Positions 1 to 56,320 of a stretch of DNA of 56,320 nt are shown in pieces. Below the pieces are notes generated by a model. That model was not told the origin of the DNA, made no database searches, and saw only the letters and a list, made by a program, of their open reading frames with translations. The position numbers and the translations under genes were made by a program. The stretch is from positions 1 to 56,320 of the IMG/VR virus record IMGVR_UViG_3300001533_000425. The stretch is one strand, 5' to 3'. The DNA comes from a virus. How positions within the stretch are numbered: position 1 is the stretch's first letter; each line of letters opens with the position of its first letter.

Positions 1-555
1 TATCTCCCATTGAGCTGATTTATGGAGTCTTAACTCTAAGAAATGTCTCAATGAGCGTGCATTACAAGTAAAAGATATATGTGTAAAGAATGCCGGAGGT
101 AATATATATCTAGCATCTTCTATAGGAACTCCTAAAGATATAAGATGTTGATATTTATCATAGGCTTGATTCATACCATCTATATAAACATCCCAAGCAC
201 GTTTTGAACTATAACTAGTTGCCTCGGGATTTTCAGTAGATGCTATGGTATATGGAATGACATATCCATCTGGTTTCGGTTTCACATGTCTATCAGACTG
301 TTGTAGATATGATGCCATTCTATGTCTTACTAATTGATGCGAAAGTGCCCTACTCACTTCAGACACATAAAATGTAAAGTTAATATGTTCTAAGACACCA
401 TAATGTTTTACTTTAATTAATGCCCTAATAAACTCTTCGTCTTTTGACCCTTGATGTATGTTATCTTCGTCAATTTGATTCTTTCTTGTGGCTCTTGCTA
501 ATCTAGCAACTTTATGCATTCCATCTTCAGTATAGTCAATAAGTTCAACTTTCAT
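1..555 (-). CDS. thyX: Flavin-dependent thymidylate synthase ThyX, C-terminal end cut by window edge
   Basis: ThyX converts dUMP to dTMP using methylene-THF and a reduced flavin, so the virus can supply its own thymidylate. The reading frame starts at the ATG at 555 and runs off the left edge (185 codons seen). Visible family marks: the RHR-containing ThyX signature as RHRMASYLQQSDRH (about residues 93-106), and near the edge LRHFLELRLHKSAQWEI, the conserved stretch with the catalytic-region arginine. It is the last gene visible of the leftward arm and sits just after a small membrane protein gene. The remaining C-terminus lies outside the window. Assignment is by motif; I am confident. Confidence 0.93.
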   Translation of the reverse strand, partial: MKVELIDYTEDGMHKVARLARATRKNQIDEDNIHQGSKDEEFIRALIKVKHYGVLEHINFTFYVSEVSRALSHQLVRHRMASYLQQSDRHVKPKPDGYVIPYTIASTENPEATSYSSKRAWDVYIDGMNQAYDKYQHLISLGVPIEDARYILPPAFFTHISFTCNARSLRHFLELRLHKSAQWEI

Positions 556-557
556 TT

Positions 558-740
558 TTATAATACTCCATTAAGTTCTAAAATAACTCCAAGGCTATAA
601 AATACAATAAAGTTAAATATGATATAAATTGATACTTTCTTCCATGTGTCAAAGAAACAATCAGAAAGTATATATGCTAAAGAATTGGCCCAAGCAAATA
701 AGCCTACTATAATCATGTAGGGTAATAATTCTATAAACAT
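558..740 (-). CDS. Small two-helix membrane protein
   Basis: Sixty residues with two hydrophobic segments (about 4-27 and 36-57) separated by a short polar loop; no family recognised. The ATG at 740 has a strong purine-rich ribosome site (GGAGGGGGAAG) a few bases upstream, overlapping the end of the preceding tiny gene. It lies between a Zn-ribbon gene and thyX and is likely co-transcribed with them. Could be a membrane anchor or a lysis-related protein; nothing in the sequence decides. Confidence 0.7.
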   Translation of the reverse strand: MFIELLPYMIIVGLFAWANSLAYILSDCFFDTWKKVSIYIIFNFIVFYSLGVILELNGVL

Positions 741-826
741 TCTTCCCCCTCCAAGTTAAAGAAATGTTTAATCCAATCAATTTGTTTATTTTCAATATCT
801 TTCAATGTTTTTAATTTCTTTGTCAT
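731..826 (-). CDS. Tiny basic protein, 31 aa
   Basis: A 31-codon frame beginning MTKKLKTLKDIENKQ and ending 10 bases inside the next gene. Its ATG overlaps the stop of the upstream Zn-ribbon gene (TAATG), and its tail carries the ribosome site of the next gene, which supports translation as part of a coupled chain. No family recognised; it could also be only a linker. Confidence 0.45.
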   Translation of the reverse strand: MTKKLKTLKDIENKQIDWIKHFFNLEGEECL

Positions 827-948
827 TAATCAATCCTCACATTTCTGTCTACTATTTTCAAGTCACCATTGCATAGAGGACATTTATCAGCATTATAATC
901 TCTGAAGTAATGACCACAAACTAAACATTGATATCTATTTCCTAACAT
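826..948 (-). CDS. Rubredoxin-like zinc ribbon, 40 aa
   Basis: Forty residues with two CxxC knuckles (C8-x2-C11 and C23-x2-C26), the classic zinc-ribbon layout. It starts 4 bases upstream of the PolB stop codon in transcript order and is coupled to the next gene by a TAATG overlap. One of many minimal Zn-ribbon proteins in this genome; role unknown. Confidence 0.65.
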   Translation of the reverse strand: MLGNRYQCLVCGHYFRDYNADKCPLCNGDLKIVDRNVRID

Positions 949-952
949 TATA

Positions 953-3367
953 TCACTTTTTCTTTTTTGATTTCTTTCTTTCTTTTTCTTTTTTGATTAT
1001 GTCTTTTGCTTTTTCAAGGATTTTCTTTGATTCATCAATATTAGGAATTGAATCTCTTAGTTCATTCATCAATTCTTTATCATCCATATCAAAAAATTGA
1101 TATATTTTACCTATAAGATTATGTTCTATATACTTCTCGTAATCTACTTTATATCCTTTTGGTAAATTGCCATCTAGTGGAAATGCTATATCAACTTTGT
1201 CTCTTCTTATCTTTCTTACTCCGTGACATGAATTTGTTAATATTGGTATAATCTGAAATTTTTCTCCAACTTCTAAATCGAATCCATATTCATCATGTGC
1301 TTTTAGATAAGCTTTAATATGATAAGGAATTGGTATTTTTCTACCATTTTTATTTTTTCCTCCATATTCTTTTAGTGGTTTATTATATGGTTTTTCTATT
1401 CCTAGTTTATTAATAGAAATGTTTTTTAGATTTCTTATTCTTTTCTTCAAATATTTTAGCATATCATCTTTACTTTTCTTTTCAAGTGCAAGCCTTACAA
1501 GATTTTCTTCGATGTCAGCTAATTCTTCTGGAGTTTCAGAACGCATGAAATTCATTCCAGTTACTTTCCATTCTCCATCTTCTTTTACTAAAACATTTCT
1601 AGCTGGTGTGTGAATATATACGATAGGATAATACTCTTCGAACTCAAGTTCTGCAACCTTTCTATATCCATGTTCTATACAATAGTCATTGACTATATCA
1701 TTTATTAAATCTATTAGTTCTCGTTTTCTTTCTACAGGACACATAATATAACATGAATCAGTATGTTCATATACCCATTTAAAACCAAAGAACTCTAATA
1801 CATTCATTGTATGAAATATTAGTTGTTTTGCTGTTTGAGTAATAGCCTCTGCTACTTCATAATCTTTCATTCTTGAACGCCAGTATCCAAACTCACCATG
1901 TGAAAATGCTGCTGCTTGTGTTTTAAGAGCAAAGTCAATATATTTGTATGTCATATACATTTTATGATTTCCTTGTTTTTTATACTCCTTCATTTTCTTT
2001 TTAGCTTTTGCTCTTTCATCCATGATAGAGTCTAATGTTTCAATGAATACTGAGTATCCTTCATTGAATCTAATACCATTTGGTGCTTGATACTTTCCAT
2101 TTTTATCTTTAGTTTCAGGAGTTGCATTAATTGCTTGAACTGCCCAAGGATAAGCATGTTTTAAATCAAAAGCCATTACATTTTCATATATACCTTGTCT
2201 TGCTTGTGGATCTGCTGCTTGATATTGAGCATCTTTACTTGTTGGTTTTTCATCAAATGGTGGTTTTGATGGAAGAACAACTCTTTTATTATGATATGCT
2301 TTTAGAATAGTTATATCATTTATAACAGTAGTTAACTCAGTATTCTCCAATATACAATGAGTCATCCATGATAATATAAGATGACATTTAAGTCCACCTA
2401 ATACTTCATCAATCTTTTCAGGAACTACAACATCTCTATTATTATATTCTTCTAATTTATCTGGTGTTAAGTCTTTTGGATTAACTTTAATATCTACTTT
2501 TGGAATGTTTGCAATTCTTTTACCTGCATTATCAAGACTCCATCCACCTTTTAATTGTTTTGCATACATTTTATTTGATATAGTTTTCAAATCAATTATT
2601 GCTACTTCATCATTTAGAACAAATGACTTGTCTTTTAATATCTTCCTTAATTCATTTTGTGTATGCTTAACATCAAATTGGACATTCCATCCAGTAATAA
2701 TATCATGTTCTCTTAGTCTATTATATAAGTCTAATATTAAATCTTTATGTTTTGGAGTCTTATATTTACTATTATGATATATATTCCCTTCAGAGTTTAT
2801 TGAAAATGATATTATTTCATCATTAATAGGATAATTAGTTTCAATATCAAATATAGCAACTTTAGGTTCTATAATTTCTTTAGGTTTAAAGAATGGGTCT
2901 GTATCACACATGAACCTTTCTATAAAAGGAATGTCTGCTTCATATGGTGTTGGATTAAGAGATTTCTCAAATTTCTTTCTATAGTCTCCTATTGCTGCAG
3001 GACTTGTTTTGAATATTAATTTCTTAACTTTCTTTCCTAGATATGTAACATACTTTCCATTCTTATCTTCAACATAACAGTATGGAAGAAACCCTTCTAT
3101 ATTTAATGTTTTTTTACCAGAACGTTTTCCTCTACCTATAAGATGTACTGTTGGTATATTACTTGGACTCCATTTTTGTTTCTTTTTCCATGGAGGAACT
3201 CTTGGAGAATAATGACCAGTGTATACTTGAAATTCTCTGTTGTTTATATCTTCTATTATATCTTTGTCTACTTCTTCATTATAATAGAATTCATTATCAG
3301 ATGAATACACAAGTGAATCTTTTTTATACTGGTCTTTAAGTATATCTGGTAATGGTTTTAGTATCAT
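953..3367 (-). CDS. polB: Family B DNA polymerase with proofreading exonuclease
   Basis: The replicative polymerase. At 804 residues it is close to archaeal PolB length. Exonuclease motifs: FDIETN (about 172), GWNVQFD (about 228) and YNNRD (about 310) are intact, so proofreading is expected. Polymerase motifs are divergent: motif A reads FDLKHAYP (usual D-x-x-SLYP), motif B reads KTQAAAFSHGEFGYW rather than KxxxNSxYG, and motif C reads EHTDS where most family members have DTDS. The second Asp, the metal ligand in well-studied family B enzymes, is kept. The C-terminus is very lysine rich. The stop overlaps the next gene upstream by 4 bases. It belongs with primase, ERCC4, RecA-like and DHH genes of the same arm. 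Confidence 0.92.
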   Translation of the reverse strand: MILKPLPDILKDQYKKDSLVYSSDNEFYYNEEVDKDIIEDINNREFQVYTGHYSPRVPPWKKKQKWSPSNIPTVHLIGRGKRSGKKTLNIEGFLPYCYVEDKNGKYVTYLGKKVKKLIFKTSPAAIGDYRKKFEKSLNPTPYEADIPFIERFMCDTDPFFKPKEIIEPKVAIFDIETNYPINDEIISFSINSEGNIYHNSKYKTPKHKDLILDLYNRLREHDIITGWNVQFDVKHTQNELRKILKDKSFVLNDEVAIIDLKTISNKMYAKQLKGGWSLDNAGKRIANIPKVDIKVNPKDLTPDKLEEYNNRDVVVPEKIDEVLGGLKCHLILSWMTHCILENTELTTVINDITILKAYHNKRVVLPSKPPFDEKPTSKDAQYQAADPQARQGIYENVMAFDLKHAYPWAVQAINATPETKDKNGKYQAPNGIRFNEGYSVFIETLDSIMDERAKAKKKMKEYKKQGNHKMYMTYKYIDFALKTQAAAFSHGEFGYWRSRMKDYEVAEAITQTAKQLIFHTMNVLEFFGFKWVYEHTDSCYIMCPVERKRELIDLINDIVNDYCIEHGYRKVAELEFEEYYPIVYIHTPARNVLVKEDGEWKVTGMNFMRSETPEELADIEENLVRLALEKKSKDDMLKYLKKRIRNLKNISINKLGIEKPYNKPLKEYGGKNKNGRKIPIPYHIKAYLKAHDEYGFDLEVGEKFQIIPILTNSCHGVRKIRRDKVDIAFPLDGNLPKGYKVDYEKYIEHNLIGKIYQFFDMDDKELMNELRDSIPNIDESKKILEKAKDIIKKEKERKKSKKKK

Positions 3368-3570
3368 TGATAAGCAACACCATCATCATCACTCATTTCT
3401 TTATTCTTTTCTTTCTTCTTGTTAATTATTTTGTTAATATACTTATTACCTTGGAATTGCTTCATGGTCTTTATAAAGTATACATATAGCCATATTACTT
3501 TCACATTCCTATACATAATAAGTACCATTAATATAAGAAATATAATAAACACAATTATTTCATTAATCAT
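3364..3570 (-). CDS. Single-pass membrane protein, 68 aa
   Basis: An N-terminal hydrophobic helix (about residues 4-20) and a second weaker one, followed by a basic, lysine-rich tail (INKIINKKKEKNKE). Both ends overlap neighbours by 4 bases (ATGA type), so it is translationally coupled between the Zn-finger gene and polB. No family recognised. Confidence 0.6.
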   Translation of the reverse strand: MINEIIVFIIFLILMVLIMYRNVKVIWLYVYFIKTMKQFQGNKYINKIINKKKEKNKEMSDDDGVAYQ

Positions 3571-3710
3571 AAGTATTCTCCAAATCCAAAACCTATGTCT
3601 TCGTCAATCATAAGAACACTAGCACAATCAACACATAAGTTTCCTATCATATCTTCACAAGGTTTTTCTTCTCCACATATACTACAAGTACATAGTTCTT
3701 CACACATCAT
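3567..3710 (-). CDS. Small zinc-finger protein, 47 aa
   Basis: Begins with two ATG codons (3710 and 3707) and carries cysteines as CTCSICG and CVDCA, giving two possible CxxC pairs, then an acidic tail. Its TGA overlaps the ATG of the following membrane protein gene. Unknown role; probably metal binding. Confidence 0.6.
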   Translation of the reverse strand: MMCEELCTCSICGEEKPCEDMIGNLCVDCASVLMIDEDIGFGFGEYL

Positions 3711-3715
3711 ATCAC

Positions 3716-4510
3716 CTATACTGGTACTATTTCTATTGTTTCTACTTTTCCTTTATTGAGTGATGCTTTTACATATCCTATTGGAAGTGGATGGTATCCT
3801 TTAACTTCAGCATAATTCTCTACTTCAAGATCATAATTACCTAAGAAAGAACCACAAGCACATCTGTATTGTACATTTTGTTTTAAATCATTTCCATTAG
3901 TAACATCAAGTGGACCACAAGAAGCATTTACTGTAAGTTGATGTGTATGTCCTTGTGCAATTATATCTACATTATTTAAAATCCTACTAGCAGAATCCAA
4001 TTTCTTTAAGTGATATCCTAAAGATGTTCCTCCACCACAACCATGATTAGTAAGCATAGTTGTTGTGTCAGAAGTTCCATTAAGTTTCCAGTATACATAA
4101 TTACTTCCAAGATATGGTATATCATGTCTGTCACATAACATTTCTAGTAGGTTAACACTATTTCTTTTACGGAATTGATACTCATGATTACCTTCATGAA
4201 GTCCAATAATTTGATTATTTTTAATAAGTGGTTGTATATCATCCTCAAAGAGTTGGAATTGTTTCTGAATCATGTTTACAGAATCACCATATTTCTGTAC
4301 GTAATGTGCAATTTCTTGTGGATCATATCTTGGGTCTCCATCTTTAATGAACTCACAATAATCTCCAAGACCAATTACTTTTCCATTTTTGTCATTTGAT
4401 ATTTTTTCAACAGCTTCTTTAAACTTCTTTCTTTTACCTCTTGGATAATGTAAATCTCCTAGTAGATATACATTACACTTATTTGGTATTTCTATTTCCT
4501 GTATTTTCAT
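3716..4510 (-). CDS. Calcineurin-like metallophosphoesterase
   Basis: A 264-residue two-metal phosphoesterase. The family motifs are in order: GDLHYPRG (about 18), GLGDYCEF (about 47), GLHEGNHEYQFR with the GNHE signature (about 103-113), a NHGC block (about 155) and QGHTHQ (about 186). Substrate may be a nucleotide, a phosphoprotein or DNA ends; the Mre11-type nuclease cannot be told apart by eye, but no DNA-binding extension is obvious. It overlaps the upstream Zn-ribbon gene by 32 bases. A second, shorter member of the superfamily is at 13.2-13.8 kb. Confidence 0.85.
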   Translation of the reverse strand: MKIQEIEIPNKCNVYLLGDLHYPRGKRKKFKEAVEKISNDKNGKVIGLGDYCEFIKDGDPRYDPQEIAHYVQKYGDSVNMIQKQFQLFEDDIQPLIKNNQIIGLHEGNHEYQFRKRNSVNLLEMLCDRHDIPYLGSNYVYWKLNGTSDTTTMLTNHGCGGGTSLGYHLKKLDSASRILNNVDIIAQGHTHQLTVNASCGPLDVTNGNDLKQNVQYRCACGSFLGNYDLEVENYAEVKGYHPLPIGYVKASLNKGKVETIEIVPV

Positions 4511-4787
4511 TTTTATTCACTTCTTTTGCTAAATTTATTAAGTCTTTTTTTAATTGTTTTGGGTTATAACCATTTCTATATGTTCTATTATACTCTCTAT
4601 GTTTCCTTGCACATTCTTTACAACGAGTTTGACCAAATGCTGTTGGTTTACCACATTCTCTACATAGATTTTCTTCATTATATTTTCTTTTGATGTTTCT
4701 AGTTCTTTCATTTATCTTCTTAACACATTCACTACAATACATTCCTAGTCTATCTTTTGGTTTACCACAATACTTGCATTTTTCCAT
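4479..4787 (-). CDS. Double zinc-ribbon protein, 102 aa
   Basis: Two similar zinc-binding units: CKYCGKPK with CSEC (residues 4-21) and CRECGKPT with CKEC (about 41-60), then a basic, Asn/Lys-rich tail. The start at 4787 follows directly after a conserved structured element (4793-4863), so that element would lie in its 5' leader. Likely nucleic-acid or protein binding; no specific function recognised. Confidence 0.7.
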   Translation of the reverse strand: MEKCKYCGKPKDRLGMYCSECVKKINERTRNIKRKYNEENLCRECGKPTAFGQTRCKECARKHREYNRTYRNGYNPKQLKKDLINLAKEVNKNENTGNRNTK

Positions 4788-4792
4788 AATAT

Positions 4793-4863
4793 AATACTAC
4801 CCTTACTATTACCCCTAGTTACTATAGTTTTTGCTTCAGCGTTGCTCTCTGTGGATCCTAGGG
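4793..4863. other. Conserved structured element, copy A
   Basis: An intergenic block almost repeated at 31670-31733. Both copies share a CCCTTACT lead, then a stem (here CCCTAG at 4812-4817 with CTAGGG at 4857-4862) that encloses the conserved core ATAGTT-TTGC-AGCGTT. The stem differs between copies yet still pairs, while the core is kept, so it is more likely a folded RNA or a protein-bound DNA site than a chance similarity. It separates the primase gene from the double Zn-ribbon gene; orientation of function is unknown. Confidence 0.65.
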
Positions 4864-4864
4864 C

Positions 4865-5797
4865 TTAATTCTTAGGTGTTGTAGACTTTTGTTTACCATA
4901 TCGTATCCCTTTCCACTCACCGTAATATGGACATTTTTCTTTCGTACAGAATCCAAGAGATTGAAGAGTATCACAAGACGGATGAGAATAATTACCTTTT
5001 GATATAAATCTTATTTGATAAATAGTATAATCAGGATTATAATCAATCCAATATTCTTTAGCAAATTGTAACATCTCTTCTTCAGTTTTATTCTTTTGTA
5101 GTTGTTCTATTACCCATGCAAATCTTATGAATTGTCTAGGTTCTTCTTCTTTAGATAATTTTTCAACACATGGATAAGGATGATATATATGTCCATTGTT
5201 ATAGTCATGTTTTTTGAAGTCTTCAATAGAGAAGTCTTCTTGTTTCATTTTTACGAAATTATTTAGATTTAGTTTCTTACCAGAATCATTCTGTGCTATT
5301 GTATAACATAAATTTCCATTTATATGATATGTACCAGGTATTCTTATTATTCTTCTGATGTCTTTAAATATTTGTTCATCAAGAGTTGTAAGATTAAGAA
5401 GTCTTTTAAATATTTTACGAATTTCATTTATTTGATTTTTAGTATAAGTTTTTGCTTCTGTTGGTATAAGAACATGGAATCCCTTACCACCAGAGAAATT
5501 TAACATTGCTCTATATCCAGATTCTATAAAATAATTATATAATCTAGATGCTTCTATAAATGCTGTCTTTAAGTTATCTGAATCAAAATCAAATGGTAAG
5601 AAGAGTAACTTAGGCATTCCTTTTACAAATGTAGTTATTGACAATCCACAATTATCTATTCCATTATGTTCATTTAAAAGATTTACTACTTCACCTCTTG
5701 TATGAACTCTTATTTGATTACCATATTTTAGATTGTCTTCTTGTCTCCAATAACAAAAGTAACGATGTCCATCAAGATACTCTTCTATATAGTCCAT
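4865..5797 (-). CDS. Primase: PriS catalytic domain fused to PriL-type Fe-S domain
   Basis: Makes primers for replication. Residues about 60-165 carry the archaeo-eukaryotic primase catalytic set: PFDFDSD (metal-binding Asp pair), NFSGGKGFHVL and RIIRIPGTYH. The C-terminal part (about 205-300) resembles the large-subunit iron-sulphur domain: YPCVEKL, then HPSCDTLQSLGFC and CPYYG, four cysteines in PriL order with the aromatic/helical segment between. Host primases are two subunits, so at 310 residues this is a compact single-chain version. It is followed leftward by structured element A and preceded by a small Zn protein whose stop touches its ATG. Confidence 0.85.
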   Translation of the reverse strand: MDYIEEYLDGHRYFCYWRQEDNLKYGNQIRVHTRGEVVNLLNEHNGIDNCGLSITTFVKGMPKLLFLPFDFDSDNLKTAFIEASRLYNYFIESGYRAMLNFSGGKGFHVLIPTEAKTYTKNQINEIRKIFKRLLNLTTLDEQIFKDIRRIIRIPGTYHINGNLCYTIAQNDSGKKLNLNNFVKMKQEDFSIEDFKKHDYNNGHIYHPYPCVEKLSKEEEPRQFIRFAWVIEQLQKNKTEEEMLQFAKEYWIDYNPDYTIYQIRFISKGNYSHPSCDTLQSLGFCTKEKCPYYGEWKGIRYGKQKSTTPKN

Positions 5798-6057
5798 TAT
5801 TCTTCCTCTTCTTTTTCAATCCATAATTGAAACCATGTCCATTGTCTTCCGTTACATCCAGGACATATTTGTTTATCATCCTCTCTTTGAATCCATCCAT
5901 TTCCATTACATACTGGACATACTCCTTTCATAAATGAATCAGATGATTCCATTTTCTTATCTATTAGTTCTTGATACTTCTCTGCTAATTCATTTAGTTT
6001 TCTATTAGATTTTTCCATATCATTTGCTACTTTTTTAATTTCTTCGTTAATATTCAT
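5797..6057 (-). CDS. Coiled-coil plus DnaJ-type zinc-ribbon protein
   Basis: Residues 1-38 form a charged helix likely to be a coiled coil; residues 46-75 carry CPVCNGNGW and CPGCNGRQW, resembling the CxxCxGxG repeats of DnaJ zinc fingers. The C-terminus ends in an acidic EKEEEE run. It starts 61 bases after the tRNA-Met gene and its last base touches the primase start, so it is probably in one operon with the primase. Function unknown. Confidence 0.7.
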   Translation of the reverse strand: MNINEEIKKVANDMEKSNRKLNELAEKYQELIDKKMESSDSFMKGVCPVCNGNGWIQREDDKQICPGCNGRQWTWFQLWIEKEEEE

Positions 6058-6118
6058 TATAATCCTCCTAAGTCTAATAAAGTTACTTTTAATTCATATA
6101 CATTATTTAAACATTTAG

Positions 6119-6281
6119 AGAGAGGAAAGGATTTGAACCTTTGTACTCACGGTATCTCAACATCCGAGAATCATGACCCTCTTATGGATATTGCAATATA
6201 TGCGGATATTGGAGATATTTTTTTAATTTATTACTCGGATGCTTATGAGCCGTGTGCCTGTTTCCTCTAGACTACCTCTCT
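6119..6281 (-). tRNA. tRNA with CAT anticodon (Met type) and a 90-nt BHB intron
   Basis: Acceptor AGAGAGG (6281-6275) pairs with CCTCTCT (6125-6119); D arm closes with GTCT/AGGC; anticodon stem CACGG/CCGTG; T arm AAAGG-TTCAAAT-CCTTT. The anticodon loop is split after position 37 by an intron (6154-6243). At the junction CTCA pairs with TGAG, with a 3-nt bulge TAA on one side and ATA on the other and a 9-bp inner helix from GCATCCGAG, which is the canonical archaeal bulge-helix-bulge. The mature loop would be CTCATAA. No 3' CCA is encoded. Elongator Met and Ile2 cannot be told apart here. Confidence 0.93.
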
Positions 6282-6298
6282 ATTGAGAAATAGCGAAA

Positions 6299-6790
6299 TT
6301 AATCGCTATTGTCCCAAATATAATATACATCTGCTCTATTAACATTTCCGTCAATATTTACATCATATAGTTTTTCATATGGATTGCCAAACTTCTCAAA
6401 GATAATATTCTCTGCCCAAGTCCTACCATATTTAATATACCACAAAACTTCTGATGCATCAAGAACATCAACTATACCATCTCTATTAACATCACATATA
6501 GAATTATTAATTAAAATGGTTTGATTGTTCCAAATTGTTTCATAGATAGTTTCATTGTGCCATACATCTTCGTAGATGACAATTGGTTCTAATGATATGT
6601 TAGGACATTCATAATTCATATATAAATTTTCCCATTTAATAGATTCTTCTTTCCAGTAATCTATGTCATCTTCTGCGTCTTCTAAATCATTTTCTAAACT
6701 TCCAACAGACATCATCGATGATAACGACAATGGAACTGTCACGAAAGTTACTGCTATTAATATAGCTAATATTGCTTCTCTTAAATTCAT
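6299..6790 (-). CDS. Membrane-anchored extracellular protein with dockerin-like domain
   Basis: An N-terminal hydrophobic helix (about residues 6-28) would export or anchor the protein; a charged segment follows; then several Asn-X-Thr/Ser sequons (NIS, NET, NQT, NNS) suggest a glycosylated outer part. Residues about 98-160 look like a type I dockerin: two calcium loops, CDVNRDGIVDVLDASE and YDVNIDGNVNRADVYY, each followed by a helix. Dockerins bind cohesins on other proteins, so this may act at the host surface, or on the particle. It is placed between the tRNA and replication genes. The dockerin reading is good; the role is inferred. Confidence 0.75.
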   Translation of the reverse strand: MNLREAILAILIAVTFVTVPLSLSSMMSVGSLENDLEDAEDDIDYWKEESIKWENLYMNYECPNISLEPIVIYEDVWHNETIYETIWNNQTILINNSICDVNRDGIVDVLDASEVLWYIKYGRTWAENIIFEKFGNPYEKLYDVNIDGNVNRADVYYIWDNSD

Positions 6791-6792
6791 TT

Positions 6793-7002
6793 CTATTTCA
6801 CCTTCTTTACTTCAACAATAAATTCTGCGTATTTTTCATAATCTCTTAATAGAATATCTATTTCTTTTTTACTTAATATTCTTTTTTGGATTATAGGTTT
6901 TTCTACATATGGAATTACTGTAGTAACTTCATATTTAGTTTTTAAAAAATTATCTAATTTACTTTTAGATAATTCCTTTTTTTCTATTATTAAGTCAGGC
7001 AT
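6793..7002 (-). CDS. Hypothetical protein, 69 aa
   Basis: Lysine/glutamate rich with an internal ILSKKEIDILLRDYEKY helix; no family recognised. It sits between the ERCC4 nuclease and the dockerin-like gene with only a few bases on either side, so it is probably co-translated with them. Confidence 0.6.
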   Translation of the reverse strand: MPDLIIEKKELSKSKLDNFLKTKYEVTTVIPYVEKPIIQKRILSKKEIDILLRDYEKYAEFIVEVKKVK

Positions 7003-7659
7003 TTATTGCTCCTCTTTATATTCATGATTATATAACTTATGTATGTTTTCTGCTAATTTTTTCCCAATACCTTGACAATGTTGTAATTCATTTACTCCAG
7101 CATTTGCTAAGTTCTTTACATTACCAAAATGTTTTAACAATGTTTTTGCTTTTTGAATTGATATACCTGGGATGGTACATAAATTATTTTCTGCTCTTTC
7201 ATTATCTGTTGTTGCTTTTCTTACTAACGGAGATTGTCTTATTGACTTTTTATTAGATGTTAATTTATTCTCTATTGTTACTAAATAACTTATGAATTCT
7301 TTTTCATCATCAAAAGGAATAATAGAAACATTGAATCTAGTTGATAATGATGCAAGAGTACCTATCCATGACTTGTCTATCCATTTACTCCTATTTTTAT
7401 AGAATGTTTCCCATTTATCTTTAGAAGATCCTATAATAGCAATAATGGCGTGGTCATATTGTTCTAAATTCTTTGCTTGAGTCCATATCCTTCCGTCTTT
7501 TATAGAAGCAACAAAATCTCTAACTGTTTTACGTTCAATACATACAGAGTCATTGAGGAGATAATCCCCAATGTCTAGATATTCCATTGATGTTTTTAAT
7601 CCTTTTTTGTCGAGTTTTTCTTTTACTCGTGTAGGTTCTCTACCATCAATTACAATCAT
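7003..7659 (-). CDS. ERCC4/XPF-type structure-specific nuclease with C-terminal HhH
   Basis: Residues 1-100 are an ERCC4 nuclease domain: VIDGREP at the start, GDYLLNDSVCIERKTVRDF containing the GDxn-ERKxxxD catalytic signature, then a GRIWTQAKNL block. Residues about 165-212 are a tandem helix-hairpin-helix (CTIPGISIQKAKTLLKHFG, CQGIGKKLAENIHKLY) for DNA binding. At 218 residues it is a minimal XPF without helicase, like archaeal XPF but shorter. Expected to cut branched replication or repair intermediates. Next to the RecA-like and DHH genes. Confidence 0.9.
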   Translation of the reverse strand: MIVIDGREPTRVKEKLDKKGLKTSMEYLDIGDYLLNDSVCIERKTVRDFVASIKDGRIWTQAKNLEQYDHAIIAIIGSSKDKWETFYKNRSKWIDKSWIGTLASLSTRFNVSIIPFDDEKEFISYLVTIENKLTSNKKSIRQSPLVRKATTDNERAENNLCTIPGISIQKAKTLLKHFGNVKNLANAGVNELQHCQGIGKKLAENIHKLYNHEYKEEQ

Positions 7660-7665
7660 CTATAT

Positions 7666-8739
7666 CTACTCAATAATTTCTGAGATATCTATCTTTCCTC
7701 TCTCAGTAGTAGTAAATACAGATTCAACAGTTTCTTTTTTAGTGATATTACTATATCCTTTATCGTCTATTTTTGCTACTGATGCTTTACTCCATTCTGC
7801 ACCGTTCTCTCCTCTCACAAACCAAAATCTTCTATAGTCTCTAAAAGCATTTGATAATCTTTTATCTAAATATAGAAGTCTTTTAGCATAGTGATGAAGA
7901 ACAATTCCACCTGTTGCTTCGGCCATAGTCTCATATGGATTAGCTGGATTGAATGTTGCATGAACAGTCATAAGACATCCTACGTTATATTCTTCTTGAA
8001 GTCTAACAAATGTTCTCATTATAAAAGCAGTAGCATCTGATCTTGCTGGATAATTTTGTTGTTCTTTTGTAAAACTTCTTAGTGGTGAAGTTAAAGAATC
8101 AAGTATTACAAAATCTATTTTCTCTTTTTTAATAATATTTTCTAGTTCAGAATCAATAGTCTGTTGAACAGAGAATTCTAATTTACCTTTTCCAGAACCA
8201 GATTTCTTTTGAGTATAGTTAAGTGATACTTTATGACCAAGGAATTTCATTAAAGTTTCAATACTCTTTTTAGATTCTACTAAAATCTTACCCTTTCTCT
8301 TACCATACTTCTCTTCAAATACTGGAACCCATTGTTTTAACATTGGTATAATAGAACCTTCAGTATCTACAAACATAACATTATATCCATCAGCAGATAA
8401 TTTACATGCTTCTTGAATACACATTAAAGACTTACCAACTTTTGGTTTACCATATATACCAGATATTTCATTAGTATTATATGCTTCTTCTCCAAATAAT
8501 TTATTAATACTTGGTAAGCAACTTGAGAACTTTCTTCCAGCATCTCCATTTATTACTTCATCTATGTTAAATACACACATTTCTTTAAATAACTCCTTTA
8601 TATGTTTACAATTTTTTCTAACTCTATAAGAAATACAAGTACAATGCCAATCATCTCCTATGAAGGCATATGTTACATGACTCCCAGTAGAGCCATGATG
8701 AATATTATCTATATACTTGTGTCTCTTAAATACATTCAT
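7666..8739 (-). CDS. SWIM zinc finger fused to RadA/RecA-like ATPase
   Basis: The N-terminus holds a SWIM finger: WHCTC (about residue 32) and CKHI (about 44), the CxC...CxH pattern. From about residue 95 a RecA-fold ATPase follows: GIYGKPKVGKSL is Walker A, VDFVILDSLTSPLRS is Walker B, and a RadA-like NYPARSDATAFIMRTFVRL with TVHAT region follows. Host RadA carries an N-terminal HhH domain; here it is replaced by SWIM. Could load on DNA as recombinase or act as a RadB/KaiC-like regulator. Its start overlaps the stop of the DHH gene by 4 bases, so the two are coupled. Confidence 0.85.
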   Translation of the reverse strand: MNVFKRHKYIDNIHHGSTGSHVTYAFIGDDWHCTCISYRVRKNCKHIKELFKEMCVFNIDEVINGDAGRKFSSCLPSINKLFGEEAYNTNEISGIYGKPKVGKSLMCIQEACKLSADGYNVMFVDTEGSIIPMLKQWVPVFEEKYGKRKGKILVESKKSIETLMKFLGHKVSLNYTQKKSGSGKGKLEFSVQQTIDSELENIIKKEKIDFVILDSLTSPLRSFTKEQQNYPARSDATAFIMRTFVRLQEEYNVGCLMTVHATFNPANPYETMAEATGGIVLHHYAKRLLYLDKRLSNAFRDYRRFWFVRGENGAEWSKASVAKIDDKGYSNITKKETVESVFTTTERGKIDISEIIE

Positions 8740-9650
8740 AATATCTCCATTAAGTCATGGAATAACTTTATTGGATGAACATCTATATGGCCTCCCATAA
8801 ATCCTGGATGACCATCAACTTGTATATAATCAAATCGATTAATTATATCTCTAAAATATAGAGCAAGTGTTCCTCTCATAGAGCATGAGCCATCAACATC
8901 ATTAATAGCCAATACTGTATCTTGATTATCTTTTTGCCCTTCTACTACTGAAGCAATATATCCAGATAATCTACATTTTTCACTATGATACAATACAAGT
9001 TTAAGATTAGGAAACTTATATATTTTTGCTTTAGACATTGCTTCTTCAAAATCTCCTCTTAAAATACCTTTTTGTTTTCTAATACCAGGATTTTCAATTA
9101 TATCAAGTGGGTCTTTTGCATCTCTTAATATATCTAGTGGTTCAGTGAATCTGCCATATCTACAATATGAGTTGATACCAGATGACATTGCATTATAAAT
9201 AGGCCAAAAATTAGATTTCCAAGATCCACGATACTTTCCATTATAAGTATTATAATCTTTTAAAAGAAGAGGACATGTCTCAAATATTTCATAGGGTACT
9301 GCTTCAACTTGTCCATCACCAGCAGCACCGACTACAACTTTCCACCAATGCTGTTTTGGTATTTTATCTTTAAAACGTCTCCAAGCAACAATGGTTGCTG
9401 GAACATGTTCCCATATAAGTTCGTACTTTCTTATTCCTAGTGGTTCATGACCTGGATGATGGTCTATTACAAGTCCTTCTATTTCTGGATTGTCTGGTCT
9501 CATATCAACCATAATATCTCCTTTTTCCCAACCAGATGTATCACCAAATTTGTCAGTGACTTTTATATTATATTCTGGTTTTGCGTAAGATACCATTAAT
9601 GCTGATACTAGACCATCTGGGTCATGATGACACCAAATTGTTTTAGTCAT
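8736..9650 (-). CDS. DHH-family phosphoesterase (RecJ/GAN-like)
   Basis: A 304-residue DHH phosphoesterase. Motifs in order: HHDPDG (about 8), VDMRPD (about 49), VIDHHPG (about 62), a GAAGDG block (about 108) and at the C-terminus GHPGFMGGHIDVHP, the DHHA1-like GGHxx signature. These fit an archaeal RecJ/GAN exonuclease or an oligonucleotide phosphodiesterase. The neighbouring primase, polymerase and RecA-like genes favour a role at the fork. Both ends overlap neighbouring genes. Confidence 0.88.
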   Translation of the reverse strand: MTKTIWCHHDPDGLVSALMVSYAKPEYNIKVTDKFGDTSGWEKGDIMVDMRPDNPEIEGLVIDHHPGHEPLGIRKYELIWEHVPATIVAWRRFKDKIPKQHWWKVVVGAAGDGQVEAVPYEIFETCPLLLKDYNTYNGKYRGSWKSNFWPIYNAMSSGINSYCRYGRFTEPLDILRDAKDPLDIIENPGIRKQKGILRGDFEEAMSKAKIYKFPNLKLVLYHSEKCRLSGYIASVVEGQKDNQDTVLAINDVDGSCSMRGTLALYFRDIINRFDYIQVDGHPGFMGGHIDVHPIKLFHDLMEIL

Positions 9651-10285
9651 TATTTATTCTCATTTTGAATATAGTATTTTCCTTCTTTGACATCGATTTT
9701 TCCATCATCAGTTAATATGTTAATACACTTTTTAATATCTTCTTTAGATACTGATGACTTTATTGCAATACCTGTAATAAGAGCTTCTTCATCAACACCA
9801 TTTGCTACTCCAGGTGCATCTGATAATTCATTAATTGTTTTAAGAACTTTATCATAATTATTTGGTTTATTAGATGTGGAAGAAGATGAGGAAGATGAAC
9901 TTCCTTCATCAACTCGACCAAGAAATCGAATATCATAATCGTATTGCCCTACTTGGTCAACATACCATTTAGTACCTACTAAGGTATTAGGTGTTAGTCC
10001 TTCTTCTTTCCACTTTCCAATAAATGTTCTCAAGAGAGGACTTTTTGGTCCACCAAGAGATAAGATAACTTTTTCTCCGTTATCTCTTTCACATTTTACT
10101 TCATTTTTTGTCCAGTCTTTGTCCCATACTCGACCAGCAAGATCTTCATCTCCTGGTTCGCATACGTTGTGTCCAGTAAGGAATGTTACCTTAACTGGAT
10201 CCATATCCTGCTTCATTATTAGGTACTGAGACGGAGACATGCTTTGAATCTCGTCCCAAGTACCAGAGTCTACTACTTCTGGCAT
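9650..10285 (-). CDS. Possible ssDNA-binding protein with serine linker and winged helix
   Basis: Residues 1-125 form a beta-rich domain (GTKWYVDQVGQYDYDIRFLGRVD at the end) compatible with an OB-like fold; a run of eight or more serines (about 130-140) is a flexible linker; residues about 148-210 look like a winged helix (KEDIKKCINILTDDGKID, then a beta hairpin). Position between the DHH nuclease and upstream small genes suggests a replication accessory or SSB-like role, which is inference. A second possibility is a recombination mediator. Confidence 0.6.
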   Translation of the reverse strand: MPEVVDSGTWDEIQSMSPSQYLIMKQDMDPVKVTFLTGHNVCEPGDEDLAGRVWDKDWTKNEVKCERDNGEKVILSLGGPKSPLLRTFIGKWKEEGLTPNTLVGTKWYVDQVGQYDYDIRFLGRVDEGSSSSSSSSTSNKPNNYDKVLKTINELSDAPGVANGVDEEALITGIAIKSSVSKEDIKKCINILTDDGKIDVKEGKYYIQNENK

Positions 10286-10304
10286 TTTCTTTTTCTCCTT
10301 TTAT

Positions 10305-10733
10305 TTATTTTTTCCAATATTTTTGATTACTCCAATTGAGGACTTTATTATATAAAGAATAGAATTTTTGTTCATCTATGTCATATTTATTTACAATGTC
10401 ATATGGATTAAATTCTATATTATAGAAGTTTAAAACTGTACTAGCAATTGCTGCTGATAATTGGTCATTAGTATACGGTCCACTTTTCTTACCAGAACAA
10501 CGTATAATATACTGATTGCATATTCTTTTAGTATCTTCTACTAAAATAGGATCTTTTATATAATCTTTTAATATTCTTATTGAGAAATCTATAATGTCTT
10601 CTACTTTTTCTCTTTTTGCTAATTCAGTATTTATCCATTTTAATCTTGTTAAATATATACCTTTTAAATAATTGAGTTCATTTGTTTTTAGATTTTTATA
10701 TCTATTTAACTCGTCAGTACGTCCAGTCTTCAT
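10305..10733 (-). CDS. Possible cyclin-fold, TFB-like protein
   Basis: 142 residues, helical. The C-terminal half (about 82-138) reads SGPYTNDQLSAAIASTVL, then NPYDIVNKYDIDEQKFYSLY, similar in pattern to a TFIIB/TFB cyclin repeat (A-A-A-I-Y-A ... I-A ... V-x-x-x-T-I-R-N-R-Y). No zinc ribbon or B-finger is present. If real, it could be a virus transcription factor that steers host polymerase to viral promoters, such as the 13-bp motif in the late region. This is a hypothesis from pattern reading only. Confidence 0.4.
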   Translation of the reverse strand: MKTGRTDELNRYKNLKTNELNYLKGIYLTRLKWINTELAKREKVEDIIDFSIRILKDYIKDPILVEDTKRICNQYIIRCSGKKSGPYTNDQLSAAIASTVLNFYNIEFNPYDIVNKYDIDEQKFYSLYNKVLNWSNQKYWKK

Positions 10734-11154
10734 AGATTTCCTTCCTTGTCTTATTTGTATCCCATTTTATATTTAGATTATTTCTGTCTTCAATGTCTTC
10801 ATCTTTTTCAAAGTATACGTATTCTATTTCTTGATTTTCAGAAAAGTATCTATTATCATATACTATACCTGTAGAACTATCAAAGAATGTATCTTTATCA
10901 AATGTTGTTGTTGTGCCTTGATTTAATTTAAGTCTTGTATCTATGTCTTCATCTAACATCTTCTTTTGTCTTTGTAAGTTACGATATTCTCTATATATAT
11001 CTTTATCATTTAGATTACCAGACATTCTTATGTTTGCTAATTCTTTTCCAATTCTGTGAGAAGAATATATAAGTTCATTTAATGTATGATGAGATATATG
11101 ACCGTCCCATTTCGTGTTTTTATTGTAACTGCTTGTTCTTATTTCATTTGTCAT
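10714..11154 (-). CDS. Hypothetical protein, first gene of the replication block
   Basis: About 146 residues, charged, no family recognised. The start is set at the ATG at 11154, which has AGAAAGGG upstream; a TTG at 11187 would add 11 residues. A strong archaeal promoter lies at 11210-11226, so this is probably the first gene of a leftward replication operon. It overlaps the next gene by 20 bases. Confidence 0.65.
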   Translation of the reverse strand: MTNEIRTSSYNKNTKWDGHISHHTLNELIYSSHRIGKELANIRMSGNLNDKDIYREYRNLQRQKKMLDEDIDTRLKLNQGTTTTFDKDTFFDSSTGIVYDNRYFSENQEIEYVYFEKDEDIEDRNNLNIKWDTNKTRKEIYEDWTY

Positions 11155-11209
11155 TGTATTCCCTTTCTTCTTATTTGTTGTCCTCAATAGTATATAACGG
11201 GGGTATCTC

Positions 11210-11226
11210 TTTATAAACCTTTCGGT
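11210..11226 (-). promoter_or_regulatory. Leftward archaeal promoter (BRE + TATA)
   Basis: On the minus strand the order is ACCGAAAGG (BRE-like) then TTTATAAA (TATA). Transcription would start about 25 bases further on, near 11187, giving a short leader before the ATG at 11154. The same ACCGAAAGGTTTA block is found at 33482-33498, so these two probably drive the main leftward units. Confidence 0.7.
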
Positions 11227-11260
11227 AAGAATATATTATTTTATATATATAATTTGTTTT

Positions 11261-11386
11261 TCAGATTAGTTTATACTCTTTTAATAATATATGACCACAT
11301 TCACATTTATATTCTCTTCCTTTTTCAAGAGGAATATCTAACATATTATGTCTTTTACCACATTTCTTACATATAATTGTTATCAT
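11261..11386 (-). CDS. Zinc-ribbon protein, 41 aa
   Basis: Carries CKKCG (residues 6-10) and CECG (28-31), one complete zinc ribbon. An AAAGGAG ribosome site precedes the ATG, which lies 19 bases after the 3' end of a tRNA-like structure. Unknown role. Confidence 0.6.
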   Translation of the reverse strand: MITIICKKCGKRHNMLDIPLEKGREYKCECGHILLKEYKLI

Positions 11387-11405
11387 TTTTTTCTCCTTTG
11401 TTTAC

Positions 11406-11496
11406 GGGCCCGAGAGGATTTGAACCTCTATTTTCATCATTACTCCATTCAAAATTACTCACATGCACTTCATAAAGAATTTTTCCTTACAGGCCC
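11406..11496 (-). ncRNA. tRNA-like structure with non-standard middle
   Basis: The ends are those of a tRNA: acceptor GGGCCTG (11496-11490) pairs with CGGGCCC (11412-11406), and a T arm AGAGG-TTCAAAT-CCTCT is perfect. Between them are 60 bases in which I cannot build a normal D arm (no GG in the loop) or a 5-bp anticodon arm with U33. So it may be a divergent or degenerate tRNA, an intron-bearing tRNA I cannot resolve, or a tRNA mimic. Its 5' strand includes the last codons of the upstream gene. Confidence 0.5.
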
Positions 11497-11702
11497 ATTA
11501 TTCTTTTTATATCATCCTTACGATTATTTAAATCACCGTAACTTATTATTTTTATATTTTTCTTTCCATATTTTTCTATGAAATCTTCAAGGTATCTTGG
11601 TTGCATTTCACCGAATACTCTATGTTTTTTAGATAGAGTAGAAGAGCCTCTTAATCCTATATCATAATAGAATTTTCCTTTTACACGTATTGTCAATCTC
11701 AT
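11487..11702 (-). CDS. Hypothetical basic protein, 71 aa
   Basis: A basic protein (MRLTIRVKGKFYYDIG start) with no family recognised. Its final codons GGC CTG TAA lie in the acceptor strand of the tRNA-like structure at 11406-11496, so trimming of that structure from the transcript would remove the stop codon. The next gene upstream is 3 bases away. Confidence 0.55.
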   Translation of the reverse strand: MRLTIRVKGKFYYDIGLRGSSTLSKKHRVFGEMQPRYLEDFIEKYGKKNIKIISYGDLNNRKDDIKRIMGL

Positions 11703-11705
11703 ATA

Positions 11706-11930
11706 TTATTTCCTCATTTTTACTACTACTTTTTTCTTTGAATGTTTTGGTGGTTTTGTCTTTTTTACATTGGATATAGTTATAATATAACTAATAATGA
11801 AAAATACAAATATAGGAACAGGAATGAATAATATAAATAATCCTTCAAGAATAGCAATAATAGTATACAGCGTAATTAGAAACAGAAACATTAATACAAC
11901 AAATTTACTATTCTCCATTATATTGAACAT
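11706..11930 (-). CDS. Membrane protein, 74 aa
   Basis: Two adjacent hydrophobic segments (about residues 8-27 and 29-50) and a lysine-rich cytoplasmic tail (KKTKPPKHSKKK). Start overlaps the upstream Zn protein gene by 13 bases. Function unknown. Confidence 0.6.
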   Translation of the reverse strand: MFNIMENSKFVVLMFLFLITLYTIIAILEGLFILFIPVPIFVFFIISYIITISNVKKTKPPKHSKKKVVVKMRK

Positions 11931-12337
11931 ACTAATCCATATTCCTTTATTACTTCAAGTATTCTTTCTAATAACTCATCATAGTTATGTTCATTATTGT
12001 AATAATTTCCTTTCTCTTCTGTTAAATCATCATATATATTTGTGATTATATCTTGTAACTGTTCTTTACAATCTGGGCAAATATTCCATGATTGTTTATT
12101 TTCTAATGTACAATGTCCTATACCAAGTTCAATCATAGATTTCTTTTCTTCATTATTACTATTGTAATTTTTGTCCTTATATCTATCAATTCCTAAATAC
12201 ATATGATAACTACAATAACTACATAAGTCCTTTCCACAAAAATAACATTTATACTCTGCTACTTTATCTTCATCACAAAAGTCACAAACATTAACTATTT
12301 TCTCAATATTATACACCCCCTGTATGTTACTATTCAT
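11918..12337 (-). CDS. Cysteine-rich zinc-binding protein, 139 aa
   Basis: Three cysteine clusters: CDFCDED with CYFCGKDLCSYC (about 18-43), which resembles a B-box or FYVE-like cross-brace, and CPDC (about 89-92). The C-terminus is an acidic helix. Binding to a protein or nucleic acid partner is likely; function not recognised. A TATA-like TGTATATG about 20 bases upstream of the ATG may be its own promoter. Confidence 0.65.
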   Translation of the reverse strand: MNSNIQGVYNIEKIVNVCDFCDEDKVAEYKCYFCGKDLCSYCSYHMYLGIDRYKDKNYNSNNEEKKSMIELGIGHCTLENKQSWNICPDCKEQLQDIITNIYDDLTEEKGNYYNNEHNYDELLERILEVIKEYGLVCSI

Positions 12338-12447
12338 ATTTAACGAAACTTCATATACAGTGGTTTTTGTTTTTTACCCTGCACATATAGTAAAATATAG
12401 GCAAAATTGTTCTATATATAGACACTGTTAAGTTTCTCTTTAAGTTG

Positions 12448-12708
12448 CTATATGCATAATGCAATGACATCAAGGTAATTTATTTTCTTCATTTCCCAAA
12501 TACCAGTCATTTTAAATGCTTCAATTCTTATAGGATAATCAGGAGTAATAACATCATTTGGTTCTCTCACAACTATTACTGAAAGTGGCTCTATACTGGT
12601 AACTTGAAGTATACGATATCTTCTATCTTTAGAATCTTTTTTTCTATGTAAAATATAGTCACCAATTTGTGGTTCAAATCCTAATCGACTAATAGTAATT
12701 TGATTCAT
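12448..12708 (-). CDS. Hypothetical small beta-rich protein, 86 aa
   Basis: Short protein with a GDYILHRKKDSKDRRYRILQV stretch typical of SH3-like small barrels (several neighbours share the GDxhhxK opening). No catalytic residues recognised. ATG overlaps the stop of the next upstream gene by 4 bases. Confidence 0.6.
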   Translation of the reverse strand: MNQITISRLGFEPQIGDYILHRKKDSKDRRYRILQVTSIEPLSVIVVREPNDVITPDYPIRIEAFKMTGIWEMKKINYLDVIALCI

Positions 12709-12980
12709 AGTAATTCAGCAACTGCTTTTGGTTCTTCTATTTCTTGGAACATATAACTATCTTCTTCTCTTAGTTCAGTATCTGAGTAAACTGCATATTC
12801 ATATTCTTTATTTTCTGGAACAATCCATTTTATTAAGACTACGTTATTATCAAGGTATATAACTCTACCAATCGTATCATCTTCTAAATCTTTTACATAC
12901 ATTTTATCTCTGAAATCATGTAGTCCGTCAAATACTTCTACTTCTTCAATCTTTTCTACTGTTTTATTTATGGTCTTCAT
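12705..12980 (-). CDS. Hypothetical protein, 91 aa
   Basis: Acidic protein, beta-rich middle (GRVIYLDNNVVLIKWIVPE), no family recognised. It overlaps both neighbours, as is normal in this block of small accessory genes. Confidence 0.6.
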   Translation of the reverse strand: MKTINKTVEKIEEVEVFDGLHDFRDKMYVKDLEDDTIGRVIYLDNNVVLIKWIVPENKEYEYAVYSDTELREEDSYMFQEIEEPKAVAELL

Positions 12981-13218
12981 AACTTATCACAACTCGTTTT
13001 TTGTATTTTTTACTATATAAGAGTTTTTTCAAGCTTCCAAGTGATTGTTCTAAGACATCTTCAAAAGTTTCTTTTCTTAAATAACAATATATACCTTTCA
13101 TACTTTTTAAATAATTTCGTTCATTAAAACAGTAATCACAATAACCACCATTATCTTCATATTCTTCTTCTGATATTCTACAACCACAATCCTTACACTT
13201 ATAATAATTTAACTCCAT
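12964..13218 (-). CDS. Zinc-ribbon protein, 84 aa
   Basis: N-terminal zinc ribbon: CKDCGC (residues 8-13) and CDYC (about 27-30), then a helical basic tail (LGSLKKLLYSKKYKKR). Start overlaps the 3' end of the phosphoesterase gene by 20 bases. Possibly DNA or RNA binding. Confidence 0.6.
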   Translation of the reverse strand: MELNYYKCKDCGCRISEEEYEDNGGYCDYCFNERNYLKSMKGIYCYLRKETFEDVLEQSLGSLKKLLYSKKYKKRVVISYEDHK

Positions 13219-13807
13219 GTTCGTTCACAATTCCCTTTTTTATTAATCCATAATATTTAAGTAATGAATTAGTAGATACAGGTTTATAGTCCCATACATC
13301 ACATGATAAATTTATTATTGGTGTATTTGGATGTTTCCTATATATTTTGTGTTTCCATTTATCATGAACATGCCCACAAATACAAAAATCACAATTAGGA
13401 ATATCTTCTGGTGGATGGTGTTGTGCATATACTGATTTGCTACCAAAATACATCATACCCTTAATAAGATATGTTTTTATTTTATTATTTGAATCATGAT
13501 TCCCTTGAAAGACAATTATATTACCATTCAATTCATCAATCAATTTTTTATAATCATTACTATTAATATATCCAAAATCACCAAGATGATAAACAACATC
13601 TTCTGGATTAACTACACTATTCCAATTTTTAATTAGAACTTCATTCATCCACTCTGCTCTTTTTTGTTTTATATCATCATTAATCCATGGTCTATTTGCA
13701 ATATCACCTTCTCCAATAAAATCTCCATCTTTATAAAACGGTCTATTACAATATTTTATTATATTTGCATGTGAGAAATGAGTATCAGATGTAAAGTATA
13801 CTTTCAT
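13199..13807 (-). CDS. Metallophosphoesterase, phage type
   Basis: A 202-residue calcineurin-like phosphoesterase. Motifs: SDTHFSHANIIKYC (about 7), HLGDFGY (about 69), QGNHDSN (about 100) and CICGHVHDKW (about 143). This short form with SDTHFGH-like start is common in phages and bacteria. Substrate unknown. A longer relative lies at 3716-4510 but the two are not close copies. Confidence 0.88.
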   Translation of the reverse strand: MKVYFTSDTHFSHANIIKYCNRPFYKDGDFIGEGDIANRPWINDDIKQKRAEWMNEVLIKNWNSVVNPEDVVYHLGDFGYINSNDYKKLIDELNGNIIVFQGNHDSNNKIKTYLIKGMMYFGSKSVYAQHHPPEDIPNCDFCICGHVHDKWKHKIYRKHPNTPIINLSCDVWDYKPVSTNSLLKYYGLIKKGIVNEHGVKLL

Positions 13808-13814
13808 ATTATCA

Positions 13815-14168
13815 CTAATCCGGCATATCGACTGTTGAATTATCCCAGTCTTTTACTGTTTCTTTCCATAAATTTCTATAATCTTCAAATCCATATTTAT
13901 CTTTATAATAATCAAGGAGTGGCTCTATTGCATTTAGATATTTGATGTGTCCAGAATATATAGTATCTTTATCTTGAATTTCATTCCATTCATTTGCTAA
14001 TTTTCTATATACTATTAAGCAAAATTCTTTTTCTGTTATATCTACGATAGTTCCATATAAGTCTTTGTTCATTAATGAATAACAAGTGCCTTTATCTTTT
14101 CCACCATAAAACCTTTTGAAATAAATACTTACATCTTCATCATCATAATTAATTAGTTCTGTTCCCAT
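13815..14168 (-). CDS. Hypothetical protein, paralogue of the 53-aa gene at 30.8 kb
   Basis: Opens with MGTELINYDDEDVSIYFKR and FYGGKDKGTC; the tiny protein at 30828-30989 has the matching MGTEIYTEKDMYVKRFYGG and EDKG. The shared N-terminal FKRFYGGxDKG block suggests a small viral family. The first bases overlap the phosphatase-like gene by 16. Function unknown. Confidence 0.65.
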   Translation of the reverse strand: MGTELINYDDEDVSIYFKRFYGGKDKGTCYSLMNKDLYGTIVDITEKEFCLIVYRKLANEWNEIQDKDTIYSGHIKYLNAIEPLLDYYKDKYGFEDYRNLWKETVKDWDNSTVDMPD

Positions 14169-14575
14169 TCATCATCACTCCATTTTCCTACTCTTTCACC
14201 CCATGTTATAATATAAGCATATACATCTGCATTATAGAATTTATTATTATATCTTATTTTTTCACTTACATCATCCATATTATTAATCTTGAATAATGCT
14301 GATGCAACAGCAGGACTTCTTGATAGACCAGCATCACAGCCAATTAAGATTAAATCATATTTATATACATCAACTTTCCATATTTCTTCACAATCCTTAT
14401 CAGATATAAATCTATCTTCACCTTGTCTAACATCATCAAATTTAAGATGTAATGCAGGGAAATCATATTTATATTTAGATTGTGATATAAAGATTGTTAA
14501 TATCTTATCATCATGTTTAGTTAATTCATCATATTGACTAATTATTTCATGTATTGGTTTAATTATAAATCTCAT
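14153..14575 (-). CDS. Dual-specificity-phosphatase-like protein
   Basis: 140 residues with LIGCDAGLSRSPAVASAL (about 92-109), the C-x5-R P-loop of cysteine phosphatases, followed by the usual helix; an Asp-bearing loop may be VRQGEDR upstream. Likely removes phosphate from a protein, nucleotide or RNA end; substrate unknown. Such small phosphatases occur in phages. Start overlaps the neighbour's stop (ATGA). Confidence 0.72.
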   Translation of the reverse strand: MRFIIKPIHEIISQYDELTKHDDKILTIFISQSKYKYDFPALHLKFDDVRQGEDRFISDKDCEEIWKVDVYKYDLILIGCDAGLSRSPAVASALFKINNMDDVSEKIRYNNKFYNADVYAYIITWGERVGKWSDDEWEQN

Positions 14576-14751
14576 AGATTCTGCACCTTTATCCTTACTA
14601 ATTCTCCATTTGAATCTTTATGCAATACTATTCTCATATCTTCTCCTAAAACATTTTTTCCTATTTCCATTGTTTCTGATTTAACTTCTTCGTGTCCATG
14701 GTCAAATTTAATAATAACAGCGTGTTCTCTTATATCTATATCTCTATTCAT
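14572..14751 (-). CDS. Hypothetical protein, 59 aa
   Basis: Charged small protein (FDHGHEEVKSETMEIG) with likely beta strands. The TGA overlaps the next ATG (ATGA), and its own ATG overlaps the upstream Zn gene by 8 bases, which supports real translation. No family recognised. Confidence 0.6.
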   Translation of the reverse strand: MNRDIDIREHAVIIKFDHGHEEVKSETMEIGKNVLGEDMRIVLHKDSNGELVRIKVQNL

Positions 14752-15025
14752 TTTTATTATCTCTATTTTTATTTAATGGTTTATAATTATCATCCATATT
14801 ATCTGTATGTTCTTTGAATAATCTAGAACACCATTCACATTTTTCGCCACTATTTCCATCTAAATATTTGCAACCGTAGCATCTATGGGTTTTATCTTTT
14901 CTTGGGTCATATTTATTGTGGATTATATTATATTGATGGTATAGTCTTAATGAACAGTTATCGTGTCTTATTAAATCCCTTAGTCTTTTTTGATGCCATT
15001 CTTTTCTTTCTTCATCATTCATCAT
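14744..15025 (-). CDS. Zinc-binding protein, 93 aa
   Basis: Carries CYGCKYLDGNSGEKCEWC (about residues 49-66), a compact four-cysteine knuckle pair, flanked by basic helices. Overlaps both neighbours. Function unknown. Confidence 0.6.
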   Translation of the reverse strand: MMNDEERKEWHQKRLRDLIRHDNCSLRLYHQYNIIHNKYDPRKDKTHRCYGCKYLDGNSGEKCEWCSRLFKEHTDNMDDNYKPLNKNRDNKNE

Positions 15026-15188
15026 CTAATACCTCATACATTTTTTTACCTTTTTCATTCCTACTAAATGATATCCTAGGCCAGTATGGACTGTAATCTA
15101 ATCCAGTTTTACCACACTTACAGAACTTCATATCATGAATATCATTATTCTCTATTACATCTCCACACCATAGACATTTAACTTTCAT
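15015..15188 (-). CDS. Zinc-ribbon protein, 57 aa
   Basis: The ATG at 15188 gives MKVKCLWCGD with a second CKCG pair, one zinc ribbon. Upstream codons of the same frame belong to the tRNA-His gene, which ends 16 bases before this ATG, so the ATG is the natural start. A GGTG ribosome site lies in that 16-base gap. Confidence 0.6.
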   Translation of the reverse strand: MKVKCLWCGDVIENNDIHDMKFCKCGKTGLDYSPYWPRISFSRNEKGKKMYEVLDDE

Positions 15189-15204
15189 ATTGGTTTTCAC
15201 CGAG

Positions 15205-15277
15205 GGTAGGATATGAGATTCGAACTCATGTCTATGACACCACAAGCCATAATGTTAACCACTACACTAATCCCACC
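15205..15277 (-). tRNA. tRNA-His (GTG), with G-1:C73
   Basis: Acceptor GTGGGAT (15276-15270) pairs with ATCCTAC (15212-15206); D stem GTGT/ACAT; anticodon stem ATGGC/GTCAT around loop TTGTGGT, anticodon GTG; T arm ATGAG-TTCGAAT-CTCAT. The encoded base before the acceptor is G and position 73 is C, the histidine identity pair. No intron, no CCA. A second tRNA-His is 2 kb away. Confidence 0.93.
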
Positions 15278-15300
15278 ATTTTATATTTTTAATACACATA

Positions 15301-15603
15301 TTATATTCCATACGATACTGCTTCTGTATAAGATATTTTTTTAGTAGTAAAACTTTTATTGTTAGATGGTATCATCATATATGTGTATTTTCCTGGTTCT
15401 AATTTATATTCTTCATCTATATAACTCATATATTGAGAATCATATATTATATCTACTACCCACCAATTATCATATTTCTTCTCTAATAGTTTAACTATAA
15501 CAAATCCATTTCCTTTTTTACCTTTCTTGACATAATCTCCAACTTCATATTTTAGTGCAACTGAAATTTCACATTCCCCTTTCCTTTGAAGCACCATAGA
15601 CAT
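15301..15603 (-). CDS. Hypothetical protein, 100 aa
   Basis: Contains KYEVGDYVKKGKKGNGFVIV, a small-barrel type opening as in several neighbours. The first 17 residues overlap the Gp88-like gene by 52 bases; a later start is possible but I see no good internal ATG before the KYEVGDY block. Function unknown. Confidence 0.55.
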   Translation of the reverse strand: MSMVLQRKGECEISVALKYEVGDYVKKGKKGNGFVIVKLLEKKYDNWWVVDIIYDSQYMSYIDEEYKLEPGKYTYMMIPSNNKSFTTKKISYTEAVSYGI

Positions 15604-16166
15604 TGTTCACATCCTATATCTTTTTCTTCTTTCATACATTTCTTAACATCTGGTAGTAGTATATTTATTCCTTTATTATAATGAATCTTTTGTCCAGTTT
15701 CATCATAGACAAATGCATATAAACCATTAATTGGAACTTCTTTCATATCGGTATCATCCCATATAGAATAATACAACACAAAATTATCTAAATCTTCAAA
15801 TTCAAAATTATATCTATATACTTGTGTATAGGCAAGAAAATTTGTATCAGGACATAATTTAATGATATTCATCCATTTATCAATATATTCTTGTGAATAA
15901 AAGTCACCTGATTCATGAATCCTAAAGTATTTTGGTTTATGTTTCATAATCCATTTAGATACTTGTCTAACAAAATCATTTGTTTTGCTTACTCTTAAAT
16001 TCCGTTCTCTTGATGGTAAGACATTAGGATAACTCTTTTCTGCTTTCTTTGCATAACAATACTTTTCGCAATGTGGAGTAGAACCAAAACAAGTTTTTCC
16101 TGCTGGTAGACTGAATGTTGGTATATTCATTCGTCTATTTCCATTACTTATATATATTTCTTCCAT
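15552..16166 (-). CDS. Gp88-like phage protein (cysteine-rich)
   Basis: 204 residues matching the phage Gp88 family pattern: NIPTFSLPAGKTCFGSTPHC then EKYCYAKKAEKSYPNV (about 14-46), FRIHESGDFYSQEYIDKWM (about 79-97), and a C-terminal CMKEEKDIGCEQCLWCFKG cluster. The conserved cysteines suggest a bound metal or iron-sulphur centre; the reaction is not known to me. Located directly after the cytosine methyltransferase gene. Confidence 0.75.
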   Translation of the reverse strand: MEEIYISNGNRRMNIPTFSLPAGKTCFGSTPHCEKYCYAKKAEKSYPNVLPSRERNLRVSKTNDFVRQVSKWIMKHKPKYFRIHESGDFYSQEYIDKWMNIIKLCPDTNFLAYTQVYRYNFEFEDLDNFVLYYSIWDDTDMKEVPINGLYAFVYDETGQKIHYNKGINILLPDVKKCMKEEKDIGCEQCLWCFKGKGNVKFQLH

Positions 16167-16185
16167 TATATCAACTCTGTTTTTA

Positions 16186-16824
16186 TTATTCCAATAATTT
16201 TATTATTTCTAAGCATAATTCATTAGGAACTTTTGCTCTTTCAGTAGCATTTAATCTACCTTGAGTTCCAGTTCTACTTCCTCTTGGTGCTGATATATGA
16301 CAATTATCTCCATTTTTACACATTGGTTTTGATTTCCATTGATAGCAGTTATTCCATATATCTGTTGGTTTCATTCGTTCATCACCATATTGACAATAAG
16401 TAACTGAATTTTTATTTATACTTTTCATCATAGATAGTTTACGCATTATACCTCTTGGATTTTCTATGAACCAATATTCAGGCTCTAATAAATCAATTAA
16501 TCTAAATGTGTCATATATATTATTAATAGATTTCTTTGCTTGTGTAGTTAATGGAATGTATCTAAATTCATAATCAATTGAAATTCTCTTAAAATGACCT
16601 GCACTGAATGATGCAACACTGAAACATTGACAAGGTGGTGATGCCCATAGTATATCTGGTTTATGGAATTCTTTTGGTATATCATCTAATGTTAAATCTG
16701 ATATATCTATATGTAAGTCTACATCAAATTTTTTATTAAAATCAGTAGTCCAAGTATTATGTCCTCTTTTTTCTGCAACATTTGAAAATGATTTTGTTCC
16801 TGCAAATAATTCTATTATATTCAT
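16186..16824 (-). CDS. DNA cytosine-5 methyltransferase, short form
   Basis: 212 residues. Opens with the SAM-binding ELFAGTKSFSNVAEKRGH (motif I), then ILWASPPCQCFS with the catalytic Cys in PPCQ (motif IV, about residue 64) and YWFIENPRG (motif VI, about 119-127). At this length it lacks most of the target-recognition region, as seen in several phage C5 enzymes. It may protect viral DNA from host restriction; no paired restriction gene is visible. Start ATG at 16824. Confidence 0.85.
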   Translation of the reverse strand: MNIIELFAGTKSFSNVAEKRGHNTWTTDFNKKFDVDLHIDISDLTLDDIPKEFHKPDILWASPPCQCFSVASFSAGHFKRISIDYEFRYIPLTTQAKKSINNIYDTFRLIDLLEPEYWFIENPRGIMRKLSMMKSINKNSVTYCQYGDERMKPTDIWNNCYQWKSKPMCKNGDNCHISAPRGSRTGTQGRLNATERAKVPNELCLEIIKLLE

Positions 16825-16832
16825 TTAATTAC

Positions 16833-17132
16833 CTATAATATATGTGCTGTTATTTGTGCAATTATATCCTCATCTTTATCAAATAATATTAAACTTTGTT
16901 CATAATCAGTATACGAAATTAATTCAGAAACATCTGTGAGATTATCTAATTCCTTTTGTAATATATTTTCTATCTTTTTAAATTCATTATTTGATAGTTT
17001 CAATTTTAAAGTATATAAATCTCCAGCATCAGTATTTTCCATATTAATTATTTCATATACTGCCCATTCTGCTTCATCATCACTTTTTTTAATTACTTTA
17101 TAAAATAATACATCTCCAATTTCATATTTCAT
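16833..17132 (-). CDS. Hypothetical protein, paralogue of 17375-17644
   Basis: Opens MKYEIGDVLFYKVIKKSDD and ends DKDEDIIAQITAHIL; the gene at 17375-17644 has the same frame of residues (MKHKIGDIFFYKIRG, ESDIIAQITPYVM). The two copies flank a tRNA-His. Small-barrel type N-terminus; function unknown. Confidence 0.65.
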   Translation of the reverse strand: MKYEIGDVLFYKVIKKSDDEAEWAVYEIINMENTDAGDLYTLKLKLSNNEFKKIENILQKELDNLTDVSELISYTDYEQSLILFDKDEDIIAQITAHIL

Positions 17133-17281
17133 AATGCATCTAACACCTTTTCATTATATATAATCTGATTTTTCATTTATAATTATACATAATTTATATG
17201 TTTCAAATCCATTTGCTGTATGACTATTTGATTCTAATACTTGTCCATCTATAAAATTAATATATTCATCAATTCACCTAT

Positions 17282-17353
17282 GTAGAGTACGGGATTCGAA
17301 CCCGTTCCTATGGCTCCACAGACCATAATGCTAACCATTAACACTAACTCTAC
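17282..17353 (-). tRNA. tRNA-His (GTG), second copy, A73
   Basis: Acceptor GTAGAGT (17353-17347) pairs with ACTCTAC (17288-17282); anticodon stem ATGGT/GCCAT around CTGTGGA, anticodon GTG; T arm ACGGG-TTCGAAT-CCCGT. The base before the acceptor is G but position 73 is A, so the usual archaeal G-1:C73 pair is missing. The stretch 17154-17273 downstream has no convincing gene. Confidence 0.9.
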
Positions 17354-17374
17354 CATCATATAACATTCTATATA

Positions 17375-17644
17375 CTACATTACATACGGTGTTATTTGTG
17401 CAATAATATCTGATTCTTTATCAAGTTCTATCATATTATTAATCTTTAATTCATAGTCAATTTCATCTGGTGTTAATGATTGGTCAGCAACCCATTCTCC
17501 TTTTCCAGATAATATTTTTTCTAATGTATATAGAGTAATTTCTTCATAGTCTATATCTGTTATCTCATATACAGCCCAGTAATCTGTATCTTTTTCTAAT
17601 CCTCTTATTTTATAAAAGAATATATCTCCTATTTTGTGTTTCAT
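17375..17644 (-). CDS. Hypothetical protein, paralogue of 16833-17132
   Basis: 89 residues; shares the IGDxxFYK opening, the WAVYEI centre and the SDIIAQIT end with its neighbour. The pair looks like a tandem duplication split by a tRNA. Its start overlaps the stop of the next gene by 4 bases. Confidence 0.65.
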   Translation of the reverse strand: MKHKIGDIFFYKIRGLEKDTDYWAVYEITDIDYEEITLYTLEKILSGKGEWVADQSLTPDEIDYELKINNMIELDKESDIIAQITPYVM

Positions 17645-18039
17645 AATGCATCAACTACCTTTTCATTAAATACATATTGAGCATCTTTAGTAAGATTTAT
17701 TTTATATGTAACAGTTTCTACTCCTGACACTCTAAGATTATCTACGCTAAGTTCAAGTCCATCTAATGAATCAAGCCATTGTTGTATTTTATCGTGTGGT
17801 CTAATAATATATATCTTAAAGTAACTACCATATTTAGATATGTTATGTTTTACTTTAAATCCATTTGATTCAAACATCTGTTTCTCTTTATCTGATACTG
17901 AATCTAATGTAAAAAACATAGAAAACCATATTTTATTATCGTAATTCCATACATTACTCCAGATTATCTTAGTATTCACTCCAGATAATCCATCAAAAGA
18001 TATTTGTAATTCTCCTATCTTTCTTCTTTCCATTGACAT
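17641..18039 (-). CDS. Hypothetical protein, 132 aa
   Basis: Beta-rich protein (IIWSNVWNYDNKIWFSMFF in the middle), no family recognised. The stop overlaps the next gene and the start is one base from the 279-residue gene upstream, so co-translation is likely. Confidence 0.6.
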   Translation of the reverse strand: MSMERRKIGELQISFDGLSGVNTKIIWSNVWNYDNKIWFSMFFTLDSVSDKEKQMFESNGFKVKHNISKYGSYFKIYIIRPHDKIQQWLDSLDGLELSVDNLRVSGVETVTYKINLTKDAQYVFNEKVVDAL

Positions 18040-18879
18040 TTACATCAACTCACTTGTTAAGAATGGTATTATTTCACTCTTTATGTTTTTTAATACCTCA
18101 TTATTATTTTCTACAATATTTAATAATTTTTGATTATTTTCTTTAAATTCATCTGCCAAATACTCATCCCATATCTGAGAAAGAATATATACATATTTTG
18201 GTTTTGATTCCTTCATTCTCATAGTGTTGTAATACCCTTTTTTGAGTTGTATAGAAGACTCATGCCAGTATTTATCCCAGTAAACAATTTCTATTTTTTC
18301 TATTCCTTCTTTTTCAAGTTCAATTAAGTTACCATCATATTTTGGTTTCTTAATTTCAGAAGAATTCGACTGATTATTTACAATATTATAATTATCATAA
18401 TTAAATTGTTTCCAGTCTTTTAATCTATTGTGAAATACATCAAACATTTCTTTTTTATTTTGTTTCCATATATAATCTCTTATTTTTCCGTGAGAAAAAA
18501 TTTCAAAATATCTTTTTGGTGAAACTATTTCTGATCTATGACTCCATATACTTTCAACTCCAAAACCAGCAGAATATAATAATAATTCTTTACCATTTGA
18601 TAATTCTATATTAGTTTTTGTTTTACTACTTCTAATGTTTCTGAATAATTCTCCAATCATAGAATATAATTCTTCATATTGTTTAGCAACACTATCCTTA
18701 GAGGAAGTTAACCTAAAGAATAAATCAAGTTCTTTTTTAATTTCATCATACTTTTCTTCACCAATAAGTTCTTTATAATAATCTTCTTCTATTTCTCCTG
18801 CAAGGTCATCTATATTTCTAATTTTTCTTCGGTAGTTGCTTACATTCCTTTTAAATTTTTCCATTTTTTCTACATACAT
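18040..18879 (-). CDS. Hypothetical helical protein, 279 aa
   Basis: Mostly charged helices, including long coiled-coil-like N-terminal (residues 1-100) and C-terminal (about 245-275) segments, with a middle block EIVYWDKYWHESSIQLKK. No family recognised. Placed between Zn-binding gene 18889-19113 and the previous small protein. Confidence 0.6.
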   Translation of the reverse strand: MYVEKMEKFKRNVSNYRRKIRNIDDLAGEIEEDYYKELIGEEKYDEIKKELDLFFRLTSSKDSVAKQYEELYSMIGELFRNIRSSKTKTNIELSNGKELLLYSAGFGVESIWSHRSEIVSPKRYFEIFSHGKIRDYIWKQNKKEMFDVFHNRLKDWKQFNYDNYNIVNNQSNSSEIKKPKYDGNLIELEKEGIEKIEIVYWDKYWHESSIQLKKGYYNTMRMKESKPKYVYILSQIWDEYLADEFKENNQKLLNIVENNNEVLKNIKSEIIPFLTSELM

Positions 18880-18888
18880 TATATCAAC

Positions 18889-19113
18889 TCATAATTTTTC
18901 TGATGCTTTTCTTGCTATTAACTTTTCTATTTCTCCTTCTTTTAAATGAGATTTATGAATTATATGAGTTATTCTATCAGTTTCTCCACCTGTTCCTGAC
19001 CAAGCCCAGAACTCTTCACCTTGTTTAATTACTTTTCCACAAAAAGCACATTTACTTATAGGTGGATGCATTACTTTAAATTCTTCATCCATCACATCAC
19101 AATAGAATTTCAT
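18889..19113 (-). CDS. Zinc-binding protein, 74 aa
   Basis: CAFCGKVIKQGEEFWAW (about residues 22-38) plus a later HxxxxSH, a pattern like PARP-type or treble-clef fingers with Cys/His ligands. The gene starts 1 base after the VWA-metallopeptidase stop in transcript order, so it likely shares that operon. Confidence 0.6.
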   Translation of the reverse strand: MKFYCDVMDEEFKVMHPPISKCAFCGKVIKQGEEFWAWSGTGGETDRITHIIHKSHLKEGEIEKLIARKASEKL

Positions 19114-19114
19114 A

Positions 19115-20374
19115 TTATTCTCTCGGAATAGTTACTACTTCACCAAATGGAAATTGTTCTTCTTCACAATGCCAATTGCCTGCAACAACCCAAATAGTAT
19201 TTATTCCTCTATCATCATCTGGAAATGAAGTATATCCATCTGTGAAATTTATTAGAAGTTTTGTTTGTGGTAAGTTATCTTGTATGAAATCATATACTAC
19301 TATATGGTCTGTTCCACCACCACCTTCTGGTTTTAAATCCATTACATCTTCTGGCTGTGGGTTCTGGAAAGTATATGGGCCATATACATCACAATCACTC
19401 CATAGTATAGTAAGATTTACATTCTGGAATGAACCAATTATACCAAGAACTTCTGAAAGAAACATTTGTAGTTCATCTTCAGATATTGAACCTGATGTAT
19501 CTATATCAACTACAATATCAATAGATTCTTTTGTTACATCTGGTAAGTATATTCCAAGTGCTCTGGATTTTTTATGTGGTTTACTCCAAGTAAAATCAAA
19601 TGGTAATTGATTAGTAATATACTTATAGAGCATATTTCTCCAGTTCATTTTAGTATCGAACATATCACCAAGCATTCTTTCAATTCCTGCTGGAACAGAA
19701 CCTTGCATTTTAGCGTGAGTCGCTGCATCAGTGAATCGTTGTTCCCAATCTATATCTGGTTCTGATTCATTTGGTTTAGAATCTTCACTTTTAATATGCT
19801 CATCAAATTGTTTTTTAGCATCATTTTTTCCCGGACCATCTATAAAGTCTGATACATCAAATCCACCATCACCTTGAGATACATTCCCTTCTGCAATTTC
19901 TTTTTTAATATGTTGATATAGTTCATCATATATTTCTTCAGAAGATTTTTCGTGTATTTCAGTTACATTATGACCAAACACTTCTAATTCGTGATGTTCT
20001 GGATAGAATACATCAGGTGGTAATGTAAGATTAGATTCAAGTATAGTATCGTTAATTATAATGTCATTAGCAATATTCCATAATTTATGATGTCTTTCAG
20101 ATTTTCTACCCATATGGTCAAGAGCACAGTGCATAACTTCGTGACAAAGGATTCCTTTTAGTTCTTCATCATTTAACTTATCTACAAACTTTGGATTATA
20201 ATATAAATTACCATTACCATCAACACCCATAGTAGGAACTTCATTTTCATCCTTTTTATGTAATTGTAAAGACATAACTAAATAGCCAAAAAATGGTTCT
20301 CTTTTACCTAATTTAACTCTTGCCTTTATGATTCTATCTTCTGCATTTAAATTACCACCAATACTGAGTGCCAT
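19115..20374 (-). CDS. VWA domain metallopeptidase-like protein (partner of MoxR ATPase)
   Basis: 419 residues in two parts. The N-terminal part has LCHEVMHCALDH (about 87-98), a zinc HExxH site with a following His, and NIANDIIIND. The C-terminal part is a von Willebrand A-type domain: VVDIDTSGS is the MIDAS DxSxS, with GGGGTD and NFTDG supplying the other metal ligands. This layout matches the DUF2201-type family, usually encoded beside a MoxR AAA ATPase, as here (20597-21739). The pair may remodel or cleave a host or capsid protein. Overlaps a small gene by one base. Confidence 0.85.
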   Translation of the reverse strand: MALSIGGNLNAEDRIIKARVKLGKREPFFGYLVMSLQLHKKDENEVPTMGVDGNGNLYYNPKFVDKLNDEELKGILCHEVMHCALDHMGRKSERHHKLWNIANDIIINDTILESNLTLPPDVFYPEHHELEVFGHNVTEIHEKSSEEIYDELYQHIKKEIAEGNVSQGDGGFDVSDFIDGPGKNDAKKQFDEHIKSEDSKPNESEPDIDWEQRFTDAATHAKMQGSVPAGIERMLGDMFDTKMNWRNMLYKYITNQLPFDFTWSKPHKKSRALGIYLPDVTKESIDIVVDIDTSGSISEDELQMFLSEVLGIIGSFQNVNLTILWSDCDVYGPYTFQNPQPEDVMDLKPEGGGGTDHIVVYDFIQDNLPQTKLLINFTDGYTSFPDDDRGINTIWVVAGNWHCEEEQFPFGEVVTIPRE

Positions 20375-20616
20375 TATTCATCATCCTCTTCTATATCTTC
20401 TATATATACATCTTGAACTCTATATAAACCATTCTGTTCTTTAATTAGTCTATCTGCAATTCCTTGTTTTATATTATCTGAATCAGGCATATCACCTTCA
20501 AAAGTTAATTTTATTTTGTATGTAATAGTGCCAGATTTAGGAGTTGGAAGTTCATCTTCATCCAACTCCTCATCATCTTCCCAAGATACTGTTGCTTTAT
20601 ATAATGTATTTGCCAT
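20374..20616 (-). CDS. Small acidic protein between MoxR and VWA genes
   Basis: 80 residues, very acidic at both ends (WEDDEELDEDELP; YIEDIEEDDE) with a beta-rich core. Translationally coupled to both neighbours. By position it could be an adaptor or substrate mimic for the MoxR/VWA pair, which is inference. Confidence 0.6.
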   Translation of the reverse strand: MANTLYKATVSWEDDEELDEDELPTPKSGTITYKIKLTFEGDMPDSDNIKQGIADRLIKEQNGLYRVQDVYIEDIEEDDE

Positions 20617-21739
20617 ATTCTACACCAACTTCCTTTTTCCAGATATCAATTTTATTAATGTTGTTAATGAAAGATGTTCTGTGTTTATTCTTAGCCATTC
20701 TCAAGAGCAGAATTGCAAATTCTTTTTGGATATGTGTAGATATTTCAAGAAGTGTTTCAAGGTCTTTCTTCTTATAGTTTTTATCATACCATTCAGATAT
20801 TAAAGAAATTAGTGAATATTTCATATCCATTTCTTTAATTTCACTTGCTTTTTCTGGATTCTTAAGAATATCTTGTAAGTTAATTTTCTTTTTAAGTTTA
20901 ATGAATGATGTAAATTCTTGTGCTGCTTTACTACCAACTGATGATGATACAAGAGTTCTTATTCTTCTGAGTTGTTCATTAGTATCGTCTGGTAATCCTT
21001 TAATTAACTTATTAGCAAATTCTCCCCAACTTCTTGGAGTTGGAAATGCTTTTTCCTTAGACTTAGTATCGAAGTCAAATAACAACGGTGGTCTATATTT
21101 AAGAAATGTAATGATTCTTGAATCAACATCTTTCTCCATTGCCCATTCAGTCCAATCATCAATATGTGGAACTTTTAATTGACAGTGACAGAATCTGTTT
21201 TGTAAAGGTTTTGGCAAGTCATATACATTTGCTTTATCTTCTATTCGATTACCTGCCCCAATAATAAATACATCAGGTGAAATAGCAACTTCACCAATTG
21301 CTTTATCATTAATTATCTGGTATGCAGATGCTTGTATAGATGGTGGAGCAAGATTTAATTCATCAAAAAACAACACACCATTTGCATCCTTTTGTGAAAT
21401 AACATATACCCAGAAAGGAACTTTCCATTCAACAGATTCTTTTCCGTTGAGGTCTGGTAATCCCCGTAAGTCACTTGGATCCATTTGGGACAAGCGTATA
21501 TCAATGAAGATATAATACTTATCAAGCGAATCAAGTAACGAGTGCTTTTCTTTTCTTGATAGTTTATTCCACATTACAAATTCTTTACCTAATTCATCTG
21601 CTTTTTTTCTGGAAATTTCTTCTACTGTTTGAGATTTACCAATACCAGTAGTTCCCCAAACATATAGAGAATTCCCTGCTCTCATATTATCTTCAATATG
21701 AGATTTCAATTCTTCGTGGTCTAATTTTATTTCTGACAT
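20597..21739 (-). CDS. MoxR-type AAA+ ATPase
   Basis: 380 residues. Walker A is WGTTGIGKSQTVEE (about 29-42), Walker B is LFFDELNLAP (about 124-133), followed by sensor 1 in FIIGAGNRIEDKA and an arginine in PKPLQNRFCH. MoxR ATPases act with VWA proteins to remodel or activate protein targets; the VWA partner is two genes downstream. ATG at 21739 is preceded by an AGGAGG-like site (GAGGAAAAT). Confidence 0.88.
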   Translation of the reverse strand: MSEIKLDHEELKSHIEDNMRAGNSLYVWGTTGIGKSQTVEEISRKKADELGKEFVMWNKLSRKEKHSLLDSLDKYYIFIDIRLSQMDPSDLRGLPDLNGKESVEWKVPFWVYVISQKDANGVLFFDELNLAPPSIQASAYQIINDKAIGEVAISPDVFIIGAGNRIEDKANVYDLPKPLQNRFCHCQLKVPHIDDWTEWAMEKDVDSRIITFLKYRPPLLFDFDTKSKEKAFPTPRSWGEFANKLIKGLPDDTNEQLRRIRTLVSSSVGSKAAQEFTSFIKLKKKINLQDILKNPEKASEIKEMDMKYSLISLISEWYDKNYKKKDLETLLEISTHIQKEFAILLLRMAKNKHRTSFINNINKIDIWKKEVGVEYGKYII

Positions 21740-21748
21740 ATTTTCCTC

Positions 21749-22372
21749 CTATAATTTATTACTTATTTCATATACATATATTTCTTTTGCTTTTTTCTCA
21801 TTATACTTTATTGCATTTTTCTTTTTTCTTATTTTATTTATTAAGTCTATTGCTTTATCAACTGGAATCTGATGTGTATTTAAATAACCATCATTATTTG
21901 AAATTGTATATGCTAAATATCCACCTTTCTTTCTATATACTACAACTGCTCCAAATGGTGATATAGCATATAAATCTGGTTCATCAAGAATATGATTCTC
22001 TATTGAAACAGAAGAACCATAAGATACTGTATAGTAATTATATTTTCTTGAAATATCAACTTCTTGCATAATATCTAAGATACAATTCCTTTTGTATTTT
22101 TTATCTTTTATTTCTTTACCGTGTTCATTAACAAATTCTTCTAATATACTATCATTTTTATTTGAGATATATAATGGTGGATATATCCTTCTTCTTGAAA
22201 GAATGAAATAATATCCATCTTTTTTGTATCTATATAGAAAATCTTTATATGCAGTTAAATCCCAATAATTTAATGAAGAATTTTTATTATCTTTTCTAAC
22301 TATTCTTTTTCCGTGGTCATATATAAGTTTTAATTCATCATTTTCTTTTATAACTTTCCCAATAGTAATCAC
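21749..22372 (-). CDS. Hypothetical protein, 207 aa
   Basis: A GTG start at 22372 is the only clear one, inside GAAGGTGATT. Lysine/tyrosine rich, mixed alpha/beta (YNYYTVSYGSSVSIENHIL), with a possible C-terminal helix. No family recognised. Overlaps the 54-residue gene by 35 bases. Confidence 0.6.
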   Translation of the reverse strand: MITIGKVIKENDELKLIYDHGKRIVRKDNKNSSLNYWDLTAYKDFLYRYKKDGYYFILSRRRIYPPLYISNKNDSILEEFVNEHGKEIKDKKYKRNCILDIMQEVDISRKYNYYTVSYGSSVSIENHILDEPDLYAISPFGAVVVYRKKGGYLAYTISNNDGYLNTHQIPVDKAIDLINKIRKKKNAIKYNEKKAKEIYVYEISNKL

Positions 22373-22502
22373 CTTCTATAACAGTTTTCAGTATTCCATT
22401 ATCATCAAAGATAATTGCAAATCTATTGTCTGCCATTTTTATAATATGTTTTACTTCACCATTACCAAGTTCACTTTTTATATAATCTCCAATTTCTACC
22501 AT
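22338..22502 (-). CDS. Hypothetical protein, 54 aa
   Basis: Opens MVEIGDYIKSELGNGEVKHI, the same small-barrel GDYI start seen in several neighbours. The ATG is at 22502, overlapping the previous gene's stop, and its 3' end runs 35 bases into the next gene. Short but well coupled. Confidence 0.55.
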   Translation of the reverse strand: MVEIGDYIKSELGNGEVKHIIKMADNRFAIIFDDNGILKTVIEGDYYWESYKRK

Positions 22503-23008
22503 TATAACACCATAGGTGTAACAATATTAACAAAATTCTGTTCATTAAAACCTTCTATTTTTAATTCGATACTTCCTATTGTATCTATTTTGCTAAAATT
22601 TTCATTTGTGATTCTATATATGTATGTGGTTTTTTGTTCAGAAAACTTACTTAACCAATTACTGATATTTTCTAATTCATTTGAGCCACTTGAATATATA
22701 TTCTTTGAGGTATTAGTTCCTAAAGAAAACTCAACATCCTGAATTCCTTTTCTATTATTAAGAATATTTCTTATTAAATCGTGTATCCCCCAATTAAAAC
22801 TCAAACTAACTAATCTAAGAAAGTGTAAGAAATAGGCATCCTTACCATATACATCTCTAATTTCTTTTGTTAATTGCTTAATAGGAAGTTTAAGTCTAAA
22901 ACGACCTGAATATACTCCAGTGTTAGTAATATATAATGGAAAATTTATTGGTCTATGATAGTTTCCATTATGCATTACGAACTTTAATTTACCTATTTCT
23001 TTATCCAT
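22502..23008 (-). CDS. Hypothetical protein, 168 aa
   Basis: Mixed alpha/beta protein with no recognised motif. It lies 4 bases after the gene at 23013-23309 and its last base overlaps the next ATG. Function unknown. Confidence 0.6.
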   Translation of the reverse strand: MDKEIGKLKFVMHNGNYHRPINFPLYITNTGVYSGRFRLKLPIKQLTKEIRDVYGKDAYFLHFLRLVSLSFNWGIHDLIRNILNNRKGIQDVEFSLGTNTSKNIYSSGSNELENISNWLSKFSEQKTTYIYRITNENFSKIDTIGSIELKIEGFNEQNFVNIVTPMVL

Positions 23009-23012
23009 TACA

Positions 23013-23309
23013 TCACCTGAACATTACATCTTGATTTTCTTTTTCATTGTTCTTATTAATTGAAATTTGTTTTGCTATTTCTTTTATATCGTATTCATCA
23101 GATATTGCTCTAGTCAATGATTCCTTCAAGATATAATGAGTTGCCATTGTTTCCATTTCTTTACTATTAAACTCATTTGATATTACTTTACGCAATTCTT
23201 CTTCATCATCAAACTCATCGTCAAGTATTCTATTATATAAGTTTTGTAGTTTTTCTTCAAGTTCTTTTCTACTTTTTTTGCTTTTCTTTCCAAATATTTT
23301 TTCTAACAT
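23013..23309 (-). CDS. Hypothetical helical protein, 98 aa
   Basis: Highly charged all-helical protein (KKSRKELEEKLQNLYNRIL), likely dimeric coiled coil. No family recognised. Close spacing to both neighbours suggests one operon. Confidence 0.6.
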   Translation of the reverse strand: MLEKIFGKKSKKSRKELEEKLQNLYNRILDDEFDDEEELRKVISNEFNSKEMETMATHYILKESLTRAISDEYDIKEIAKQISINKNNEKENQDVMFR

Positions 23310-23312
23310 ATT

Positions 23313-23603
23313 CTACTCCAATGCTAATTTTGTATTTAATCCCAATCTTTTTAGAAGTCTACCAGTTGCAATTGTTCTACCAAGAGTTTTATTATATACA
23401 TCTTTTTCAGAACATTCTGCTAATCCATATTCAATTGGCTTTTCTTCATCACCAATAAACGCAATTGTTCTTCCACCCTTTGGTTTAATATGATAATATA
23501 TTCCATTTAAAAGTTCTTCTTTTGTTGGTTCAGACCAGCGTCTTTGATGGATATACTTTACTTTATATTCTTTTTCTTTATACTCTATTTTTTCTAAACA
23601 CAT
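23313..23603 (-). CDS. Hypothetical protein, 96 aa
   Basis: Basic protein with a YHIKPKGGRTIAFIGDEEKP stretch. No family recognised. A glycine-rich turn and basic C-terminus (TGRLLKRLG) might bind nucleic acid, but this is weak. Confidence 0.55.
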   Translation of the reverse strand: MCLEKIEYKEKEYKVKYIHQRRWSEPTKEELLNGIYYHIKPKGGRTIAFIGDEEKPIEYGLAECSEKDVYNKTLGRTIATGRLLKRLGLNTKLALE

Positions 23604-23607
23604 ATGT

Positions 23608-23802
23608 TCATCTCCAATCTTGTGGTTCTATATCTACTAATACTTCTCCTGCAAAGTATAACGGAACATCTTCAAATATTACTTCTTCTCCGTTTATTAT
23701 TTTCTCTGCAATTTCTAGTCTTTCTTTTCTACTATATGCAGAAAAGTCTATGAATACTTCGTCTTCAAATTCTGTTTCTACCCAAGTTTCAAATTCTGCC
23801 AT
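23608..23802 (-). CDS. Hypothetical acidic protein, 64 aa
   Basis: Small acidic protein (ETWVETEFEDEVFIDF). An AAGGAGGAATG ribosome site overlaps its start region. Acidic mini-proteins in viruses sometimes mimic DNA, but no family is recognised. Confidence 0.55.
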   Translation of the reverse strand: MAEFETWVETEFEDEVFIDFSAYSRKERLEIAEKIINGEEVIFEDVPLYFAGEVLVDIEPQDWR

Positions 23803-23832
23803 TTTTCATTCCTCCTTATGTTTTTTTAAGAA

Positions 23833-23940
23833 TCAATATATAAATAGTTCTGCAATTAATATACCAACTACAATACCATAAAAGAATGTATTTAATGTCT
23901 TGTAATTGTCATCTATCCATTCAAAGAATTTTTTAATCAT
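23833..23940 (-). CDS. Single-pass membrane micro-protein, 35 aa
   Basis: A charged N-terminus then one hydrophobic helix (about residues 19-34, FFYGIVVGILIAELFIY). ATG at 23940 overlaps the stop of the preceding frame and has GGAGG seven bases upstream. Function unknown. Confidence 0.5.
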   Translation of the reverse strand: MIKKFFEWIDDNYKTLNTFFYGIVVGILIAELFIY

Positions 23941-24107
23941 AATGCCTCCGATATGAATTCAGTATATGTCATTTCTTTTCTATCATCCCAAATATCTCTT
24001 CCTACATCAAGTATGCAATATGTTTCATCCATAATATCATATCCACTTATTGATGCTCCCTTGTTACCAGAACGGAAAGTTGCCCAGCTCAGAAAGGCTT
24101 TCAGCGT
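23937..24107 (-). pseudogene. Partial paralogue of 24108-24302 with a GC-rich head
   Basis: The frame ending at 23937 gives GYDIMDETYCILDVGRDI then EMTYTEFISEAL, which lines up with the C-terminal half of the protein encoded immediately upstream (GRDIVNDMWAVISVLKDK, EELTYNEFVARMI). The first third of that paralogue is missing and is replaced by about 45 bases that are more GC rich than the surroundings and lack an ATG, GTG or TTG start; CTG or ACG would be needed. Most likely a decayed tandem copy, less likely a gene with an unusual start. Confidence 0.45.
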
Positions 24108-24302
24108 TTATATCATTCGTGCTACAAATTCATTGTATGTTAATTCTTCTATATTATCTAGTTTATCTTTAAGTACGGATATCACAGCCCACATATCATT
24201 TACTATATCTCTGCCCGTAAATGTATAAAACATTGGATAATCATATACCTCATTAAAAACATAATAATCTTTATCAATTTTATAAATTTTAATATTCACC
24301 AT
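24108..24302 (-). CDS. Hypothetical protein, 64 aa
   Basis: I chose the ATG at 24302 (MVNIKIYKIDKDYYVF); a GTG at 24320 would add six residues. No family recognised. A truncated copy of its C-terminal half follows directly. Overlaps the upstream gene by 14 bases. Confidence 0.55.
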   Translation of the reverse strand: MVNIKIYKIDKDYYVFNEVYDYPMFYTFTGRDIVNDMWAVISVLKDKLDNIEELTYNEFVARMI

Positions 24303-31257: not shown

Positions 31258-31561
31258 GTATTCGTGTATTCACTCAACCATTCTGACAGGTAATACCCAA
31301 AGACCTGCATAGGAGATTTTCGTATTTAATGGATATAATTTAAATCTACATATAATACTCCCAATATTATACATAGATAGTTTTACTCATTAATCAATAT
31401 ATCATATATGTTCTGGGATATTAAACATAATATGAATAATTATCTGTAATAAATAAATATTACAAATAATAATTGATTGAAATTTTCAAACCATAATAAC
31501 TGCAAAAAATGTCATCATACTTAAAGTTTTGGGTGGGGATTTAAATACTTGAAGTTTCTGG

Positions 31562-31576
31562 TATTTAAAGATTTCG
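31562..31576 (-). promoter_or_regulatory. Leftward promoter for the small-RNA region
   Basis: Minus strand CGAAAT (BRE-like) then CTTTAAATAC (TATA). Predicted start near 31535; the first coding sequence is more than 500 bases away, so the product begins as non-coding RNA. Confidence 0.5.
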
Positions 31577-31669
31577 ATTGTCATTAATAGTCATTAAGAA
31601 AATAGAAACACTATACCTAAATATTAGTAATATATTAAATATGAGTATGAGTGTATGGATTTAATACTA

Positions 31670-31733
31670 ATAATCACTACCCCTTACTCTACCCCTATAT
31701 ACAATAGTTATTGCGTTAGCGTTAGGATATAGG
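31670..31733. other. Conserved structured element, copy B
   Basis: Partner of the element at 4793-4863. Shared: CCCTTACT, TACCCCTA, then ATAGTT-TTGC-AGCGTT; the enclosing stem is CCCTATAT/ATATAGGG here against CCCTAG/CTAGGG in copy A. Copy A has about ten extra bases between AGCGTT and the closing strand. Confidence 0.65.
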
Positions 31734-31850
31734 GTGTTTAAATAGATAATAGAGTAGTATCATAGACTACTGAATTAAATGCAAAAAATAGAAATCCGTT
31801 TATGTAATACTAATCTATTACTATACTAAAAAAATAAAAAAAAGAAAAGA

Positions 31851-32795
31851 TTAATTGCTATTGTGTATAGCAATAATCTCATTCATTCTTTTAATAGATT
31901 GTTCTTCTGTCATATATTGTTTCTTGTTTCTATTTGGTGATGGATTGATTATAGTATCACTATGTTTCATTACACTATCGTAATCACCACTATCTATTTT
32001 ATCCTGCATTTCTTTTCTCCATAATTTAATATCCTTTTGTTTTATAGTGTTGTGCTCTGTGTTTCTTTTTCTATGTGCAGAAGTCAATCTATATTCATAG
32101 TTTATATATCCGTATTCTTCTATTTCTCTTATAATGTTACCTATCCATTCAACATTATATTTACACATTCCATTACTATGATAGAAGAACGGATGATATG
32201 ATTTGATGGCACTATATAGATATTTCAACATATCTAAGACTTTATATCCTGATATAGTTTTATCCTTTTTAGCCATATCTCTTATTTGATATGATTTTAA
32301 ACCATCATTAAATCTATGGTATAGATAATAAACTCTTGTAACAAATGTATTATCTAATGGTTTGACTCTACCATCTAATATAGTATATGTATGTGTTTCT
32401 TGGCAGTTTCTTCTATATTGTAATCTATCTTTACCATCAATTATCATATCATAATGTATATGTCTACGGAATGGATGTCCTAATGTTTCTTTAGTTTTTT
32501 CTACTCTATTAATGTTGTTTGTTGTTCCCATATCTGTTGTTCTATATGTAATGAGTTTTTGGTTTCTTCCTAAATCTATTTGTGTATCATATCCGTATTT
32601 GGTTACATCTCTATTCTTACCTTCACCTATTAGTCTTGTTTTAATATCTTCATTACCGAATACTCTACTTGTAAAGGTATGATTGATGTTCTGTCTACTA
32701 TTATAGTGGATAATAGCATAGTATTCTTTATCTTCTATTTCATTTACATCTTCTACTTTTTCTGCTAATATTTCATCAAGTTTTTCTTTACTCAT
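31851..32795 (-). CDS. Hypothetical basic protein, 314 aa
   Basis: Rich in Arg, Lys, Tyr and His, with acidic N-terminus; middle block GHPFRRHIHYDMIIDGKDR and a C-terminal basic helix. Charge suggests nucleic-acid binding. The HIH could recall a HUH nuclease, but I find no matching catalytic Tyr motif, so I do not assign it. It is one of the first leftward genes from the divergent promoter at 33.5 kb, consistent with early expression. A T-rich terminator follows the stop. Confidence 0.6.
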   Translation of the reverse strand: MSKEKLDEILAEKVEDVNEIEDKEYYAIIHYNSRQNINHTFTSRVFGNEDIKTRLIGEGKNRDVTKYGYDTQIDLGRNQKLITYRTTDMGTTNNINRVEKTKETLGHPFRRHIHYDMIIDGKDRLQYRRNCQETHTYTILDGRVKPLDNTFVTRVYYLYHRFNDGLKSYQIRDMAKKDKTISGYKVLDMLKYLYSAIKSYHPFFYHSNGMCKYNVEWIGNIIREIEEYGYINYEYRLTSAHRKRNTEHNTIKQKDIKLWRKEMQDKIDSGDYDSVMKHSDTIINPSPNRNKKQYMTEEQSIKRMNEIIAIHNSN

Positions 32796-32985
32796 ATATA
32801 TCTACTCCATAGTTTTTTCTTAATCTAAATGCAATATCTTTCAGTTCTTTTATAGTTAAGACTACTGTATCTGTTTCATCTTCAATAGTTTGTGTTATTA
32901 GTATATGCCTTCTATCATACATTTCAGCATATTCCATTTCTAATGTATGGTTTCTTTCTTTAGTTATAATTTCTTCCATTAACAT
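32788..32985 (-). CDS. Hypothetical protein, 65 aa
   Basis: Small alpha/beta protein (HTLEMEYAEMYDRRHILITQ) ending in a helix. Overlaps both neighbours by 7-8 bases; part of the early leftward operon. No family recognised. Confidence 0.6.
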   Translation of the reverse strand: MLMEEIITKERNHTLEMEYAEMYDRRHILITQTIEDETDTVVLTIKELKDIAFRLRKNYGVDIYE

Positions 32986-33362
32986 TCACCTTCTCTATAA
33001 TCAATATAGTCTACTAATTGTATGTATGTGTATCTATCTAATTCACCTGTGAGCATCCTATATAATAGATTGAGTTTGATTGTGTATTTATTTTTCAAAC
33101 CTAAATCTACTATTGCATTTATGTATTGTAGTTTTTGTTCCTGTTCTAAGTCTACTTCTGTTTCGTTATCTATATCCCATACTCTATTACGGGAATACTC
33201 TTTAGTTGGTATAGATGTTGTTGTTTCTTCTTTATTATCTATTACTTGTTTGTTTACTATATCTTTATTCTGTTCTGATATACTATTATACCATTGTTCC
33301 TGTCGCCATATATTATATTCTTCTTCATTCATATTCTTTCTATATTTTTGCATATCTATCAT
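32979..33362 (-). CDS. Hypothetical protein, 127 aa
   Basis: Acidic/polar with a helical C-terminus (KYTIKLNLLYRMLTGELDRY). No family recognised. GGAGATGATAG provides a ribosome site before the ATG at 33362. Confidence 0.6.
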   Translation of the reverse strand: MIDMQKYRKNMNEEEYNIWRQEQWYNSISEQNKDIVNKQVIDNKEETTTSIPTKEYSRNRVWDIDNETEVDLEQEQKLQYINAIVDLGLKNKYTIKLNLLYRMLTGELDRYTYIQLVDYIDYREGEC

Positions 33363-33366
33363 CTCC

Positions 33367-33450
33367 TTAACTAATCCATCCGTTACGGGATAGACAATAT
33401 TGTTTCTTATATTCTTCTTCTTCTATTGATGTCGTTCTATTGGTTTTCAT
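33367..33450 (-). CDS. Leader micro-protein of the early leftward operon, 27 aa
   Basis: MKTNRTTSIEEEEYKKQYCL and a few more residues. Its ATG is about 33 bases from the TATA box at 33483-33490, so it is the first, nearly leaderless, coding sequence of the operon. Very short, so tentative. Confidence 0.4.
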   Translation of the reverse strand: MKTNRTTSIEEEEYKKQYCLSRNGWIS

Positions 33451-33482
33451 ATTTCATCACAATCTTAAAAACACAGGGGGGG

Positions 33483-33500
33483 TATTTAAACCTTTCGGTT
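33483..33500 (-). promoter_or_regulatory. Main early leftward promoter
   Basis: Minus strand AACCGAAAGG then TTTAAATACC: a BRE and TATA like those at 11210-11226. A run of C residues follows the TATA box in both promoters (CCCCCC here, ACCCCCG there), a further shared feature. Confidence 0.7.
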
Positions 33501-34190
33501 TCTACTTATTAGATTAGTATAGGGGTAACATATAATAGAGAGTGAGTTACCATATACTACTATAGTATATATAATATATATAATAGGATGTATTGACTTA
33601 TTGTTACTAAAAGATTAAAGATAGTTTAATCATTATGTATTGTAGATTGGAGATTGAGATATATTAGTTAGAGATACTCATTATGATTTATTCAAAATAC
33701 CTGTATTAATCACTAATCCAATTGGAGTGACAACTAACATTTCACTTAGTTATATTTATATATCTCCTGTACCATTCTCTCTCCATATATACTATACGCT
33801 ATTACAAACTCTATATACACTTGAACTAAATTACGACATCCTATACTACTATACTACTACATAGGGGAGAATTATATTCAAATATTTATACTTCCATTTA
33901 TGATTATAATACTATTAATAGTCTATTCTATACCAAAATTATCTATTATATCCTGAATATCACCTAATATTTACCTATTCTATACCCTGTTTATGTATAG
34001 TTTATCTCATATACAATAACTCATACGATAGTTTAGTAATATATAATTACAATACCACATAGGGTCTATTTTCATAAAAATCTATTATATAAAATCTATT
34101 CAAAAATTTGGGATGCCATTTATGAATACTATACTAGTACTATACTATATATAGATATTAATATTCTCCGTTCTGAATAATATGCGTAAG
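33501..34190. other. Divergent intergenic region, candidate replication origin
   Basis: About 690 bases with no supportable gene, between the leftward early promoter and the first rightward operator cluster. Very AT rich, with many TATACTA/TAGTATA runs and inverted repeats such as GGTAAC...GTTACC (33525-33556) and CACTAATCCAATTGGAGTG (33711-33729). Location and composition fit an origin, but nothing proves it. Confidence 0.4.
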
Positions 34191-34325
34191 ATGATTAATA
34201 TTCCACCATCACAATAAAATGCGTAAGTGACTTATATACTACATCAAATATAATATGCGTAAGACAATTCACTAATATATTGAAACCAAAATAAAAAGCG
34301 TAAGACGAATGAAAAGGTATATAAA
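34191..34325 (+). promoter_or_regulatory. Operator cluster and promoter of gene 1
   Basis: Four GCGTAA boxes (34194, 34221, 34257, 34298) and a TATA box TATATAAA starting at 34318, exactly 20 bases after the last GCGTAA. A second TATA-like CTTATATAC is at 34231. Because the TATA overlaps the upstream ATG at 34325, the true start of gene 1 is the ATG at 34349. Confidence 0.7.
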
Positions 34326-34348
34326 TGATGAACGATATACCCCTAAGT

Positions 34349-34681
34349 ATGGCATCAGAAGAGTTGGATACCTATAAGGTATCAGAGAAGTATACCACTA
34401 CAAGTGGTAAAGAAAAAACAAGGACTACTACTATTAGAAGTATGTCTAATGATGGTAGTCTATTCGTAAATATACACAGTGGACGTGGTAGCGTATGTAT
34501 ATCTAAAGATATGCTACCTGAAGTAATAGAGAAACTTCAATCTCTTAAGTGGAAGGGGTCTACTACTAAAGATGATAGTAGTGATAACGCTATCTTAGAC
34601 GCTATCAAACAAATAGGTAAAAACCAACAAAAAATCTCTAATAGGTTGGATAAACTTGAGAAGAGCAAAAAGAAAAAGTAA
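34349..34681 (+). CDS. Small DNA-binding-like protein (PC4-like?), paralogue A
   Basis: 110 residues from the ATG at 34349, placed about 5 bases after the expected transcription start; the ATG at 34325 lies in the TATA box and is rejected. Core LFVNIHSGRGSVCISKDMLP then EVIEKLQSLKWK, a hinge, a helix KQIGKNQQKISNRLDKLEK and a lysine tail. A paralogue at 36022-36375 keeps the same layout. The strand-turn-helix core recalls PC4-type ssDNA-binding coactivators, which is only a pattern-based guess. First gene of the regulated rightward cluster. Confidence 0.7.
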   Translation: MASEELDTYKVSEKYTTTSGKEKTRTTTIRSMSNDGSLFVNIHSGRGSVCISKDMLPEVIEKLQSLKWKGSTTKDDSSDNAILDAIKQIGKNQQKISNRLDKLEKSKKKK

Positions 34682-34847
34682 GAAGGATAGGGATAAACCC
34701 CTTCCTTCCCGTATGCATAAGATAAATGGGAATATCCCGTATAAGTATGAGTGATTACACTCATATTTATTCTATTTTTTTATATTCCGTTTATAGTAAT
34801 AGTATAGGCATAGTCTATATATAGGACTTATATTCTGGTGTCTATAT

Positions 34848-34967
34848 AAAATGCGTAAGAGCCATTAATATTCTAACTTGAATATAAAATGCGTAAGTAT
34901 CTTCAATCAAGGATTAATATATTGACTCCCAGATAAAATGCGTAATGTCAATCAAAAGGTTTATATA
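34848..34967 (+). promoter_or_regulatory. Operator cluster and promoter of gene 2
   Basis: GCGTAA at 34853, 34891 and 34940; TATA TTTATATA at 34960, 20 bases after the last box, with AAAAGG as BRE. Confidence 0.7.
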
Positions 34968-34989
34968 CTAAAACGCATATTACTATATT

Positions 34990-35139
34990 ATGACACAAAA
35001 GGAGTTAGTCGGCTATATCATATATGACCGATATAAACCAGTCGGTTATGTCGGTATTATTCCATTCCGAGCCGACTCAAACCGATGGGCTGAAAAATAT
35101 GACCCATCAACATATACTTGGGCTGAAAGATGGTTATAG
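34990..35139 (+). CDS. Hypothetical protein, 49 aa
   Basis: MTQKELVGYIIYDRYKPVGY then a Trp-rich end (TYTWAERWL). The ATG is 30 bases from the TATA start, so the mRNA is leaderless or nearly so, which supports a real gene despite its size. No family recognised. Confidence 0.6.
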   Translation: MTQKELVGYIIYDRYKPVGYVGIIPFRADSNRWAEKYDPSTYTWAERWL

Positions 35140-35193
35140 TCTTTCACCAATCTTATTTCTTTCTATCAATGATTAATATATAAGATGTAATAT

Positions 35194-35265
35194 ATAATGC
35201 GTAATGGTCTATTAATATTCTAACTTGAATATAAAAGGCGTAATAAGAACCGTAAACTATATATA
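35194..35265 (+). promoter_or_regulatory. Operator pair and promoter of gene 3
   Basis: GCGTAA at 35199 and 35238 (39 apart) with TTAATATTC between; TATA TATATATA at 35258, 20 bases after the second box. Confidence 0.7.
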
Positions 35266-35293
35266 CCTATAATACATACTGGATATTGATACA

Positions 35294-35461
35294 ATGGAAC
35301 CAACATTAAGTAAGTATACATTCGCCTATAAAGGTGGTGAACTTGAGCATACTATATCCATACTTGCATCAAGTGCTAAGGTTGCACAAGGCAAGTTAAT
35401 ATATTTAACTGTGTTGCCATCTGATTGGGAACTAATAAATATAAACGATGATATATACTAA
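35294..35461 (+). CDS. Hypothetical protein, 55 aa
   Basis: MEPTLSKYTFAYKGGELEHT then a beta-rich end. Leaderless spacing (36 bases from TATA). No family recognised. Confidence 0.6.
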   Translation: MEPTLSKYTFAYKGGELEHTISILASSAKVAQGKLIYLTVLPSDWELININDDIY

Positions 35462-35498
35462 TATCATCTATTCTTCCTTTCTATATAAATAATGGAAT

Positions 35499-35571
35499 AT
35501 AAAGCGTAATCCAATATTAATATTCGAGGCCCAGAATATAATGCGTAAGTGCCACAGAAACACTTATATAC
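35499..35571 (+). promoter_or_regulatory. Operator pair and promoter of gene 4
   Basis: GCGTAA at 35504 and 35543 (39 apart); TATA CTTATATAC at 35563, 20 bases after the second box. Confidence 0.7.
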
Positions 35572-35592
35572 ATATAATCTATACTGAATAGT

Positions 35593-35793
35593 ATGACATA
35601 TAATAAGTATGATGATACAGGCCACCAAATACCACTAATTGATATAATACCAAGTAAAAGAAAACAAGATTGGTATTCTTGTAAAATGTCAGGTATTGGT
35701 CGAGTATGCACAAAAGAAAAGAATATAATGAAACTTGAAGAAGAAGGATACGAAATAATTGAAATATACTATATTGCAGAGGCTAATCAGTAG
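35593..35793 (+). CDS. Hypothetical protein, 66 aa
   Basis: MTYNKYDDTGHQIPLIDIIP then basic and acidic patches (PSKRKQDWYSCK; KLEEEGYEIIEIYYI). Leaderless spacing from the TATA. A hairpin-rich GGCC stretch follows (35812-35851). Function unknown. Confidence 0.6.
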   Translation: MTYNKYDDTGHQIPLIDIIPSKRKQDWYSCKMSGIGRVCTKEKNIMKLEEEGYEIIEIYYIAEANQ

Positions 35794-35811
35794 TCTGGAT
35801 ATAGTCTATAT

Positions 35812-35856
35812 TAGGCCATAGGAGCCACATAGATGGCCTCTAAGGCCATATCTTTT
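35812..35856 (+). terminator. Hairpin and T-run after gene 4
   Basis: TTAGGCCATAGGAGCC...GGCCTCTAAGGCC can fold as alternative hairpins and is followed by a run of T residues. Confidence 0.45.
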
Positions 35857-35909
35857 TTATCTAATGGTAATAGTAGGGTTGAGTATTATTCATATAAATC
35901 CTTAATAGT

Positions 35910-35986
35910 CTTACGCTTAATATTCACTTGACTAAAATAAAACACTCTGAATAAAAGGCGTAATCCAAATCGACACCTTTATATAC
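35910..35986 (+). promoter_or_regulatory. Operator pair (inverted) and promoter of gene 5
   Basis: TTACGC (reverse box) at 35911 and GCGTAA at 35958, with TTAATATTC between; TATA TTTATATAC at 35978, 20 bases after GCGTAA. Confidence 0.7.
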
Positions 35987-36021
35987 TATAACTGCTATAC
36001 TGTATATTAGAGGTATAAGAA

Positions 36022-36375
36022 ATGACAGAAAGCGAAATATTAGATAAGGCCCAAATACCTGATGAATACACCAATAAGTCAGGTAAAACAAAAACAAGAT
36101 ACATCAACCTTAAGGCAATGGATAATAACGGCTCACAGTTTGTTAATATCCATTCCGGCCGAGGCTCTGTCTGTATCAATAAAGATAAAGTTCCAGAGGT
36201 AATCGAGGAACTACAAGGCTTGAAATGGAAGGCCACCAAAAAGGCCGAGGCCACCACCACCGATAGCAATAACCAAATATTAGAGGCTATTCAACAAGTC
36301 GGCAAGAATCAACAGAAAATATCTAAGAGGCTTGATAAACTTGAAAAGGAAAACAAAAAATCCAAAAAGAAATAA
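36022..36375 (+). CDS. Small DNA-binding-like protein (PC4-like?), paralogue B
   Basis: 117 residues, matching the protein at 34349-34681 over its whole length: QFVNIHSGRGSVCINKDKVP, then EVIEELQGLKWK, then QVGKNQQKISKRLDKLEKE and a lysine tail. Codons are more GC rich (GGC, GCC, GAG) than in most left-arm genes. An AGAGGT ribosome site lies ahead of the ATG. A hairpin/T-run terminator follows. Confidence 0.7.
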   Translation: MTESEILDKAQIPDEYTNKSGKTKTRYINLKAMDNNGSQFVNIHSGRGSVCINKDKVPEVIEELQGLKWKATKKAEATTTDSNNQILEAIQQVGKNQQKISKRLDKLEKENKKSKKK

Positions 36376-36405
36376 TCTTGAACAGGCCAGAAAGTTTAAA
36401 GGCTG

Positions 36406-36437
36406 GGAAAGTTACAAATATTAACTTTCCTTTTTTT
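36406..36437 (+). terminator. Hairpin plus T-run after gene 5
   Basis: GGAAAGTTA (36406-36414) pairs with TAACTTTCC (36422-36430), followed by seven T residues; the clearest terminator in the window. Confidence 0.7.
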
Positions 36438-36510
36438 CTTTTTTATTTTATATATTTATATAAGTTGTCTTACTCCCTTTATTCTTGGATTAATATATTA
36501 GTCAGGATAT

Positions 36511-36582
36511 AATAAGCGTAAGTGGTATTAATATTCGATTGGCAGAATAAAAGGCGTAATACGATTCGATAAGTATATATAG
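36511..36582 (+). promoter_or_regulatory. Operator pair and promoter of gene 6
   Basis: GCGTAA at 36516 and 36554 (38 apart) with TTAATATTCG between; TATA TATATATA at 36574, 20 bases after the second box. Confidence 0.7.
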
Positions 36583-36611
36583 TATGAACGATATACTGAT
36601 ATTGTGGTAAT

Positions 36612-36953
36612 ATGGAAGACACCAACAGTAAAAAGGAATTCGATGCAAGTCTTAAAGACCTAAGTAAAATGGGCATCATCAGAGTAGAGACTGATGGCAC
36701 AGATGAGAATACCAAAATAGGTATTACTCATGAAGTCGGTGATGAATTCATAAAACATATGAAACATCCGAGAATATTCAAACAGGTTGTTTCATCATCA
36801 GACGGCTTAGAAATGGCTGTTGCAGGATGGTGTGCTGATAAAGTAATTAAATCATCCCTTGGTAATAATGAATTCTACACCGATGATGAAATGATGGCAA
36901 TGAGTAAAACACTATTTGCTATTATTATGACTACAATAAGGGATAAACAATAA
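36612..36953 (+). CDS. Hypothetical acidic protein, 113 aa
   Basis: Mostly helical, slightly acidic (KDLSKMGIIRVETDGTDEN; GNNEFYTDDEMMAMSKTLF). Predicted start about 38 bases from the TATA. No family recognised. Confidence 0.65.
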   Translation: MEDTNSKKEFDASLKDLSKMGIIRVETDGTDENTKIGITHEVGDEFIKHMKHPRIFKQVVSSSDGLEMAVAGWCADKVIKSSLGNNEFYTDDEMMAMSKTLFAIIMTTIRDKQ

Positions 36954-36978
36954 TCCCTTCTTTTTTTCTTTCTTCCGT

Positions 36979-37054
36979 CTTACGCTATCTATATATTGAC
37001 TAATATAATAATCTGAATATAAAAGGCGTAAGTCAAATAGAAAGGCTTATATAC
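36979..37054 (+). promoter_or_regulatory. Long inverted operator and promoter of gene 7
   Basis: CTTACGC at 36979 and GCGTAAG at 37026 form the ends of a 54-bp inverted arrangement; TATA CTTATATAC at 37046, 20 bases after GCGTAA. Confidence 0.7.
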
Positions 37055-37077
37055 TAAAACGTCTATTACTATATTGT

Positions 37078-37194
37078 ATGACAGGAAAACACTTCGAGGC
37101 ATTCGCCTCTGGAAATGGCTTCTTCGTCTGGGAAGGCGATGAGGTTAAAGATGCCGTTGTATCTGACAATGGTATTAAAATTAGGAATGAATAA
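37078..37194 (+). CDS. Hypothetical protein, 38 aa
   Basis: MTGKHFEAFASGNGFFVWEG and an acidic end. ATG is 32 bases from the TATA start; placement supports a real leaderless gene. Unknown role. Confidence 0.5.
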   Translation: MTGKHFEAFASGNGFFVWEGDEVKDAVVSDNGIKIRNE

Positions 37195-37253
37195 TAAATT
37201 CATTCTTCTTTCTTTTTTTTCTTTTTGTTTTAATTTACATAATGCAAGTTCCT

Positions 37254-37329
37254 CTTACGCTTAATATCAGTGGATTAATATTCAAGTCGAAATATAAAAG
37301 GCGTAAGTTGGACCGATAAGTATATATAC
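37254..37329 (+). promoter_or_regulatory. Long inverted operator and promoter of gene 8
   Basis: CTTACGC at 37254 and GCGTAAG at 37301, again a 54-bp inverted arrangement, with TTAATATTC inside; TATA TATATATAC at 37321, 20 bases after GCGTAA. Confidence 0.7.
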
Positions 37330-37350
37330 TTGTAATGTATACCTATTAGT

Positions 37351-37563
37351 ATGAGCCGAGCAACCAACAAACCAATTAAATACGCTGATGCCACCATTGA
37401 GTTATATGAATACGGTATCATAGTTACTGATGATGCCACGGGCAATATGAACGGGTTAACACCAACGTTCTTGTCTTGCTTCGCCAAACTATCCCAAGAG
37501 CAACGGGATAAAGTGGTGGATTTGGCAATAAGTTTAGATTTCATTAATAGGTTGGATGATTAA
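37351..37563 (+). CDS. Hypothetical protein, 70 aa
   Basis: MSRATNKPIKYADATIELYE, then GLTPTFLSCFAKLSQEQRDK, a short alpha/beta protein. Leaderless spacing to its TATA. Followed by a T-rich run (37578-37599). Unknown function. Confidence 0.65.
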   Translation: MSRATNKPIKYADATIELYEYGIIVTDDATGNMNGLTPTFLSCFAKLSQEQRDKVVDLAISLDFINRLDD

Positions 37564-37639
37564 TTTCATTCAACTTTCTTTTTTTATTCTATTTTTTTCA
37601 GTCGCATTTAAGATACACACAAGTTAATATATGAACAAT

Positions 37640-37775
37640 AAGATAAAAAGCGTAATCTGTATTAATATTCAGGATGTTGAATAAAATGCGTAAGTAGTTG
37701 AATAACAGGAGGAAATGATTAATATTCTAACATTGAAATAAAATGCGTAAGTAGTCTATTACTCTAAGTATATAA
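37640..37775 (+). repeat. Trailing operator cluster without an obvious gene
   Basis: GCGTAA at 37650, 37688 and 37745, with TTAATATTC after the first two. A TATA-like TATATAAG starts at 37769, 24 bases after the last box (not 20), and no rightward gene follows, so this may be a spare or decayed promoter or a binding cluster of another kind. Confidence 0.55.
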
Positions 37776-37833
37776 GATATAGATATAAATATAGTATATA
37801 CTCATCAGATAATAAAAAGAAATAATAGGAGTA

Positions 37834-38004
37834 TTACTCCCATTGGACAATATAAGTGGTTCTAATAATTGGTTTATACTTGGTTCTACCCGTTCTTTTA
37901 TTCTTTATTTTTCTTACTGCTGGTTTATCTTTATATGTTACCGTTCCGTTTACCTGCTTTGCTTTTTTTATTGCTGTTATTCTATTTTTGTATTCTTTAA
38001 TCAT
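37834..38004 (-). CDS. Small basic protein, 56 aa
   Basis: MIKEYKNRITAIKKAKQVNG, with many Lys/Arg throughout. Starts 25 bases after the HNH gene stop with GGTGAT as ribosome site. Likely nucleic-acid binding by charge; no family. Confidence 0.5.
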   Translation of the reverse strand: MIKEYKNRITAIKKAKQVNGTVTYKDKPAVRKIKNKRTGRTKYKPIIRTTYIVQWE

Positions 38005-38028
38005 TTCATCACCATAAAAGAAAAAAGA

Positions 38029-38712
38029 TTAGTGTTGTAAGAACCTTAGGAGGTCCTCACAGTTGTTTTCTCTTGCATATTTTTCTTGGTTTGCTGGAAG
38101 GTTCATTTTTTGCATCCTTTTGTAGTTTTTGTTTTGGTTAACTCTTCGTGGTATTCCGTGAAGGTTTGATAACTTATTATTAAGTTTGTTACCATCCCAG
38201 TGGTCTACTTCGATATCTTTAACCTTCTTTTTATCATCGAGTTGTTTTATTTTTGCACCATCGGATAAACCATTATCGGCTAAGATATGTTTCACTCTGT
38301 GATATGCGAAAGTTGTTTTAGATTTGTTTGTTTTATTGGAGTTGATACCAAGTATTTTTATGTATCCGTCTGAACCGATATGAACGGCTTGAATCTTAGA
38401 ACCTTTTTGAGTTGTCCGTGGCATATATCCGAGATGGTTCAATTTCCTTATTACATCAGTAATATCATCAATTAAATCCTCTTTTTCTTGGTAGTTTTCA
38501 ATAATTGTGTCTGGTTCACCATTGAATACATCTAAACTTAGTTGCCTAAAGTATGCCTCTGCTTGTTTTATTTTTTCTGGTATTGTTTTCATTTTTTCGA
38601 CCTCTTTTTCATTACTCGGTATAGAGTATGTGTTTATATAGTTTTTGTTTTTTGAGCAGATATTTTTGTTGGCGTTTTTTGTTTGTTGCGCATTTTTATT
38701 TATTTTTCTCAT
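38029..38712 (-). CDS. HNH homing-type endonuclease
   Basis: 227 residues. C-terminal IEVDHWDGNKLNNKLSNLHG with RRVNQNKNYKR is the HNH core of phage homing-type enzymes (VDHxDGxxxNNxxxNL, then NQxNxxxR). A middle block (AYHRVKHILA) matches the usual AP2/HNH linker region. The first 40 residues are Asn/Lys rich; an internal ATG at MKTIPEKIK would shorten it. It is leftward between two rightward blocks, typical of an inserted mobile nuclease gene. Confidence 0.8.
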   Translation of the reverse strand: MRKINKNAQQTKNANKNICSKNKNYINTYSIPSNEKEVEKMKTIPEKIKQAEAYFRQLSLDVFNGEPDTIIENYQEKEDLIDDITDVIRKLNHLGYMPRTTQKGSKIQAVHIGSDGYIKILGINSNKTNKSKTTFAYHRVKHILADNGLSDGAKIKQLDDKKKVKDIEVDHWDGNKLNNKLSNLHGIPRRVNQNKNYKRMQKMNLPANQEKYARENNCEDLLRFLQH

Positions 38713-38933
38713 ATTTTTTCACATCCTGCAGTAATTTGCTGCAAATGATAATCTACTCAAAACTATAAAAACATATCCTGACATTACTCCACCATATAAT
38801 TTTATAAGGCTAAGTCACTTCAATACCAAGTAACTATAAGAGAAATACAACTTCGACATAAAAATTTTCCCCGAGTAACGCTAAAAGGAACATACTTTCA
38901 TAGTCATTAATAGGTACGAATATATATATTTAC

Positions 38934-39083
38934 CGAAACCTTTATATACTAGAAGGCCATTACTGTGTGCATGTATATTATTGAGAGTATATGAATATGC
39001 TCTTAAGAGACTATGCAGGAGAGACACGAAAAGTCGGGAAGTTAAGGCGGGATGCTCAGTCTCTTACATAAAAAGTGATATAT
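38934..39083 (+). ncRNA. Strong promoter and structured 5' leader of the packaging operon
   Basis: ACCGAAACC (BRE) and TTTATATAC (38941-38949) predict a start near 38970. The 110-base leader to the ATG at 39084 folds: an 8-bp stem AAGAGACT (39005-39012)/AGTCTCTT (39058-39065) encloses a purine- and GC-rich loop region with GAC/GTC pairing. Other genes here are nearly leaderless, so a folded leader is unusual; it may be a regulatory RNA. Confidence 0.6.
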
Positions 39084-39656
39084 ATGACTCGAACTGGAAA
39101 GATAGAAAAATGGGGACTTGAAGATGAAGTCCGTAATATGTTGGATGAAAAGAAATCTTATTCGCAAATTGCTAAACACATTAATAATAAATATAATGAT
39201 ATTCCAGAACTTACAAAAGTAAATAAAATGACTATTAGTAGGTATGTCGAGAAAATGGATGAAAAAGACATGAAAGAAAAAATCGATGAAGTAAAAGATC
39301 CAGCTAAAGTAATCCAAAGTGAGTTTAATCAAAGAATTAGAGAAAATATTTTAGACGCAGAGCATATGAATAATCTAGTGAATAGTTATTCTAATAAACT
39401 AGAAACTGGTGATTTAACTACTAAAGAACTATCTACTATGATAAAAGCATGGAAAGATACCAATGATCAAATCCGTAAGAATCTAGTAAACCTTCGTGAA
39501 TTCACAGATCACAGAGTAATAAAACCAACTCAAAACATCATATACAAAAAAGAGATTAATATTAAAAACATGCTTGTTGATTTTGCAAGAGAGCTCTGCC
39601 CTAGCTGTAAGAAGAAAGTTAGTAATTTATTAGAGGAAATAGAAAATGAAAACTAA
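39084..39656 (+). CDS. terS: Terminase small subunit
   Basis: Residues about 20-60 form an HTH of the TerS type (KKSYSQIAKHINNKY, then NKMTISRYVEKM), followed by long helices for oligomer formation and a C-terminal CPSCKKK zinc-like tail. Recognises viral DNA and works with TerL. ATG at 39084 has AAGTGAT upstream; a GTG at 39075 would add three residues. First gene of the rightward particle module. Confidence 0.75.
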   Translation: MTRTGKIEKWGLEDEVRNMLDEKKSYSQIAKHINNKYNDIPELTKVNKMTISRYVEKMDEKDMKEKIDEVKDPAKVIQSEFNQRIRENILDAEHMNNLVNSYSNKLETGDLTTKELSTMIKAWKDTNDQIRKNLVNLREFTDHRVIKPTQNIIYKKEINIKNMLVDFARELCPSCKKKVSNLLEEIENEN

Positions 39657-39891
39657 ATGGTACATTCCTGGAGAAGCATATGATTGGGAAAAGACATTAA
39701 AGCATTTCTTATATGGTCTTATATTAACTGTTCTTGGTGTTGGTATTAATTATTCCATTGATTATCTTGAAATAATCGAAGCACCACCAGAATATGTTCT
39801 GTATGTAGGCTTATTAATATCAATACTGCAAGCATTTTCTAATATAGTAAAACATTGGAAAGACGAACACGAAGACTCACAAACACCATAA
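39646..39891 (+). CDS. Two-helix membrane protein, 81 aa
   Basis: Hydrophobic segments at about 21-42 and 52-68 with charged ends (EKTLKHFLYGLI; KHWKDEHEDSQ). Holin-like in size and topology, but position between terminase genes does not prove a lysis role. Overlaps terS by 11 bases. Confidence 0.6.
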   Translation: MKTKWYIPGEAYDWEKTLKHFLYGLILTVLGVGINYSIDYLEIIEAPPEYVLYVGLLISILQAFSNIVKHWKDEHEDSQTP

Positions 39892-39935
39892 TTTATGTTT
39901 TTAGTATATGTGATATTATAAATTAGGTGATATGA

Positions 39936-40046
39936 ATGTTTGAAGAATTTAAAGACCTAGGTTTTGGATCCAAAGTATTAATCTCTATTGGCGTATTGTG
40001 GATTTTAAAACACTTATTCGACTTCGGTTTCAACTTTACTTTCTAA
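39936..40046 (+). CDS. Small hydrophobic protein, 36 aa
   Basis: MFEEFKDLGFGSKVLISIGV then a hydrophobic, Phe-rich end; one membrane helix. Ribosome site AGGTGAT nine bases upstream. Unknown role. Confidence 0.45.
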   Translation: MFEEFKDLGFGSKVLISIGVLWILKHLFDFGFNFTF

Positions 40047-40072
40047 AGTTGAAATTTAAGTGAATACACATA

Positions 40073-40085
40073 TATGTTTTAATGT
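40073..40085 (+). promoter_or_regulatory. Late motif copy 1 (before terL)
   Basis: TATGTTTTAATGT, perfect consensus, ending 19 bases before the terL ATG at 40105. Confidence 0.55.
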
Positions 40086-40104
40086 TTCTTTCTTTATTTA
40101 TAAT

Positions 40105-41484
40105 ATGAAAAACGATTTGAAAATTCTTAAGTATTCAGTATCCTGTAAATCATTCATGGAAGAAGTATTAGGACTTACTATAAAAGATTTCCATAAAGAA
40201 TGGTTAGATGCCATGGAAAATAATAGACATTTATGTTTACTAGCTCCTCGAGGCCATGGAAAGTCTACAATAGTAGAAGGATACGTTGCTTGGAAAATAT
40301 TAAATAATCCTAAGATACGAATATTAATTGTATCTGTTAATCAGAGCAAAGCTGAAGACATGATGAATTTTATAAAATCATGTCTTGAATTGCCACAAGT
40401 GACTGAAACATGGGGTGAGCAAAAGTCACCAGCATGGTCACGTAATAAAATAAGAGTTAAAAACCCAAGAGGTGGGATACAACACAAGGAACCTACATTA
40501 CAGGTTCTTGGTGTAACATCTTCTCAGATATCATCTCACTATGATATGATTATCTTAGATGATGTTCAAGATAGACAAAATGTAGCTACATCAGGAAGAA
40601 GAAGAAAAATCAGAGAATGGTATAACACTGAGTTATTAGAAATGCTTGAACCTGGAGGAAAAATTCTTAACATTGCCACTCGTTGGCATTCTGATGATTT
40701 ACATAATTATTTATCTCAAAAGTCTATGTATAAGGTTTTGAGATATCAGGCTATTGATAAAGAGACAAATGAATCTCTATGGCCTGAAAGATTCACATAT
40801 GAAGATTTAATTGAATTACGAGATGAACACATTGGTAAGACTGCTTTTTCAATGCAGTACCAAAATGAGATAACACAAACTGAAGATTCACCAATTGATC
40901 AGGAATGGGTAGAAAGAGCAGAAAAAAGATGGAATCCAAATAGAATCCCTGGTAATTGTGAAAGATACATGGGAGTTGATTTAGCATCTAAAAGTGAGGA
41001 AGGAGATTTCTTTGCTGTAACAGTTGTTGCTAAAGATGAAAACAGGAATTACTATGTTCTTGAATCAGTAAGATCAAAGACAACAATGAGTAAACAACTT
41101 GAAATAATAAAGTCTCTCAATGACAAATTCTATCCAAAGAAAGTAGGAATTGAATCAAATGCTACTCAACGAATAATAACAGATGATTGGATTGAGAGGA
41201 CTAATTTACCAATAGATCAAATAAAATCATCATGGATAAATGATAAGTGGTCTAGAGCACAGAGATTATCTGTTCTTCTAGAAACAAATAGAATAACTAT
41301 TAATCCAGATTTAGACTTTTTATCAGATGAACTAATAAGTTTTCCAAGAGGAACACATGAAGACGCCATGGATAGTCTTGCATTTGCTATTCAAGCATCT
41401 GGTGATGAAAAACAAGTTGATTGGGATAGAGTAGTTAGTATGGTTACTACTAAAAAAAGAACCCCGTATGTTAAAAAGTTATAA
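40105..41484 (+). CDS. terL: Terminase large subunit
   Basis: DNA-packaging motor. ATPase: APRGHGKSTIVEGY is Walker A (about residue 50), MIILDDVQD is Walker B (about 150), NIATRWH is the coupling region (about 190). Nuclease: YMGVDLASKSEEGD (about 290), GIESNATQR (about 348) and EDAMDSLAFA (about 425) give the RNaseH-fold metal ligands. I take the ATG at 40105; the GTG at 40060 would run through the late motif. 459 residues, normal for the family. Confidence 0.93.
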   Translation: MKNDLKILKYSVSCKSFMEEVLGLTIKDFHKEWLDAMENNRHLCLLAPRGHGKSTIVEGYVAWKILNNPKIRILIVSVNQSKAEDMMNFIKSCLELPQVTETWGEQKSPAWSRNKIRVKNPRGGIQHKEPTLQVLGVTSSQISSHYDMIILDDVQDRQNVATSGRRRKIREWYNTELLEMLEPGGKILNIATRWHSDDLHNYLSQKSMYKVLRYQAIDKETNESLWPERFTYEDLIELRDEHIGKTAFSMQYQNEITQTEDSPIDQEWVERAEKRWNPNRIPGNCERYMGVDLASKSEEGDFFAVTVVAKDENRNYYVLESVRSKTTMSKQLEIIKSLNDKFYPKKVGIESNATQRIITDDWIERTNLPIDQIKSSWINDKWSRAQRLSVLLETNRITINPDLDFLSDELISFPRGTHEDAMDSLAFAIQASGDEKQVDWDRVVSMVTTKKRTPYVKKL

Positions 41485-41497
41485 TAGGAGAAGTACT

Positions 41498-41752
41498 ATG
41501 GAATTCGAACCTGTATTTATAGGAGATAAACCTATAAAAACCTACGTAAACGCTGGTAAATGGGCTCTTGATAAGAAAAAACCTTTAAAGATTTTAGCTA
41601 GAGGAAACAATATTAAGACTGCTGTTGACGTGGCTGAAATCATTAAAAGAGAACTTAATAATTGTACCGTTGAAATAACTACTAGAAGTGAAGAGGTTTC
41701 AGATGAAGACAGAAAAGTATCTGTCATTACAATAATTATAAAGGAAGAATAA
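41498..41752 (+). CDS. Alba-family DNA/RNA-binding protein
   Basis: 84 residues: PVFIGDKPIKTYVNAGKWAL, ILARGNNIKTAVDVAEIIKR, then RKVSVITIIIKEE, matching the Alba fold signatures (IGxKPxxxYV, ARGxxIxxAVDVAEI, and the last beta hairpin). Alba is an archaeal chromatin and RNA-binding protein. Here it is encoded between TerL and portal, so it may coat packaged or newly made viral DNA. ATG at 41498 has GGAG upstream. Strong support for an archaeal host. Confidence 0.85.
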   Translation: MEFEPVFIGDKPIKTYVNAGKWALDKKKPLKILARGNNIKTAVDVAEIIKRELNNCTVEITTRSEEVSDEDRKVSVITIIIKEE

Positions 41753-41753
41753 A

Positions 41754-43106
41754 ATGAATATATATGATAAGATAAAATATTTTAATCCTTTCAGACGAAA
41801 AATCAAATACCTAGATAGTGAAGGTAAACCAAGGACTACTGTTAAAGCTGGTGGTAAACAAGAAGGTTCATTATTTTCACAAAAAGAAAGAACTGAAGCT
41901 CAATTAAAGAAGTATTGGCAATATTATACCCAAGAAGGCACTGTCTGGGCTGCTATTAATTCTATTGCATATAATACTGTTATGGTAGGATATGATATAG
42001 AGTCAAATGATAAAGAAGCTAAGAAAATAATAGAAAGATGGTGTAGAAAAGTAGATTTACCTATTCATTTATTAAATAATACTATATATGGTCTTGTATT
42101 TGGTGATTCTTTTATAGAAATTATAAAAAATAAAAAACAATCACCATCCTCATTAAAGGATGTTGATCCACAAACAATGGAAGTAAACTTTGATAAATAT
42201 GGTATTGTACAGAATTATACTCAATCACTTGGTAAAAAAGCAGGTGAATCTGTACCAAAACTTGATAAGGAGTCAATATGTCACATAAGATTCTTTCCAA
42301 AACCAAATAATCCTTATGGACTTTCATTAATTTCACCTAATGTAGATATATTAGATAAGAAAGTTAGAGCTGATAATGCTATTGCATCAGCTATTATAAG
42401 ACATGGCACATCAAAACTTGTATTTTCAGTTGGTTCTGAAAAAGATGGACAACTTCCACCTGATTCTGTTCTTGAAGCAATTGAAAGTGAAGTTGAAGAT
42501 ATTGATGAAAAGAATGAATTTGTTGTACCTTGGAACGTTGATGTGTATCCTATTGATGAGAAAGGAATTCAAGGTGTAGAAGAGTATTACAATTATTTTC
42601 AATCTCAACTTGTTCTTGGACTTTTAGTTCCTGGAGAGGTACTTGGTCTTGGACAAGGTTCTACTGAAGCTACTGCTAGAGTAAGAGCACTCTTATATGA
42701 AAGAATGATTCAATCTTTCCAGACTCAATTAGCTGCAATTGTTGAAAAACAATTATTTAAGAAGGTATTACAAGCAAATGGATATGACATGGAAGATGAA
42801 GAAAATGATGTGTATGTAAAAATAAACTTTAGAAGCGTAACAGATGCTGATGAATCAGAGAAAGCTAAATGGATGGGTAATCTTATAAGAGGTTTTAGAT
42901 CATCTAAGACTAAACCATTTACAATTAATGAGATTAGAAGAATGTTCAATAAACCTGAGCTTGATGACCCAGAAGCAGATACAATTATATATGAAGGATA
43001 TGAAAAAAATGGAACAGCTGATCAAGAGCCTTCTGAAGAAAATGTAACAAATGAAGATGATGATATGACATCAGAAAAAGAGGAAGAAGATGAAGAAGAA
43101 TCTTAA
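41754..43106 (+). CDS. Portal protein
   Basis: 450 residues, the dodecameric ring through which DNA enters. Opening region and GTVWAAINSIAYNTVMVGYD (about 62-81), a helical stem with DKKVRADNAIASAIIRHG, and PGEVLGLGQGSTEATARVRA (about 290-310) fit phage portal folds. C-terminus very acidic (MTSEKEEEDEEES), typical. It follows Alba by one base. Confidence 0.88.
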   Translation: MNIYDKIKYFNPFRRKIKYLDSEGKPRTTVKAGGKQEGSLFSQKERTEAQLKKYWQYYTQEGTVWAAINSIAYNTVMVGYDIESNDKEAKKIIERWCRKVDLPIHLLNNTIYGLVFGDSFIEIIKNKKQSPSSLKDVDPQTMEVNFDKYGIVQNYTQSLGKKAGESVPKLDKESICHIRFFPKPNNPYGLSLISPNVDILDKKVRADNAIASAIIRHGTSKLVFSVGSEKDGQLPPDSVLEAIESEVEDIDEKNEFVVPWNVDVYPIDEKGIQGVEEYYNYFQSQLVLGLLVPGEVLGLGQGSTEATARVRALLYERMIQSFQTQLAAIVEKQLFKKVLQANGYDMEDEENDVYVKINFRSVTDADESEKAKWMGNLIRGFRSSKTKPFTINEIRRMFNKPELDDPEADTIIYEGYEKNGTADQEPSEENVTNEDDDMTSEKEEEDEEES

Positions 43107-43617
43107 AACAATTCATAATCCTATGGTAAAGTTTGAGTATGACAAATCATTATTTGGAAAATCAACTAATGTGAGAATATATCATGATGCTACTCTTATA
43201 ACACCAGGTGTATTCTCAGATTCTATTACAATGTCTCCAGTTAAGTATTCAGAAGATGTATTAAGTACTACTGTCAATAAATGGCATTCTAATTACTTAA
43301 ATATAAATCACTCTAGAAATGTTCTTGATAGAATAGGAAGAGTAGTTAATCCATATTACTCAGATGGGAGAGTAAAAGGAGATTTATATATATTTCCAGT
43401 AACTCAGAATGCAAGAGATACTATTGAATTAATTGATGAAGGTCTTATTAATTGGTTATCAGTAGAATTAATCACAGAGGATTCATGGGATAGAAATGAT
43501 GAAAGATATGTCAGTGACTTAAAATATATGGGAGTTGCTGTAGTAACAGAACCAGCTTGCTCAAATGCTAAAATTGATGAATCTGGAGCAGACTTTGATT
43601 TGCCTACAGAGGTATAA
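43090..43617 (+). CDS. Prohead protease-like protein 1
   Basis: 175 residues resembling phage prohead serine protease folds of the XkdF/U35 kind: a His at YLNINHSRNVLDRIGRV (about 76), DEGLINWLSVELITED (about 117-132, catalytic Ser candidate) and GVAVVTEPACSNAKI (about 148-162). It would cleave scaffold or capsid precursors. A larger homologous protein is encoded at 45841-47118, each followed by its own capsid gene. Overlaps portal by 17 bases. Confidence 0.7.
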   Translation: MKKNLKTIHNPMVKFEYDKSLFGKSTNVRIYHDATLITPGVFSDSITMSPVKYSEDVLSTTVNKWHSNYLNINHSRNVLDRIGRVVNPYYSDGRVKGDLYIFPVTQNARDTIELIDEGLINWLSVELITEDSWDRNDERYVSDLKYMGVAVVTEPACSNAKIDESGADFDLPTEV

Positions 43618-43618
43618 A

Positions 43619-43960
43619 ATGAAGGGTATTGATTCAATACAAATAAATGGTTGCCCTTATTGTGATATATTTATAAATGAAGAATCTCCTACGAAGTTAT
43701 TTTATCCTAAACAATCTGATATCAAAAAAATTGATGATTTTGTAATAGTAAAAAATAAAGATAAAGCATTTGTAATTGTTTCTGACCATGTTGAAACAAT
43801 TGGAAAAGAACAATGGGGAAGAATATTATATAGAGCTAAGAAAATATTTGGTGAAACTTCTAAAGTATCTATATGTAATGATAAATATTCAGAGCATTGG
43901 CATGCAATTGTAGAAACTTCTATGAATTTAGATAAGCTTTCAGATTTGAGAGGTGATTAA
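43619..43960 (+). CDS. Hypothetical protein with CPYC motif
   Basis: 113 residues from the ATG at 43619, 2 bases after the protease stop. GCPYCDIFINEESP near the start and EHWHAIVET (about 92-100) resemble a HIT-type core with zinc cysteines, but the histidine triad is incomplete (HWHAI), so it is probably not an active HIT enzyme. Function unknown. Confidence 0.6.
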   Translation: MKGIDSIQINGCPYCDIFINEESPTKLFYPKQSDIKKIDDFVIVKNKDKAFVIVSDHVETIGKEQWGRILYRAKKIFGETSKVSICNDKYSEHWHAIVETSMNLDKLSDLRGD

Positions 43961-43961
43961 T

Positions 43962-44135
43962 ATGCCGAAACCACCAAAAAAAGGTGAAAGTAAATCTGAT
44001 TTTATGAAAAGATGCGTTCCTTTTGTCAAAAATGAAGGATATGAAGATAAAAGAGCAGTTGCAATTTGTTATTCTATGTGGAGAAAGAAACACCCAGAGG
44101 ATAAGAAGAAATCTGTTACTAATGATGTAAGTTGA
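43962..44135 (+). CDS. Small phage protein with conserved CYSMW motif
   Basis: 57 residues: MPKPPKKGESKSDFMKRC, then RAVAICYSMWRKKH. The ES-x-SDF-x-x-RC...AxCYSxW layout recurs near protease and capsid genes in many phages. Role unknown. Starts one base after the previous stop; basic tail. Confidence 0.65.
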   Translation: MPKPPKKGESKSDFMKRCVPFVKNEGYEDKRAVAICYSMWRKKHPEDKKKSVTNDVS

Positions 44136-44161
44136 AATGTTATAAAAAATAGGAAATAAAA

Positions 44162-45130
44162 ATGTCAAGATTAACAAAATTATTAGAATATGAGTTTGCT
44201 GGTAATTCACAGAAGAAAAGAATTCTAAACTCTGCGTCTTTTAATAATTTATTCAATAAACAAGAAAAACAACTTATTATAGGTACAGATGCTGATATAA
44301 GTGGTAATCTATTAATGGAAGAAATAACTAACACTATTAAGAATGGAGCTGAAAATAGAAGATTAATGAGAGACATTCTTCCTACAGTAAATGTTAAAGG
44401 AAATAGTGTAACTCCAGTATACGGAACTAAACCTAGTGGAAATCTAGCAGAAAAAATAGCTGAAGGAAGTTCATTTCCGGTACAAACAGAGATATATTCA
44501 AGTGGAGCAACAATAAATATCAATAAATATGGTACTCGTAGTACTATAACTAGTGAATTAATAGAAGATTCTCAGTTTGATTTAATAGAAATTGAATTAA
44601 TGAGAATTGGAGAAAAGCTCGAGAATAAATTAAATGAAGTAGTTATTGGAACTCTTTTAGATAATCATAATGGGACTACACCATCTGATGTTGATCCTGG
44701 TGCATCTGTTGTTAGATACGAAGATATTGGAGATGCATACGAGGAACTTGGAACAATTGGATGGAAACCAACAGACTTAATAATGAGACCAAGATTTGTA
44801 GGCCAATTACTTACTTGTCCTAATAGTCCTAGCGGTGCTGCGACACCAATAAACGCAGATTATGGATCAGGAAAGTTATTTGGTATTAATACACATGTAC
44901 TTGATACTCCTTATAATGGAACTACATACTGGGATGATACTGATGGAGCAAGTCATTACTATGGTTTACTATTAGATAGAAATAATTATGGTATGATTGC
45001 AATTAAACAGGATATAACTGTTGAAAATTATAGAGATTATCCGACAGATTTGTGTGGCATCGTTGGTACAATAAAATTTGGTGTAGGTGTTGCACATAAT
45101 GATGCAGCTGTGAGGATTTTAACTAAATAG
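44162..45130 (+). CDS. Major capsid protein-like 1 (HK97 type)
   Basis: 322 residues similar throughout to the protein at 47656-48645: same start (MSRLTKLLEYEFAGNSQKKR), a P-domain-like NINKYGTRSTITSELIED, and C-terminal block DITVENYRDYPTDLCGIVGT then FGVGVAHNDAAVRIL. Fits HK97-fold capsid proteins, probably cleaved after the charged N-terminal arm. Having two such genes is unusual; either may be the main subunit, the other a minor or vertex form. Confidence 0.8.
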   Translation: MSRLTKLLEYEFAGNSQKKRILNSASFNNLFNKQEKQLIIGTDADISGNLLMEEITNTIKNGAENRRLMRDILPTVNVKGNSVTPVYGTKPSGNLAEKIAEGSSFPVQTEIYSSGATININKYGTRSTITSELIEDSQFDLIEIELMRIGEKLENKLNEVVIGTLLDNHNGTTPSDVDPGASVVRYEDIGDAYEELGTIGWKPTDLIMRPRFVGQLLTCPNSPSGAATPINADYGSGKLFGINTHVLDTPYNGTTYWDDTDGASHYYGLLLDRNNYGMIAIKQDITVENYRDYPTDLCGIVGTIKFGVGVAHNDAAVRILTK

Positions 45131-45137
45131 GTATAAC

Positions 45138-45611
45138 ATGACAAATCTAGAAAATCGTATTAAAAGACTTGAAACAATATCTAATAATCTATTATTAAAA
45201 GAGAAAGTATTAAAGGATAAAAATTTCTCTTCCGAAGCTAGAAAATTAGTTAAGTATCCATTTATTGAAACATTATTCATCTTTCTAAATAATTTAGACA
45301 CTCATGCAATGCTAACAGATTGTGATGATAAAATTATATACATCAATGATAGCTTTTCAGAGTATTTAAAAGAATTAGGAATTATAATAGATGAAGAATC
45401 TTCGAAGACATGGTGGAGACAATTTGGATGGAAAGATAATCCATCTAATAAAAATCTCATCACACAAGAATGTATTTCTAAGAAAAAAGTTGTGCATCAT
45501 GAAATAAAATCAAGATTAATAGATGGATTGATATATTATGTAATTTGCATACCATTAAAATATAATGGTGTTGCTGCTGTTTTGTCAATAATAACTAAGA
45601 AAGAAATATGA
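45138..45611 (+). CDS. PAS-domain-like protein
   Basis: 157 residues. Residues about 1-45 are a coiled coil; then DTHAMLTDCDDKIIYINDSF SEYLKEL and a later beta strand set (LIDGLIYYVICIPLKY) resemble a PAS sensor fold. PAS proteins bind small ligands or partners. It sits between capsid gene 1 and the protease-scaffold gene, an odd place for a sensor; it might be packaged or be a host-switch element. Moderate confidence. Confidence 0.6.
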   Translation: MTNLENRIKRLETISNNLLLKEKVLKDKNFSSEARKLVKYPFIETLFIFLNNLDTHAMLTDCDDKIIYINDSFSEYLKELGIIIDEESSKTWWRQFGWKDNPSNKNLITQECISKKKVVHHEIKSRLIDGLIYYVICIPLKYNGVAAVLSIITKKEI

Positions 45612-45844
45612 CTGGAGAAGATAGATGGATTGAATATGCTGAATTCCGTGGTGAAACCATAGCTGCAATGAAGGCAATTAATCGTGAACTTAAGGAAATA
45701 AAACAAAACCAAAAAGAAATTAAATCAGCATTCAATAAACATTATGTTGATTATAATGATATAAAAATAAAAATGGCTGGATTAGCAGGTGCTGTTAGTA
45801 TGTTAACATCAATAGTTATTTTAGTAATAGGTAGTGTAGTATGA
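45608..45844 (+). CDS. Coiled-coil membrane protein, 78 aa
   Basis: A coiled-coil segment (RGETIAAMKAINRELKEIKQ) followed by one C-terminal membrane helix (about 55-76). Both ends overlap neighbours by 4 bases. Layout recalls phage XhlA-like or haemolysin-type proteins, unproven. Confidence 0.6.
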   Translation: MTGEDRWIEYAEFRGETIAAMKAINRELKEIKQNQKEIKSAFNKHYVDYNDIKIKMAGLAGAVSMLTSIVILVIGSVV

Positions 45845-47118
45845 AAGATATAAGTGTAGTTATTCATAATGATAATTCTCCTAATAATGAAAGAAATACA
45901 TTAGATAATGAAATTATAAAATCACTCTCAAATACACTTGGAATGTCTCTGAGAGAAGCAATAGATAATATTGATGTCATCTTTTATAATAATCCCGATT
46001 ATATGGATTTCAATATATTCGGTAATATAGAAGAAACTGAAGAAGAAGATGATAGAAGAATTATTGCAGGCTATGCTAGTGTAGCTGTTATAGACGATGA
46101 CAATGAATATATACCCAAAGAAACTCTTGAGAAAGGACTAGAGACTCTCATGAGTGATGAAAGTTACTCTAATGTAATGATAGTCCATAAAAATATTCAA
46201 ATAGGAAAAATCCTCAAAGAATATAACGATTTAAAAACACATGTAGATGATAAAGGACTCTTTGTTGTTGCAGAAATAAGAAATGATATTGAAGCAGCAA
46301 ATAATGTATGGAAAAGAATTCTTAATGGTGAGGTAAGAGGATTTTCTATAGGTGGAGAAATCATAGATAAACATGAAGCCTGTGATGAAGAAAAATGTTA
46401 TTGGACTATTGATGATTTAAATTTATTTGAAATATCAGTATGTGACTCACCAATTAATAAATCATCTGGCTTTGAAATTATTTCAAAAGCTAATGTATGT
46501 AAAGATTTATATAATGAGATGAATAATATGTCAAAAAATAAAGAAGAAGACTGCGATACTTGTGATGAGAAAGCTGAAGAAGTCAAAAAATCTGAAGAAG
46601 TAGAAGAACCTACCATACAAGAAACAGAAGAAGACAATACTGAAAAAGGCGAACAAGAGTTATCAATTGCTGACGTCATTGAAAAAATGAATTCAATGTT
46701 TGCAACTTTCAGTAAGGAGATTATCAATGAATTCAATGAAGTGATGGATACTATACAAAAGGCTCAGGAAGAACCAGAGGAACCAGAAGAGGAACCAGAG
46801 GAAGAGCCTGAAGAGGAAGAAGAAACAGAGAAATCTGAAGAAACTCCTACTGAAGAAAAACAAGAACCAGAAACAACTGAAAAATCTGATACTAAAGAAG
46901 TTGAGTATGCACTTAAAGCAAGAGACGATGCTATTAAAGGCTATGAAGAAAAACTCAATGAAATGAGTGAAACTATTAATAAACTCAACACTAGAATCAA
47001 AGAACTTGAAGAAACTGAAGAGCCTCCAAAAACTACTAATGAAGTAGAAGAAGAGGTTATTAAAGACACAGGTGTTGTTGTCGATAAGAGACACGGATTT
47101 ATATATAGACGTGAATAA
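45841..47118 (+). CDS. Prohead protease fused to acidic scaffold-like region
   Basis: 425 residues. Residues about 60-220 are an XkdF-like prohead protease: IIAGYASVAVIDDDNEYIPK, MIVHKNIQIGKIL (His) and VRGFSIGGEIIDKHE (Ser), DLNLFEISVCDSPINKSSG. From about 225 a very acidic, Glu/Pro repeat stretch (PEEPEEEPEEE) leads to a C-terminal coiled coil (about 365-400), typical of a scaffold. Protease-scaffold fusions are known in tailed viruses. It lies between the two capsid genes. Confidence 0.75.
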   Translation: MKDISVVIHNDNSPNNERNTLDNEIIKSLSNTLGMSLREAIDNIDVIFYNNPDYMDFNIFGNIEETEEEDDRRIIAGYASVAVIDDDNEYIPKETLEKGLETLMSDESYSNVMIVHKNIQIGKILKEYNDLKTHVDDKGLFVVAEIRNDIEAANNVWKRILNGEVRGFSIGGEIIDKHEACDEEKCYWTIDDLNLFEISVCDSPINKSSGFEIISKANVCKDLYNEMNNMSKNKEEDCDTCDEKAEEVKKSEEVEEPTIQETEEDNTEKGEQELSIADVIEKMNSMFATFSKEIINEFNEVMDTIQKAQEEPEEPEEEPEEEPEEEEETEKSEETPTEEKQEPETTEKSDTKEVEYALKARDDAIKGYEEKLNEMSETINKLNTRIKELEETEEPPKTTNEVEEEVIKDTGVVVDKRHGFIYRRE

Positions 47119-47126
47119 TATTTATA

Positions 47127-47139
47127 CATGTTTTAATTT
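47127..47139 (+). promoter_or_regulatory. Late motif copy 2 (before decoration gene)
   Basis: CATGTTTTAATTT, two mismatches to TATGTTTTAATGT; 35 bases before the ATG at 47175. Confidence 0.4.
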
Positions 47140-47174
47140 ATTTGTTTAAGTCAAAATAAAATAGGTGATTATAT

Positions 47175-47597
47175 ATGACAATGAGTTTTTCTGCTATTAC
47201 TGATGAAGATATTCTTATTGAAGAAGGAACCTTCGCAATGAATTTTAAAGCTTCTGGTGCAATTCTCGCTGGACAAGCTCTTCAATTAGAAGCTGAAGGT
47301 GATAAAGGTACTGCATACGTAAGAGTATGCCAAAATTCAAAAGAATTTAATGAAGGTGCGAATAGGTTCATTGGAGTAGCTGAATATTCTGCTGATCATG
47401 GTGATCCTATATCAGTTCTACCAGTTGGAAATAAAGTTACTGTAAGAGCATCAGGTGCAATTACTGCTGGTCATGGAGCGTTTGCTACTAGCAAAGGATA
47501 CTTTATGGCCTCAAACACAACTACGTCTGGTAATATTCAAGCAGTTGCTTTAGAAACATTCCAAAATGATGAAGCTGGTGTAGTTTTACTAGTTTAA
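47175..47597 (+). CDS. Capsid decoration-type protein
   Basis: 140 residues, beta rich: SGAILAGQALQLEAEGDKGT, FIGVAEYSADHGDPISVLPV, TVRASGAITAGHGAFATSKG. This GQ-A-L / IGVA / GD-I-V / ASGAITAG pattern is that of DUF2190-like phage decoration proteins, which trimerise on capsid faces. Encoded directly before capsid gene 2. An ATG two codons later (47181) is an alternative start. Confidence 0.7.
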   Translation: MTMSFSAITDEDILIEEGTFAMNFKASGAILAGQALQLEAEGDKGTAYVRVCQNSKEFNEGANRFIGVAEYSADHGDPISVLPVGNKVTVRASGAITAGHGAFATSKGYFMASNTTTSGNIQAVALETFQNDEAGVVLLV

Positions 47598-47622
47598 ATT
47601 TCTTTTAATCATAGAAGATATG

Positions 47623-47635
47623 TATGTTTTTATGT
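47623..47635 (+). promoter_or_regulatory. Late motif copy 3 (before capsid 2)
   Basis: TATGTTTTTATGT, 20 bases before the ATG at 47656. Confidence 0.55.
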
Positions 47636-47655
47636 CCTAATATGGAAGTGATATT

Positions 47656-48645
47656 ATGTCAAAATTAACTAAAATGCTGGAATATTCATACGCAGGAAAC
47701 ACAGAGAAAAAAAGAATGGCAAATTCTGAGTCTTTCAAGAAAACTGTATTAGATACTGTTCCAAAAACAGAGAAAGAACTTTTACTCACTGAAGGAATGG
47801 AATCAACAACTCTCTTACAGACAGAGGTATATAATACTATTCTTGAAGGTGCACAACCAGAAATGACTGTACGTAACATTTTTCCAGTCATTAAAACGGA
47901 TACTAATCAAATCAGGCTTACGTATGAATCTGGAGCTCTTGCAAAAGCAGGAGAAGTTGCAGAAGGAGCAGCTATTCCAATTCACACAGAAAATTTTGAT
48001 ACCAAAAATATCAACATTAAGAAAATTGGTGTAAGACCAGTAATTACTAATGAACTTATTGAAGATGGTCTCTGGAACATGGTAGAGTTCGAACTTAAAA
48101 GAGCTGGACAAAAGATTGAGCATAAGCTCAACTATGATGTAATCCAAGAAGCTATTGATAAAGATTCATATAGTAACATCGCAAGTGTCGATGCTGGTCC
48201 TGCCTTTACTGTCCAAAATATTTTAGACGGTATTGCAGAGATTAACTATAATCATTACAAACCAACTGATCTTATTCTTACTCCTTGGGCTGAGAATAGA
48301 TTAGTTTCTGGGAACAATTTGCTTCAAGCAAATTATGCTGGTGATAACCAAGCTCTTAGAAATTATAATGTTGGTAACTTGTTTGGTCTCAAAATGCATC
48401 GCTTAAGTACCAGAGGAGAATCTACTGATACTTATAAATGGGCTGGTATTGATGGTAAAATTGATACTGCAAATGATGTATCTGCTCTGCTCTGTGATCC
48501 ATCATATTGTATGATTGGAATGCGTAGAGATATCTCTGTTGAACAATATGACGACCCAATCCATGATTTGGTTGGCATTGCTGCAACTATGAGATATGGT
48601 GTAAAAACTATTGAAGGCAAAAAAGCTTGTATTATAGAACACTAG
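47656..48645 (+). CDS. Major capsid protein-like 2 (HK97 type)
   Basis: 329 residues, homologous to the protein at 44162-45130: MSKLTKMLEYSYAGNTEKKR start, NINIKKIGVRPVITNELIED, YKPTDLILTPWAENRLVSGN and the C-terminal DISVEQYDDPIHDLVGIAAT. It has its own late-motif and AAGTGAT ribosome site and is followed by a small hairpin-like GATAGGTA...TATC, T-rich end, so it is expressed as a separate strong unit. Probably the main shell protein of the two. Confidence 0.85.
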   Translation: MSKLTKMLEYSYAGNTEKKRMANSESFKKTVLDTVPKTEKELLLTEGMESTTLLQTEVYNTILEGAQPEMTVRNIFPVIKTDTNQIRLTYESGALAKAGEVAEGAAIPIHTENFDTKNINIKKIGVRPVITNELIEDGLWNMVEFELKRAGQKIEHKLNYDVIQEAIDKDSYSNIASVDAGPAFTVQNILDGIAEINYNHYKPTDLILTPWAENRLVSGNNLLQANYAGDNQALRNYNVGNLFGLKMHRLSTRGESTDTYKWAGIDGKIDTANDVSALLCDPSYCMIGMRRDISVEQYDDPIHDLVGIAATMRYGVKTIEGKKACIIEH

Positions 48646-48682
48646 ATAGGTATTTTTTATCTATCTTTTTTATTTTTTACTG

Positions 48683-48695
48683 TATGTCTTAATGT
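48683..48695 (+). promoter_or_regulatory. Late motif copy 4
   Basis: TATGTCTTAATGT, one mismatch; only 8 bases before the TTG start at 48704, shorter spacing than elsewhere. Confidence 0.5.
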
Positions 48696-48703
48696 ATTAT
48701 TAA

Positions 48704-48961
48704 TTGGAAAGTGATACAATCCTACATGGTCGAGGAAGTCAATATAAGTATACTAAAGAATATGATAAACTTAAGAATAAGGGAATGTTAAATAGAACAA
48801 AATTAACTGATGACGAATTAGAAGATGCTGAGATTTCTGACTATGAAGGAACAGGTAGAACTAATCCTAATAAGTTATGGATATTTGATAATATTCCAAT
48901 TCCTGCTGATAGAAATACTAAAAAAGTTGACCGGAGATATTCTGGTAAATATGGAGATTAA
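48704..48961 (+). CDS. Hypothetical structural-region protein, 85 aa
   Basis: A TTG start at 48704 gives the longest frame (ESDTILHGRGSQYKYTKEYD); the first ATG is at MLNRTK (48785). Charged, acidic middle. Between capsid and connector genes; could be a head-tail joining factor. Start uncertain. Confidence 0.55.
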   Translation: MESDTILHGRGSQYKYTKEYDKLKNKGMLNRTKLTDDELEDAEISDYEGTGRTNPNKLWIFDNIPIPADRNTKKVDRRYSGKYGD

Positions 48962-48963
48962 TA

Positions 48964-49377
48964 ATGAGTGATTATAGTCCAAGTCTAGTATATGAATATG
49001 AAGTTAGAAATTCATTCACACCACCTCTTGAGTATAATGATATATCAAAAGCTGATGTTCTTAATAAAATAGAGATGGTTGAGAATTATATTAAATATGC
49101 ATTCTTTGATGGAAAAATGCCTTCTAGAACGGTTGGTAAGATTCCTGCTCTTATGATAGTAATGTCTAAGGTAATTAAAGGAAATCCATCACTTGCAAAG
49201 AAATATTCAGATATTAATTCTCTTAAACTTGGTGATTATTCTATTAAATATGATGTTACTGCTAGAGGAGCACATGTAAATGCATATGAATCTGCTAAGT
49301 CATGGGAAGAAATGGCCATTGATATTCTTGAAGCACAAGGATCAAACAAACCAAAAGTGATTCTAGTAAATGGTTAA
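48964..49377 (+). CDS. Head-tail connector protein (adaptor)
   Basis: 137 residues, helical, in the position of the adaptor that binds the portal ring. NKIEMVENYIKYAFFDGKMP and EESAKSWEEMAIDILEAQG-like helices fit gp6/Ad1-type proteins in size and helical content. Assignment rests mostly on gene order: capsid, adaptor, head closure, gp10-like, tail terminator, tube. Confidence 0.6.
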   Translation: MSDYSPSLVYEYEVRNSFTPPLEYNDISKADVLNKIEMVENYIKYAFFDGKMPSRTVGKIPALMIVMSKVIKGNPSLAKKYSDINSLKLGDYSIKYDVTARGAHVNAYESAKSWEEMAIDILEAQGSNKPKVILVNG

Positions 49378-49636
49378 ATATAATGGTCCAGATAAAAGAT
49401 ATGGCAGGTCTTGGAATCGTCTTAGGTTTGTAATATATCAAAGAGACAATTATACATGTCAGATATGTGGGCGTAAAGTATCTCCTAATTATGAAGGAGA
49501 TAGAAAGGCTAATTGTCATCATATAGTACCTCTTGGAAGGGGTGGAACAAATAAATTCGATAATTTAATAACTCTATGCAATAGATGTCATTCATTTATA
49601 CATGGAGATTATTATGGAGTAAAATTATATGACTAA
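49370..49636 (+). CDS. HNH endonuclease, 88 aa
   Basis: A complete small HNH: RDNYTCQICGRKVSP (first zinc pair), NCHHIVPLGRGGTNKFDNLI (HH catalytic) and TLCNRCHSFIHG (second zinc pair). Small HNH proteins near terminases help cohesive-end packaging in some phages; here it is in the connector block, overlapping both neighbours, so it is integral to the operon rather than inserted. Confidence 0.88.
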   Translation: MVKYNGPDKRYGRSWNRLRFVIYQRDNYTCQICGRKVSPNYEGDRKANCHHIVPLGRGGTNKFDNLITLCNRCHSFIHGDYYGVKLYD

Positions 49637-49955
49637 TCATTATGAAACATTATTAAATAAGACAGTATCTAGGTATACAGAGACTACGTCAAAGAATGAT
49701 TTTGGTGAGGATGTAGAATCTTGGAATTACGAAGAGTCTGGGATAAAATGTAGACTTGTTCCAATATCTGCTAAACAAAAAAATGAAATGCCAGGTGAGT
49801 ATGAGGATGTTAAATATACTGGATATTTCTTATCAACACAATCTTTAAGTACTGATGATAGAATAGTATATGATTCAGATACTTTTAGAGTTAGAGAGGT
49901 ATATGATGATTCAAGTGGATATGTTAGAAAGACTTTATTGAGTTTAGTACCATGA
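49629..49955 (+). CDS. Head closure / head-tail joining protein
   Basis: 108 residues: NKTVSRYTETTSKNDFGEDV, ISAKQKNEMPGEYEDVKYTG, TDDRIVYDSDTFRVREVYDD, matching the SPP1 gp16-like stopper family (DxIxxxGxxYxVxEV near the C-terminus). It closes the portal channel and receives the tail. Confidence 0.78.
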   Translation: MTNHYETLLNKTVSRYTETTSKNDFGEDVESWNYEESGIKCRLVPISAKQKNEMPGEYEDVKYTGYFLSTQSLSTDDRIVYDSDTFRVREVYDDSSGYVRKTLLSLVP

Positions 49956-50503
49956 CTAATTTAATAGATATAAATGTAAAAGGTAATAAACCAGTAGAAA
50001 CTCTTTTTAAAAATTTACCTAAATACCAATCGCAATATTTACCGGAATATATGAAAGAAAAGATGTATGATATTGCAACACATGCAAATTCTATTCTTGC
50101 AGGTAAATTAGGTACTGGAAAGACTGGATACCATTGGAAACCACATGAACATGGTAAACCACAGACGGAGCAAATAGCTAAAACAAAACAAGATTTAACT
50201 AACTGGGAAGCAACAATAACTAAAAAAAATCAAAATGGTTTTGAAATACAATTAGTAAATACTTGTAATCATGCTGCACCAGTTGAATTTGGTTCTGCTA
50301 TGGGAGGAAAATCATATATATATCCAGATGGAAAATATTTGGTTGTTCCTAATGTTGATGGCTCAAAAAGATTAGTAAAAAGAATCCATGGACAAGAAGG
50401 ATATGGGTTTTTAAGTGAAGCTGCTAGTGAATATTATGTTAGAAAGAAAGCTGAACATGCAGCTATAGAGTGGTTACGCTTAATAAAGGGATTGAGACAA
50501 TGA
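49952..50503 (+). CDS. HK97 gp10-like tail component
   Basis: 183 residues. HAAPVEFGSAMGGKSYIYPD (about 110-129) is the PxEFG signature of gp10-like proteins; the region before is a helical domain with GTGKTGYHWKPHEHGKPQ. Located between head closure and tail terminator as in siphoviruses. Ends in an ATGA overlap with the next gene. Confidence 0.75.
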   Translation: MTNLIDINVKGNKPVETLFKNLPKYQSQYLPEYMKEKMYDIATHANSILAGKLGTGKTGYHWKPHEHGKPQTEQIAKTKQDLTNWEATITKKNQNGFEIQLVNTCNHAAPVEFGSAMGGKSYIYPDGKYLVVPNVDGSKRLVKRIHGQEGYGFLSEAASEYYVRKKAEHAAIEWLRLIKGLRQ

Positions 50504-50889
50504 CGTATCAGACAATGAAAGATTTATATGATACATTAAGGAATAATTCATCTATAACTACTATAGTTCCATCCGGAAATATATCAGTTGGATGGAATAC
50601 TGAGTTAATAGATTTTCCTAATTTATCTATAAAACAAAATGGTGGAGATGCAGTAGGTAGACTTGGATACTCTGGAGCAAGTGGAAATATTGATGAAACA
50701 TTCAATGTACAAATTGATGTATATTCAGATTCTAGTACATTAGAAACATATAATATAATAAATGCACTTGATAATGTAATGATATCGTCTGGTTATAGGA
50801 AGACGTCTGATAATGATATGTATGATGATGAATTAGACATTTATAGAAAAGTAACTAGATGGAGTAAAAGATTAATTTATAATAAGTAA
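50500..50889 (+). CDS. Tail terminator-like protein
   Basis: 129 residues from the ATG at 50500 (overlapping ATGA), rather than the GTG at 50470. DETFNVQIDVYSDSSTLETY and the C-terminal DIYRKVTRWSKRLIYNK fit the tail terminator/completion fold by position and pattern. Caps the tail tube. Confidence 0.62.
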   Translation: MTYQTMKDLYDTLRNNSSITTIVPSGNISVGWNTELIDFPNLSIKQNGGDAVGRLGYSGASGNIDETFNVQIDVYSDSSTLETYNIINALDNVMISSGYRKTSDNDMYDDELDIYRKVTRWSKRLIYNK

Positions 50890-50891
50890 TG

Positions 50892-50904
50892 TATGTTTTT
50901 ATGT
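50892..50904 (+). promoter_or_regulatory. Late motif copy 5 (before tail tube)
   Basis: TATGTTTTTATGT, 21 bases before the ATG at 50926. Confidence 0.55.
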
Positions 50905-50925
50905 AAAATATAGGAAGGTTATAAT

Positions 50926-51372
50926 ATGGCAACAGCAACTGTAACTGGAAGATATGCTGATATCCAAATCTCAGGTATTAATGCTGATGTATTTGGTTTA
51001 TCTGATTTCTCTCTTACATTTGATAGAGGAACGATTGAACAAGAATTAGTAGGAAGAATTGGTAACTATTTTGAACAAGGTGCTATGTCTATTGAAGGTT
51101 CTTTAACTAACTGTAGATTTGGTGCTTCAGGACAAAGTCCATTAGTTGATTCTCTTATTGATGAAGGATATTTTCTTTCTATTTCTGGTTGTGTAAACTC
51201 TGGAAATAAAGGTGGAGATGATAATCTTGGATTTTACTTCAAATCTTGTCAAGTAACTGGTTACGATGTTTCAATTGGTGATGCAAGTACTATTTCTGAA
51301 GCTTCTATCGATTTTACTGTACTAGATCCTTATAACGCTACCTATTCTAATGGATGGATTACGGGGGCATAA
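50926..51372 (+). CDS. Tail tube-like protein 1
   Basis: 148 residues, beta rich, paralogous to the next gene: GLSDFSLTFDRGTIEQELVG, FKSCQVTGYDVSIGDASTIS, EASIDFTVLD. Position and fold pattern fit a major tail tube protein. AAGGTTATA ribosome site. Probably one of two tube subunits. Confidence 0.7.
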   Translation: MATATVTGRYADIQISGINADVFGLSDFSLTFDRGTIEQELVGRIGNYFEQGAMSIEGSLTNCRFGASGQSPLVDSLIDEGYFLSISGCVNSGNKGGDDNLGFYFKSCQVTGYDVSIGDASTISEASIDFTVLDPYNATYSNGWITGA

Positions 51373-51375
51373 TAA

Positions 51376-51843
51376 ATGGTAGCTAATCCTAAAACATATA
51401 CTGGAAGAAATGCAACAATCAAAATTGCTTCAGGTGGAGCTTCACTTGAAGGTGATAGTGTATATGCTCTTTCAGATTTTAGTCTAACATTAGATAAAGG
51501 TACTGTTGAACAAGAACTTCTTGGTGAAGAAGGTAACTTTTTCACTGCAGGTGCTTTATCAGTAGAAGGTTCATTAACTGCTGCAAAGCTTGGTTCTGGT
51601 GCTGCTGGTAAAATTCTTGGTGCTATGGTAAATGGTACAAAGATACAAGTGTCTGGATGTGTAGCTGATTCTAGTGGTCTTGCGTGGTATTTTAAATCAG
51701 CACAGGTTACTGGATTTGATTTATCTATCGGAGACTCTAATACTATTTCTGAGGGATCAATAGATTTTTCAGTTCTAGACGCAGCTAACATCAGTAAAAC
51801 TCACGATACTAAGGGTAGAGTTTGGATAGTTGATAATGCATAA
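51376..51843 (+). CDS. Tail tube-like protein 2
   Basis: 155 residues, sharing ALSDFSLTLDKGTVEQELLG, FKSAQVTGFDLSIGDSNTIS and EGSIDFSVLDAAN with its neighbour, so the two arose by tandem duplication. It may form alternate rings, or one copy may be a minor tail component. Confidence 0.7.
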   Translation: MVANPKTYTGRNATIKIASGGASLEGDSVYALSDFSLTLDKGTVEQELLGEEGNFFTAGALSVEGSLTAAKLGSGAAGKILGAMVNGTKIQVSGCVADSSGLAWYFKSAQVTGFDLSIGDSNTISEGSIDFSVLDAANISKTHDTKGRVWIVDNA

Positions 51844-51844
51844 T

Positions 51845-51857
51845 ACTGTTTTAATGT
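51845..51857 (+). promoter_or_regulatory. Late motif copy 6 (before tail chaperone)
   Basis: ACTGTTTTAATGT, two mismatches; 23 bases before the ATG at 51881. Confidence 0.5.
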
Positions 51858-51880
51858 TATTTATTTCATGAGGTGAATCC

Positions 51881-52378
51881 ATGGCTGAAAAATCTAAGAA
51901 GACTGATAAAAATAAGGAAAAAGTAGAGAATCTCAAAAAGAAGATAAAACAATCAGATGAATATAAAAAGAAAGAATCAATGAAAGAGGCACAGGAACTT
52001 ATAGCAACTCGTTCAAAGATAGAACGGGATTATGAAGAAGATAAAATCTTAGTAAAATTTTATACTTCTCCAGAAACATTAAGAAAAGTGTATGCTAAAA
52101 GACCTAACAATAAAGAAATGATTACAATCATGATGCTTTCTGCTCAAGCTGCAAAATTTGAGGGTTCTACTGATCCTGAAGGCTTGCAAAAGATGGTAGA
52201 GATATACGAAAGACTATCAACTATTGCTGCTAATTTATCAGTTGATGAAGACTTAGATGAAGAATTCTGGGATGAAAGAGTTTCTTTCAGTACACTTCAA
52301 AACTTCATTACAGAGTTAATAACTGAATCGCAACGAGGTCATTCAGTCTCTGATGAAGAAATGAAGAAATTTCGTTGA
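51881..52378 (+). CDS. Tail assembly chaperone, short form (gpG-like)
   Basis: 165 residues: a very charged N-terminus (KKTDKNKEKVENLKKKIK), then helical domain ending MKKFR at a TGA. Followed in the +1 frame by a second open frame (52374-52565), the layout of G/GT tail chaperones. The junction AAA TTT CGT TGA allows tRNA-Phe to slip from TTT to TTC, with CGT as a rare A-site codon. AGGTGAAT ribosome site before the ATG. Confidence 0.65.
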   Translation: MAEKSKKTDKNKEKVENLKKKIKQSDEYKKKESMKEAQELIATRSKIERDYEEDKILVKFYTSPETLRKVYAKRPNNKEMITIMMLSAQAAKFEGSTDPEGLQKMVEIYERLSTIAANLSVDEDLDEEFWDERVSFSTLQNFITELITESQRGHSVSDEEMKKFR

Positions 52379-52565
52379 ATCAGGAATAGGATATATGGAG
52401 TATAAGTTGTGTGAATTCTTACACTGTACTCCGTATGAACTAACAAAGAAAAGAGACGAAAACCCAGAAGGAATAAGATTCTTACAAGAATCATTTATCT
52501 ATCAATGGAAAGAAAAAAAGAAAGCACACGATGATGCAATGAGAAAAGCTAGAAGACATCATTAA
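52374..52565 (+). CDS. Tail assembly chaperone extension (gpT-like), +1 frame
   Basis: Open from the frameshift site (GTT GAA at 52374) to 52565; joined to the previous gene it adds about 63 residues: VESGIGYMEYKLCEFLHCTP, YELTKKRDENPEGIRF, ending in a basic His-rich tail. An internal ATG at 52395 would allow a separate 56-residue protein. The LCE-LxxTPxEL pattern resembles the downstream part of tail chaperone pairs. Confidence 0.6.
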   Translation, partial: VESGIGYMEYKLCEFLHCTPYELTKKRDENPEGIRFLQESFIYQWKEKKKAHDDAMRKARRHH

Positions 52566-52567
52566 TG

Positions 52568-52580
52568 TATGTATTTATGT
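52568..52580 (+). promoter_or_regulatory. Late motif copy 7
   Basis: TATGTATTTATGT, 22 bases before the ATG at 52603. Confidence 0.5.
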
Positions 52581-52602
52581 TTATTTATATAAGGTGATAA
52601 AA

Positions 52603-53238
52603 ATGGCTGCAGGTGTATTTGTAGCTGAAATGAATGGTACTTCATGGACACATAGTAATATGACTCTTATTAGTGGACAAGGAGTAGCATTAAATGGCGG
52701 AAAAGCTAGATATTGTACAATGGATTCAGCTGATCCCGGAACAAGCAATCCTATACCAATTCCAGACTCTGGACATAATCCAAGTTATTGGAAAACACAT
52801 TTCTTATATATTAGTGGACAAAGTGGAGGAACATACGATTTCACATACGTATCATCTATTAGATGGTATTGTGATGGAACGCTCTTTAATTGGGGTGGAG
52901 ACACTACATCTGGTGCCGTGTTTGTAATGGACGCGTCTGGTGATGGTAGTGAATATGGTGTGGCTTCTGGTTCATATGATCAAGCAACGGGAGTAGTTGG
53001 AACTTCTGGTAATAAATTAACTGGACATTCTGCATGGAATTCAGCTAGTTCAAATGCCGAAGATGCTAGTGCACTTGGATCTGCATTTACTGTTGATAAA
53101 AGACAAATTGACGTAGATGACTCAGCAGGATTTAAGTATTCTAAAGCTCTTATTCATCAAGCATGGGTTGGAGAAAATGCTGCATCTGGAAGTCCAGACC
53201 CCGAGACATATACTTGGGTTTGGGATGAAGTATCTTAA
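52603..53238 (+). CDS. Virion structural protein, probably tail
   Basis: 211 residues from the ATG at 52603 with AAGGTGAT upstream (a GTG at 52594 would add three). Rich in Gly, Ser, Thr and Trp (SGQSGGTYDFTYVSSIRWYC, TWVWDEVS end), beta rich, typical of tail or surface proteins. No tape measure gene intervenes after the chaperones, which is unusual for a long-tailed virus. Confidence 0.65.
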   Translation: MAAGVFVAEMNGTSWTHSNMTLISGQGVALNGGKARYCTMDSADPGTSNPIPIPDSGHNPSYWKTHFLYISGQSGGTYDFTYVSSIRWYCDGTLFNWGGDTTSGAVFVMDASGDGSEYGVASGSYDQATGVVGTSGNKLTGHSAWNSASSNAEDASALGSAFTVDKRQIDVDDSAGFKYSKALIHQAWVGENAASGSPDPETYTWVWDEVS

Positions 53239-53249
53239 TGTTTTAATGT
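53237..53249 (+). promoter_or_regulatory. Late motif copy 8
   Basis: AATGTTTTAATGT, one mismatch; 30 bases before the ATG at 53280. It overlaps the last bases of the upstream gene. Confidence 0.5.
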
Positions 53250-53279
53250 GATAATTTACATGGAGAGTGCAACAATAGA

Positions 53280-53963
53280 ATGAATGATAAAAAGACATCC
53301 TCGTCTCTGTTAAATCGACCAATAAAAGATGGTTCATGGGTATATATGTGGATTGCTCATTATAATGATGGTGAATCATTACCACAATTTGATCCATATA
53401 CTCTAGAGACTCACACATTTAAAGAAGTTAATCAGGATAAATTAATTAAATTTGGATTATATCCAATTCCTAGTAATTTAGCTAATAAATTAAGAAAAGA
53501 AAAAGGTAAGAATGTAAGAAGTAATGTTTTCTTACCAAAGTATGAAGTTAATATTAATGATGATAAAAGAGTAATTGGTGCATTAACTACTAATTTCATA
53601 GAACAAAAGGCTTATGTTACATGCCCTAATTGTAAATCTACATTTCTAAGTAAAGATATCAATTTAATTGATATAGGAAATGACATAAAAACATATGTAT
53701 GCCCAAAATGTGGTGAAAGAGCATACTGGAAATGTGATGAATGTGGAAAGCAATTTAAACACATAGATGACACAAATGATTGGAAATGTACTGAGTGTGG
53801 AACAAGAGTTAATGCAAGAAATAGGCCACAATTTAATGTAACGACAATTCAAGAAAGATGGAGAATATATAAACTTGGATATCAAGAAACTGTCAATGGT
53901 AAGAATAAAAAAACAATTATGCATATTCAAGAAAACGGTGATGTAGAATTAAAAGATGAATAG
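53280..53963 (+). CDS. Zinc-ribbon protein in the structural module
   Basis: 227 residues. Six CxxC knuckles at about 120-175 (CPNCKS, CPKCGER, CDECGKQ, CTECGTR and flanking pairs) form two or three zinc ribbons; the N-terminal 110 residues and the C-terminal IQERWRIYKLGYQE are unknown. Could recruit partners or act as a late regulator. AGAGTG-type ribosome site. Confidence 0.65.
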   Translation: MNDKKTSSSLLNRPIKDGSWVYMWIAHYNDGESLPQFDPYTLETHTFKEVNQDKLIKFGLYPIPSNLANKLRKEKGKNVRSNVFLPKYEVNINDDKRVIGALTTNFIEQKAYVTCPNCKSTFLSKDINLIDIGNDIKTYVCPKCGERAYWKCDECGKQFKHIDDTNDWKCTECGTRVNARNRPQFNVTTIQERWRIYKLGYQETVNGKNKKTIMHIQENGDVELKDE

Positions 53964-54094
53964 TAAGTCTAATGCAGGTATACTTTTTTTCTCAATCGCT
54001 TAGCTTCTTGTTATTCATAATCTGTATTAATGTTTTAAAATAATTTAATTATAATAGCATAGACTATAAAAATGTTTAAATATAGGATTTATAG

Positions 54095-55333
54095 ATGTCT
54101 TGGAAAGATGAGAAAAGTAATGGACAAGTAATTGATGCAGGCGAATGGACTGAAATGGCTAATACACTAGAATATGTTAGTGGTAATTACTTGTCATCAA
54201 ATGCTCTAATAAATAGAATTGGAGATGTTGATACTTCTTCAACTCCACCAAGTAGAGACCAAGTACTTAAGTGGAATGGTAATAACTGGGTTCCTTCTGC
54301 ATATGATGAAACTTTTGAGTTTACTATTGCTTCATTTAATGACAATGAAAGTAGTACACAATTAATAGGAACTGGAGTATGGAAATTATCAGGTGCTATG
54401 ACATTTTCTGTATCTTATAATAATGGACCTCCAGACAATTCTTGTATACAATTAGCTGAAAATGATTCTAATTATGATACTTTAGTAGATACTTTAACAA
54501 GTCCTTTCACTGATGGTACAAATAATAGTGATATAAGTTATCCAACAGGAAAGGATCAATATATAAGATTTAGGGTAAGTGCTAATTCTAGTACTGATAC
54601 AGATACACAATCTGATTCAGCAATATACTTCAGAAATTATATAAGATGGGGAGTTCTTGGAAAAAATAGTAGCTTCACTGGAGCTGATGTATCTGGTTTA
54701 TCAAGTAAAACAATAAGTAATGATAATACAAGAAGTGAATCAGTGAATTCTGGTATTGGAGAATATATTGTATTTGCTCATCCAGCATCGTATAGTGATA
54801 TACCAACTGGTGATGATTATGAAAATGATGGTGGAGGAACAGGATTTAGATTTAATGGAATGACTTGTTCATTTGAAACAAAGGAAACTGTGTCTGTAAC
54901 AAATGGAAATGGATTCACAGAAAATTATGATGTATATGGTTCTACTCTATCAAATTTAGGAAATAGTACACTTTATACATATACATCAAGGCAAGAATTA
55001 AATAAAATATACTATGGAGTAACTAGTAAAACTAGTGGCTATACTGAAACTGATATAGAAAGTTTGAGTCAATCAGAGATTACTGATGATTCTACACAGG
55101 TATGGAATGAAGTATCTCCCGGTGTTGGAGAATATTTATTATTTTGTTTTCCAAAGAGATGGGGAGAAAAAGGTACTGATTATACGTTTTATGATAATAG
55201 TACTGGATTTCAAGCTGCATTTGAAGATGCAGAAACAGTTAGTGTTACCAATCAGAATAGTTGGACTGAAGATTTTTATGTTTATCGTTCAGAAAATTCT
55301 AATTTGGGCAATATTGTAATAGAGACTAAGTGA
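54095..55333 (+). CDS. Tail fibre/baseplate protein with two repeated domains
   Basis: 412 residues. Two copies of a beta domain follow each other (about 190-310 and 310-412): RWGVLGKNSSFTGADVSGLS, GIGEYIVFAHP, ETVSVTNGNGFTENYDVYGS against YGVTSKTSGYTETDIESLSQ, GVGEYLLFCFPK, ETVSVTNQNSWTEDFYVYRS. The second ends SNLGNIVIETK. This repeated unit is seen in phage fibres. N-terminus probably attaches to the virion. Confidence 0.72.
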   Translation: MSWKDEKSNGQVIDAGEWTEMANTLEYVSGNYLSSNALINRIGDVDTSSTPPSRDQVLKWNGNNWVPSAYDETFEFTIASFNDNESSTQLIGTGVWKLSGAMTFSVSYNNGPPDNSCIQLAENDSNYDTLVDTLTSPFTDGTNNSDISYPTGKDQYIRFRVSANSSTDTDTQSDSAIYFRNYIRWGVLGKNSSFTGADVSGLSSKTISNDNTRSESVNSGIGEYIVFAHPASYSDIPTGDDYENDGGGTGFRFNGMTCSFETKETVSVTNGNGFTENYDVYGSTLSNLGNSTLYTYTSRQELNKIYYGVTSKTSGYTETDIESLSQSEITDDSTQVWNEVSPGVGEYLLFCFPKRWGEKGTDYTFYDNSTGFQAAFEDAETVSVTNQNSWTEDFYVYRSENSNLGNIVIETK

Positions 55334-55337
55334 TAAT

Positions 55338-55790
55338 ATGCCAATAGAATTAACGGGTAAAATAGTTCCTAAGAATGATGCATTTGTTGGTATAGTAAAT
55401 CCAGAAAATGTAAGTGGTAGTGGGTATATACCATCTGCTGCTATCTCTGGGGTAAAACAGTGGCAACTTAAATCTGGTAATGTATATTGGGCAGCATATG
55501 CTTCTGCACAGATTGCTTTATATTCAGAGACTTATTCATCTAAATCAGATTTAACTAATGAACTTGATAGTGAATATCAATCTTCTGGTAATTATAAATG
55601 TGGTTATTATAATATAACTGATGGAGGAACAATTCCTCATGGTTTAGGACAGATTCCTTCTTATGTTAATATAATGCCTAGTGGAAATAATGTAAATTTT
55701 GGTGTATCCTGTGTTGTTGATGATACTAACATAACTGTTAGTCTTACTGCTCCAGGTTCACGAGATGTGTTTTGGAACGTTATAAAATAA
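55338..55790 (+). CDS. Tail fibre tip-type protein
   Basis: 150 residues, starting 5 bases after the previous stop. C-terminal HGLGQIPSYVNIMPSGNNVN and GSRDVFWNVIK match the short receptor-binding tip domain at the end of many phage fibres. N-terminal part is beta rich. Confidence 0.7.
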   Translation: MPIELTGKIVPKNDAFVGIVNPENVSGSGYIPSAAISGVKQWQLKSGNVYWAAYASAQIALYSETYSSKSDLTNELDSEYQSSGNYKCGYYNITDGGTIPHGLGQIPSYVNIMPSGNNVNFGVSCVVDDTNITVSLTAPGSRDVFWNVIK

Positions 55791-55804
55791 ATGAGGAATA
55801 AAAT

Positions 55805-56320
55805 ATGGCTATACCTTTTCTTACTGAAGAAATATCAGGTCTAAAAGACCCAACATATGCATCTGGTGGAGCTAACAAGAAATATGTTGATACTATATCA
55901 GGTAATTTAGATACAAAGATAGATAATATTGTTGGAGCAAATGAAATTGGTTGGGGAGACTTAACTGCTGGTGATGGTTTAACTAAGACTGGTACTGGTA
56001 AAATTTCTGGATCTTTAACAGTTAACATTAATCCTGGTACTGGTATTGATTTATCTGGTGATGATGTTGATGTTGCAGGATATTTAAAAATATCAAGCAA
56101 TGCTTTATCTGGTCAAAAAGCTTTATCCTGGCTTAATGATTCTGGTTCAAAATATCATAATACTTATACTTGGTATAATAATTCTAGTAATAAATTAACT
56201 ACTTCATATAATGAAAGAGGTTCACAAATAGATGGAACTGGACTTATATGGGATGGTTCTGAATTAGATGTAGAAGGTTATGCTACTATTTCAAGTAATG
56301 CTTCTAATGCTGCTTCCTTT
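55805..56320 (+). CDS. Tail fibre protein, C-terminus cut by window edge
   Basis: Open from the ATG at 55805 to the edge (172 codons). TEEISGLKDPTYASGGANKK opening, with repeats ISGNLDTKI, GTGIDLSGDDVDVAGYLKIS and later DGSELDVEGYATIS, a repeating Asn/Ser/Gly-rich shaft typical of trimeric fibres. The GYLKIS/GYATIS units recur about 75 residues apart. Confidence 0.72.
   Translation, partial: MAIPFLTEEISGLKDPTYASGGANKKYVDTISGNLDTKIDNIVGANEIGWGDLTAGDGLTKTGTGKISGSLTVNINPGTGIDLSGDDVDVAGYLKISSNALSGQKALSWLNDSGSKYHNTYTWYNNSSNKLTTSYNERGSQIDGTGLIWDGSELDVEGYATISSNASNAASF

Follow-up and report, generated by a model that had tools for sequence, protein, structure and literature searches.

A diverged three-copy repeat in the gene gaps of one virus genome, best conserved in its lead

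The virus genome analysed here contains a three-member intergenic repeat that is real and, in the data examined, nearly private to this virus. Its best conserved part is the lead, rather than the "core" singled out in a preliminary description of this DNA. We tentatively favor the view that the repeat is a cis-acting DNA element specific to this virus; in each of its three diverged copies a putative protein-bound lead box stands beside a short imperfect inverted repeat. The window, that is, the whole stretch of 56,320 bases that was analysed, is the complete virus record.

Identification of the repeat

The preliminary description had recognised two blocks (c1 and c2) by lead, core and closing-arm strings, every one of which is present where it was reported, and had placed both blocks between genes, where they indeed lie (c1 in gap 4788-4864, c2 in gap 30191-31850). 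Local alignment of c1 and c2 gives a score of 54 with 45 of 55 columns identical; in 200 dinucleotide-shuffled windows the best score was 37 for c1 and 40 for c2 (queries of 110 and 130 nt, respectively). The two blocks are thus a true repeat. A 20-nt core pattern, allowing up to three mismatches, matches the window three times (c1 and c2 exactly), compared to an expectation of 0.07.

Both blocks stand as copies, but the count of two missed a third, nearly full-length inverted copy (c3), which came to light when c1 was aligned locally, with gaps, to the whole window (Table 1). The c1-c3 alignment scores 46 (60 of 83 columns) and spans ATAATACT to the last CTTAAT/CCTAAT. The direct score between c2 and c3 is 36, which is inside the shuffled range; c3 therefore joins the family via c1. 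When the 37 noncoding gaps were compared all against all, no further partner of c1 appeared among the best 70 pairs. A coding origin of the repeat was considered and rejected: by inspection, c1 and c3 differ from each other by alignment gaps of 1 and 2 nt and so share no reading frame. An integron attC-like site was likewise rejected, the attC box not being common to the copies.

Table 1. Coordinates of the three copies and of neighboring promoter-like and terminator-like signals in the window.
Feature	Position	Strand	Parts and remarks
Copy c1	4791-4863	+	lead 4791-4813; arms 4813-4818, 4858-4863
Copy c2	31670-31734	+	lead 31670-31694; arms 31693-31700, 31727-31734
Copy c3	35810-35889	minus, inverted	lead 35866-35889; arms 35861-35867, 35816-35821, one bulge
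TATA-like TTTAATAC	31660-31667	+	10 nt before c2 lead; candidate promoter
TATA-like TTTATATG	35891-35898	minus	9 nt before c3 lead; candidate promoter
Terminator-like hairpin then six T	35833-35858	+	gene-sense strand of c3

Genomic setting

Copy c1 fills a 77-bp gap between two leftward genes, a primase-like gene (4865-5797, minus) and a zinc-ribbon gene (4479-4787, minus), with PolB near. Copy c2 lies beyond a T-run that follows ORF 31851-32795 (minus), and c3 is located after a rightward ORF of 66 aa (35593-35793). All three copies occupy gene gaps downstream of a stop codon, in the same orientation relative to that gene.

This constancy speaks for a gene-end element, either a terminator or an mRNA 3'-end structure, acting on the strand of the upstream gene. 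Copy c3 fits such a role: it carries a hairpin followed by six T, at a place where, in the related virus L014, the same ORF is followed by a long T-rich tract. However, when one criterion (G+C hairpin plus T run) was applied to every copy, c3 alone gave a terminator-like match, with none at c1 and none at c2. Moreover, c2 sits past an existing T-run, c1 ends just before the ATG of the next gene, and the c1 fold on the gene strand is no better than shuffled sequence (125 of 200 shuffles were at least as good). We consider a gene-end element unlikely.

Genes recognised in the window include a terminase, a head-maturation protease, PolB, the primase-like gene, an ERCC4 nuclease and a RadA/UvsX-like ATPase. 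A PolB search with a single-sequence query returned nothing; a two-row alignment query gave matches. Genes run leftward to approximately 33 kb and mostly rightward thereafter, and cumulative GC skew reaches its minimum at 33-34 kb. TATA-type promoters (by inspection), the primase and PolB types and a terminase relative (37%) in a Candidatus Methanoperedens contig together suggest an archaeal tailed virus. Terminase matches occur in 5 of 392 genomes sampled from one archaeal phylum, that of G009 (E up to 1e-30), although this does not establish a host assignment.

Several other features of the window were noted. At the gathering threshold, Rfam models identify only tRNAs, and a looser search (E up to 1) yielded nothing relevant. 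Two tRNA matches, both on the minus strand and both missed by ARAGORN, carry insertions: one at 6118-6281 (37.8 bits) with a large intron-like insertion in the anticodon region, the other at 11405-11496 (27.9 bits, just under gathering). Noncoding positions 30671-30808 share 90.6% identity with L014 2654-2792, a level much higher than across most of the neighboring sequence; the end of this segment, read on the minus strand, resembles a tRNA T-arm by inspection, and no Rfam match to it was found. Between 34156 and 37761, repeated boxes (about AATATAAAA-GCGTAAG) stand upstream of the TATA boxes of small rightward genes, whereas a different repeated box, GGCGGACCCC, is found near the corresponding promoters of L014; this looks like a virus-specific operator swap. 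Finally, the proteins encoded at 44162-45130 and 47656-48645 match each other's relatives in L010, L011, L014, L040-L042 and L046, and are apparent paralogues in the structural block.

Conservation of the lead

The lead reads ATAATACT..ACCC..TACTATTACC (in c1 and c2, CCCTTACT/ACCCCTA). By-eye counts on the alignments show that c1 and c2 are identical at 25 of 29 columns in the lead, against 20 of 26 in the remainder; for c1 and c3 the equivalent figures are 22 of 22 aligned letters and 38 of 54. The strings ATAGTT, TTGC and AGCGTT, on which the idea of a conserved core was based, are common to c1 and c2 only; c3 lacks all three, and the idea does not hold. On the gene-sense strand the lead takes the form GGTA(A/G)...AGTA..GGG(T)..., and in c1, c2 and L014 a GGTA half-site occurs twice at a spacing of 12 nt; in c3 the repeat of the half-site is lost.

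Relatives and the search for further copies

L014 keeps the gene order on both sides of the gap that corresponds to c2. In that gap, at L014 position 3470, is a lead-only relative, ACTACCCTATACTCTACC, with a lead score of 27 that none of 2000 shuffles of the gap equalled; the core does not follow it. The lead is absent from the corresponding gap of L041 (77 of 500 shuffles were as good), no element is present in L014 at the gene boundary of c3, and none follows the primase-like gene of L009, a distant relative that possesses this gene. Pattern searches for a full copy found it in 0 of 7 and 0 of 12 related records.

Local alignment against 19 loci (304,811 bases) gave maximum scores of 33 for c1, 33 for c2 and 39 for c3. 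The best score of c2 comes from L014, on the same strand as the lead site, and that of c3 from L044, within a stretch matching ORF 43090-43617. L017 and L018 score 41 with c1; they were excluded from this control because the pattern had selected them. Viral contigs searched with three patterns delivered six, four and two stretches: the first six all lacked the lead, the next four all lacked the core after the lead, and the final two are Pro/Thr-repeat coding sequence. No copy was detected in the 392 archaeal genomes, and no credible match to the repeat in phage and plasmid records.

The failure to find a full copy in relatives, including L014 at the c3 boundary, together with the strong divergence among the copies and their location exclusively in gaps, fits duplicated debris, or a REP- or MITE-like repeat copied into gene gaps and now devoid of function. 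Against this stand the retention of the lead in L014 at the place of c2, and the fact that no transposase is present among 40 proteins scanned with Pfam (39 of the 76 listed ORFs plus one). Debris, too, is an unlikely explanation.

Closing stem and folding

The preliminary description had proposed a covarying stem closing each block. Arms of differing lengths do pair in each copy: CCCTAG/CTAGGG in c1, CCCTATAT/ATATAGGG in c2 and, with one bulge, CCATTAG/CTATGG in c3. The pairing is, however, only weakly better than chance. In an anchored-stem test (one bulge allowed, 2000 shuffles per copy), a stem of the same quality that ends at the lead had a chance probability of 0.055 for c1, 0.037 for c2 and 0.163 for c3, the c3 value covering other pairs because the scoring preferred a different, inner stem. 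In RNAalifold energy, between 14 and 31 of 200 column shuffles did as well as the real alignments. Among 2694 noncoding 60-nt windows of the genome, z-scores as low as those of the copies occur in 13% (c1), 15% (c2) and 4% (c3). The folding stability of the copies is ordinary for the noncoding gaps of this virus. The predicted folds (from programs that do not predict pseudoknots) show one main hairpin, made of the closing stem and variable inner pairs. A closing stem in the copies is plausible.

It is conceivable that the copies are three small RNA genes, each with a TATA box, the lead as promoter or operator and an RNA of 45-65 nt with pairing ends, c1 and c2 being transcribed from the plus strand and c3 from the minus strand. 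Consistent with this, TATA-like octamers stand shortly before the leads of c2 and c3, and in all three copies the lead-to-hairpin strand has the better fold rank (c1, 0.130 vs 0.463 for the opposite strand; c2, 0.151 vs 0.167; c3, 0.040 vs 0.105). Stretches trimmed to the hairpin on that strand were matched or bettered by only 13, 3 and 1 of 200 shuffles (c1, c2 and c3), although their ends were chosen after the stems had been seen. Similarly, the TATA pattern, which matches 55 of 25,684 noncoding strand-positions, was fixed after the c2 and c3 octamers had been seen; neither c1 nor the L014 site has a match before the lead. Nor does a T-run terminator follow the copies, the would-be RNA is less conserved than the lead, and the folds do not stand out among the gaps of the genome. 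Small RNA genes are therefore a doubtful reading, if one to be taken seriously.

We judge a more ambitious version of this idea to be quite unlikely: a novel family of small structured RNAs encoded by an archaeal tailed virus, with three paralogous genes in gene gaps, sharing a lead or promoter box and having compensated closing stems. If true, such a family would perhaps act on replication or on the expression of neighboring genes.

A small self-cleaving ribozyme, as the preliminary description had entertained, is highly improbable. The core strings of c1 and c2 resemble what we take to be the conserved strand of pistol ribozymes. But the core is missing from c3, the predicted folds contain a single main hairpin, the stem tests are marginal, stability is ordinary, neither the 12 related records (full copies) nor the 392 sampled genomes (any copy) yielded one, and no Rfam ribozyme family matches around any of the three copies up to E 10. 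The preliminary description had itself named two findings that would speak against it, a lack of copies in relatives and a lack of a stable fold; with the exception of the lead-only relative in L014, this is largely what we found. Its broader notion of a repeated, probably functional intergenic element is supported; the reading as folded RNA or ribozyme is not.

A proposed protein-bound DNA site

The lead outlasts the rest of the element, and for this reason we favor, tentatively as stated above, a protein-bound DNA site. Each copy would comprise two parts, a lead box of ~24 nt and an adjacent short imperfect inverted repeat. The lead would most likely be the target of a DNA-binding protein encoded by the virus or its host, and the copies, lying in gaps after genes, would act in gene regulation or in replication. 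The repeat may be a site of recombination or replication, the second option offered in the preliminary description, or a DNA site of another kind.

In support of the DNA site, the repeat scores far above shuffles, the lead is more conserved than the remainder, and a lead without core persists in L014. Genomic location provides further support: c2 and c3 flank the GC-skew minimum, nearly equidistant from 33.8 kb (the region where the cumulative skew is lowest) and both pointing away from it, while c1 adjoins the primase-like gene with PolB close by. Counting against it are the loss of the half-site repeat in c3, the L041 gap that lacks the lead, and the L014 boundary without a match to c3. With three copies from a single genome, a DNA role and an RNA role cannot be told apart. 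Should the lead prove to be a binding site, or the copies to be expressed as RNAs, the repeat would be a pointer to gene control or to the start of replication in this group of viruses; at present the element is a starting point for experiment rather than a new class.

Comparison with known systems

In the portions of the literature consulted on archaeal viruses and their structured or small RNAs, ribozymes and extragenic palindromes, nothing describes this repeat, and no description of a repeated noncoding element of such a kind in an archaeal tailed virus was found there. REP-type extragenic palindromes are repeated, extragenic, imperfect inverted repeats located after genes. The repeat shares with them multiple copies in gaps after genes and a putative imperfect inverted repeat, whose statistical support is weak; it differs in having only three diverged members, with no transposase among the 40 proteins scanned. 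The likeness to intrinsic or T-rich terminators is one of position after stop codons, reinforced in c3 by the hairpin and T6, whereas c1 has no terminator-like match and c2 lies beyond a separate T-run.

Pistol ribozymes have three stems and a pseudoknot and a highly conserved core; the predicted folds of the copies, from programs that do not model pseudoknots, show a closing stem with variable inner pairs, the covariance model of the family does not match the copies, and c3 is without the core. Pistol is described as a self-cleaving ribozyme (PMC4604425).

Betapleolipoviruses are described as having a hairpin replication origin downstream of the Rep-Arvir gene (PMC13107129). Their hairpin adjoins the rep gene and is described there as an origin, whereas here there are three diverged copies, in a virus that has its own PolB and primase-like gene and in which no Rep was recognised. 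As to a replication initiator beside the copies, c1 follows the primase-like gene, and ORF 31851, which adjoins c2, has no Pfam match and an AF2 model (mean pLDDT 44) too poor to be used in a structure search. The similarities are an archaeal virus (here an apparent one) and, downstream of a gene, intergenic DNA that may form a hairpin, with a second short motif alongside; by position, the betapleolipovirus hairpin origin is the closest described counterpart of the repeat reported here (PMC13107129).
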